Shown here: positions 1 to 64,000 of the stretch, in pieces
Position numbering within the stretch: the first letter of the stretch is position 1
How the letters are laid out: every line of letters begins with the position of its first letter
Assembly (NCBI GenBank): GCA_023078555.1
Contig: CM041201.1
Span: forward strand, 2,797,713-2,861,712
Reading direction: 5' to 3'
Origin: Ulva prolifera
Lineage: Eukaryota; Chlorophyta; Ulvophyceae; Ulvales; Ulvaceae
DNA length: 64,000 nt
Notes under the pieces: model-generated
What the model was told of the DNA's origin: nothing
Databases searched by the model: none
Seen by the model: only the letters and a program-made list of their open reading frames with translations
Made by a program: the position numbers and the translations under genes

Positions 1-693
1 ATGGAGCCCCCAGCAACGCCTTCCTGTTCGCCCTCCGAGCCCCGGGATGGCAGTGCCGGTTCACCACCATCGGCAACCACGCCCTCACGACAATCCTCCG
101 CCAGCGCCTCGGTGAGCGAGCGTGTTAGCGGCTCCGTGGAGATGCCGTCGTGCGACTACGAAGGTGCACCTTTTCACGAGAACGTCGGGATTGCTGACCA
201 CGCGATGTTCTGCCACCAAAACAACAAGTTGGTTTTGATGCGCCATGCATGATGACATACGTTTTGTTTTGCGCGATATTCATTCTTGTTTTCCGGTGGC
301 CAGCAGCGTAGAGCAGCCGTACCGCACAATGAGGGGGGAGAATGGAGTGAAGACCGAGGGGCAGCACATGGCAGTCATCCTCGCGCAATCCTGCCAGGGG
401 GGAGTCATGACATGGTGGACGTGACGGTGATGCATCCATTGAGGAAAAAGCGCGCGGGGGGTCGCACAGCAATGATGCCTCGGCGGCAAAGGCCGCGGAA
501 AAGCTCAAGCGGGCCCGGGGTCCCACTCAGTGATCAAACTTGGGATAAGTCTGCTGACAAGCCACAGTACGAGTCTGTTCCGTTTGTCATTGCGATTGAG
601 TCTTACGGGAAGTGTGTGTTGCCTCATGCGCCTGCCCATGCGCTTGCTTGCATGCAGCAGGGGGCGGCGCTCTGAAAAAGCGGCAGCAGCGCG

Positions 694-2443
694 GTGCCGC
701 GACTACGCCCTTGGGCTGCCCGTGGAGATGGGGGAGGACACGTCGCCCGGCCACTGGAACGGGATACGCAAGGCTCCCATGTCTGCAGATCAGCGGCGGG
801 CGCAACACATCGACAGTTGCTTGCGCATCAAGCGCTCCATTCGCGAAGCGGGCCGCGGATTGAAGGAAGGCACGCCAGCAGATGCACGTTCCCAGGCGGT
901 GCAAACCGGGCTGCGCGCGTTGTTCCCACCAGCAGATCCGGCGGCTCCGCTGGAGCCAGACCCGGACGTCCCCACCCTGTGCCTGCGCGGGAGGCGCTGG
1001 TGGCGGCGGTGGCTGCCGTGAGCGCACACCATCGAGGGTCATTGGCCGGCCCGTCCGGCTGGACGTTCGAGAGGATCTGCGCAACATACCAGTCCTTGGA
1101 TGCAGCCACCGACGCGCTGCTGGCGGTAGTCAACCACATGCGCATGACGGAGAACACCACAGCGCTGTCCGGCATGCTGCCGCGGGAGACGTTCCTACTG
1201 GACAGGCTCCTCATCGGCCTGGAGAAGCCGGATGGCGGCACACGGCCGATTGCGGTGGGGGAGACCTGGTACCGGTTCGCGGCTGTGTGCGCCCTGCGCG
1301 AGTATGGCCGCGGCATCCGAGAGGACCTGGCGCTGCTGCAGGTCGGCACCGGCACGCAGGGCGGGACCGAGACGGTCGTGCATGGCCTGTCTTCTGCTCT
1401 CGCGGAGGGCGCTGTGGTGTTCTCCGTCGACATGAAGAACGCCTTCCATTGCATCGACCGCGCGGCCATGTTTGCTGCCATGACGGAGCATGCTCTGGCG
1501 CTGCTGCCCTTCACGCCGTGGGCGTACGGCTCCGGGACCCCGCTGCACATCGCCGGCGCTCCGGAAGACGTCAAGCCAGTTCTCTGCCAACGCGACGTCC
1601 GCCAAGGTGACCCCCTGGACCCCCTCCTGTTTGCGTTGACCCTGCAGCCTGTGCTGGAGCGCGTCGACGCGTCAGCTGCCGGCGCCCCCGTGGTGGTGTA
1701 CCTGGATGACATCAGCATTGCGGGCAACCTTGCGGATAGAGCTGCCGTGATCCGGCGGCTGTGCGTGGACGCTGATGGGGTGCGCAGCATCGGGGCTGGA
1801 GGTGAGCCCAGCCAAATGCGGCGTCCACAGCGCCGACGCTGAGGCGGCGGCCGCTGTGGCCGCGGAGCTCGGCGTTTGGAATCTGCACGCGGGCTTCAAG
1901 GCGGTCGGCACGCCGCTGGGGACTCCGGAGTACGTCGCCGAGGCGCTGAAAGCGCGAGCACTCGAGGTTGAGGGTCTCGTCAAGACCCTCGTGCGAATCC
2001 CGCTCTCAGTGCAGGCTCAGTTCCTTCTGCTGCGTGTGTCCCTGAATGTGCGCATGACGCATCTGATGCAGATGGTGCCGTATGCCGTGCTCGAGCCGCA
2101 CATGCACAGGGCAGAGGCCGCCGTGTGGCGCGGTGCCACTGCAATCCTGTGCCTGCCGCCTGAGGTTGCGGAGGTTGCTGCCGCGTCTGACAACTCAGCC
2201 GCCGACGCTGAGACGCGGCGGCTGTCTTTTCGGCTGATGTCCTCCATCCGCCATGGCGGGCTCGGACTGACGATGCTGGTGGACAGCGTCGCTGATGCAG
2301 CTTTCCTGTCGGCAGCTGGCATGGCTGAGCGCAACCTCGCGGGCTGCCCGAACCTGCTCCGCCCCCTCCGTGGCTGCAGCCGGGGCAGTCTGTTGCAGCG
2401 CTGGCAGGGCTTGTTTGACGAGCTGCATGAGCTGCTGCGGTGA
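694..2443 (+). pseudogene. Reverse transcriptase remnant of the family 1 LINE
   Basis: The frame opened near 694 carries the ordered RT blocks: GGTRPIAVGETWYRFAA (about 1234-1284), VFSVDMKNAFHCID (about 1417-1460, with the first catalytic Asp), RQGDPLDPLLFALTLQP (about 1600-1650) and the YLDD box near 1698-1710 with the paired Asp residues. RPIAVG and RQGDPL with YLDD point to a non-LTR enzyme. Around 1775-1842 the reading shifts to another frame, which continues with the thumb-like region to a stop at 2443. The part before 1030 reads best in the 530-1021 frame, so at least two frame changes interrupt it. A host gene is unlikely given the dispersed 3' copies. Confidence 0.8.
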
Positions 2444-2729
2444 GAGGCCGATGCCCGCGGCCTACCGGACGAGTTCGTCCCGGGCAAGCTGCTGGCGGCC
2501 CAGCGTGAGGTGGGGCGCGCGGTTGCGGACCATGCGGCCTCACTCCTGCTACAGGGCATCGACCTCGACACGCCGGCCGGCAGGCGGGAAGCGGCGTGGC
2601 TCAGGAGCGCGTCGGGGGGGCCTGCAGGCACCTTCCTCTCCGCTCTGCCGGGCGGCGTTCTCACCCTGGGCGACGACATGTTTGCCCTGGCGGTGTGGCA
2701 CCGCCTGCGATTCCGCGTCCCGACGGACA

Positions 2730-2730
<1 letters not shown>

Positions 2731-2772
<42 letters not shown>
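2731..2772. repeat. 42-base homopolymer C tract
   Basis: An uninterrupted run of C lies inside the LINE coding remnant, directly after the codons for VPTDI. The run can act as a frame-slipping hotspot and is also a common place for assembly error, so its length is not reliable. Confidence 0.9.
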
Positions 2773-2774
<2 letters not shown>

Positions 2775-3575
2775 TCCGTGCAAATACAGTGCAGGTGTTG
2801 CCGCCGAACCGGACCATGCCATGGTGTGCAAGATGGTGGCAAAGGAGACCCAGATGCGCCATGATAACCTGGCTCGTGCCTTGCGCCTGGTCGCCACTTG
2901 CGCCGGACTGTAGTCCGCACTGGAGCCGCTCTACCGTGCCCTTGCCTGGGGCGCGGGTGTGGAGCTGAATCTTCGCGGGGACATCGTCGTGGTCATGCCG
3001 CGGCTGGAGATGGCTGCTGTGGACGTCGTGGTCATGTATGCGCCAGCGGCCTCGGACGTGGCCGCTGCGGCACGGGAGACTCGGGCGACGGCGGAGCGGG
3101 AGGCGCCTCCCTCCTAGGAGAACAGGAAGCGGGACCGCTTCCGGCGGGATGTGCCAGCAGGTCATGATCATGCCGCGTTCCGGTTTGGTCCATTCGCCGT
3201 CGAATCGTGCGGATTCATGGGCAAGGCTGCTGTGAGGTCACGGCCAGTTGGGGGATGTGGCTGCTGCTAGTGGGCGCATCTCCAAAGGCGCGTTTGTCCT
3301 GTGGGCGCTGCGGGTGCATGCTGTCGGTGTTATTGCAGCGGGGCAATGCAGACATGTATCGGAAGTCTGGGCTTGTCATCTCTCGTGAGCAGGGGTTGCG
3401 GTATGAGGCAGGCCTGGAGGACGCCATCCGGAGGATCCTGCCGGACTGCAGCTGAGGTGTGCGTGCGGTTGTGGTGTGGCCATGTGTCTATGTGTGTGTT
3501 GCTGTTGATTCGGATGAGATTCGAATTCGGTTTTGGGGTTTGTCTTCTCCCGTTCACTCTTTCGTAATACTAGTC

Positions 3576-3734
3576 TTACCGTAACGTGACGGGAAGCTCG
3601 GGCCGAGAGCGGAGGAGTACATCCGGGAGTTAACGTTGCAAGAGATTGACGCTACGTCGGGCCGGGTATCTAAGTCGGTGTTGTTGATGAATGCAATGCA
3701 TGTATATAGAGTTATAACTCTGTATAACTCTGTG
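3576..3734. other. Short spacer between LINE fragments
   Basis: No feature seen. It separates the end of the family 1 copy from a reversed family 3 tip. Confidence 0.5.
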
Positions 3735-3832
3735 TACAAAGGATCCAGACAGAGGCCGGGCATCGAGCCGTTTCTCGGAATCCACTCGGAAATCCACTCA
3801 TTCATGGCACTAGGCCGGGCACGAGCGCGTGG
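3735..3832 (-). repeat. LINE family 3, 3' tip in reverse orientation
   Basis: Reading the minus strand gives GTGCCATGAATGAGTGG-like sequence ending in GGCCTCTGTC near an ACAAAGG flank. This matches the tips at 62105-62324 and 62860-63050. Only the 3' end is present, as expected of 5'-truncated target-primed insertions. Confidence 0.7.
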
Positions 3833-3967
3833 CATATGTACAGCCCTGCCGGTATATATACAAGCTGATTTCATGTCGGCTGCAGAAGTGGAAGGCGAGC
3901 ATGTACACATGCTGGTATTTCATGTATGCGCAGACATTGCCGGCCATCGCCCGGTCGTGTGGGATGC

Positions 3968-4030
3968 ATTCCACCCTTCTGGTTCGGTTTCAGTGTTTGT
4001 TTTCTTCCGTTCACTCTTTGGCAATACCAT
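3968..4030 (+). repeat. LINE family 1, 3' tip
   Basis: TTCGGTTTCAGTGTTTG followed by CCGTTCACTCTTTGGCAATA matches the 3' end at 52545-52598. It is a solo 3' tip with no coding part. Confidence 0.75.
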
Positions 4031-7000
4031 TTCACCCTTGGCTTTGACGCGGCGGTGGATGCCTTCTGAGTTGAGTGCTCTGTCCCTGGAGCGTGCCGTG
4101 GTTGCAAAATGTGAAGTCATCGGTATGCAGAGCGGAGCACCGAAACAGGGCGGCAGGTAGCGCGGTAGACGTTCGCACAAGTCGAGTCGAAACAGCCACG
4201 TGGGATGCTCGCAGAGCTGTACCTGCCTGTCGACAGGCAGCTGTCACGCAGCTGCGTACAGTCTCTAGAGATCTCGATCTTTGCGACGCACGTGCGCGGG
4301 CGGGTCATTTTATGTATACCTCCCTGTGGTCATGCCACAACGTGGGTGGGGGTGTCACGCGCATCTGACGACCGCGTGTAGGTGGATGTGACGTCTGCCA
4401 CGCGCAGTCACCACCAGAATGTGCAACTGCCCAGCATTGCAACGTGAAAACGAACGACTGCTGTCTGCTGTTCCACTACAAGAAGCTTGAAGGGAAATTC
4501 AAAAGAGGCAGCGCTGCGATGCGTGCATGCCTGCGATGTTGGCCAGCGCGGGCTGCAAAACAAAGTGCCTTTCGCCAGAAGCTTGTCTCTGCAAGCTGCC
4601 CTGACTGGCTTACAGCTGAGCAGCAATGCAACCTCTGATTCAATGTTTTCGCGTAGTGTGGGCGTGCTTGCTTGCCAGCACTGTCTTGTCTTCGGATGTT
4701 GGCAGTAAACTGCTGAGACCTGCCCAGCTGTTGAGTAATAATCAGGGCTAAAGGCAAAGCAAACAATAAACATTCGGAATCACATTGTTGAATGTCATAG
4801 CACTGCGGCGATGCGTTATTAGAGTGACGATCAGAATTGTCACGCGCGGCTACCCGGAGCAAATCAATTGCCGTTGCGGTGCAATTTGCGGCGGTACCAC
4901 TACAGTACAGGGATGTGGTCAGCAGTAAAATAACAGTGAATTTGTGGTTCATTTTAGTGTGTCGAGCGCTGCTGCAGAGCCATGGGCGAGGTCAACATCA
5001 GTGTTAGCATCTGCGGAGCTTTTGCAACGAAGACGCAGTTATAGACTGAACACCCAGCCAACATCCACATACTGGCATTGTTGTTTCTTCGTTGCAAAGG
5101 AGCTGTGTTGCAGCAAACATGCGGCCTGGCGGAGGGGCACGGGCCACTGCATCAACACGGCAACACGGCAATCTCCCCGGCACTGCAGCAACTACATATG
5201 CTCCACGACCAGCATATCAGGTAGTGGAGCGGCTTCGCTTTAGCAAGCACATTGTCCTAGATTGCAGCCAATTTGCAGGCCCCGCTGCAGGCTCGTGGCA
5301 ACGTTGTCCCGACCAACCAGGTCGCACAGCGCCTATCAATGTCCAGACAGCACAGTAAGAAAAAAGTGCACTGTGAACACGCTCAATGCGTTTTTATTAT
5401 TGGACCGCCGCGAGCGCCAGCGCAGATGGCAGGGCCCTGCAGGGTCATGACCGGTCAGTGCAACTGCATGGCATGTGACCCCGGTGGTCATGCTGGCTTC
5501 GTAGAGCACGGGGCGTGACGGTGTCGGTCACGTGGGTCAGGCTGAGGCAGGTAACTTTAGAGAGGAGCGCGCGGAACCTATCCAGTCCCTAGGACACTGT
5601 TGGTTTGATTCACATTGGCTCTCCGAAGGCCGACTTCAAGGGAGTGTATATAGATGGTTTGTAAGTTATGAGGCCACCTAGCCCCTGAAATCCGCAGCCA
5701 AAACGGTTGAGTTGCAACTGTGAAAGACTGGTACCATGGTGTTGAGGCATGTTGTGGCTGTTTGTGCCTCGAGTCAGGTCCAAAAATGCATGTTCAGCCT
5801 CAGAATGAAACTGCATGACACCCAGGGCTACCACCACTGCAGCCACTGTATACATATGACAGTTAAACAGCGTTGTGGACCTGCAGCAATGTCGATGCTG
5901 CCATGTGCAGCCTCTGCCAAATCCACCAGCATATGTGTTTCACAGCCTATCAATCCTGATTTATATCGCCTCGCATCTCCAAAACCCGCCATCCCTCAAT
6001 TTCTCTGCTCTGCATGCTGCCTGATCGCCCATTTGTTGTGCGCCAAATCCCTTGTGCACCACCGGAATTCAACTTAGACAATTGTCGTTTCCGTGAAAGC
6101 AGCTGTAGCTGATCTCGCGTCTTTCTAAGTAACATTGCGCTGAGGGGCTTTCGATTCAGTTTTGGCGTGCGGCATGATGCATGGTGCTGACGCGAGGAGA
6201 GCGATTGTGGATCAAACTCGCTTGGACAGGGATCGGTGCCAAAACCATGTGCACATCTCGAAAAGGCGTGCGCTATTTTCGTTGCCCCTTAGAAATACGT
6301 TACTGCGCGCTTTGTCATATCCCTTGGAGGCTTCAGTCCCTTGGGCACGTTCGCTTTTCCGAACCAGATTTCTTGGGAGCCGAGCGCGTTACGACCACAT
6401 GTGGCCGCGGGAGAGGATCCGATCCCTAGCGGCCGTTTCAAAACGACAGGGATGCTGCATCATCTGCGCTTTCAATCACATAGGGCAATTCTGCGAGAGA
6501 TTCACTTGACGACCATTATGTGCACTACACCGAAGCAAATTCCGGCGAGATACGCCTTCAAATTTCAAACGTTGCAGCTGACCGTGGGTTGCCAGACAGC
6601 TTCCTACGGCCAGGGGGACCACGACACTGACCTTGTCATGTAACAGTCGAGCTACTACGGAAATCTCCATGAGAAGTTATCAGATAGCGTATTCCGTTCT
6701 CTCGATTCAGCTGCGCGGTAGGCTAGAACAGTGTCAACGACGCGGTGCCGTCAAAGTAACACCGAAGCGCACTTCTGCACGGCGATAAGCTAATTGTGTA
6801 CCACGAAACATGTGTTGCATGTACACAATCGCGCTTTGCCTGCATGTGCGTGGTCTGCCATATGCACCTGGGGACTCGGAATTCACTCGCAAGAGCTGCA
6901 AATCACACACGCGCACTTTCTGCAATCACAACATGACCATACAAGCTTATTTGTACAAGCAATGCGGCAGGAGTATACGCACGGCCGGGCGTGCGCATGC

Positions 7001-7749
7001 TGACGGCAGCCGTGAGACCTCCACCGGCGAGCCTGCATGAATTCATGGTTCAAAGCGGCTGCTTCACTCACCAGCCCATACCGCAAGACAATATGCAGTT
7101 CATAATTTCTGATTTTCGTATCGTAAGTTGCCAGATCGTGTTGCCGCTGGCACGAGTTCACTCGGCAGCGACGTCCAAGCTTAAACGTCATGCTGGAAAC
7201 GGCATTGATTCTCGCAATGATAATATATAATTACATAGCCATGCGTAGCTGTCAGATATCAAACGCATTGCTACCGTGGCATCTTTGCTTGGGATTGATG
7301 GTCGCCATGTTTGGCATACTTATGCAATGCCGAGGTTGTGGACTATCGAGATGACGCTTAGTCTTCTCCCAGAGCTCTGCAGAGCCTGGAAGATCCGTCG
7401 CAGACAGAGCGAGGGAAGCCAGCCGCGACCACACGTTTTCGCCGCCCATGTGTTCACTTTCGGTCCATGCATGTGCTGAACATACGTAGGACCACACATC
7501 CGAGATAGAGCGCATGCGATGCAATGCTGCAGAATTTTCTGCGCTAGCCGCATGCGCGTGTCATGACATGTCACCTCTACAGAGCAGCAGTCTGGACCAC
7601 AAAGTTTGCCGGATCACAAAGGCCCTCATCATCCTCTGTGGTCCATTTAGATTAATGAGGAAATATATCTTCGACTTGGCATTCGTGAGCCCGCTTGGCT
7701 CGCACGACAGCGCGGGGCAACTCAACGCAGCTGGCGCATACCTTTGGAG
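4031..7749. other. Gene-poor region
   Basis: No coding run with recognisable protein motifs is seen on either strand, apart from a weak signal-peptide-like open frame at 4854-4952 on the minus strand. Base composition is lower in GC than in the gene-dense core. It may be intron or intergenic DNA. Confidence 0.5.
4854..4952 (-). CDS. Possible first exon with signal peptide (weak)
   Basis: On the minus strand a Met codon starts MNHKFTVILLLTTSLYC, a short basic head followed by a hydrophobic core and small residues, typical of a secretory signal. The frame could splice at GTAGCC after about 33 codons. No downstream partner exon was found and the frame soon degenerates, so this may be chance. 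Confidence 0.18.
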
Positions 7750-7906
7750 GTTGAAGATGGCAGCAGTTCTCAAGGAAAAAGATGATGTGATGTCACTGCG
7801 CGCGGAGCTGCAAAGACTGTCCGAGGACTTGATGCACGTCGTACTCGTCGACTCTGCCCGCCACAAGCAGTGCGTGGATGCAGCCAATCTGGAGGGAGTC
7901 CGAGCG
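7750..7906 (+). CDS. Possible coding exon, coiled-coil-like protein
   Basis: An AG at 7748-7749 precedes an open frame with MAAVLKEKDDVMSLRAELQR and further heptad-like Leu and charged residues, ending at a GTGCGC donor. The frame stays open past the donor. Composition is helical and coding-like, unlike its surroundings. It could belong to the same gene as the coiled-coil exon at 11496-11763, but about 3.6 kb lie between and no linking exon was identified. No family is recognised. Confidence 0.35.
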
Positions 7907-10900
7907 GTGCGCATTTCATGGTTCGTGTTGGAAATTATTTTGGGGGCACGTTCGGAGGATGTTCGTTGCAAGCCTAACGGCTGTCAACCGATTGGGTCAC
8001 AAATTTGAAACCACATTGCGGATGGAGAGTCTGACAGCTGGCGCAAATCTATGAAATTCTGCTCAACCGCAGCCTGATTGCACCAACTGCGAAGCTATGC
8101 CGATTCTAGCTGTACGATGTCGTGTCCGCAAAGAAAGCGAGGTGATGGAGACGGCTGCTGCAGCATGCTGTTGCTTCATGGTACGCGCGCCAGTGCCGGG
8201 AACACTTCCAGGTGACATCATTTGGCGCGACACCAGGTCAGCGCGAGGTGTTGCAGGCATGTCGTCTCTGCAGCCGTGTAGCCAGGGCTGATACAGCCGT
8301 GGCCATGTGTAAAAGCAGCGTGTAGGCTCACGTTGTTGCGTACAAGGTTGCCGGCTGTTATGACATATTGACCAGCGAGTTTTGCAATAAGGGTTGTACA
8401 GGCCCACTGTTGGCCGATGGGAATCCGCGTGATATGCCACATACTCGTAGGGCTGCTTCCCATAGCTATACCATTTGAAGGGTAATGTCTGCTCGCTAAA
8501 AGTCGAATCAAATAAACTTACACAGTGACTACAGGGGGAAATTCGGAGCCTGCCCAGCAACATGTCCTTTCTGCTCCTTACAAGTCCGACCAAATAAAAT
8601 CAGCTACATCTGCCACGTATGTGATCTCAATGCAGCAGATATGTTCATTGCGAGATGCAATAATCCCAGTCTTAACGAGCAGCACAGCTACAAACCCACT
8701 GCTGGAACGAATCAGTCTGCAGACACGACTCACATCGAATGCCAAAAGCCGCACAAATGCGAGTGTAGTAAGATCAAGTCGCGGCCGCAGAGCAGCTGCA
8801 GTTTGCTGCGCCCACACATCGCTCTCGCCACCGTGAGCGAACCGCTGGTGACATCGACGTGAATCATGAAGCATCATCACAGTAACACCAAAACTGATTG
8901 GAGCAACTAGAAATGTGTAAATTTGTAGCTGACGTGTGACCTGCACGAAAGACTGTACGCCGGGACATCGATGTCGATTTGGCACAGCTCTGTTGGGGCA
9001 GCACGCTCGCGCATGCGGTCACATATATACTCTGACTGCAGCCCTAGTTTACATGACAGCAGGAACACGACAAAACCTGACCTTTCCTTATAAAGCAACC
9101 TGAGTTGGCTCTGCAGCCAAAATGCGTGAAGTACAATGGCCAGGCTCCCTAAATGACAGCGCAAGCTCGCCGTGAAAGCTATGCTTTGCATGAAAATGAC
9201 AAACTAAGAATGTCGCTTGTTTCTGCTGTTGTTCTGATGCTTGTGCTTGGAGTTTTACCGTGACTGCGTGCCAGCGAGGGTGGCGTGGTGTACAACCGTC
9301 AGGGAAAATCGCATGGGGGTGGAGCACCGTTCGAGCCTACCCTGCACTTGCTCGAACAGTATGGATCGCTATGCGAAGTGCACTCCATGCTAAGAGTCAC
9401 ACTTGCATGCGGATGCTTTCCTTAGGCTATGTTCAGTGGCGGTGGGCGCACAGCGAGGACGCGGACTGTTCAACCGGGTCTACAGAGGCTACGTGTTCAG
9501 TGGCGATTAGTGTCATCCGGACGCACAGCCCCGCGAATGCAACGAGCCGTCTAAATGCATCCAAACTGCACGTCTGAGCTCTGTGCGATAACTATAGACC
9601 TTGTATGGTGTCTTGTGGTGTTGCGAGATGAGTTCTTCCTCGAATGCCGACGCGGAAGGCCCGCGGTGGCCTGTTGCCCTAGACTTCCCCACGGCCATCG
9701 TTCCGTCCTAATCACCACCGATTGGAGGATATTTGACAAAACTTTCAAATTATACTTCCCCCTGTTCGCGAGAGAACTTGGGACATGTGGCGTCAGAAGC
9801 CATGGTGCACGTTCACAGATTCAGACGCAAATGTCGATGGCAAAGCAAGAAACAACACAACACAAACCATGTATATGCACAGTTTTCATGATCGGCGGTC
9901 AGGTAGCTTCGAGGCCGTTCCCTGGCACATCAGAGTGTGTGCGTCCTGCCTGAGCGTCCGCGTCCACGCCCTATGCTGTGTGTCCTCCCTGTGCGCACCC
10001 CCCCCCCCCCCCCCCCCGGGGGGGGTACTCACAGGCCCGAGGACGCACAGAAAGGGTTCACACGTCAGCGGACCATAAATTTCCGATAATAACAAATCCG
10101 AACAAACGAACAATGCAGTCATACATAAAACATGTTTTAAGTCTATCTATCGTCTCAGATCTCTATTTCACGCTTTTCTTTTATGTGACCTCATCTCCAC
10201 TGAACACGGCCTAATTATGATGGACGGTTTTCATTGAAGGAGCACGGTAATAGACAGGTGTCTAGAGTCCGATCAAATAATGCGCGCGACGCCTCATGTG
10301 CATGCGCTCACCGTCTGCCCTCGCTGTCGTATGCCACGACTGTTCACATTGTGCCGATGCATTATCCATCTGATCGAGGTCTTTCGATTAATCTGTGCAC
10401 GCCGGACTTGGCCGCAAATGCTGAGGGATCCACAGGGAGCACGGCCTCGCTCGGCGTACGTTACGCAGCAGCAGAGGGGAACACACCGCAACGGCGCTGC
10501 CGCCCGAATTTAACAGTGTCAAGGCCGGCAGCTCAACCTGCTGTTCGGCAGTTGCTGCATTGCTCCTTCCCAGTATGCCACGTATAAACGCTTCACTGCC
10601 GCCGCGCATTGCGCTATGTGTACACACATGCATGCACGATTCGTCTTTGATGGCAGGAAATTGAGCTGGGGGCAGAGTAATGAGCAGGGCAGGTATGGGC
10701 AGGGTCATCGCCGGAAGGACAGCCGCTCGCAGCTGCACAGCTGCTCGGCGAGGCGCTGGCTAGTGGCCTGGCACAAGCAGCGTTGCCTCTCGTACGCCTC
10801 ACGGGACTGCACATGTAGTCGACTGTATGATCACAAATCTCAACACAACAACATCCATACAGACATGTGGTGATCTGCATCGCGGTGGTGTTGGGCGGCT

Positions 10901-11495
10901 GCACATTCTGCGTGGTGCGCCGTTGTGCCTCGGATTTCCTATTATTGATATTGATGTTCCTGGTCTTGTGTCGCTCCTGTGGTGCTCCCTGCCTACGGAA
11001 CAGTCCCGTCCCCCGCACGCGCAAACCCCGCCATGCCGGCACCCATGCATGCATGCACGCACCAACCCGCACCCAGACCCACGTACACCACGCCTGGTGT
11101 CGCACACTGCGGCCCGTCCATGAATGGCAGCATTCACGTGGCAAACATGTCATGACAGCGTGGACACAGCCCACAGCCGCCTCACAGGCAGCTGCGCCGC
11201 TGCACCCCCACAGCCACACCTGCTCCGTGGCCGCGCCCCCGCTGTGTCTCTGTGTCGCGGCCGCGGCCTGCAGGTGCTGCCGCACACGGCCGCGTCTGTG
11301 ACCAGCGCGTTGGAACAGCTTGCATGCATGTACGCCGCGGCATTGCGCCTTAGAAACCTCCCGTCAGCACGTCCTACCCATGCAGCACAGCAACAACGAT
11401 GGCGGTCAGTCAGATTACACGATTCCACCGTTTGCCATTCGGCCATAAGGGAGGGCGGGAAGTTGCACTGGGAATGAAGCGCTTGTGGGGTGTAG
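7907..11495. other. Gene-poor region with a C/G tract
   Basis: No convincing gene. It holds the C20G8 tract at 9998-10025. Long open frames on the minus strand near 10614-11285 lack motifs and look like chance frames in GC-rich DNA. Confidence 0.45.
9998..10025. repeat. C20 directly followed by G8
   Basis: Twenty C residues (9998-10017) switch without a spacer to eight G residues (10018-10025). This is a self-complementary tract able to fold on itself. An assembly artefact at a homopolymer is a real alternative. Confidence 0.85.
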
Positions 11496-11763
11496 GACGT
11501 CGAACACCAAGTCGTGCACTTGAAGCAGGATGTCCAGGCGGCGCAGAGTGCCCTGGCCGCAGCGGCCCGAGACCGAGACGCTGCGGAGGCAGAGATGCTG
11601 GAGGCTGAGGCGGAACTGGCAACCCTGCACGACACCGTCCTCGCGGCGGAGGAGCTGAGCCTCTCAAAGATGCATGAGGAGCTCGCGACGCTGCGCGGCG
11701 AGCTCGCGGCCGTGAGCTCCGAGGTCTCGGTGTACTCTGCGCTGAACGCCGAGATCAAGCGGG
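11496..11763 (+). CDS. Possible coding exon, coiled coil
   Basis: The frame begins after TGTAG at 11495 and runs DVEHQVVHLKQDVQAAQSAL, then about 65 residues rich in Ala, Glu and Leu in heptad spacing, closing with AEIKRG before a GTGTGC donor. It is strongly coding-like and probably an internal exon of a long coiled-coil protein. It could also be a LINE ORF1-type coiled coil, although no other LINE sequence adjoins it. No family is recognised. Confidence 0.45.
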
Positions 11764-13861
11764 GTGTGCGCTAGCTCAAGAGGGGCATCCGTGGGTGCGC
11801 TCCCCCGGCTGCCGGTGCACGCCTGAGTTGGAATTCACTGAAACGGACAAAACATGGGAACAGGCATGCATGAGCACGGAGGGTTCACGCGGGCTGGACA
11901 GCGGCCTGTCCATGCGTGTGTGTGTGTGTGTGTGTGGGCTGAGTGGGGGCTGGTGAGAGGGCAGGGGCGGTCTGGCTTGTGGATCATGGAATCTCTGCAT
12001 TCTGAAGCAACGTGTCGAAGTGAAATGCGACTGCGATATGGCCAGCGGCCGGCGGCTAGGGCCCAGTGTCGACCCCAAGTGACGTTTGTTGTGTGTGTTT
12101 TGCAGGCGGCGCCAGCTGGCAGGCACATCGGCACATCGGGCAGCCAAGTTTTGAGGCGCCGACAGACGTCTACGAAGTTATCGATTGTTGCATCAGTTGA
12201 CTCATTAGTCAATTACAAGGGGGTGCCCTGTAGGTTGCTGTGATCTCACCTGCAGTGCATCTCGCTTGGCCCGGGTCGCCACTGCGTGCCGCGTTGCATG
12301 GCCAAGTTTTGTGCTCAGGCGATTATGCTCATGTCGGACACACACATGTGTTGATCGGCCAGCGCATCGCCTGGCCATGCAATGCTAGCGGCATGCGGTG
12401 CCAATTCCACCATCACCTCACGGGATAAGCCTCGAGCTGCTCGGGGTGTTCCGCCGTCTCTCCAGCGGCCATGTTTTCGAGCTCCGCGGCTGCGGCCTCT
12501 GCGAGTGAGCGGCTCCCTCACCGCCACGTGCGTGAAAATTAGGTCCTGGTGCTGGCACTATCTTGCAACCGAATGGCGGGTGCCCAGCGACACAGCGCCC
12601 TTGGGCAGCCCTGTCGCCAGGTCCTCTGCAGCTCGTGCTGCTGCAGGCAAGGACAGCAGGCCATGTGCTTGCCTCTGTGCTGGCTTGCCTCTTAACTTAA
12701 TGGGACCTGTGCTTGCTTGTGTCTCTGCGTGGAGAGAGTGATTCGTCAGGCGCGTGGAAGCTCGTGTGTGACCTCAGTGGTCAGATCAGCGCGGATGAGG
12801 CTTTCGCTATGTGTATGTGGTGTATATAGCTGACGCTGACCTTAGGTGCTGACTCTATCCATGTAACAAAGTTGGTAGCAGCAATGCCGTCGCCGAGATG
12901 CCGCAGCTTGGCAGGGATGCTTCTAGCGCTGCATGACCGTATCTGCCTGTGCACCATCAAGAAGGGCACATGTCGATGCTTTCTAGTGCCTTCTTTGCAT
13001 ATGTTGGCAAAACGGGGGCGGCGCCGCGCTGGGACGCATGGGAGCAGCTGTAGGCATCAACATAGCATCCCCATGCCGACAGGTTGCTGAGGCAGATGCT
13101 ACAGTCTACAAGGCACACATGCGTGCACTCTCACGATGTGATGGCCCATAACGACATGATTGTCCACGTGAAGACAATTTGCAATACGAGTATGATATAG
13201 ATGGCAATATAGATGTTATTTACCACTGATCAAATCCAACAACAGTATCGCTGTGCCCCAGGTAAGTGCTGGACAGAGCTCCAAAGTATCACTCACTGCT
13301 ACAACCGACTATGGCTGGAGGCCCCACCTAACGCAGGTCTACATAGTGCAGAGTCAATCGCATCACCACGGCACATCATTGCATGTACTCGTCGACTTTG
13401 ATCACGAGAGGGGAACCACCTACGTGCTCGGCTGTATCCCCAGCTGTGCGTGTCTACTCCAACACCTTTCGCCACTTCCCAGAGTATTGGCGTCGTGTAG
13501 CAGCAGCAGCTGTACATGCGGCGCACTGGTCACGGATCGATTCTCGACCCGGCCTTCCTTCAGCTCCTCGCAGGAGTCTCTTCTCCATGCACCGGTCTCT
13601 TCGGATGTGCGACACATGACCCTGGATCCAGCTGCCCGCAGAGCCGCACCATGGTCAATGCCGCCGTGTGCTGCCCGGGCGATGTCCCCGCGGTTTGGGG
13701 GCGTAGTAGGTTTTGAGATCTCGAGATTACATATGTATGGGCTCCAGGCGCAGCCACTGCATGGACAGGACAGCATCACAGGCTGACTGGCACAGCGACG
13801 GAGGCACAGGCATTACCTTAAACCCCTGGGAGATGCGCCGACGTGCGGGGAATGGCATGTG
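11764..13861. other. Gene-poor region
   Basis: No supported gene. A short TG microsatellite lies near 11919-11936. A strong donor-like CCAGGTAAGT occurs near 13258 on the plus strand, but no coding frame supports it. Confidence 0.45.
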
Positions 13862-14320
13862 TGTAGTTATAAAGGACCCAGGCCGGGCGTGAAACCGCAT
13901 CCCGGTATCCCCTGATAAACCCACTCGCTCATGCATGGCACTAGGCCTCGTGTGAGGTCGTACCACACCCCTGTCTGTAACACCGTCCACAGGTTGCAGC
14001 GCCTCACCGAGCACATACTTATTTCCTTTGCACAACGCCACACTCAACTGGCGCAAAGCATTCGTCAAAAACATACCATGGTCCACCACACCACACCAAG
14101 ACTCTGCTAGCCGCTTCAGATTGCGCTGTAGAAAGTCGCCCCAACCTACCATGCGTCTCATGTGACAACGGCACACAATCTCATGCATCAGGGTCGTACA
14201 CACGACATGCATCGCGTTCCTGCACATCCGGCACCGCCGCAGCAGACCTGCCCGCGCGGCAATAGGGGTTCACAAACTGACACATCCCCTATGCACAAAC
14301 AGCCATCAGGCTGCTGCCGC
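13862..14320 (-). mobile_element. LINE family 3, C-terminal coding remnant and 3' end, reversed
   Basis: The minus strand encodes LRQLSVALCKGNKYVL followed by a second block ending in THTRPSAMHE. These match LRRLSVALCKGNALVL and RTRPSAMNA encoded at 62680-62838 on the plus strand. The 3' untranslated tip (GGCCTGGGTCCTTTATAACT) lies at 13862-13890. The two copies are diverged at many positions, so the insertion is old. Confidence 0.75.
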
Positions 14321-14339
14321 GGGGGGAAAGGGCCCGCAA

Positions 14340-14375
14340 CTGATGTAGTTACAAAGGACAGAGGCCGGGCACGAA
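14340..14375 (-). repeat. LINE family 3, second 3' tip
   Basis: GTAGTTACAAAGGACAGAGG read forward is the reverse complement of the family 3 terminus. It lies just beyond the previous copy, so two insertions are stacked. Confidence 0.7.
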
Positions 14376-14661
14376 GCTGGTTCTACCGGCCTCTCCAACT
14401 TTGTGCTTGTGACACACACGCACAGCGGGCACAGTGGTGTAGTGGCGGTTTGTCCTGGCTGTGGCAATCGTACAGCCCCGCTCGAGCTGATCTGGACGCT
14501 GCAGCAGCCTGTACGCACTGTGTGCTTCAGGGATTAAGGCGGCGAGGCGGCAGCCCCACGAATCCAGCAAGCAAAGACCACCGTCGCCCTTGTGTGATCC
14601 CGACTATCTGGAGTTTTGGAGGTCCGTTAAGGGGATAACCATTGCAAGTATACCCCGATTT

Positions 14662-14712
14662 ACTTTACAAGAACAGGGGCAGAGAGGCTGGCAGCACCGC
14701 AGAAATCCTAGA
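14662..14712 (-). repeat. LINE 3' tip, family 3 relative
   Basis: The forward strand holds TTTACAAGAACAGGGGCAG and then GGCTGGCAGCACCGCAGAAA. This resembles the sequence at 50485-50530 and the reverse complement of 63735-63812, so it is a diverged tip of a related subfamily. Confidence 0.5.
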
Positions 14713-15555
14713 GGATCAGAGCAGAGTTCGAAGTCTGCCACGCTGCAGCCGTCACCTGATGCAGAACAACTAGATGGCAACGCAGGCACTATGTACCCTC
14801 CCCCTCACCTGTGCTGCAGTCTTGATGTTGATGCGTCCCTGGGAGTTGCACTGGCGCCAATGCATGCCTGACTTCCGGGCGTGGCATCAGTTGCTTGGTG
14901 CTTTTTGCGCTCGGCTAGTGTGAGCCTGCGGCCCTGTTTTGTCCAAGATGGCTTGATGCCGCATGTTGCAAAGGTGCGCTCGATGTAGGCGGCAACAATC
15001 TGTGATCAAAAGAACACCGGCATGCCAAGCTTGACGCAGCTGCGTGCTAGGCTAGAGCGACAAAACAAGGGCGTCTCGTGCGTCATGACAGGCTGCCTGG
15101 CTTGGAATGGCCAAGCTTGGCGCGCCAACCCAGCCGCGGCGGGCGTCACAGCACTGTGTGGTACAAGGACAAAGACGAGGAGGCAGTGTTGACAGCAGTG
15201 GGTTTACAAATCGCAGATGCAGCTGTTGGCTGCTAAGCACTGCAGCCGGTTCTGCCAGGGCTGTGCATGTGCTCGACCTGAACAGCGGCAGCGAGACAGA
15301 AACCTTCTCAGACCCATCACAACGCCCATCATCGCATGTACCAGTGGTTTGAAATAATTTAGGCGTGTTTGAAGCTCTGTTGGTGCATGAGTTGAGACGC
15401 ATGTAATAGTGAGCTGCAGAGCTGTGCGCCAGACAATCGAGACGTCCCGGTCGCCGAAGACAAGCAACAACTGCATGTGACGGCAGCCAGCAGTGAGACT
15501 GAAAGCCTCAGCTGATTAGTGATCGATCGCGGCGGGTTGAAATTGTGTGCCTTCA
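14713..15555. other. No feature seen
   Basis: Both strands lack coding runs with recognisable motifs. A fragment resembling a LINE tip (GTACAAGGACAAAGACGAGG, near 15161) is too short to call. Confidence 0.4.
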
Positions 15556-15827
15556 ATGCTTCGTACGGCAGAGTTCAGCAACAGTGTTACAGGATTGGCA
15601 AACGAGTTGCTGGCCGAACTCAATAACAGGATTTCGAATTTCAGAGCCTGCAAGGTGGCTACGTTCCATAGGAGATCACAAAGTCGATACGAACCGCGGC
15701 TGCGTCCGAGATGCAAGTATGTCGAGTACCACACGGCATCTAAGAGCACGTCTAGCCACGGCGGAGAGCTCGGTTACAGAGCGGCAGGCTGGGCTCCCCC
15801 ACAGTGTTCCGGCAGCAACGCTTGCAG
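15556..15827 (+). CDS. Possible coding exon(s), helical protein
   Basis: An ATG at 15556 opens MLRTAEFSNSVTGLANELL and a helical stretch up to a GTGGCT donor at 15655. A second frame (about 15672-15827) encodes RHLRARLATAESSVTERQ and ends at a good GTGAGC donor. The two frames cannot be joined directly, because only 17 bases separate them. They may be alternative readings or exons of different transcripts. No family is recognised. Confidence 0.22.
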
Positions 15828-16086
15828 GTGAGCAGCGGCCATATGTAAACCAATCTGTTGGATCTTGAATGGATAGTACCCCAAAACAAGGCCTATCTGT
15901 TGTCCCCCAACACGGGAGTATGCACGTACAGCGCGGGATCAGATATCAGTGGTGACAGCTCCTTGTTACACATGTGGCTGCACAGAATGGATGTGTAAAG
16001 CATTGTTGCGCCCTGAGCGGGGAGGCTTGCTTGCGGGGGAGTGCGCATTGAATCGTCGTATCGTCGGTTGTCTCGCATAAGGCTCC

Positions 16087-18382
16087 ATGGGGCTCAGGAA
16101 GAAAAAACCTGCTGTTAAACTGTCAGAGATCGAGGCAGAATCGGGCGTCACAGTGGCAGGTACGCAATGAAAGGTTGCAGAGAGTCGCGGCCCAGGAACG
16201 TGCACAACGTTCCCGCGGCTGCGGGCCTGAGGAACTGAGGCGCAGTAGATGCAGTCATTGTGCCGGGCGGCTTGTAACGCGAGCGCTTGTGCAGTGGGAG
16301 ACGACATCGTGATAGATTCTGGCTCAACCATGCCGTTCGTACGTCAATCCTCCTTTTTCGCACACGCCACAGACTGCCATAAACTCTTGTTTGGTTTTTG
16401 CATCGATCATGCTCGGTGATCGGGCTCCGCCGATCATCTTCCTGTGCGGTTCAGGTTGCGAAAATCCAGAACGTGCTGCCGGCCACGAAGAAGAAAGAGA
16501 AGGGCCGCTTGAAAGTGTCATGGTATTACTTCCCGGAGGATACTACAGGAGGCAGGCAGGTTCGTATGCTGCATGGCAGCGCTGTGTGCGCATGAGGGTG
16601 TATATGTACCTTGGTGTCAGTGATGCTGCGGGCCTATTGCACACCTTGCACAGGGACCTGACGCAGTCAGGAGTCATGGCCTTGCAGGTGTTCCATTCCA
16701 AGTGTGAAATTTTCAAGTCAAACCACGAAGACATCGTTTCCACACAGTCCGTCATGAACACCTGCAAAGTGCTACAGCTCCCCCAGTGGTGCACATACCA
16801 CGCGGAAGGCGACTCGCACCGGCAGGCACCCAACGGCCCTCACAACAACACTCGGCCATTCGACAAAGCTGCAACAGCAGATGCGCCCACGGAGGCAGCA
16901 GCCACCGCCAAGCCGCCTGCGACCTCCGAGAACGGCGCATCCGCATCCAAGCCGAAGAGCGACCCCACCCCACCCTCTCCAAACGCGGCTGCGCCCGACC
17001 CGCCCGTCAAGCCCGATGCCGCGAACGACGCCCGCCCGGCTGCAAACGGCAGCACCCACCGCGGCAAGCGCAAGCTCGCAGACCGCCCGGCCGCCGCGCC
17101 AAACTCGGCGGCCAGGCGCGTCGTGGCCGAGCCCTCTCCAGAGCCGGAGCCTCCGGCATCAGGGTCTCGTGGCGCGAAGGCCGCGTCCACGAAAAACGGC
17201 TCGGCGGCCGGGGAAAACGCCGCGAAGAAGAAGAACGAGGGCAAGGCTGCTGCTGCCGCTGACGGTGAGGAGGCGGAGGGGGGCAGCGACGGCGGCACGG
17301 AGCGGGAGGGGAGTCCGATGGTGTTCCTCTGCCGCCATGCATACGACGCAAAGCGCCACAAGTGGGTGGACGAGGAGGTCCCCCTGTACTGCGTCTGCTG
17401 CATGCCGTACAACCCGGACCTCGACATGGTGGAGTGTGTTCGCTGCGGCGAGTGGTGCGTTCCTGGCCGCCCTCACCGAATCGCGATTTTCCATCGACAG
17501 GTGCAGCCTGAAACCGCACAGCACCCCCAACCCCACATGCACTGGAAGGCAGGCCTTGAGCAATGGCACAGGCCATCGGCCCGTGAAGTATGGGGTCCGT
17601 GCAGCCGTCCACGTAGCACTGCTGCAGCTGCGATCGCTCTCGCGAATTGTACAACAGCCACACATCCCGCACCTGAACTTCACACTTGACCGACTCGGTG
17701 CTGGGTCCACCGGCGGCCACCTCGGCCGCAGGGCGCCGCGATACAGCACCGTTGATTGATCATTGTCTGCCTCTATCACCGGTCTCTCGTTGCCGGCTTG
17801 TGGGGCGCCGGCGGGTGCAGCTGCCTGGATCACCTCCTGCATGGACGATTGGGTGTGAATAGAGCTTCGTGGATGTCTCGTGGCCGGCTGCGCAGTGTGG
17901 TGGCGGCGGTAGGACTTGGCTACAGGTGGTTGATTCTGGGCTGTGTGTGCGGACCACTCCCGGGGTGACAGACCCTCTGATCTGCTTGTGGCACCATGCC
18001 ACACCACGGAAAGGTCTGGCGCTGCGTGGAAGTGCATCCAGTAAGTGTGTGAAGGTTGCGCGGACCAGATATGCCAGGCTGTGGCACAACAGAGGCATGG
18101 AGGCTGCTACGAAGCAAGGCATCGGGTGACACAAGTGTTTTCCCAGGAATCAGCCTCCAGATTTAGGTCGATCCTCATACAGCAGAGGACTGAATGCTGT
18201 GTTGCATCGCTTTCGTCCGTCCGTTGAATGCAGGCATGACAGATCGATAATCGTGTAGCGTTTGCAGGTTCCACGGCGAGTGCCTAGGAATGAATGAAGA
18301 GCAGTTTGAGCTTGCATGCAAGCAAGATGAGTGGACTTGCATCGCGTGCTCTGCGAAAAAGTCGAAAGTGAGGACAGAATGA
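16087..18382 (+). CDS. BAH-PHD chromatin reader, EBS/SHL-like
   Basis: Exons 16087-16159, 16295-16338, 16455-16559, 16688-17454 and 18268-18382 join in frame to 367 residues. Exons 2-4 encode a BAH domain: GDDIVIDSGSTMPFVAKI, then VSWYYFPEDTTGGRQVFHSK and FKSNHEDIV. The end of exon 4 and exon 5 form a PHD finger: YCVCCMPYNPDLDMVECVRC, then EWFHGECLGM and a final C-x-x-C in WTCIAC. Land-plant EBS and SHL share this order and bind methylated histone H3 tails to control gene activity. Unlike them, about 170 residues rich in Ala, Pro and Lys (roughly 114-284) interrupt the BAH domain before MVFLCRHAYDAKRHKW. The protein should act in the nucleus. The start rests on the first in-frame ATG; the PHD junction splits a Trp codon. 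Confidence 0.85.
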
Positions 18383-19153
18383 AGCCTGCCTGCCTTTCAG
18401 TGCATTCGGGACGGAGGCTCCCACTGAGTGTGAGCTTCGCCTCACATAGAGCTGTCATCACCTGCCTGGTGCATCAGCACTGCCTGCTGCAGCAAACCGG
18501 CATGTAGCTTCGTTTCTAGGGCCCATGAATCCTGGCGGATGCGGCTGTGCTGTCACGCGTATGGAAGTCCACAACTTGATGTGTTTTGTGTGAACGTGTT
18601 AGGATGCCTGCAGTTTCAATAAGCCGTGGCGATATTTCAATGATTACTCAGCACCATGTAATGATCCCGTGTAACACATCACGTACAAAGCCTGGAGGCA
18701 GCCGACTGCCAGCACACACATGCGAGCATCACCAGGTTGGACACCGCCGCTGCAGCATGCAGACCACCGTGGGTGCATAGTTGCTGCTTCGCTTGAGCGG
18801 GCAATGCAGCACACAGCAGCCTATCCCTCCCTGAGATCGAAATGCCATGCTGGCTGCCTTGGGAGTGTCTGCCCTTGGGAGTGTCTGAAGCTGCAGACGT
18901 CCCCCGATCTGTAAGACGTACGGAATTCCTCTGCTGCCACACTGCCACGTTTCACATCAACAAGTCAACCTCCAACGTAGCCGAACTTCTGCTCACATCT
19001 TTCTCTGACCTCACGCTATCATGCCCTGCCCTCAAGAGTTCATGCACTGGCCAAGAGCCCACGCTCAGCGTCATCCGTTCAGTTAATTGAACATACCACA
19101 ATACCTCACGCCATTGTACGGCAGAGCCCCAGCACAAACCACAACAAATCGCG
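18383..19153. other. 3' intergenic region between convergent genes
   Basis: No gene is seen. It separates the 3' ends of the BAH-PHD and ProRS genes. Confidence 0.5.
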
Positions 19154-24940
<5,787 letters not shown>

Positions 24941-25087
24941 TCAGCATGTGAGACAATTATCAGCCTTGGAAACTTCAGAGGTATTTGATAGCTCACCTGT
25001 CCAGAGCTTTCGTCGACGCGTTGTCTGCCGTGCCAGTGTATCACCGGACCTGCGAACTCATTGTCAACCTCATAGATTTGCTGTGTA

Positions 25088-27566
25088 ATGAACATCTCAC
25101 GCTGCAAAGAATGCCCTGCATCGAGCAGCGTGGCCCACGTTCAGCAAGGTCGGTGTCGAACGAAAGAGGCTCCCTTCGCTCGGGTCTGCCCAGCAACAAA
25201 ATTGTCGCCAAAGCTCAGTCTGGACTCGAAACGCGGACAAGCCTGTGTTAGCGGCTGCATAGCGCCAGATCAGTATGATCGGTCGGACAAAGTTCGAATG
25301 GAGGGGCCCGTCATCAAGGTGAGGTCCTTAATACCATAGCCATGACGGCCTTCGGCCGCTTGGGAGACAGTGTGGTATTTGACTTTCTGCTGCAGGTGAT
25401 TGGTGTGGGAGGAGGTGGATCAAACGTCGTAAACAGGATGCTGGAAGATGACATTTTTGGTGTTGAGGCGTGGGTCGTCAACACAGATTCCCAGGTACAT
25501 CGAACTGCCATTAGCGTGGGCCACCAATGCTCTCCTTTCAGTAACCATGCTAACGATGGTTGCTCTCGACGTGCAGGCACTGGCAAACTCCAGAGTGGCG
25601 CCAGAGTTCCGCATCCAGATTGGCGCCAAGTCCACACGTGGTCTTGGTGCTGGAGGTGATCCAGAAGTTGGGTTGGTGTGCTGCACTTTGCATTCTGCGT
25701 GCTTGCCTCACTGTGCGCCAGCCTGTTACTGCAGTAAGCTATTTTTGTGCAGAGGGCTGCAAAAGAAAGCAAGGAGGAGCTCGAGCACGCACTGCGAGGA
25801 GCGGACCTGGTTGTGGTGACGGTGCGTCTTGGCTACTCTCAAACTCGTGCTGCTGCGATTACGAGCTTGAGGTAGTACGCCAGTGTTGTGCCACTGGATA
25901 TGTGCCACGTATGGTCAAGTCACAAGTGCCTGCAGGTCATTGACCATGCAGTGCTGTCATGGCACCCCACAATCGACTTTGCTTTGCTTGTGATCACATT
26001 TTGAAACTAGATCAAGCGTACACAGATTCTACATCAGCTTTTCATCGGGTGAGCACAGTTGCCGCTGTGAGGCACAAGATACAGCACAGTAAATGAGCCG
26101 AACGCGACCGTCGATGTATGCAGGCGGGTCTGGGTGGGGGTACAGGGTCCGGCGCTGCCCCAATGGTGTGTGAGCTCGCTCAGAGTATGGACATCCTCAC
26201 AGTCTCTTTTGCAACGCTGCCCTTCACCTTTGAGGGCCGCCATCGCCGCACACAAGCCCTGGAAGCAGGCAAGCGCATGGCCAAGTCCGTGGACAGCATG
26301 GTGGTGGTGCCAAATGACAAGCTCCTCGGCTCCAGCATTGACAGAACCGTCGTTGACGCATTCAAATACGCGGACTCAGCACTCGTTCAGGGCGTGCGCG
26401 GCATTTCAGACATCATCATGGTGCGCAACATCGACACCCCTCAAACGCAGCTTGTTACCTGAGTCCTCACTGCTCTGAAGCACACTGGTGCATGCTCAGG
26501 TGGACAGTCCTTCACCAAATACATCTCTCGGTATTGTCACACTTGTCACATCAGTGGCTGCGCTGCAGCGACACCTGAGACCTTTTTGCCTAGCTGGTAT
26601 GTTCATGACAACAGCTTCAGGCTTTTTTCATGCCTGTGTGCACGTACGGCAAAGTGTTGTTCGTTCCATACACATGGCGCAGGCAGCTACCGACACCTCG
26701 CTACGGGAGGCAGTGCACTGGTCCACCCGCCACGGGGCAGCCTGGCTGTGCTCGCTGCCCGAAACGTTGCAGGCGTAACGGTCAAGGCAAGTCTGTCTGC
26801 AGGTGCCTGGCCTGATCAATGTAGACTTTGCGGATGTGAGGTCCATCATGCATCAGGCGGGGAACTCACACATGGCGAGTGGGACTGGTGTGGGGGAAGG
26901 CCGGGCGGAGGCCGCCGCGCTCGCGGCCATCGAGAGCCCGCTCCTGGAGTCCAGCATAAACTCAGCCACGGGCGTCGTGTGGAACATCACCGGGCCCTTG
27001 GACCTCACGATCGCTGAGGTCGACGCTGCTGCGGCGCTGATCTGTGACTGCGTGGACGAGAATGCCAACATCATCTTCGGGGCTGTGTTGGACCCAGATG
27101 TGCATGAAGAGGTGCGGAGGCCCCACGGCAGAGGCTGGTCACCTGTGTGATTTTGCATCGGCGCTGTCACCTCACAAATAGAACCAGAAAATGTCAATTG
27201 CTCTATGTGGTCAGGCCTGACGATTCATATTTGGTCCACACACTCTCTCACTCACATGCGTTCATCCGCCCTGTACCTCGCGCTCCTGATCCTTGGCCAC
27301 GTGAGTGGCGTACGCCCCGAGCCTGTAGCCACTCTTGTATACGCAGCATGTATACAGTCTGCGCAGTGTTGCGATTGAGGCGACGTGGTGGAACCTGGTC
27401 CTGAAGTGGCATGGTGTGGCTGCAGGTGCATGTCACCTTGATCTTGACCGGATTCCGTGTTTCGTCGAATGAGATTGCGATGGGTGCTGGATACGCACTT
27501 CATGAGCCATCGACCAGTAAGGCCAAGGTTCCGTCGTTCCTGACCCGGAAGAGCATGCGAGGTTGA
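25088..27566 (+). CDS. FtsZ, plastid division GTPase (FtsZ2-like C-terminus)
   Basis: FtsZ polymerises into the ring that constricts the dividing chloroplast. Exons 25088-25318, 25396-25494, 25577-25671, 25755-25821, 26124-26420, 26803-27111 and 27426-27566 join in frame to 412 residues. The first about 70 residues are basic and Ser/Ala-rich, as a transit peptide would be. Then follow [26 protein letters not shown], the tubulin/FtsZ signature [36 protein letters not shown] and the T7 loop NVDFADV, which supplies the Asp for GTP hydrolysis. The C-terminus [10 protein letters not shown] resembles the conserved peptide kept in FtsZ2-type proteins and used to bind membrane partners. Introns and the leader argue against bacterial contamination. 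The start is the first in-frame ATG after stops; it is the least certain part. Confidence 0.93.
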
Positions 27567-28767
27567 TCCTGATAAATCAGCCAGTGCTATTCTTGGACAG
27601 GCGCTTGCAAGATAGCGCAAGTCTTCACTTCACAGGCAGCAGCATGGCAGGCAAGATGCAGTTGAAAGCGAGTGCAACAATATTATGGCGCACGTGCCGC
27701 GAGGTGGATGTGGCTCCACTGCTGCATGGTCAGATGAAATTCTTTGCGATTCTTTGTGCAGCATTGGTTGAGCGCTCGGGTCTTGCACTTACCGTACGGC
27801 TTGAGTCTTTGTGCGGTGACTCCAGAACTCATGCCTGCTGACTGGTTCACAATGTGTGGGCACATGCATACATATGGGTTGTATATCAATGGTGTCCAGG
27901 GTTGCTGCGTTCTATCTTGGATAAAGGGTTGGTCAGAGCAAGTGTGTGGTGACCACTGCTGCAATGGACTGATTGACACTGGGTTTGCAATTACACCATG
28001 GGTGCCAAAATCGTGATCATACTTGCCCGCTCTCTGCTGGTAGAGCTTTCAAAGCTGCATATGGCTAGCTTCTCAGGCTCCTGTGCTCGAGACGTTTGAT
28101 TGAATGGGAGTCCACACTCTGAATGTAAATCCCATCGTCAGGATAGCTCATGCTTGACCTCTGTGATCTTCAGGACAGGGGACCTTCCAAATGCCGTTCA
28201 TTGACCAAAAACTTAAGACACGGTTCTCATATGACCTTGCACTGCAGGAATGAATATGGATTCTGACATCTGTGCTTTGTCCATGTGTTGTGCACACTGG
28301 CCATGCATTTTCACACCCCGGTGCATGCAGTGGACTGCAGCAGTGGCACTTTGGTGTGCATGTTCAGCTTGTTCAGTTTCACCGGCATTTCCAGAATTGT
28401 GCAAGGGTGTCCTAAAATTTGTGTTCACCAAGATCTCGCGGCAACAGGCTGCATCGAAGACCCGCATCCGTGTCAGCATGCTTCAAACATGGCCTCGACA
28501 GCCTTCCATGCCAACTCGTCCAGGTCACTCGGCGCATCCACGCACCAGATGACAATCCAGCACACCACGTCCGCGAGTCCTGCATGCCTGCCAGCATCAT
28601 TCCAGGGACCTAGGTAGCAATCCTAGCCGTTCCTTTCAAGGCACACGTCCATAAGTTCCCTGGCGTGATGTAAGTATCCTCCGGTGTCACTAGTGGACCT
28701 CGAACATCTCTATTGGCTTGCTGCATATGACTCGAGCGCAGGTCGCATTGCTGCAGCAGCACCACTG
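27567..28767. other. 3' region between convergent genes
   Basis: It holds the 3' ends of FtsZ and of the unrecognised minus-strand gene. No further gene is seen. Confidence 0.5.
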
Positions 28768-30890
28768 TCAGTCGTCCAAGTCGAAGTCCGGCAGACTGCT
28801 CTGCACCGTCTGAATGGGATCATGCATCAGGTCTTCATCTGTGATCACCAGCCTCTCGAGCGGGAGTTTTGCAGCTGCCACAGGCTTGCATAGGTCTGCC
28901 ACAATGTCGGAGAACTCGGATTGTAGAGCAGCCTGCACATATGTCGAGACACCTACCTGGACCGCAAATTGGTCAGGATAATGTAGCCAGTGGGTAGTAT
29001 TCGTTCTGGGGCAATGGAAACCTGTCAAAAGTGGTCCAATCAGACAGGCGGGGTGCGCAAAGCTATTCAAAGCAGCATGGCTCATTGCGTTGCCTTTGGC
29101 ACAACACAGCACCCAACACAATCAATTCCGGATCTGTAGGTCAAGGCTCCAACCAACCAGCCCACTCAGTCATCCAGCAGTGTTGCGACAGCCTGAGCAT
29201 GACTTCCTGCCAGCAAAGATCGGTGGTGGTTCTGCAGCTGTGAGTTGGCTCTACAAAAAAATTGAAAGTGCCACCAGGCACCAACTTGAAGAAGCTGAGC
29301 TCAAAAGGGTATCACCACAGAAAGTCTTTGCCAGTAGATGCACGTGACCAGTGATACATTATTCAATGCCTGTTGGTCGGGATGGGCACAGCAAGACCCA
29401 CCTTGATGACACGAACCCCTTCATGCATGGGCTTCTGCACCTCGAACTGCTCCTCGGTGAAGCGGGCGCGCAGGCTCTCTGCATCGCCTTGCTCCAGTGG
29501 ATGCTGTAGGCACGGCCTCTGCATGAGGTCGCTCCACCACGCTTCGACCTCCTCCATATTGACCCCCGGCACCCATGAGATGCAGACTCGGCTGGGAAGC
29601 GAGGTTGCAGCATCCTGCAGCGGGGCCTTGAAAGGGCCCCTGGCTACGGAGAATACAGTGTGGCTGGTGTTGTGCGCCCGGTGGTGGACACATACTAGGA
29701 TGATGCTTCCAAACACACACTGACCCTGCTTGTATTCCTGCGGGCCAAAGCGCGTTGGTCTCAGTGAGAGTTCGGTCATGTATGAGCGTCCTTGTGACCA
29801 CGTGGAGCACAGTTCCATGGATGACAGGCCATACCTGCTCCAGAGAGTCAACTTTGCGGATGGCGAGCGACTCTGGAACATCTTGCCTGAAAAAACCAGC
29901 CTGCCCACGTGTGAATGCTTCGTAGCGGGTGACTTTGAACCTGGCCCGCACACCCCTCAGAAACGCCTCAGTATCTATGGGCTTCAGAGCGGCAGAGAAT
30001 ATGTTGCACAGGGCGGATTCGAACATGCAGTTGAGGTCCACCAGGAAAGGAGCCGCGGCTGTGACCTGCGTGATTGTGCTCTGCCACGGCCCTGCAGCAC
30101 ACATGAACATGTCTACTTGTGACGCACCTACGGCGAATACCTCAAATGTTGGCAAATGTGAGCAGGCCACGCCTGCACGCCCATACACCTGCCTGAGGCG
30201 CAGGCAAGTGCTAGTACGGGGCTGCACGTTGTGCTGCTTCTACACAGGAGCAGCTCACCTGCAGACTGAGGAAAGCGGTTTCGCTCCAGGTTTGCACTCA
30301 TGAACTGGTCCCGCCGTTGCAGCTCGTCAGGACACTCGAGGTAGTTCAGATAATGGTGAAAGTAGTTTTTGGCGAGCAGCGCTGGTGCGAGCCTCTTCGC
30401 CGGAACAATGCACATGCTCTTGAATGCAATTTTGTCCCCACGATAGTCATCGGCCTCGTTCTTGGAGGTGGTCTGGACGATTTGCCGTTGAAACGCTTTC
30501 ACGCCCAGGCTCCCGCGCTCGAGCTGTGCAGCTTTGTCGGAAGGCGCCAGAGCCCCGGGCATACCGCTGGCCCAGTGCAACTGCACGTTACAGCTTCAAT
30601 ACTTCGTAGGCTCTCGTGGGTACGTCCTTCACGTGAAGTACCGTCCAAGATCTACAACCTGCAACGCCGCTCTCAGGTTTTTCTTGCCGGGGTATCGCCG
30701 GGCAGCTGGCGCCCACTGTCGGCCCGAGGAACCCCAATGCGGATCATTTATTGCGTCTGCTTTGGCACTGCCTCCGCTGTCTGCCCGATTAGCACCACTG
30801 CTTGCGCGCGCGCATGCATGGAGTTGCCTTCGAGAATCGGATATTCCTTCGATATCTCTACGCCAGATGTGGGGCTGTAATACAGAAGCA
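28768..30890 (-). CDS. Unrecognised multi-exon protein
   Basis: I do not recognise the family. Clear minus-strand exons are about 30580-30259 (VKAFQRQIVQTTSKNEADDY, then AKNYFHHYLNYLECPDELQR), 30091-29835 (FLVDLNCMFESALCNIFSAA, then VTRYEAFTRGQAGFFRQDVP), 29639-29402 (VEAWWSDLMQRPCLQHPLEQ and FEVQKPMHEGVRVIK) and 28932-28768 (SEFSDIVADLCKPV, acidic end LPDFDLDD and stop). An upstream frame ending RRYPGKKNLRAALQ at 30659 joins in phase to the first. A short exon near 29721-29737 and one near 28977-29040 have ambiguous joins. The protein is soluble-looking, helical, without obvious membrane spans. It is divergent from NTRC, whose start lies about 200 bases away. N-terminal extent is uncertain. 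Confidence 0.6.
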
Positions 30891-31066
30891 AAATGCGGAT
30901 ATCCCGCAACGCGCGGCGCTGATGAAACATTCCCCGTGTCTGTACTCAAGCACTTTGTGAACTTGGCTGGCTTAAGCGCTTGTTTTAGTGATACGGGCCA
31001 ACACACTACATACGTGGCTTACCGACTTGTGGCTATTCGTAGCGATTTGATTACAGAAATCACAGC

Positions 31067-35226
<4,160 letters not shown>

Positions 35227-36929
35227 GGGCCACGTGTACTTTTGCACGTCGTCCATGAATGTGGCTTGGGTGGCCGTGTGGTGCTTGCAGTGAGGTGAGT
35301 GCCTGGTCATCGCGCAACGATGGTGCGTGTGGGTGTGGGCGTGGGCCGTTTAGTGATGGCGCCGGGCGGTCGTTCATCAGGGTGCTGAGAGTGGCGTGAG
35401 GCATATGTGTGTGCTACACATGGCGGGGTGAGTCGTGCACGCCAGTTCAGCAGCACCGTGTATGCGCGGACGGGCAGTTTGAGGCGGTGCCGCGCCTTTC
35501 GCGTTGTAGAGAGGGCGGGTAGATGCTGTCCGTCATGCGGAGGCGACCAGGCTCCCGATTCCATCGGCAAATGATTGCCAGAGCCGTGCATCGAACCAGG
35601 TTGTTGAGATGTGCTGGAGGCGAGAGAGAGTGAGAGCTGTTTTCAGGAGCGCGCCTGCTGTGTGTGAATGAAGGCCTCTGCCGGCTGCGGCGGCGGTGTG
35701 TGCGCGGTGTGCGGACCCTGAAAGTGTAGCAGATGCAGTGGTGCAGTTGTGGCGCCCTGGCGGGTGCTGGCGCCCCGGGTCTCTGCTGCTGTGGGGATAA
35801 CGTTTGTTCTATTTGTCGTTTGGCTGTTGCGGTGCCTGCTGCGTGAGACTCGAGTGGTGCTGTGAGCATCTTGTAGTGCATGCATGACCCCAGTATCCCC
35901 GTCTCGGTGGGGTTTACCCCGTGGTGCCCCTCGAGTGAATGTATGCAAGGTTCGCTTGTGTTCCCGTGTTGTCCTGGGATGTGTAATCGGAACGACTCGC
36001 TTACTGGACCCGCTCAACTGCGGAAAATCCCCAGAGAGCCAGGCGATGCAGCGGGCGTTCCTCCTGGTGCTGTGCACGGATCCTGAAATTGATGATTGTC
36101 TGAGATGCACATGCTGATGTCAGGGACTGATGCCTGTGTACTGTCCTGAGGACCCTGTCGATGGCATATGTCTGCCTGTGCACATTGGGACGTCTGGGCG
36201 CATTGTTCAGCTTGATGTGAAAGCCGTTGCTGTCGACAGCAGCACCAACAGCCCTGCATGTTGTCTTCAACGTTTTTAACCCATGCAGTAGGGGCTGAGT
36301 GCTAGACGCATCATGATCCTTGTGCGTGAGTATTTGATATGCAGATGTGCCATACGAAGGTACCGTTCCTCTGGTAAACAAATGGTGTTGTGACGATTGG
36401 ATGTATACACTTGGTATTGCACAATTCATGAGGTCTATGATTGAGCCTAGTACAAGCTTGGCCAGAACACCCGGATGCGACGTCACACCAGCCAGTCTCA
36501 AGTCATATGTATACATGTATCATATGTAGCCCGGGTCCCCGAATCCCACCACCAAGGATGATGAGCTGACTTTGATTACCCGATGAGGTACACGCCCTGA
36601 TGCACGGCGAGGCTGCTCTTCATGCAACAATGATTTGCGTGCCATGTGAATCCACTGCCAGACAGAACCGCAGATTTTTGTCGAGCTGGGTCTGGAGCTA
36701 CATATTCACATAGGAGATGCAAGCACCGCCTAGGTGGAAACACTCTAATCACAGGCAAAGGCACATAACGAATGTGTGCATCACTCAAACAGTTTTGCAC
36801 AGCGGGTAGTCTTCAACTGACTGACTGGGCAGACCACAAGCCAATTCACCTGCTGCTCCACAGAACTGTAGCTCCATAGGTGCCACTTGCCAATTCACAA
36901 AGCATAAAGCCTGAACCGTGTTTCGATAT
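35227..36929. other. Region between convergent NTRC and PDCD5 genes
   Basis: No gene motif is seen on either strand. The long minus-strand frames here lack recognisable domains. Confidence 0.5.
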
Positions 36930-37507
36930 TTACCACTCATCATCGTCGTCCAGGTTTCTCCTTTTAAATGTCACGTTGGACGCTTTGCTAGCCTCAGCAG
37001 ACCCACTCGCCTGCAGCATCTGAATGACAGTGTCTTCAGAGACCTTCTCCATGATTTGGCCTCTTTGCGCTCGTTGTAGGATTGTGTTTTCCACCTGCCT
37101 TGCTTTTTCCGGCTTGACCAGGGACACACGTTGCACTACAAGACATCAGCGTGTCAGCAAGGAAAGTCGTGCTCATAGCCAACATGGCGTGGCATACTTA
37201 ACAGCGGAATGGACATTGCGATCACGAACAGAGGGATTCATACAGCGACTCCTCGCATCCTTGGTCAAGACAGCTGTGAGCATCACTTCTCGTTGCTCTT
37301 CTGCCTCCCTGTGCTGGCAACAGCATGTCATTGTATGACTGGCATCGGGATCGGATCAACGTAGTTTGAATGAACAATTATACTGGTCGCAGTGGTCAGC
37401 ACGTACTCTTTCTGCTTCATTTGCTGCTCAGCTTGCTCTTGGCTCTGAGGCATGCCCCTGGGCATGCCCCCACCGGCAGGTGCTCCACCGGGCCCTCCAG
37501 GTTGCAT
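36930..37507 (-). CDS. PDCD5 (TFAR19) homologue, N-terminal exon not found
   Basis: PDCD5 is a small conserved helical-bundle protein; human PDCD5 is linked to apoptosis and to TRiC chaperonin binding, and the plant role is less clear. Minus-strand exons 37407-37507, 37244-37308 and 36930-37135 join in frame: a Gly/Pro/Met linker (MQPGGPGGAPAGGG), EQAEQQMKQKEEAEEQREVM, LTKDARSRLQRVSLVKPEKA, KVSEDTVIQML and VTFKRRNLDDDDEW. The LVKPEKA helix and the acidic end are family hallmarks. Eukaryotic members normally begin about 20 residues earlier with a DPELEAIR-like helix; that exon was not located between 37508 and 38100, so the Met at 37507 may be internal. It is head-to-head with the oxygenase gene. 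Confidence 0.88.
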
Positions 37508-38102
37508 CTTGGGGCAATGTCGATTTGCTTACTGATCTATGTATCACTATCTCTGATACAGGTGTCCACAACAACGTGGACGCTAGAGGACCGGCGCTCA
37601 GCACTGTAACAGCGGATGGCACAGCACGGGAGCAGTCATAATGCAGAGGCGATAACACAGACAAAGTCTTACCTGTACTTTATCTGTATGTGGGGCAAGC
37701 ACTGTCCGTGGAGCTGACTGTTGGCCTGAATCCGTCCACACCCGCGGTTGACGCAACGACTCCGAAACCGGACTTCCCTCCCCTATGCACCTGTCTCTTT
37801 AATGATACATAAGCAGGGCACATGCATTCATGGTCACTGTCACTTGCTCCTAGCGTGGCTATTGCGACGGCCATCATGATGTACACATGTATGGTTCAAG
37901 TGGCGAGGACTGCTCTGACGGGTCGCGCGAGCCCCGGGCCCCGTACGCTGGAGCAAGCATGTGACATCTTAACGGGCGTTTTGTTTTCTCAAATTCCCTT
38001 CTGACATACGTACATGTAAGGACGACGGCGCGCTGATTTTCCGGCAACGTCTACACAGTCGCTCCTCCATACAAGTCTGACGTGTGCAACGTGAACTGCG
38101 CG
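37508..38102. promoter_or_regulatory. Divergent spacer, PDCD5 / 2OG oxygenase
   Basis: About 600 bases separate the two genes and must carry both promoters and probably the missing first PDCD5 exon. No specific element is recognised. Confidence 0.35.
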
Positions 38103-40890
38103 ATGCGGATACCTTCATTGCATCAGAAGCCATCACTTACTCACGGCGCTAGTCATGTTTGCCGGAGTCGTGGCGCGTTCACTGAAATCCCCACTATCGA
38201 TATAGGCGCGCTGATCTCGACGTCCAGTTCTAGCGCGGACAGGCAGCGCGTGGGGGACCTGCTCGACGCAGCTTGCACCGAAGTGGGATTCTTCTATGTT
38301 CGAAACCATGGTGTGCTGCATTTCTTGTCTGTCGCAAGCGGAAGTGCCGCGCAAGTGCTGTGACCCTCCCTGATGAAGCTCTGCGTGGGCGTTGTGCTCG
38401 GACTTGCGCACTGAGTGAACAACTACAGACATTCCACTACAGATATTCATCGCCAGATGCACGCGATCCAGCCAAACTGTAAGCCTCGTGTCGTTGCTAT
38501 AGTTTCAGCGCTTGTGTGATTGAGCAGGCGTACCTGATGAAGTCGCTGCTGGCGTGAGAAACCAAGCAAGACGTTTCTTTGAACAGCCGGTGCGAGCCCG
38601 CTGTCATTACATGCACAAAATCGCGAATCAACAAGTTGAAGTCCATAACACATTGCTCGTTGGACCGGTGGCCGTTCCACAACTGCGTTCGTCACTTTGT
38701 CGCGTGGGTCAAGCCCGGGCCACCGCGTGGTTATACGATCGCTCGAAAGACAGAGCAACTCGACGTGTATGTCTACAGGATATAAACAAGCAAGACATTG
38801 CGCTATCACCGGCCACAAATTATCGGTGTGTCCCTTCCGTACCTTGGGGAGTGGCCTGCCATGTCTTAGCACACCACCTCACGAACGAGGTTTTGCAAGC
38901 AACAATTGATTGATTTCGGAGGACCAGAAAGCACAGATGCAGACGCCGACCCAATATGGCGTCAACATCATTTTGCTGCTCGCCGGACAGCCCTGATAGG
39001 ACTGGGCACATGCTGCAGGGGCTACCAGAGCCTGGGCTCCAACGTGACACGATATGAGGAAGGCTTTCAGCGAGACTGGCATGAGGCGATAGACCTTTAC
39101 TACGAGGTTTGCGCCCCACACCTGCAGCAGCACCTACCCCCCGCACTCAAGTGCTCCCCAGCGCTGCCCGGACTCCACCTCGCACTCTCACGCGCTGGCC
39201 TTGACAGTCGGGCACGTGCCGGCCGGCGGTCTGGCTGTGGCAGCACGCCCGAGGGGGGCCTTCTCCCTTTTCCACATGAGCTGTGGCCACCTCCATCACA
39301 GCTCCAGATTGCTGCTCATCCCGCTCGGAATTCGCAGGTCGCCTATTCGTGAGCACATGCATGGGCGATCGGTGGCATCTCGCACCGCATGGTCTGACTC
39401 TGGTGCTCTGGAGCGTTGCAGACGAGTAAAATTTTGGGCAAAAGCAGACACACACATGCAAACCAAACCAGCTTCCACGCACACTGCCATGCTTCGGAAG
39501 GCGCACACGCGCACTCCCCAGACCGGCACAGCCTCAGAGCACCCTATAGTGCACCCGAGTGACCTGCCACACGATCGCCCCTGTGCGTACTCGCCACCTC
39601 ACCACCTCCCAACGGCTGCTGCGTGCAGCCCAGCGCCGGAGCGGGGCCGGCGCCGCGGCCGAGCGCCATCCACGGCGTCAACCGCTGGCCGGCTTCCGCC
39701 CCCGCCCTGCGGCCCGCCGTCGAGGACTACACCCGCCGCATGGCCGCCGTCGGCTCCGCCATCATGCGTGGCATCGCCCTCGGCCTCGGCCTCCCCGAGA
39801 CGTTCTTCCAGGACCGCGACGGCCCGTGCGACCCGTACTGGTGCATGCGGATCATCCACTACCCGCCCCTCGCATCCGCGCAGCCCGCGGCGGGCGCACA
39901 GCGGCTGCCTGACGGCAGCGGAGGCGGTGCGGGGGCGGCTAGCAGCGCTGCAGACACCATGGAGAAGGCTCTCGCAGGTGCGCCGTGCTGCGTGCTGTGC
40001 AGATGGCGGCGCGTGCTGAGCAAATCACAAGTGAGCTGCAGTGGTGTTGCATGAACGGAGGTTGTGTGGCAGGTGGCGCTGCGGACAAGCGCAGTCACTA
40101 TACGGTGCAGCAACGGGGGCCCTTTACTACGCAGTACATTGCACAAGCGAGGCACACGCATCCCGGCTGGATGGCACAGTCACACCAGCCAGTCCTCAGC
40201 ATCAGCACAGCTGCAGTTGGCGCAGCTCTACAGAGAAGCACGTTGCTGCGGCCACCGCCGAGGTGCCTGCCGTGGCACACCCGGCCGCCGCACACGCATG
40301 CCCGGTGAGCGCGGCCACGCCACGCATGCACGCTCACGCCTTGCAGTCACTCCTGTATCAGTTGCTGTGCAAATAGAACGACACGCGCATGTGCACCTGC
40401 ATGACCTGTGCTGCTGTTTGCTAGCTAGTCGAACACTGTATCTACAAGCTCGAGTGGAAGAACTACATATATTATAAGGGCGGCGGCTGGCGGCGCAGGT
40501 GCGGAGCTGCCTCGGTCAGTGCAGCTGAGCTGCGGCGAGCACACGGACTACGGCATGCTGACGCTCGTGAACCAGGACGGCGGCATCGAGGCGCTGCAGG
40601 TGCGCAACGCCGCCGGCGCCTGGGTCACGGCGGCGCCGCTGCCGGGCACCTTCGTGTGCAACATCGGCGACATGATGCGGCTGTGGACGGCCGGGCGGTA
40701 CACCCCAACGCTGCACCGCGTCGTGAATGCCGACCCCGCGCGCTCGCGCATCTCGATCCCGTACTTCCACGAGCCGGCGTTTGGGACGGTCGTGGAGCCG
40801 GTGGTGGGTGCGGGCAGGGGGGAGGTGGTGGGGGGGAGGGAGTACGGGGCCCACCTCGAGAGCAAGGTGTTCTCGAACTTTGAACTGTAG
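38103..40890 (+). CDS. 2-oxoglutarate/Fe(II)-dependent oxygenase, isopenicillin-N-synthase-like
   Basis: Exons 38103-38310, 38528-38589, 38779-38825, 39019-39106, 39629-39977 and 40499-40890 join in frame to 381 residues. The N-terminal DIOX_N part reads IPTIDIGAL, CTEVGFFYVRNHGVPDEV, ARRFFEQP and NYRGYQSLG. The catalytic double-stranded beta-helix carries LSCGEHTDYGMLTLVNQD with the HxD iron ligands (about His266 and Asp268), the second His in LHRVV (about 324) and the 2OG-binding RIS (about 335-337). All ligands are present, so it should be active. The substrate cannot be read from sequence; relatives act on hormones, flavonoids and alkaloids in plants, and algal members are mostly uncharacterised. 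No targeting signal is evident. Confidence 0.92.
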
Positions 40891-42713
40891 GGGCGTATAG
40901 TCCACCGTTCCAGGTGTATGCGGGTGATGGTCTGGTCGCACCTGACTGATAGCGCAGTAGGCGAACCATTTGAAACAGGTTTCCACGGTGACGCAGTTCG
41001 GGAGGGAAAGATGGGCGGAATGGTGCTGCATGAATCGATGATTGTAGGGGCGTCGGCGTCGACACGTGTGGGCGGACACACGATAACGGCGCCCTGCAGC
41101 GGAGTCACCCAGGGCCTGGCTCAGTGCGGACGTGGACGATAGCGAGGCGCTGTCATCTGCTGCATGAGATCGCACGTGTTTGATACTGAAGCCTGGCAGC
41201 GTGAGTCTTGCCGAGCCGTCACGGTAGGCCCCAGAGCACCGTGAGATATCAACAGCTGGCATGCATGGCGAAGCTGAAGATCACGGCTCACCCAAGCGGG
41301 TGGCGGCTGCAGCCCAGCGAGGAACACACAGCTGTGTTGGGCGCATGCGCTGGCCTGCTGGGCGCACATGCACTGTGGCCGTGCTCTCACTGCCGAGAGA
41401 ACCGGCGCCGGAGCAGACCTCGGTGTCGATCAATGCGTCCTCGGCCGTCCACAACCGCCGCGCCGGTCCTTGCTCGGTGGCACGCAGCCGCACCAGGGCA
41501 GCATGTGCATATTAGCATGTGTGTGTGTGTGTGTAGATCATGTGTCGTCAGCCCAGCTCTAGCAGTGCTGACGCCCCGGGCCAGCGCACAGTTGGTGCTG
41601 CGTGTGTTGAGCCATGGCCCATGAGATGTATTGGGCTGTTAACAGCCACAGAGAACGTCCTGAGAGAGAGAGCGTTCTATCCTTCGCCAGTCACGGCACA
41701 TGGTGTCAAGAGTTAACGATTGGCGCGCCTGCGTACAGCACCGTTAGCAGCGGAAGGCCATGGAGCGTGCGCCACGTGCCGTGTGACACCACGCTGCATG
41801 CCTGAGGCCTTGGTTCAAGCACTTGATGCGGCTTATTCCATGACATTTTGCTTTCTCAGCAATCGCAAATTGCGACACGTCGTGGGGGCGACCGTCAATC
41901 CCTCCCCGGGGAGCAAAGGTAGCCCCCATGGTGCACTTGCTGGTAGCGGCTGCAACAAGCTTAAGCTGGGTTCTGAAGTCTTGAGAGGCTAGCGCATCTG
42001 ATGGAGGCCGTCCTCAAGCCTGATGACATGCACTTGATTCCAGGTGTAGGCTTGAGTGCAATTGCTCTGCTCATGTTTCACTGGGCATGTACACTATAGT
42101 GATCGTGTCCACATGCGTCAGCACTGTAGCAGGCATTGCTTCTGTCTCGAAGGTCTGCCTCTGCGGCACCAATCGAGGCTGTACAGGCCCTTACTCGAGG
42201 ACATATGTTGAACAGAGCTGCTGAGGAGCTGTTCAAATGCACGTGGTCTACTGAGGCAAGGCCCCACCGGCCTCGCAAGAGCCCTGCGAGGCCGAAGGGG
42301 TGAAATCAGTCCGACAGCGACTTATTCTGGTTACATCCCGCCATTCCTCCACTACTGCCAGCACGCTGGCCGCAGCTGCATTGACCATCAACATAAGAAA
42401 CCATCCCGACCGGCCATGCGGCGTGCATATATCATCAATGATTCATCATACATATCCATCCCTCATCTGCGACTCCTGCCAAGCCTTTCACATCACCGCA
42501 CCACGCCTCTCCGCATCCAACTCGAAGCAAGCAGTGCATCATATGCGCTGCTGTAGGTCTCAAAGCGCACCAACAAAAGCATATCAATTGGGAAGAAACA
42601 CAGTCAGCCTGCTTGCACACACACCACACAAACCCGACTCCATTGAAGCCTTTGACATCACACTATAGTACAGCAAGCAATCAAGCGAAGCAAGGCGTCT
42701 CTCTCGATGCACC
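40891..42713. other. Region between oxygenase and secreted-protein genes
   Basis: No gene is seen. A GT microsatellite lies near 41518-41535. The region contains the 3' untranslated parts of both convergent genes. Confidence 0.5.
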
Positions 42714-45700
42714 TCACTCAATCGCCGTCACATCAGACGCGCCATCCTCCCCACGGTCAACAAACACAGGCCTCGATCGCGCACCTCCACGTCCGCCGCG
42801 CCCACCATGCATCACAGCGCCCACCTCCTCCACACTCAGCTCTCTCACCTCCAGCTCCTCCGCATCGCCATGCTGCACACCTGCCACCCCGCGCAACCCA
42901 AGCTCCGCCTGCAGCCTGCGCCCGATGGTCGTGCTTGCGTACTCCTTCCCCTCCCCTCCAGTCAGGTGCACAAACTGCGCAAGGTAGTACCCCTCTGCGT
43001 CGTCGCACGAGTCCCCCGCGAGCTCGCCCCACGAGTCGTAGTACGCGTACCCCTCATAGTTCTTCACCGTCTGGAAGTGTCCGGCGTCAGTGATGCAGTT
43101 AGTGGTGTCGCTCGTGGAGTCGTACGTCGTCCGGCCGTAGCTGTACGGCGACCCGTCATTGTAGAAGTGCGCGTACATGTATGCATGGCGCGTGAAGCAG
43201 AAGTCGCGCGCGTCCTCCGCCTCGATCGCGTACCACCCCCGGCCCGCCCAGCGCTCCAGCGCGCGGCTGTAGTAGTGGAACGCAGCCCACCGCGTGCTAG
43301 CGCCGCGGTTCGCGACCGTGAAGCAGCGGTTCAGCTTCACGGACGCATCGACGGTGTCGCACTCGCGCTCGATCCAGTTGTTGCCGAGGCCGGCCTGCAT
43401 GTAGCGGCAGCGGAAGCCGTCGTCGGACTCCCACTTGCGGTACTGCCGGATGTGGCACATCTCGTGTGCGAGGAGGACCGCAAGGTCGGCGATCGAGGTG
43501 GCGCGGTAGTCGGTGTGCAGGAGGATCTTGCCGGAGGACGGGGCCATGCCCTCCGCGGAGAAGTAGCCCTCGGCGCCGTCCAGGAGGGAGCACCAGCGGA
43601 TGTGCACGCCTGCACTGGCAGCCGGAGTTGCATTGAAACGTTTCGACACACGAAACGTTGATATAACAAACGCGTTTGAAACGAATCTTTCAATCGTGGT
43701 GCACAATAAGACACGTTGTTTGGGTGAAAAGGCATCTGGGTGCCGGAGGCGCCCAGCCACTTTGAGAAAAGAGAATTCCCCAGATTGAATTGAGCAGCGA
43801 CCTGTGCAATTTAAGGCCCGGGATGTCACACACCATACAATATCTAATGGCATTTGCAGCGAGTGTTCACTTTGCAGTGATGCTATGACATGTGCTGGAC
43901 TGTTGTTCACAGCGCCTGTGAGTACAGGCCTGGCTACGCCAATTTGGCTAGGGGTGCATCAGGATTCCTGTATGCATGCACCCATTGGCGCGTGGCTAGG
44001 GGTACACGTACGTGCCGCTCAGTGCGAGTTTGCTTGGGCCTCCTGAAAACGGCAAGTCCCGGCCTGCCAGCGATTCATACGTTGATATGAAACGTGAATA
44101 TTAGAAACGCGTTAACGTTAAATTTGAAACGTTTCTTATCGAAAGAAGCGCGTTTCAATGCAATTCTGCCTGCAGCGGCAGGGGTGTGGGGTGAGCGACT
44201 GTCCCCCGACTGGGTCTTAAGACGCATTCATGGGCACCAGATTGGGGACTTGGAGATGGGGTGGAGATGTGGGCGAGTCCGGAGCTCAGGCCACTATGTC
44301 ATGCTATGTGACTGTACATATGTCGCCAAGCTGGAGAGCACATGCATGCATACATCATGATGCGCTTGTTAAGTAACAGCAATATAGCTCGAGCTCAATT
44401 GAGGGTGGTGAGCCCAGGGTGGTGCCTGAGAGATTAATCAAATTTGTCCGCAGCGTGTGCGAGTCTTCGTTTTCGTTTTTCGTCTGAATGGTGTTGATGG
44501 TTCTGGCTTTCTGGTTTGCGATGTCTGACGTCAACCGTGACTCCAAGTGGAGTTGACTGGAGGCCTATCTCGCGCATGCATACGCACAGCGACATCATGG
44601 TCCAGTCACATCACCGTACTTGCCACAGTGCGTCAGCCCATCAAGGCTGCTTCATCATTGTGCTGATCTGAGTCTCGAGACTCAGCCGTGTGATCACACG
44701 TTTGTGCCGTATGCATGTGCGACTCCTGTGGCCACCTGGTGATTCCTGCTCCTGTCCTGCAAGGCCGATCATGATGTGACAGCTGATGTGACGTTCTGAG
44801 CTCAATCAATGCTGCATGCCATGCACGCAGGTCTTCAAGATATGCTATAGTATGCGCTTGAGCTCAGCTCTAGATGTTATAGAAGAGTCAACGCACCGGA
44901 CACAGCTGTACACCAGAATTTGTGCAACATCAATGTAAGTGATTGTAGATCATAATAGCTTCTCAGCAGCCAAGCGTCTTGCTGCCTCCTGTAGCCTCCT
45001 GTAGTCCGGAGGCCTCCTGTAGTTATGCTTGGCCACAAGCTGTCTAGCAACCGGACCTCACAAGATAATGCTGATAATACAATGAACTAAACGCATATGC
45101 ATGTAATGGTGGTGGTGTTCTGCAGCAGAGCTATGTGGACAGCTCCACCACTGGCAATACCACTGGCAAGATGCAGACTGATGGGGTGGACTGATTCAGT
45201 CCTTTGTTGCATAGCACGCACCCACCCATGCATGGTATTGTGGGCATGCCAGTGGTATTGTGGGCATTCAAATCGGTGCAGCTGCTATAATCGATCATAG
45301 CAGATATCCTTGCTGTGATTCCCCCTCCAGCTGCAGGGGACCCCAGCCCCAACCTCAAGTCTGCGGGCACATCAGATCAAAACAGTTTATTATGAGTTTA
45401 GATATCATATGCTGCATTTCTCAGATAGGATGTCCCAGAGAGAGCCTCTTTTTTCAGGCCATGCATGTCAACATCATCATGTATGAGATGATCTCAATTG
45501 CAAGGGCCTCCACAGATTCGCTAATCTGTAGGCTAAATTTGTAGTTATATTTAGGAGGATATCCTAGGAGGATATCCTTGTACAGAGTTTGTTTATATAC
45601 ATCCGTTCACTGGCCTGTGCTTAATACAGATTGCATGCATATGCAGATGCTTGGCTCCCAGCCCTTGAAGAATTCTGCTGCTAGCTGCGGCCAAACACAC

Positions 45701-46004
45701 AGATCTGCACAGATCTAGACGCACCGTCGAATTCGCTCCTCTGAAAGTCTCCGCCATTGATGAGCATATCCTTCGCTTCCTCGATGCGGGCCTGGTCGTC
45801 GAGGCGGCTGGGGTCGTTGCTGCAGGCGGCTTCCACCGACTGAGTCCACGCAGCCATGGGCGACGCTATCGCGAAGCACGCCTGCTTTCGAGCGCCACAG
45901 GCCAAGTCAATAGCACCGCAGGGATCCTTGCAGTCATTACAGTTGAGTGACTGCGCCAGTGCACGTGGCAGCAGGGCGGAAACGGCCAGCAACAGAGCTA
46001 ACAT
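42714..46004 (-). CDS. Secreted HExxHxxQ-motif protein, copy A
   Basis: Two minus-strand exons, 45725-46004 and 42714-43609, join in phase to 391 residues. Exon 1 gives a signal peptide (MLALLLAVSALLPRALAQ) and a Cys-rich region of about 70 residues with LNCNDCKDPC. Exon 2 begins VHIRWCSLL and holds LLAHEMCHIRQYRKW, a HExxHxxQ motif (about 142-149) as in zinc peptidase-like DUF4157 proteins, then FRCRYMQAG, FHYYSRALERWAGRGWY, FCFTRHAYMYAHFY, YYLAQFVHLTGG and an acidic tail. HExxH suggests a metal site; a third ligand is not identified and proteolytic activity is unproven. The same two-exon gene recurs 3.3 kb further on as copy B. The 2.1-kb intron is enlarged by an inverted-repeat element. 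The protein is likely exported or cell-wall located. Confidence 0.8.
43628..44163. mobile_element. Inverted-repeat element (MITE-like) in the copy A intron
   Basis: TTGCATTGAAACG at 43628-43640 is matched by CGTTTCAATGCAA at 44151-44163. Imperfect similarity continues inward (GAAACG, AACGCGTTT) for about 60 bases on each side. No coding capacity is seen over 536 bases. A target-site duplication is not clear. It ends 17 bases from the exon 2 acceptor. It is absent from the intron of copy B. Confidence 0.65.
44988..45025. repeat. GCCTCCTGTA direct repeats
   Basis: Three near-identical GCCTCCTGTA units lie in the copy A intron. Further small repeats follow: TATTGTGGGCAT twice near 45237-45270 and AGGAGGATATCCT twice near 45553-45580. 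Confidence 0.6.
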
Positions 46005-46060
46005 ATCCTCAGGCTACACAAAACTTCGAGTCCAAGTCGGCACCCTGGCCAATTAATGAC

Positions 46061-46092
46061 TTACAAAGAGTGAACGGGAGAAGACAAACACC
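46061..46092 (-). repeat. LINE family 1, 3' tip, reversed
   Basis: TTACAAAGAGTGAACGGGAG read forward is the reverse complement of the family 1 terminus. It sits about 60 bases upstream of the copy A start codon and so may lie in its promoter. Confidence 0.7.
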
Positions 46093-46790
46093 AATTGATT
46101 ATAATTATAATATTGCAAGTACCGGTACTTGGGTATACGTCAACCTCAAGGCTTGAGTGCTACTAGAAATCGACGTGAATCTGGCAGGCGGAACGTGGCA
46201 GAAGAGTGCAGGCCAGGGGGTCCATGGACACATACTACAGTATCCGGAAGGTTTTGGACGTTTCAATTGCAATTGGCGGGTCTGAAAGGGTGGGGCCACC
46301 GTGTGACATATACGTGCGAGCGAGGCCGGTTGTAGACCATCGGGTCTGCAGCATACATGATCGCTCGTCCAGCCCCTCCAGCAATCCCGAAAGTATGTCG
46401 AAGCTTCCCTCCGAATTCGAAGTCACGGCTTTGAGTTTGGTGGCCTCGCGGCGCGTGCATGCGCGTGCATGCATGTGCGGGGAGCCGAAGCTGTGCACAC
46501 CTGCGGTGCGTGGACCGCCCTATCCCATTATCCGAGCCCATGAATGCAAGCTGCTTCGCCAAGCTTGGGCCTTTCCTAGCAAAGTGTCGAGTCATGACTG
46601 CAGCTGATCAAATTGAACGGACTATCCAGGGCTTGTGCCACCATGTGTATGCATCAACACTGCAACATTTATCGATATTGATAATATTTTCAATGCAATG
46701 GCAATCCGGATCCGGATTGATCCTCGGGGCTCCATGGGCAGCTATAGTGGCAGCTATATCGGCAGTCCCGACCCCCTCTCCGGAGGACCA

Positions 46791-46834
46791 CCCCCCCCCC
46801 CCCCCCCCCCCCCCCCCCCACCCCCCCCCCCCCC
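46791..46834. repeat. C tract of about 43 bases with one A
   Basis: A run of about 28 C, one A and about 15 C. It is comparable to the run at 2731-2772, but no LINE sequence adjoins it. Confidence 0.8.
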
Positions 46835-47195
46835 TTCACTCTCCCCTGAAGGGCATGTTCATAACCAGTCATTGACCTTTGCATGCACGTGGGCTGCGGG
46901 CATGCCCGGCTCGGTGCAGCACGCGGAGTGATTGGTGCACGTGGCCGCGTTGCTCAGAGTTGTTGTGGGGAGGTTGTCGTGTCCCCGTTACGGTTCATTG
47001 TAATCGGTTCATTATAAATGCAGCCCGCCCCCGGATGGGCCATCCAAGGTGTGTAATCACGGGTGTTGGGCCGCCCAGGGCGCGGCTTCGTCGCGGACCC
47101 GCACGTATGCACAGGGGTGGGGGTGTACGTGTTTCTGCGTGTGGGTGTGTTTGTTTGTGGGTGGGTGTGTGTGAGGGCTCTGCGGCGGCGTGTAC

Positions 47196-47312
47196 AGTAA
47201 AGCAAAGTAAATCTGAATTTACTGAGCCGTACCCTATTGGACATTGACAACTCCGAGTCAACGGGACCACATATGCCGAAGGGGTAAACCACCTGGAAAC
47301 CCCCCTCAGCGT
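47196..47312 (-). repeat. LINE family 2, 3' end, reversed
   Basis: About 115 bases are nearly the reverse complement of 61946-62060. The shared block includes ACCCCTTCGGCATATGTGGT and TCAGTAAATTCAGATTTACT. It is read here as a third retroelement 3' end, because it ends in TTTACTTT-type sequence; family identity is my inference. Confidence 0.6.
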
Positions 47313-47542
47313 GTTGCAGTTGGTGTTTGTTCAGAAGTTCTGGGCCGGTGCGGGCGCTTGGGTTCGGAATGTGCCGGATGCAGTCAGTCTGCGCCGTGCT
47401 GGGTCAACGTTGATGTGCATGGAAACTCCGGAGCTGCTCGCTGACTCGATATGGTGCTGCTCCTCTCGCCTTGGTCCTCGTATACGTAACACACATTCAT
47501 GTGCATGGCTGCAGTATACATGTATACTATAGCAGTAGTGGG

Positions 47543-47590
47543 CTTACAAAAGAGTGAACGGGAGAAAACAAACACTGAAACCGAATCTCA
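47543..47590 (-). repeat. LINE family 1, 3' tip, reversed
   Basis: CTTACAAAAGAGTGAACGGG and the following AACAAACACTGAAACCGAAT are the reverse complement of the terminus at 52550-52598. Confidence 0.8.
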
Positions 47591-49339
47591 GTAGTGCATG
47601 TACTCGGGCTCAGTGCATGTAGCTGTAGTGGCCAGCTTCGGAGGCCTGTGCACTGGTGCACTTCATGAAGTTACACACCGGGCCATTGTATGGCAATTGC
47701 TTTAAAGCAAACAAACACATCAAGCCAAACCACTGACCAGCTGCCACACAAGCAACCACTAGTACTGGTCATGGCATCACAGCTCACCTCAGCCAACAAC
47801 CCGGGCTGGCCAAGTACAACTACATCAAACGCTCCGTTAACAGAGCTCTCAACCCAGAAAATCATCCACTTGTGCAGTGGGCCCTTGCCTGAACACATAC
47901 AAATGTACATCTAGCTGCAGCGAGGGCTCGAGCCTCTGATCAATGCATGTGCCAACATTGTCAGGGGTGCGAAGGCCAAGGGTGGGAGCTAGCCATGTCC
48001 GTTCCCCAGGCCGAGGAATTACTTACGCCGTGTAAGACTGCAATGGCCAGCTCGCGTTCTGCGCAGAATACGGTGTTGAGCCTGCTTGTAGACTCCGCAG
48101 CTACTAGCTTAGTAACATATGACTCCCGGCATGTGCGTCCGCACGCCTTCACAGCCCGAGCTCCGCAATATGTTTCCGGAGGGGAGTGGTGCAAATGACG
48201 GCCGAGTGCGGCTGCCCCGATCGTACGCGTATGCGGCCCTGACATGTGCAGGCCAGACACTGGCAGCGCCCGCCGAGCCGCCGGTGCACCCACATTGCCT
48301 GCCGCCAGTGGTAGAGCGGTCTTATCACTGGACTATCACAATTCCGCGCACTGAAATTTTGATAAATCTGCAACCGCAGAGCCGCTGAATTTTCCTGCAC
48401 TGTTTTTCCCAATCCGCACGCATCATGATGCAGCAGCCGCCTGGCCTTGCTGAAGTCCTGCGTTCCAGCTCACGCAGATTGCGTGGAATATGCATATGAC
48501 CGTGCATACGATGGGCAGTGGAGATGTACTCGTAGGCCCAGTGCGACAGCATGTACCGTGGCTAAAAGTGCATCAGGCTTCGGCTGAGGCAGGTATGGGC
48601 ACACAGCTCATATATGCAGGCGTCGGCTGAACCTTTTCACGCAACTCACAGCAGCAGAGTCGTGGCTGCTGCAGCTGCTTGTGAAGCAAGCCTTGGACCC
48701 CGCAGCTGTTCCGCGCTCACCCCACACTGACAGCGCCTTGCACCAAGTAGACACCGCGCGACATGCCCATGGCGGCAAACTCACAGCAAATTTACAGCTG
48801 CAGCTCACACATGTACATGTCACAACAAATCATATGGTGATGCCAGCCGCGGAGAACGCAGGCTGCAGAAGCAAACACATCACACCCCAATGCACGAATC
48901 ATCATCACATGCATGGACACCGGCTGATCGGCCTCTGCACGAGGCTCGCCAAGGCACGCCCTGCTGTCCACATCACATTCACGCTCCACAACCCCCGCCG
49001 AGCGCACACCGCGACACTGCACCAGGCTGCAGCGAAGACTGCGTCAATGGCTACGTAGATGTATATATGCAGCGCAGCGCAGGGCTACTGAAATGCAGGA
49101 TAATCCTTTCAGGCCACCGCCAGACAGCAGCATCAATCAAATCAAGATGATTATCCAGCACGTATATACGGAATTATGCATGCTGCATGCACCAACATTC
49201 AAACCACAGAGGACATACAACAACTTCAAAGTCGCAGACAGAGGCCTGCTGTACGCCTGCCGCACGTGTACAAGGTCTGGGCCAGACCACATGTACACCC
49301 TTGCACGGCAGGCTTCCGCCCACAAGCATCCCCTACACA
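47591..49339. other. Intergenic region downstream of copy B
   Basis: No gene is seen. It contains the 3' untranslated part of copy B. Confidence 0.45.
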
Positions 49340-51265
49340 TCACCCCACAGCAGTCATGTCAGACATATCATCCTCGTCCGTGTCCACAAATACCGGCCCG
49401 GAGCGGTCACCTCTGTCCCCATGCACAACTGCCTCCACCTCCTCTACACTCAGCTCGATCATCTCCACCTCCCCAGGCTCACCGTGCTCCCCATACCCGC
49501 CGGTACCCTCACTGCCAGCCCCTCCCTGCAGCAGAAGCAGCCTGCGTGCCGCGGTCGCGTCACGGGTGCGGGCGCTCGCAAAAGTACCTCCAGCTCCGCC
49601 AGTGAGGTGTTCAAACTGTGCCAGGTAGTACCCTGCGACACTTTTGCATGTGGACAAGGACCTGGGGGAGCTGCCTGGGCCCTTCACGGCATAGTACTGA
49701 ACACCCTTGTAGTCACGGGCTGTCTCGAACGGGCTCGCCGCAATGCAACTGATCGCGTCTCCTCCGCTGTACTGCAGCTCTGATTTCGAAGTGCCCTCAC
49801 CGCTGAAGAAGTGTGCGTAGAGGTACGAAGTGCGGGTGAAGCAGAAGTCGGTGACCTCGCCGGCGGGTGCGGTGTACCATCCGCGGCTCAGCCACGCGCC
49901 GAGAGCCTGGCTATAGTAGTGGAACGCCGGGTAGACGACGTCGGGGCTGTTGTTGTTGATGCGGAAGCAGCGGTGCAGCTTCACGCGGGCTTCGGCGTGC
50001 TCGCAGAGCTCCTGCATCCAGTTCACGGCGTCGCCGCCGGCGTCCATGTAGCGGCAGCGGAAGCCCGTGTCGCCCCAATCGCGGTACTGCCGGACATGGC
50101 ACATCTGGTGGGCGATCGCATGCGCGAGGTCCGCGACGGGCTTGCTGGTGAGATCATGGTTGAGGAGGATCTTGTATCGGCTCACTGTCATGCCGTCCTC
50201 GCCGAACTGCCCGAAGCCCTGCCACCACGGGCACCATCGGATTGTTACGCCTGCATGCATGGCATGGTGCATAGGTGACATTTACAGCGCGCATGACGCC
50301 TCGTCTGGGTCACAGGTTTGTGGCTGTATATCATTGATGCCATCATGGTGATGCCATGACTGGCCAGTCGGCCGGGTAATAGTTCAAGGGGCTACTGTAA
50401 GTCACGGGCGGGCAATCAGGCCCGAGCCAGGCTGTTGTCCGGACCACGGACGACTGCATGCATGTATGCGCAGCTAATTCATATTGTTACAAGGACAAAG
50501 GCAGCAAGGCGGGCAGCACCGCGAAAGAAGCAAACTAATTAATATTGCAACAGGAACAGAGTGCACCTTGAGAGTGCACCTGACAGCTTTGCACCACGGG
50601 GGCCCCTACCGCAGTATGGAGCCGCCTGGCAGCTGTCATTCCACGCTATATATAGCCCAAAAAAACGTACTATATAGTATGTGCTATGTACACAGTGGCT
50701 GTGCACGCAGGCGCAGAATTGTGCCAGTTGCAAGGTACCATCAGCCATGGCCAGCACGCACCTCCTCAGCCACTGGCAGGGCTAGGCCCTACACCGGGCG
50801 TGCATGCAGCGGATGCGCATGCATATGCATGGGCTGCCTTTGGACTGTGATAGGGTCGGGGGTTCCTGAGGGATTGACTACAATGAATCCCTACTAGTAC
50901 TACTATTAGTAAGGAATCCCCGACCCTAAGACACATGCATGGACAAAGCAGTGCATGCAGCTGCGGCAGGGGCGCGTACTCCAGAAGTCGCTCTCAGTAA
51001 AGTCTCCACCATCAATGAGCATCCTCTTCGCGTCTTCGATGCGGGTCACCCATTCGCCGTACCCCCACCAGTCGGCGCAAGTCGAGTCCACATCCGAGGA
51101 CCAGTCAGCAAGCTGTTTTTGTAGATCCGAGCACTCATTGCAGTCGGCGTCGTTCGCGTTACAAGAATACTGACAGCTGTTGCAGTCTAGCGCAGCCGCG
51201 AACGGCGCCCCGTGCAGGGCGAACAACGAGAGCAACAGAGCCAGCATCCACGTTAACGTAACCAT
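49340..51265 (-). CDS. Secreted HQxxHxxQ-motif protein, copy B
   Basis: Two minus-strand exons, 50980-51265 and 49340-50250, join in phase to 398 residues. The layout matches copy A: signal peptide MVTLTWMLALLLSLFALHG, Cys-rich segment LDCNSCQYSCNANDADCNEC, then VTIRWCPWW, AHAIAHQMCHVRQYRDW, FRCRYMDAGG, FHYYSQALGAWLSRGWY, FCFTRTSYLYAHFF, YYLAQFEHLTGG and an acidic tail ending ELSVEEVEAVVHG...VFVD. The exon boundary is at the same place and phase. The motif reads HQMCH where copy A has HEMCH, so a Glu-dependent zinc peptidase mechanism would not work here. It may be a binding or decoy form, or the family may not be catalytic. The frame is intact and the tail is conserved, arguing against a dead gene. 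Confidence 0.8.
50485..50530 (-). repeat. LINE 3' tip, family 3 relative, in the copy B intron
   Basis: GTTACAAGGACAAAGGCAGC and GCGGGCAGCACCGCGAAAG match the reverse complement of 63735-63812 with few changes. Confidence 0.65.
50851..50927. repeat. Hairpin-forming inverted repeat in the copy B intron
   Basis: AGGGTCGGGGGTTCC (50851-50865) pairs with GGAATCCCCGACCCT (50913-50927), with one mismatch. The 47-base loop includes alternating TACTAGTA-type sequence. It lies about 50 bases inside the intron from the donor. Confidence 0.65.
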
Positions 51266-52085
51266 AGTATACGACTTCACTTTCGTACACGGCAACTCCG
51301 GGCCGAGGCAAGATTGATCCCCTGAATTCCACCCTGAAATTTTGCGAACTGTCTGCTCCGGCAGAGGCTCTTAAGATTGCGGCTGCACTACAGTACTCGT
51401 ACTAGCTCGATAGTACAGAAGAGTGAAGGGGCTTGGGCAAACACAGCAAAGAAATATCTTCCAAATGAACAGTCGCATCAGTCTATATACGCGGCGCCGC
51501 TGGAGCCAAAGGTGTCAAGCCTATCTGTCGTAGTCTCGAATATATACGTATACGGTGTCGGCCCATTTTCGTGTCGTCGACGTGTCGGAAATCCTGTGCT
51601 ACCGTACGGTATATCTCGAGATACTCGATGCTGTCGAGGTCGCGAGACTTGATGATGCGGTACCGGTTAACTCGCCAACGTTGATGAGGTCTACATACCT
51701 GCAGCATGCATGGACTATCTCTATCTGGAGATACGTCAACTGTATGGCGGGCCAAGCGGCCCGGCCGACCCCACGAACACATCAAATGCGGACTGCACAC
51801 TGTTCACGATTGGCAATCGTGAACAGAGTCCATGCATGTTGTACCAGTTCCAAGTACTAATAGAATTTGCGCTCTGGTGTCGGTGCTTATCGCTGAGCAC
51901 TCTTCTGTAAAATCGCTGAGCACTGCAGTGGCCAGCTGGGGATCCGCTCGAGTGACTCGATCGAGCTCAGAGGCTTTTGAAATGGGGCCGCATGCGTTGC
52001 AACATATCATATCGATATCAGCCCGTGCAACATCATCGTTACGTAAACAGCATCGACCAGTGATTTTTCTCACTGCAGATAGTAG
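51266..52085. other. Upstream region of copy B
   Basis: No gene is seen. It should carry the promoter of copy B. A weak family 1-like tip (ACAGAAGAGTGAAGGGG) occurs near 51415. Confidence 0.4.
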
Positions 52086-52089
52086 TTTG

Positions 52090-52195
52090 GTACCACGCGC
52101 GTACATTGGTGCATATGCACCAATGTACGCGGTGTACGCGGTGTACGCGGTACCATGCAATATTGCATGTTACCGCGCGCGCATTGTGCACGGTG
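52090..52195. repeat. Palindrome cluster with 9-base tandem repeats
   Basis: A 34-bp perfect palindrome (52098-52131, arms CGCGTACATTGGTGCAT) is followed by GGTGTACGC-type units repeated about three times and then CATGCAATATTGCATG, another perfect palindrome. The cluster lies just before the LINE fragment at 52228. Confidence 0.75.
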
Positions 52196-52227
52196 GGTGT
52201 AGTAAGCGACCGAGTTTGTTCCGTTTG

Positions 52228-52598
52228 CAGTCGAATCGTGTGGCTTCATGGGCAAGGCTGCCGTGCGGTTTGTCGGTCAGTTGGGGGATGTGGCCGCTGC
52301 CAGTGGGCGCATCTCCAAAGGCGCGTTTGTCCAGTGGGCGCTGCGGGTGTTGTCGGTGTCATTGCAGCGTGGCAATGCGGATATGTATCGGAAGTCTGGG
52401 CTTGTCATCTCTCGGGAGCAGGGGTTGCGCGCCCCGGGTATGATGCGGGCCTGGAGGACGCGATCCTGCCGGACTGAGTTGTGCGTGCGGTTGTTGTGTT
52501 CGTGTGTGTGTGTGTGTGTGTGAGTGTAGGTTGATGTTGATGCGGATGAGATTCGGTTTCAGTGTTTGTTTTCTCCCGTTCACTCTTTTGTAACACTA
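52228..52598 (+). mobile_element. LINE family 1, 5'-truncated copy (C-terminus and 3' end)
   Basis: It encodes MGKAAVRFVGQLGDVAAASG, then GAFVQWALRVLSVSLQRGN and MYRKSGLVISREQGL, matching the remnants at 3200-3455 with higher integrity. A TG microsatellite (about 52503-52522) and the terminus CGTTCACTCTTTTGTAACAC follow. Only the last about 370 bases of the element were inserted. Confidence 0.85.
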
Positions 52599-53281
52599 GC
52601 GACCGAGTGCACAGCCTGAGGCAGAATCGACGAATCCGTGAACTCCCTGTATAGCGGTGGTGGTCTCGGTAATTTCGGCAAAAGTTGGAAATGCAGCAAT
52701 TGCTTGTGTTCTGTACAAAAGCACGACCCGGTACTACTACTAGTAGTGTCTTCGGTACTCGTTTACCATCATGCTGCAGACCGTTCACGGATTTGTCGAT
52801 TCTGCCTGTGGTAAGCGGTTCGCAGTGTGAGGGACTTCGCGATCGGAGTGTATACGCGCTCGGAGCGCTAGGCCGAGCCGCGTGGCACTTGCTCGTAGGG
52901 TTCCACTGCAGAAGCTTACTACTTAATTCGCCAAAGGTCTGCTCAGCTTCACGCGAACCTCGGATCTCTGGTACCCTTACAAACTGCATATGCTGAATGC
53001 CCAGCTGAGTGACCGCGGGCATAGTCTCACTCAGCGAAATATCTTGACCGGGCTCCCCCGGGCCGCTCTTTGGTAAACTCTCTCCGGGCCCCGGGTCAGC
53101 TGAACCACTGCGCACGTGCAGTACGAGCTCGAGTTGACCCTGCAACAGCCGAGTCCAATGGAGCTTGTGCACGAGGCACCGTGGCACTATTGAGCTCAGG
53201 AGAAATATATGCTTGGCGCTTAACAGATACAGCAGCTCCCTGCATATGCATATGCGCATGCACCACATGTACAAGAACAGG

Positions 53282-53410
53282 TACATTACAAGAGAGTGAA
53301 CGGGAGAACACAAACACCAACACCGAATCTCATCCGAAGCAACAGCAACACATACACACACGATCACACTACGACCGCACCCACACCTCAGTCCGGCAGG
53401 ATCGCACACA
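53282..53410 (-). repeat. LINE family 1, 3' end, reversed
   Basis: TTACAAGAGAGTGAACGGGA and then CACCGAATCTCATCCG and CAGTCCGGCAGGATCG are the reverse complement of the 3' untranslated end. This copy retains the sequence up to the stop-codon region (the matching part of the plus copy is about 52465-52598). Confidence 0.8.
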
Positions 53411-54623
53411 AGCACAGGTACACAGCACACAAGCCACAGCTCTGACTCAGCAGGCTGCTGGTGTCCTCGTTCTAGAATTCTTGTGCTGCAAGCTGTTCCG
53501 TACGGGCTACCTGCCTCAACGTAGCTGACGTCAACGTCAAATAGGACGCTTATATTCACAACCGCAGCACGCCGCGTCCAACACCTGCACTCCCCACAGC
53601 ACGCGTGCCGGCACAGCACCATCACCGCAAACCACCGTGGCTACCGGTGCCACCGTCAGAGCCGCCACACACGCCGCAGATGGCATCCCATGAGGTGCAC
53701 CGCGGCCGTGAGTGCGAGCTGCGCCGGGAACATTCGTACAACTGCCCAGCAGTGTTGGGGCGTCTGCCTTGATCAAACCGAACAGTTCCGGATATTAAGG
53801 TACAGTTTTTGGACGGCAGCTGCAACTCATGTGCAAGGCGACCCGATACAGCTGGCCTTCAGTGCGCCTGCCACAGGGCTGGCAATTGCGGTCTTTGCAC
53901 TCCCTGGAAGACAGGAAGTGGGCCCCCGTCCGCAGCAGCTTTCAGCTGTGCAGGTCTGCATCTAGATTGGACCGTGATACTAGTTGGCGATCCCCTGTGA
54001 GCTCTCGGTGCGCTGGTAGCGGGTAGGGCCACAGCAGCCTCTTCACAGAACCGTAACAGCACACCATTACATAATGAAACTGAGGCATCGATGCCATCAC
54101 TGCCGCGCTCACCACCTCTGACACGGACACATTCATGTCGAGCCATGCTGGCGTGGAGGGCACACTGCACCTGCTGCGGCCCCCCACGAGCAGCGTCATA
54201 TGCGGCAGACTGTGTCAAGGGCAAACGTCCACAATCCGCTACTTGCTGAGACTCCTCCCCTCTCATCTGCAGGACCCAGCCACTACATCTATGCTTCCAT
54301 ACAGCTGCACCCACCGGCCAAGATTGCATCGCCGCCATGCATGCAGGGAGGACCCCCATGCCGTCATCACGCAACGGCCTTGCCCCCGCCCTTCGCCCCC
54401 ACAACAGCGCCGCACCGGCGTCTGCATGATCAGCATGCATCTCCACTCTGCTGTTCTAGCCGTCGGACCCGCGAGCCATCCGCAGTCATCACCATTTTGT
54501 TCCCCCGCACCTCAACAAGTGCCCCTGTACCGGCCATGTCCCTCTCTGCCACACCGGCAGCACACACGTGTACACACAGATGAATGTTGAGCCCTCTGTC
54601 GCCAGCCCTGGCCCCAGCCACAG
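53411..54623. other. 3' flank of the AP-2 alpha gene
   Basis: No gene is seen. It includes the 3' untranslated region of the adaptin gene. Confidence 0.5.
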
Positions 54624-57600
54624 CTACACCGCCCCAAGCGCAAAGAATGTGAGCCCGCCGACGATCCACTGCCGCATTTCTGCCGCGACAGCCGCCCCCC
54701 GCTCGGACACCACTGTCACATTGATGTGCGCACTATCCACAGGGTTCACCTCAACGCGCGTCAGCACGGAGTCCCCGGCCGCGAGCACCGCCTGGCCTGC
54801 GTAATTCAACGGGCTCGTCGGGTCGAGCCGCGTGCCGCCGTCGGAGAACCCTAGCCGCGCCATGCGCCCCGTCAGGACGTCGCCGCTCGGCAGCGCCGCC
54901 GGCAGCCGCGACATCCCGGTCGCGACGTTCCCACCCGCATGCGAATTCTCCGCGGACAGCCGGCCCCACGCGCTGAAGAACGACGCCTGTGAGACACTTT
55001 CCGCGGCGACGGCGAATGAGCCGACGGTGAGCGGCAGCTCGACACGGTACAGCACGCGGCCCTCCACGGGCGCGGTATACGCGATTGTGATGACCGATTC
55101 TGCCGGGCCGCCGGGTGGCGGAGCCGGCACGGCCCCCGACGCGGCCCCCCGCGCAATCAGCTGCAGCTGAAGCTGCTCCTGCGGCTGCAACGCGCCCGGG
55201 ACGGTGGCGAGGGCGACGGACGGGACCGCCGGAGACGGCGCGACCGTCACCGAGAAGTCCGCGAGCGACGTCTCCTCGCGTTTGTTCCCCGCGAACAGCG
55301 TGATCACACGCGAGCCGCTGCGCTCCGGCGGCGCCGCGACGAACCCTAGCTGCAGCGCGGAGTCCTCTAGCAGCACCCCCTTGCCGAGGTAGAGCATGCG
55401 GTCCCGGTCCGGGCTCGCGGCCGGCGGGGGCGCGGTCAGCATGCCGGCGGACGGCACGTCAAGCGGAACCGCCACACCCACCGGCGTCGCCACCGGCTGT
55501 GCGGATGGGTTGAATGTCGAGAGCTGCACCTCCCCGGTTCCGGAGGCTGATGGGACGTGGGAGGAGGTGGTGGAGAGGACCCCGGGGTCAAAGACCGCGG
55601 TGGTCGGCGCCGCGGGCGAGGGCGGAGGGTAGGTGCCGTTGGTGTAGGGGGCCGGGGCAACGGTGGGGGTGTCGAGGACCGCGAGCGGGTCCGCGGTGGT
55701 AGCGGCGTCTAGCAGCCCGGATGGGGCTGCGGCGTGTGACGTCGTCGCTTGCGCGGCTCTGTCTGCTGCCGCTTCGGCGACAGAGTCCATCGCTAGAAGG
55801 TCGTCTGCGCACAGGTGGCAGATGGTCGCATTGAATGAGGCAATTCGCCGATGTGTTGCGGTGATCGGGGGTGGTGTGTGCGACTGCGGAGGCGACATTC
55901 CGATGGACAGAGAGAATTCACAGCGCTGTCTTTCTGAGAAGCGTGTGCGGCCGCTCGGACATCCCAAAAGCCAGACCAGCATTGACTGACATCGGCTTGA
56001 ACAGCACACGACAAGTAAAACTCCATGCTCGTGAATGGCCAGAGAATCAGACTGCAGCACATGCCGACTGGCGACGGAGCGGGCAGATGAACAATGCAAT
56101 GCCATGGGTGTCAGCTACTCCTAAAGCAGCATGTCTCAGCATCACCACCACCAAACTGTGCACGCACTGGGGTCCTATCAACGCACGCCGTTGGCCGACA
56201 GGCAAGTGCGTATGCATGCATAGCCAGGTCGTTGTTATCACGCAACAGCTGAGCGTGGCCTCACCCTTCACTGCCGGAGCTGTCGCATTCATGTCCACGC
56301 TGCGCCGCACGGCCGCCGTCTCGCGGCCGCCGTTGCGCAGAAGCGCCTCCGGCGTCGGCACCACCTCGGTCTCTCCACCCGAGACGGCGGCCCGCTCCGC
56401 CGCCGCCTCCTCCACGGCCGCCCGCGACGGGCTGCTACTACCCTTCGCGACGCTACCTGCATCTGACGCCACCGCACCCGTCGGGCTGACTGGCCCCGGC
56501 CCGGCGGCCTCTCCCCCGCCGGTTTCAGCCGCCGCGAGGTTCGGGAACAGCGGCCGCTGCTCCGTCCACTCCGGCATCGGCGCAAAAACGGCCTCCCGAA
56601 CGAGCGGGTTGCTCGCCATGTAGCTCAGCTCGAGGTACTCGACTGCCCGCTGCTGGATGTCCGGGTTCGCGTTGGCGGAGTACGCGGTGAAGGTGTCGGT
56701 CACGAGCTTCTCGAGGGCGCGGTCGTCCGGCGCATGCATGCGGAGCTTGATGAGCGCGGTGAGGAGCAGGCCCTGGGTGGGGACGGGGGTGTAGGGCAGG
56801 CGGGTGGCGAGCTCTTCTGCGAGCTGGCCGGGGGTGCGGTCCGGGACTTGGTCTGCAAACTCCGCGAGCACGTACCTGCACCAGCCACGGCGGTGTGCGG
56901 ACCGCGTGCATGACAGCATCGTGGCGCCCACGTGCTCTGCGAAGACCTGGGTAGTTATCTACGCGGTGCCAGTGCCACCGGCTGAGCGTCCGTGGCGTCG
57001 CTGGATGACATAAATGGCAGTAGCTGCATGTGCTGACCTCAGATGAAGGGGGTGGTGCAGCGAGTTGTGCCGTAGAAGTTCTCAGACTGACTCCACCAGC
57101 ATCAGCTGGATGTACAAGCCCAGCCTTGCGCGCCACCACACGGGCGTTCGCTTTGTGGGAGCAACACAGATGCCGTAGCAGCCACCACAGAAGCAGTGCT
57201 GCTGCAGGACATAGGTCGTATGCATGCACGGCTGCACAACAACGTATGAACAGCCAGCGTCACCGACCTCGCCCTTGGTGTCAGCCAGGTACTACGCCAG
57301 GGCAGCCCAAGGCATGAAGCACATGCATGTGGTCCCGTTAATTCGGAGATGGCATTGTCCTCTTCAGGATACAGCTCAGTAAATATGGTTTACATGCTTC
57401 CACCAGAGCTTGTTTTCCAAGTTGCCAGAGGCAGCACAGGCGTGCACGGCCGCAGTGGCCAGGGGGGGCGCACCCGGCGGTGTTGATGAGGGGCACGCTG
57501 AAGGAGCCGTCCTCGAGGGCGCGCACGATCGCTGCCGTCGTCGCGCTGCGGTCGTGCACGCTGCCCGCCACAGCATGCACAGCACGCTGCCACACGTCGT

Positions 57601-60600
57601 CGCTGACCTCGTCCGCACCGAGATCCATCAGCGCCAGCATCGTCGTCACGTACCTGCATGCGCGCGCCACCGCTCGACATCAACCAACGCCAGCGAGGCA
57701 GGTAGCACCGCATGTGTCAACTCAATTGTTGTCGTAATCCTACTTGACGGGGGGGGACCTTTTTTCAGCGACACCCCCGGCAGCAGCGTGTCACAAACTT
57801 CAGCTGAACCAGACGCGTTCGCCCGTCGCGCAACGCGGTGGCAGTTACTGGACCGCACCATTCGATGGAGGGCGCGTAGCGCTCCGCGAGGATCGCGACC
57901 CGCACGACAAGCTCCCCCCGCACCTCCGCGTCTGCGAGCGGCAGCTGCCGCACGAGCTGCGACACGACGCTCTCGACGCTGCTGCGGTCGCACGCGGCGA
58001 CGAGCACGTCGATCGCGCGCTTCTTCACCGCCGGGTCGGCGTCGCTCAGGCACGCGACGACCTGCGGCAGGTGTGGCTTGAGGGCAGTGACCATGTCGGG
58101 GGAGGCGCAGAGGCTGCAGAGGGACGAGAGGGCGATGTAGCGCGCGTTGGGGTCCTTGCGCTCGACCAGGCCGGTCATCTGCAGGCACGGGCAGCGTGGG
58201 CAGGGCTGTCAGGTGGCTGTTGGATTGCTGGCAGTGAAGGGGCTGGGGTGCTGTTCTTGTCGAGAGGCTGCGTGCTAGCACCGAAAGGCTGGCTCAGAGC
58301 CGCCATGATGTCTGGGTGAGCATGTGGGGTGGACATGGGCCATTTCCTAGCAGAACGCCATGCTCTGAAGGTCAGACACTCGAAACCTCTCACCCGCACA
58401 CACGATGCAAAGATTGGTGCACCATAGCGCCAGGTGTCCAGAGGGTGCTAGGGATTGACATACACGACTCTCACCCCCGAAGCGTGCGTTCACCCATCGA
58501 CAGGGCTGGCATCAACACCGTTCGGCGCAGCTCTGCTGCCGGCTGCCACAACGCGCTGAGCGGCTTGAACTGTACGCAGGACCTGACCTCTGCAGCTCGA
58601 GGGCAGCCGCCCGCGCTCCCGCCCCGTGCGCTGGTGGCCACCGCACCCCACAGCAGCCTCAAAACTACGCAGAGAAGCACCAAGCCAGCCGAAGCGTTGC
58701 ACCGCATGACTGCGAACGGCAGAAAGCGGCGGGGCGGTAGTGGAGGCACACCTTCGCGAGGCAGACCTTCAGCAGCGGGGTCGCCTCGATCTGCAGGCAC
58801 ACCGCCGCGGCCTCCGTCAGCACCGACGCCCGCGCGTACGCCGGGTTCTGGTTCGACTTGCCCGCCGGCACCGTCTGCTCGAGGATGTGGCTGAGGGACG
58901 CCATCAGCCGCTCGTACGTCGACGTGTGGGCGCGGTTTGGGAAGTACGACAGGGCCCGCAGGTACCTGCATGCATGCGGCCCAGTCGCGCGGCCACCACG
59001 GCAGACCTCGGGGGCAACACACACACACCCCTCGTGTGTGCATGCATGCATGTGTCCCTGGATCACGGTCACACGACGGACAGCGGCAGGTGCTCTGCTA
59101 GCGCCAGTGAAGGGTACGAGGTGGCGCCTCCGCAAGCTGCTGCTGTCGAGCGATCGCACCGCCCAGCCTTGTTCCTGGCCGCAGAGCGAAACACAGACCT
59201 GACCATCCGGGAACCATACAAGAGGGCACTCCTGCGTCCCTACACCATGCGTACGGCATGGAGGACTCCAGGCGCAGGTAGGCGGCGGAGTGTGTGGTGG
59301 TGGCCGGGGGGCGCACTTGCACTGCAGCCAGGGGCTGGGTATGCCGTAGTACAGGCACTCCCCGAATTGGCCATGGCCGGTGAGCACGGCGGCGAGGTTG
59401 TTCACGAGCGTCGGCTGCAGCGCCTCGTAGCCCCCCGGGCCCTCGCGCTCGAGCACGCCGAGCAGGAGCGCCGTGACCGCGAGGTGCATGCCGGTGCCGC
59501 GGGCGGTGGAGAGCAGGTGCTGGAAGCGCTCGCACCACACGTCGGGCGTGAGGATCGCGGCCTCCTCCGGGAGCTTCCGGTAGACGCGCAGCAGGCACAG
59601 CGCGGCCTTCTTGCGGCAGCCCTCAGAGAGGTGCGGGCTCATCTGGAGGGCAGCTTGTGGGGTTGAATGGCTGCAGCAGGGATAGCGCGGGAGAGATGCG
59701 CTCCCAGGGGCATAAAGTGGCTGTGGGGTGAGCCGCGGTGCCGAGAGACAAGATCGGTCCGTGTGAGTGGGCTGACTGTGCAGGTTGTCGTGGGGACCGT
59801 GACTCAGGCTGTGCTGGTGGGTTTCACTGCTCGTGAAGGTACACGAGCTCCAAGAGCCCTGGCCATGACAGGTCAGCTGTGCGGACAGAGGGCCAATACA
59901 AGAGGGGGACCGCACCACTGCCTCCACGACTGGCTGCGCTATTGCCGCAGACATCTCTTGCCCGGCAACTGCAGAACAGCATGAACGTTGTGTATGGTGT
60001 GGAGTATGCAGTGTCGATCGCATGTGCGAGCGGGCAGAAGTCATGCCAAGTGCAAGTGCAAGGAGGACGAACATCATCCCACCTTGCGACCTGGAAGCAT
60101 GGTGCTGGTCTATGCAGTCATGCAAGAAGATGTTTCGGGCATGGCAGACGGGACTGTTGCGGCACGTGGGAGAGACAGTACCTGAGCCAGCAAAGCAGAG
60201 CGAGAGGGACACAAAGAGCTCATTCCGAGAAGTTAGGTCCTTCAGCACATTGTTCACTGGGAGCATCATAAATTCGTCCTCCTGTACAATGTTCTCGTAC
60301 TCAGCGAGCGTCAACGGCGAAGCGGCATCGATGGTGACTGTGCCATGGCAAAATGGGCGAAGTTTGACACAACCTGTCAATCAACTGGATTGACAAGCGG
60401 CTCGAGTCACCCGCACAGGCATACCTCATTCAACAAAATTGTTAAAGCCTGATATCCGACTTGTTTCTCATCGTAGTTGTTGGATGGAATGAGGTCTGCA
60501 GCCTGCTTGTGGCCAAAGTCGACGTCATATCCCATCATGTGGGAATACAGGAGCTTCCATGTATACTTCTTGCGATCATACGCTGAACATGCCAGGCTCA

Positions 60601-60941
60601 ACTTCGTCAGCGGTTGGAACGGCGAGTTGCTTCGAATTCAGTCCGGGGCAGGCGTAATATAGCTGGTGAAATGTGCATTCGAGAACGGGCGCACCTGAGC
60701 ACTTCTTGTTGGAACTGTATTTGCCCCTGATCTTTGCAAGCTCTCTTTGTACGATCGCTTCCCGCTCCTCTTGCGTGCTTGCGGCACGGATCTTCTTGAT
60801 GTATTGCTGCGCAGGGCGACCTTGTGTGAAGCGACCATACAAACGCGCTGGTCAAAGAGAAGCACACATCCCATGTCACAGAAAAGCTTTTTTAGACATA
60901 ACACGTACCGACAGCCCCCTGATCGATCCAACTTGCGCCAT
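54624..60941 (-). CDS. AP-2 complex subunit alpha (alpha-adaptin)
   Basis: Alpha-adaptin is the large AP-2 subunit that links plasma-membrane lipid and cargo to clathrin. Minus-strand exons 60905-60941, 60695-60847, 60425-60582, 60182-60281, 59916-59968, 59323-59642, 58752-58965, 57859-58178, 57474-57653, 56265-56875 and 54624-55804 join in frame to 1108 residues. The trunk shows KCSAYDRKKYTWKLLYSHMM, DVDFGHKQAADLIPSNNYDE, CRKKAALCLLRVYRKLPEEA, NARYIALSSLCSL, VRGELVVRVAILAERYAPS and QQRAVEYLELSYMA, in adaptin order. A hinge of roughly 200 residues rich in Ala, Pro, Ser and Thr with DDLL and LLD-type motifs precedes the ear (LGKGVLLEDSALQLGF, VTLFAGNK-like VITLFAGNKREE). It is longer than human alpha-adaptin (about 940-980). 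The donor of exon 1 is the least certain junction. Confidence 0.93.
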
Positions 60942-61789
60942 GACGACGATGCTTTCGGGCGTCAAGAACTGGGTACCATGAGCTGAACGAGGGCAGGCGC
61001 CTGCATGCCCCACCAGGTGAACTTGGTCCTATCGTATGTAGCGTAGAATCAGTATCACAATCGTTTACAGCTATGCATGACGCAAAACTTGACACTGGAG
61101 CTCAAAGACGCCCGAGGACGCGTTGCAATGAGAACTCGGCATCAGCTGCCTCCATGTCTATAGTGCTCGAGAGAAGCTGGGAAATACATGAGGTGCGAAA
61201 AGAATGTGGGCGACGTGATCAGCGCGCCCAATGCCAGTGTTATATATTAATGCATGGGCCGGGGCCTTTCGATTCAGCACAGGTCAGGACAGGGGCCCTG
61301 TACTGCCGTGCCCAGCCACTTTTGAATACCTTGACAGCACCCTGCAGCAACCATGAAGAAAGGATATGTACGCTTTCCTTGCGTGATGTGTCATCTGAAC
61401 GAGACTTCAGATCTCCTCAGTGCAAGAGAATTAGGGGTGCAGCCCCAACATGATTTCTGCCCAATATGAGCTTACTGTCGTCGAAAGCACAATTAATGAA
61501 GGCGACATCGTGAAAAGATAGATCAGGCAGGGCCATACGGCTCATGCATACAGTCTCGGGACTCAGATCATGATGAGCAGAGACTGAAGACGGACACAGA
61601 TGTATGGCAAGTGTACTGTATGGCATATGCCATACGTATGAATTCATACGTGGATGTTAACATCCATATACTGCACGGCCTGAGCTCGTACACTGTCGCA
61701 AAATCATCGCCGCAAGGCCGTTGCGAGGGTGACCTGATGATGGCATTGTGTGTGCTTGATGAGAGTTCTAGCCATTGCAGGCACAACCA
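60942..61789. other. Upstream region of AP-2 alpha
   Basis: No gene is seen. It should hold the promoter of the adaptin gene. Confidence 0.5.
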
Positions 61790-61945
61790 ATGGGTCCAAT
61801 GGGTTGAGGACGGATTAAAAGCTACCCCCTCCGTTTCAGGAGGTCGTGAGTTCGATTCTGCGTGCGCTTTGGGGAATCGAAACGGCCGTACGTGATCACC
61901 TCGCTTAGCACAGGAGGAGGCCCAGTGAGTTGCGTACGGTCGTCT
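61790..61945 (+). repeat. tRNA-like B-box segment, possible SINE head
   Basis: GGTCGTGAGTTCGATTCTG near 61844-61862 resembles the T-arm/B-box of a tRNA, and CCTCC/GGAGG just before it could form an anticodon-type stem. A complete cloverleaf could not be drawn (the T stem mismatches), so it is not a tRNA gene. It abuts the family 2 end at 61946. Confidence 0.3.
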
Positions 61946-62060
61946 GAGGGGGGATTCCAGGTGGTTTACCCCTTCGGCATATGTGGTTTCGTTAATTTGG
62001 AGTTGTCAATGTCCAATAGGATACGGCTCAGTAAATTCAGATTTACTTTACTTTACAACA
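61946..62060 (+). repeat. LINE family 2, 3' end
   Basis: This is the forward counterpart of 47196-47312, with the same ACCCCTTCGGCATATGTGGT and CAGTAAATTCAGATTTACTT blocks. Its tail reads ACTTTACAAC. Confidence 0.6.
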
Positions 62061-62104
62061 TGATCATCAAGGCCATATGAGCATGCATACATATATACGG
62101 TGTG

Positions 62105-62324
62105 TATTCCTGGCAACGGCTCGCTGCCCGGCCTCTGTCCTTTGTAACTACATATATACGGCTCGCTTCCCGGCCTCTGTCCTTTGTAACTACATATATA
62201 CGGTCGAGCTGTGGTACGTGCTCGTGCCCGGCCTAGTGCCATGACTGCGTGAGTGGATTTGCGTGTGTATTCCTGGCAACGGCTCGCTGCCCGGCCTCTG
62301 TCCTTTGTAACTACATATATACGG
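62105..62324 (+). repeat. Three stacked LINE family 3, 3' tips
   Basis: The terminus GGCCTCTGTCCTTTGTAACT followed by ACATATATACGG occurs three times in the same orientation (about 62105-62161, 62162-62203 and 62205-62324). The third also carries the upstream GTGCCATGACTGCGTGAGTG part. Each ends in the same TATATACGG flank. Confidence 0.85.
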
Positions 62325-63050
62325 GGCCTGGGGAGCAGGCCGCTGCCGCGCAGGCGACGGCGTTGGAGCGGGTGCTCAGGGCGGTGGTCCAGGAGAAACT
62401 TGGGGACATCATGTTTATGCCGCCAGGTGACGCTTTGTGCATAGGGAATGTGTCGGTTGTGAACCCCTGTGCTGATACCTATTGCGGCCGAGCGGCCCGG
62501 GAGGACGGGGGTGCTGCGGAGACGCGGGACGTGCAGAAACGCACTGCTTATCGTTTGTACGACCCTGATGCATACACTTTTGTGCTGTTATCGCATGAGA
62601 CGCATGGTCGCTTGGGACAGCCTGCCATGAAATCACTCGAGTCGGCTGGCAGAGGTTGCGTCTCGGTGTGGTAAGGTGAACCGTGTTTTGTTTGTGATGA
62701 ATGCTCTGCGCCGATTGAGTGTGGCTTTGTGCAAGGGGAATGCTCTTGTGCTCCGTGCGGGGCTTCAATCTTTGGCTGGCATCACCGGCAGGGCTGTGGT
62801 ACGTGCTCGTACCCGCCCTAGTGCCATGAATGCGTGAGTGGATTTGCGGATGGATTCCTAGGAACGGTCTGGTAACCGGCCTCTGTTCTTTGTACGGCCT
62901 CTGTTCTTTGGGCTCCAATCCTTGCCTGGAATTACCGGCAGGGCGAAGGTGCTCGGCCTAGTGCCATGACTGAGTGAGTGGATTTGCGAGTGGGTTCCTA
63001 GAAGCGGCTTGATGCCCGGCCTCCGTCCTTTGGAACTACATCCAGGTACC
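62325..63050 (+). mobile_element. LINE family 3, 5'-truncated copy
   Basis: It encodes the C-terminal tail of a non-LTR polyprotein: VLRAVVQEKLGDIMFMPPGD, VVNPCADTYCGRAAREDG, QKRTAYRLYDPDAYTFVLL and HETHGRLGQPAMKSLE. A frame change near 62674 leads into LRRLSVALCKGNALVLRAGL and RTRPSAMNA. Two untranslated ends follow: one finishing near 62910 with a partly duplicated GGCCTCTGTTCTTTG, and one finishing CGTCCTTTGGAACTACATCC near 63050. It is a stack of at least two insertions, both dead. Confidence 0.8.
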
Positions 63051-63734
63051 TGCAAGAAGCAATACCTATGGCTGGGACTCGCGTCTGGTGGCTGAGTAAT
63101 GTTGCTGTGGATCATCCGGCAAAGCTCAGCCGGCTGCAGTGTCAATCGTGGCTCGCGATGGCTGGTCGTCCATTGCAGCCACCAGGAAGGAGGCTCTCCG
63201 AGGAGTGTGGATACCAACTTGTGGCTTTGGAAAGAACAGACTGACATGATGACTGCTGGTGAGAGGTCTACTGGTGGCTGCGCCCTTGTCTCCTTGAGGC
63301 ACTCACAGCGCCTTCTGCAGCATGTTTTTGCACCGTTGGCATGCCTTGTCCCGATGATGCAACAGCACGTTGGACGGGGGGCTTGATCAACCCTGATCCA
63401 CCACGTGTGTCCCAAACTGCAGTCACACATGCACGCAGCAGGCTGTGGGTGCTGTGGCTCTGGGGGTGGGGTGTGCTGTGGGGCTGGGGGTGGGGTGGGG
63501 TTTGAGGCTTGGGCGGCCCCCGGCAATCGGGCGGCCTGGATGGCCGGCCTTGGGCAGCAGTGTATTGGGCGTGGCCCTGTCGTACGGCGGCAGTCGTTGA
63601 GGTCTTGGATGCTGTGTGGCTGTGTGTGGGCCGCTGGATTTGTGTGTGCGTGTGTGGGTGTGTGACCATCCGGGGGTGTGCTTGGCGGTCTGCGGATCTG
63701 TGTCGTTTGCTGTGAGCGTGATGGGTGTGGCGTG
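63051..63734. other. GT-rich region without a supported gene
   Basis: Long open frames on both strands come from simple GT/CA-rich sequence (63440-63670). No domain is recognised. Confidence 0.45.
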
Positions 63735-63812
63735 CGTGGTGTCTGGGTGTTTCCTTGGTCTCCTTGCCGCTTTCGCGGTGCTGCCCGCCTTGCCACCTTT
63801 ATCCTTGTAACA
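63735..63812 (+). repeat. LINE 3' tip, family 3 relative
   Basis: TTTCGCGGTGCTGCCCGCCT and then CTTTATCCTTGTAACAC match the reverse complement of 50485-50530 and resemble the family 3 terminus (CTGCCCGGCCTCTGTCC, then TTTGTAAC). Confidence 0.65.
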
Positions 63813-64000
63813 CATGCTCACAGGCCGTGTTTGCATCATCCAGGATCCAGGACTATGCTGCAATGGCTTGCGATTGCTGCAATGGCTTGCGATAGCTGCA
63901 GCAATGCTTGCTGGCCTGCACATTGCAGTCAAGACATAAGCATCGAGGATCACATTGGCACAGAGAAAAGTGCGTGTGATCTGCCCCACTTCCCCAGCCA
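63813..64000. other. Window end, no gene seen
   Basis: A short tandem TGCAATGGCTTGCGAT-type duplication lies near 63857-63893. No gene is seen. Confidence 0.5.

What the first reader, a model, noticed from the sequence alone, without database searches (positions are those of the whole stretch)
42714..51265. Tandem secreted gene pair with a HExxHxxQ motif, one copy keeping Glu and the other carrying Gln
Both genes have the same two-exon structure and intron phase, a signal peptide, a Cys-rich first exon and a long second exon with AHEMCHIRQY (A) or AHQMCHVRQY (B). HExxHxxQ is typical of DUF4157-type peptidase-like domains, best known from bacteria; I do not know this two-part architecture from algae. 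The clean Glu to Gln change in an otherwise intact paralogue suggests a catalytic/non-catalytic pair, or a family in which the motif serves binding.
Basis: partly seen in the sequence, partly recalled or inferred. Interest (0 to 1): 0.78.

Follow-up and report, generated by a model that had tools for sequence, protein, structure and literature searches.

The report
Algal active/inactive secreted metallopeptidase-like gene pair
Two neighbouring genes in a photosynthetic eukaryote encode secreted proteins built from bacterial-type parts, a small zinc-peptidase-like domain and a second domain of unknown role; one copy keeps the residues expected for catalysis and its twin has lost two of them, which suggests a working enzyme paired with a dead twin.

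Summary
Genes A (exons 46004-45725, 43609-42714) and B (51247-50980, 50250-49340), minus strand, are tandem two-exon paralogues with a phase-1 intron, a signal-like N-terminus and 14 of 14 aligned cysteines (48% identity). A has HEMCHxxQ, B HQMCHxxQ. Two domains follow exon 1: an HExxH domain related to DUF4157/eCIS_core, the HExxHxxQ-E "PVC-metallopeptidase" (hhalign 96.5%, above all 100 motif-keeping shuffles), and a DUF1036-like domain (94.4%; score 45.1, best of 200 shuffles 20.8). Neither passes its Pfam cut-off. The closest protein found is an intronless hypothetical protein on a Rhizobium plasmid (E 1e-6) that also matches across the splice junction. B has a second loss: the Glu that hhalign aligns with the third-ligand Glu (13 of 13 DUF4157 proteins) is Gln in B. 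So A is probably a secreted minigluzincin-type peptidase and B a pseudopeptidase. Activity is untested, the structure model is weak (pLDDT 61.6), and aligners disagree on which of two adjacent Glu in A is the ligand; B has neither. tblastn found only these two copies in the genome. No other algal genome could be searched, so recurrence of E/Q pairs is unknown. New variant of a known kind, moderately interesting.

The parts
45725..46004 (-). Gene A exon 1: signal-like stretch and Cys-rich segment (6 Cys)
   Evidence: the last 25 residues match Rhizobium P0001 across the junction
43610..45724 (-). Gene A intron (2115 nt, GT..AG, phase 1)
43628..44163 (.). MITE-like element in the A intron, 13-bp terminal inverted repeats TTGCATTGAAACG
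42714..43609 (-). Gene A exon 2: zincin-like domain, DUF1036-like domain, Cys-containing region, acidic C-terminal tail
43452..43466 (-). HEMCH (HExxH) of A; Gln of HExxHxxQ at 43443-43445
43356..43373 (-). IERECD of A: putative third zinc ligand Glu (first E by hhalign, second E by MAFFT)
   Evidence: hhalign pairs the first E with the Glu present in 13 of 13 DUF4157 proteins; MAFFT alignment A8 pairs the second E
43071..43322 (-). DUF1036-like domain of A (hmmscan stretch)
50980..51247 (-). Gene B exon 1 (alternative in-frame ATG at 51265), 6 Cys
50251..50979 (-). Gene B intron (729 nt, GT..AG, phase 1)
49340..50250 (-). Gene B exon 2: same domains as A
50096..50110 (-). HQMCH of B: catalytic Glu replaced by Gln (GAG in A, CAG in B)
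50000..50017 (-). MQELCE of B: Gln (CAG) where A has the first Glu (GAG) and Leu (CTC) where A has the second
49715..49966 (-). DUF1036-like domain of B (hmmscan stretch)

Best explanation
A and B are soluble secreted proteins made of a signal peptide, a Cys-rich N-terminal segment, a small zincin domain related to the bacterial DUF4157/eCIS_core (PVC-metallopeptidase) family, a DUF1036-like domain and a conserved acidic tail. A keeps the two His, the catalytic Glu and a third-ligand Glu, and most likely cleaves a peptide bond in the cell wall space or outside the cell. B keeps the two His and Gln of HxxxHxxQ but has Gln for the catalytic Glu and lacks the third-ligand Glu. It most likely no longer cleaves and acts as a binding partner, decoy or regulator of A or of A's substrate. 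Shown: gene structure, paralogy, cysteine conservation, homology of the zincin domain to bacterial proteins, and the substitutions. Inferred: secretion, disulphides, zinc binding, catalysis by A, inactivity of B, and a binding role for the DUF1036-like domain.
For: Gene structure and paralogy. A bacterial relative among 72,556 plasmids at 1e-6 (A) and 9e-4 (B); reciprocally, that protein's two best places in the algal genome are A (4.4e-8) and B (9.1e-5). HMM of 8 DUF4157 proteins: B 20.3, A 17.7, P0001 12.9 bits; best of 900 shuffles 4.2; of 231 other HExxH ORFs from the loci then held, only L022 (19.5, itself eCIS_core above cut-off) and L015 (18.7) exceed A. hhalign 96.5%, score 54.3, against a best of 18.0 in 100 column shuffles and 43.6 in 100 shuffles that keep the AHEMCHIRQ block. 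The Glu that hhalign pairs with the first E of IERECD is present in 13 of 13 DUF4157 sequences, while the position of the second E is Glu in only 7 of 13. B has Gln and Leu at these places. DUF1036. AF2 zincin model with three strands, a helix holding HExxH and a later helix holding IERECD, similar to the three-strand, three-helix layout given for the PVC-metallopeptidase in PMC3482391 section 13.
Against: Neither domain reaches its Pfam gathering score, and the DUF1036 family searched directly in the own genome gives 0 matches at E <= 10. The first DUF1036 test, with 11 alphaproteobacterial sequences, was inconclusive (B 10.9, A 4.7 bits; best shuffle 10.0). The AF2 model has mean pLDDT 61.6 and 44-52 along the last helix; it was built with DUF4157 sequences, so it is not independent; and HExxH lies on its first helix, whereas the paper puts the His on the second (the N-terminal part encoded by exon 1 was not modelled). 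Foldseek gives no match at E <= 0.001. MAFFT does not pair the first Glu of IERECD with the family Glu: in A8 it pairs the second, and it does not align the motif with P0001's LEREAY. The Asp four residues after the first Glu in A is Tyr in P0001 and Tyr, Val or Arg in 13 of 13 DUF4157 sequences. Pairwise dN/dS in the zincin segment is about 0.9, so constraint there is not strong.
Confidence: 0.6

Rival explanations
1. Neither protein is a peptidase. The DUF4157-type fold serves as a binding or structural module in both, and the HE/HQ difference is neutral drift in an unused site.
For: [quoted passage not shown] dN/dS of about 0.9 in the zincin segment.
Against: A keeps H, E, H, Q and the third Glu, and B lost the catalytic Glu and the third-ligand Glu while keeping both His, the Gln and 14 of 14 Cys. 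Random drift would not obviously spare A.
Confidence: 0.2
2. B is a decaying duplicate on its way to becoming a pseudogene, with no function of its own.
For: Two active-site losses; relaxed divergence in the zincin segment.
Against: Intact 392-codon frame, matched splice sites, 14 of 14 Cys kept, conserved C-terminal tail, overall dN 0.50 against dS 1.07.
Confidence: 0.12
3. The similarity to DUF4157 is limited to the HExxH helix, and the domain is another zincin such as SprT-like, M48 or IrrE.
For: P0001 gives SprT-like at 23 bits against a cut-off of 25.6, M48 at 11.8 and no eCIS_core. Proteins that I judge HtpX-like by eye match the same helix. Foldseek's best match is PprI. Shuffles that keep only the motif block reach 94.3% in hhalign.
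Against: The hhalign match runs over 51 columns including the W...F..RY segment and the Glu motif, and scores above all 100 motif-kept shuffles.
Confidence: 0.25

Closest known systems
Rhizobium sp. CCGE531 plasmid protein WP_162944143 (P0001), hypothetical
   Same: Signal-like N-terminus, Cys-rich N-terminal part, GGVTIRWC..AHEMTHIREYRR..FKCEY..LEREAY; matches A and B across their splice junction
   Different: No intron; 250 aa, ending soon after the zincin part, so no DUF1036-like domain (none listed by Pfam); Glu kept at both sites
Stand-alone DUF4157 (PF13699, eCIS_core) proteins of Rhizobium, Klebsiella, Pseudomonas and Rhodobacter plasmids
   Same: HExxHxxQ, W...F..RY, following Glu; several begin with a signal-like stretch by eye
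   Different: No comparably Cys-rich N-terminus by eye. Of the 8 used, R. sullae passes the Pfam cut-off, 4 are annotated DUF4157 and 3 are neither annotated nor scanned; the algal pair is not listed at all for this model
PVC-metallopeptidase domains of contractile injection system toxins (PMC3482391, section 13 read in full; PMC8213781, passages only)
   Same: HExxHxxQ-E signature; 3 strands and 3 helices
   Different: There usually the N-terminal part of larger toxins that are exported by a phage-tail-like system; here intron-bearing eukaryotic genes with signal-like N-termini. I did not search the algal genome for injection-system genes
DUF1036 (PF06282)
   Same: Shared pattern over 73 columns, from N-x-T/S through the W..GW segment and Y-x-YA to C...F
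   Different: Below the Pfam cut-off; fused behind a peptidase-like domain. Of the 15 plasmid DUF1036 loci opened, 12 are annotated as single proteins of 121-163 aa, L164 is 335 aa, and L171 and L174 carry no annotation
PprI, abylysin and selecase (recalled as M78 peptidase and minigluzincins)
   Same: Ranks 1-3 in Foldseek with the zincin model
   Different: E 0.32, 0.54 and 1.0, not significant

Membership tests
DUF4157 / eCIS_core (PF13699) | Pfam gathering score 22 bits | tested here: not met
   hmmscan of both second exons at E <= 10 lists no eCIS_core
DUF4157 / eCIS_core (PF13699) | HExxHxxQ, gene A | tested here: met
   HEMCHIRQ
DUF4157 / eCIS_core (PF13699) | HExxHxxQ, gene B | tested here: not met
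   HQMCHVRQ, Glu replaced by Gln
DUF4157 / eCIS_core (PF13699) | Third-ligand Glu after the HExxH helix, gene A | tested here: met
   hhalign pairs the first E of IERECD with the Glu found in 13 of 13; MAFFT A8 pairs the second E
DUF4157 / eCIS_core (PF13699) | Third-ligand Glu after the HExxH helix, gene B | tested here: not met
   Gln or Leu, by whichever alignment
DUF4157 / eCIS_core (PF13699) | Profile-profile similarity beyond the motif | tested here: met
   96.5%, score 54.3 against 43.6 for the best of 100 motif-kept shuffles
DUF4157 / eCIS_core (PF13699) | Zincin fold with 3 strands and 3 helices, His on the second helix | tested here: inconclusive
   AF2 model has 3 strands and 3 helices but HExxH on the first modelled helix, pLDDT 61.6; Foldseek not significant
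DUF1036 (PF06282) | Pfam gathering score 23 bits | tested here: not met
   14.4 (A) and 15.5 (B) bits
DUF1036 (PF06282) | Profile similarity above shuffles | tested here: met
   16-sequence HMM: 18.5 and 18.0 bits, best of 2000 shuffles 9.5, best of 3276 other ORFs 6.5; hhalign 94.4%. An earlier 11-sequence HMM was inconclusive
Catalytic metallopeptidase | Zinc-dependent hydrolysis | not testable with these tools
   Needs purified protein
SprT-like (PF10263) | Pfam gathering score 25.6 bits | tested here: not met
   Not listed for A or B; P0001 23 bits

The most novel reading that the evidence does not exclude
A photosynthetic eukaryote took over a secreted bacterial PVC-type metallopeptidase, fused it to a DUF1036 module, and duplicated it into an enzyme plus a pseudoenzyme that regulates or competes with it at the cell surface. 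This would be a eukaryotic secreted use of a domain known from bacterial contractile injection systems.
Probability: 0.35. Interest if true: 0.68.

Novelty: new variant of a known kind. Interest (0 to 1): 0.52.

Why it matters
If right, this is a peptidase/pseudopeptidase pair in one tandem locus, with the catalytic Glu and the neighbouring third-ligand segment changed in one copy while the His residues, the cysteines and the rest of the frame are kept. That is a compact natural experiment on how secreted pseudoenzymes arise. It also extends the DUF4157 metallopeptidase domain, whose role in bacteria was called unstudied in PMC8213781 (passages), to an algal secretory protein, and joins it to DUF1036, a domain named in only one paper of the library searched and there once.

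Tried and rejected
AF2 on the whole second exon of A with A and B only gave pLDDT 39.6 and was discarded. The pdb_via library was not available. tblastn of A against phages gave nothing at E <= 1, and P0001 against phages only E 7-9. Six scans of viral contigs and two of genome contigs were made. Searches looked for the algal/Rhizobium family itself: 13 gave one phage zincin (L003), 14, 29 and 52 nothing, 28 five loci that I judge HtpX-like (two read). Over the loci held, no ORF outside A, B and P0001 scored above 33.2 bits with the A4 profile (A, B and P0001: 119-141). Searches looked for DUF4157 proteins and gave 2 and 6 loci. 396 genomes of the phylum of G001 (Actinomycetota, judged by the title of L005) were searched with A4: 28 of 396 matched at E <= 0.01, and none of the 28 matches reaches the IRWC positions. 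eCIS_core and DUF1036 searched directly in the own genome: 0 matches; the eCIS_core control rang in none of 14 genomes, so that zero is uninformative. The CD59 hit of exon 1 (15.3 bits, cut-off 33.9) was rejected as cysteine composition. Similarity of the Cys-rich part of exon 1 alone to P0001 is marginal (37 and 75 of 2000 shuffles reach the score), so only the junction side is claimed. A third weak place in the own genome (L032, E 0.028) was judged chance by eye. Sequencing error as the cause of HQ was rejected because the IERECD segment differs too, in a full open frame.
Full report
Observation. On the minus strand, gene A (46004-42714) and gene B (51247-49340, with another in-frame ATG at 51265) each have two exons and one phase-1 GT..AG intron (2115 and 729 nt). 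They encode 391 and 392 residues with 182 identities in 377 aligned positions. Both start with a hydrophobic signal-like stretch and have no later hydrophobic window above 1.15 (hydropathy only). 14 of 14 cysteines align. A reads AHEMCHIRQY, B reads AHQMCHVRQY. The genome is an 88.9 Mb assembly with 38 light-harvesting-protein matches, counted exon by exon, so it is a photosynthetic eukaryote. tblastn with A finds only A and B in it at E <= 10. Other eukaryotic-looking genes flank the pair in the same contig: thioredoxin reductase and thioredoxin stretches above their cut-offs, adaptin stretches below theirs, and a 2OG-Fe(II) oxygenase exon above its cut-off. With the introns, this argues against bacterial contamination.

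Bacterial relative. tblastn of A against 72,556 plasmids found one record (1e-6, E limit 1). B finds the same record at 9e-4, and a second, Rhizobium sullae, at E 4. The first encodes P0001 of Rhizobium sp. CCGE531: signal-like N-terminus, Cys-rich part, then GGVTIRWC...IAHEMTHIREYRR...FKCEY...PLEREAYD. Searched back, P0001's best places in the algal genome are A and B (4.4e-8 and 9.1e-5; a third place at 0.028 looks like chance). P0001 has no intron, yet its sequence aligns across the algal exon junction: shuffling only the exon-1 side never reached the score for A in 2000 trials and did so 8 times for B. This supports the splice model and the homology together. The Cys-rich part alone is only marginally similar (37 and 75 of 2000 shuffles reach the score).

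Zincin domain. No peptidase model of Pfam, NCBIfam or PHROGs is listed for A or B at E <= 10, apart from a PHROG of unknown function at E 0.42 for B. The weak Rhizobium sullae hit turned out to be a DUF4157/eCIS_core protein (27.7 bits, cut-off 22). It opened a set of 15 plasmid records, of which 8 proteins were used (R. sullae and loci L155-L161; the other 7 records were not fetched). An HMM from their cores scored B 20.3, A 17.7 and P0001 12.9 bits; the best of 900 shuffles reached 4.2. Of 231 other HExxH ORFs from the loci then held (frames of L001, L002, L004, L030 and L031 left out, because they hold A, B and P0001), L022 and L015 scored above A, and both lean to eCIS_core (26.9 and 13.2 bits, cut-off 22). 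With 5 viral-contig members added (13 in all), hhalign of A, P0001 and B gave 96.5%, score 54.3, over 51 columns. 100 column shuffles reached at most 18.0, and 100 shuffles that kept the AHEMCHIRQ block at most 43.6, median 28.2. So much of the signal is the motif, but not all of it.

Active site. In PMC3482391 section 13 (read) the PVC-metallopeptidase is defined by HExxHxxQ-E, with the His residues on the second helix and the Glu on the third. hhalign pairs the first Glu of IERECD in A with the Glu of the VEDEAY-type motif, present in 13 of 13; the position two further on is Glu in 7 of 13. P0001 has LEREAY. The MAFFT alignment used for AF2 instead pairs the second Glu of A. B has MQELCE there, that is Gln and Leu, so it lacks the Glu by either alignment. 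The HE/HQ difference and the first Glu/Gln difference are both GAG versus CAG. Other Glu residues in B's MQELCE could still bind a metal, so B is called non-catalytic, not metal-free.

Structure. AF2 on exon 2 with two sequences failed (pLDDT 39.6). With 7 sequences (A, B and 5 viral DUF4157 members) the 107-residue zincin segment gave pLDDT 61.6, with strands at 3-6, 22-25 and 28-31 and helices at 40-59 (HExxH), 63-73 and 79-100 (which holds both Glu of IERECD). That resembles the published three-strand, three-helix description, but HExxH is on the first helix of the model, not the second; the part encoded by exon 1 was not modelled. Confidence is low in the last helix, and the alignment already assumes the relationship. 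Foldseek found 26 matches at E <= 10 and none at E <= 0.001; the first three were PprI, abylysin and selecase, which I recall as HExxH metallopeptidases.

Second domain. Pfam gives DUF1036 below threshold at the same place in both (14.4 and 15.5 bits, E 0.06 and 0.03, cut-off 23); the same family searched directly in the own genome gives nothing at E <= 10. A first HMM from 11 proteins found with a probe from memory was inconclusive (B 10.9, A 4.7 bits; best shuffle 10.0). Five more members were then added: three labelled DUF1036, one actinobacterial protein over the Pfam cut-off, from the single positive among 396 genomes, and one from a Streptomyces plasmid (24.8 bits). The 16-sequence HMM gives A 18.5 and B 18.0 bits, against 9.5 for the best of 2000 shuffles and 6.5 for the best of 3276 other ORFs. 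Single pairwise scores are weaker: between 0 and 20 of 2000 shuffles reach them. hhalign gives 94.4%, score 45.1, over 73 columns, against 20.8 for the best of 200 shuffles. I take this domain as DUF1036-like. What DUF1036 does is not known to me. The one paper found mentions it once, as an interactome hub in Liberibacter reported essential in L. crescens (passage seen). Two Phyllobacterium copies sit between tagH, labelled type VI secretion, and a PP2C gene.

Mechanism. The most likely picture is a secreted, disulphide-stabilised zinc peptidase (A) whose DUF1036-like domain and tail position it on a substrate or surface, with a catalytically dead paralogue (B) that still binds. Shown: gene structure, homology, substitutions. 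Inferred: secretion, zinc, activity, inactivity, partnership. Pairwise dN/dS is 0.46 overall, but about 0.9 in the zincin segment, where dS is also oddly low (0.51). That fits relaxed or accelerated change of the active-site domain in one copy, but a pair cannot say which.

Novelty. The pieces are known bacterial families. The combination (Cys-rich, DUF4157-like, DUF1036-like) in an algal secreted protein, and the E/Q twin, I have not found described. The searches were limited: DUF1036 (1 paper), DUF4157 with algae (2 papers), HExxHxxQ with secreted (1 paper), DUF4157/eCIS terms (6 papers), and broader terms. I saw listings only, except passages of PMC8213781, PMC10687234 and PMC3482391 and section 13 of the last.

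Noticed in passing
43628-44163: MITE-like element with 13-bp terminal inverted repeats in the A intron, close to the exon-2 acceptor; 31 matching pieces (itself included) in the own genome. It helps explain why the A intron is longer than the B intron.
   Followed up: partly
46065-46091 and 47549-47575: A 27-base word AAAGAGTGAACGGGAGAARACAAACAC occurs 657 times exactly in the genome (328 forward, 329 reverse; pattern read backwards: 0). One copy lies about 60 bases upstream of gene A's ATG, in the opposite orientation to the gene. Nature unknown: a repeat end or a shared 5' element.
   Followed up: partly
42714-51265, zincin segment of exon 2: Pairwise dS between A and B is 0.51 in the zincin segment but above 1.2 in the other three segments, while dN is similar throughout: possible partial gene conversion or codon constraint.
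   Followed up: no
C-terminal ends of A and B (about 42714-42810 and 49340-49440): A conserved acidic tail ELSVEEVxAVxHGxRGxR..PVFVD..ED..SDxTA follows a variable region; its conservation suggests a function.
   Followed up: no
33271-35223, + strand: Pyridine nucleotide-disulphide oxidoreductase and thioredoxin stretches in succession, like an NTRC-type thioredoxin reductase (the NTRC name is recalled).
   Followed up: no
676-1839, + strand: Reverse transcriptase frame, RVT_1 38.8 bits, cut-off 29.6.
   Followed up: no
54627-60380, - strand: Adaptin N and C domain stretches, each below its Pfam cut-off, probably exons of one adaptin large-subunit gene.
   Followed up: no
L004 3692-5851: The Rhizobium relative lies next to a multiubiquitin-domain gene and a proline-rich hypothetical protein on a conjugative plasmid.
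   Followed up: no
L168 and L175: DUF1036 genes stand between tagH (type VI secretion FHA protein) and a PP2C phosphatase gene in two Phyllobacterium plasmids, a lead for what DUF1036 does.
   Followed up: no
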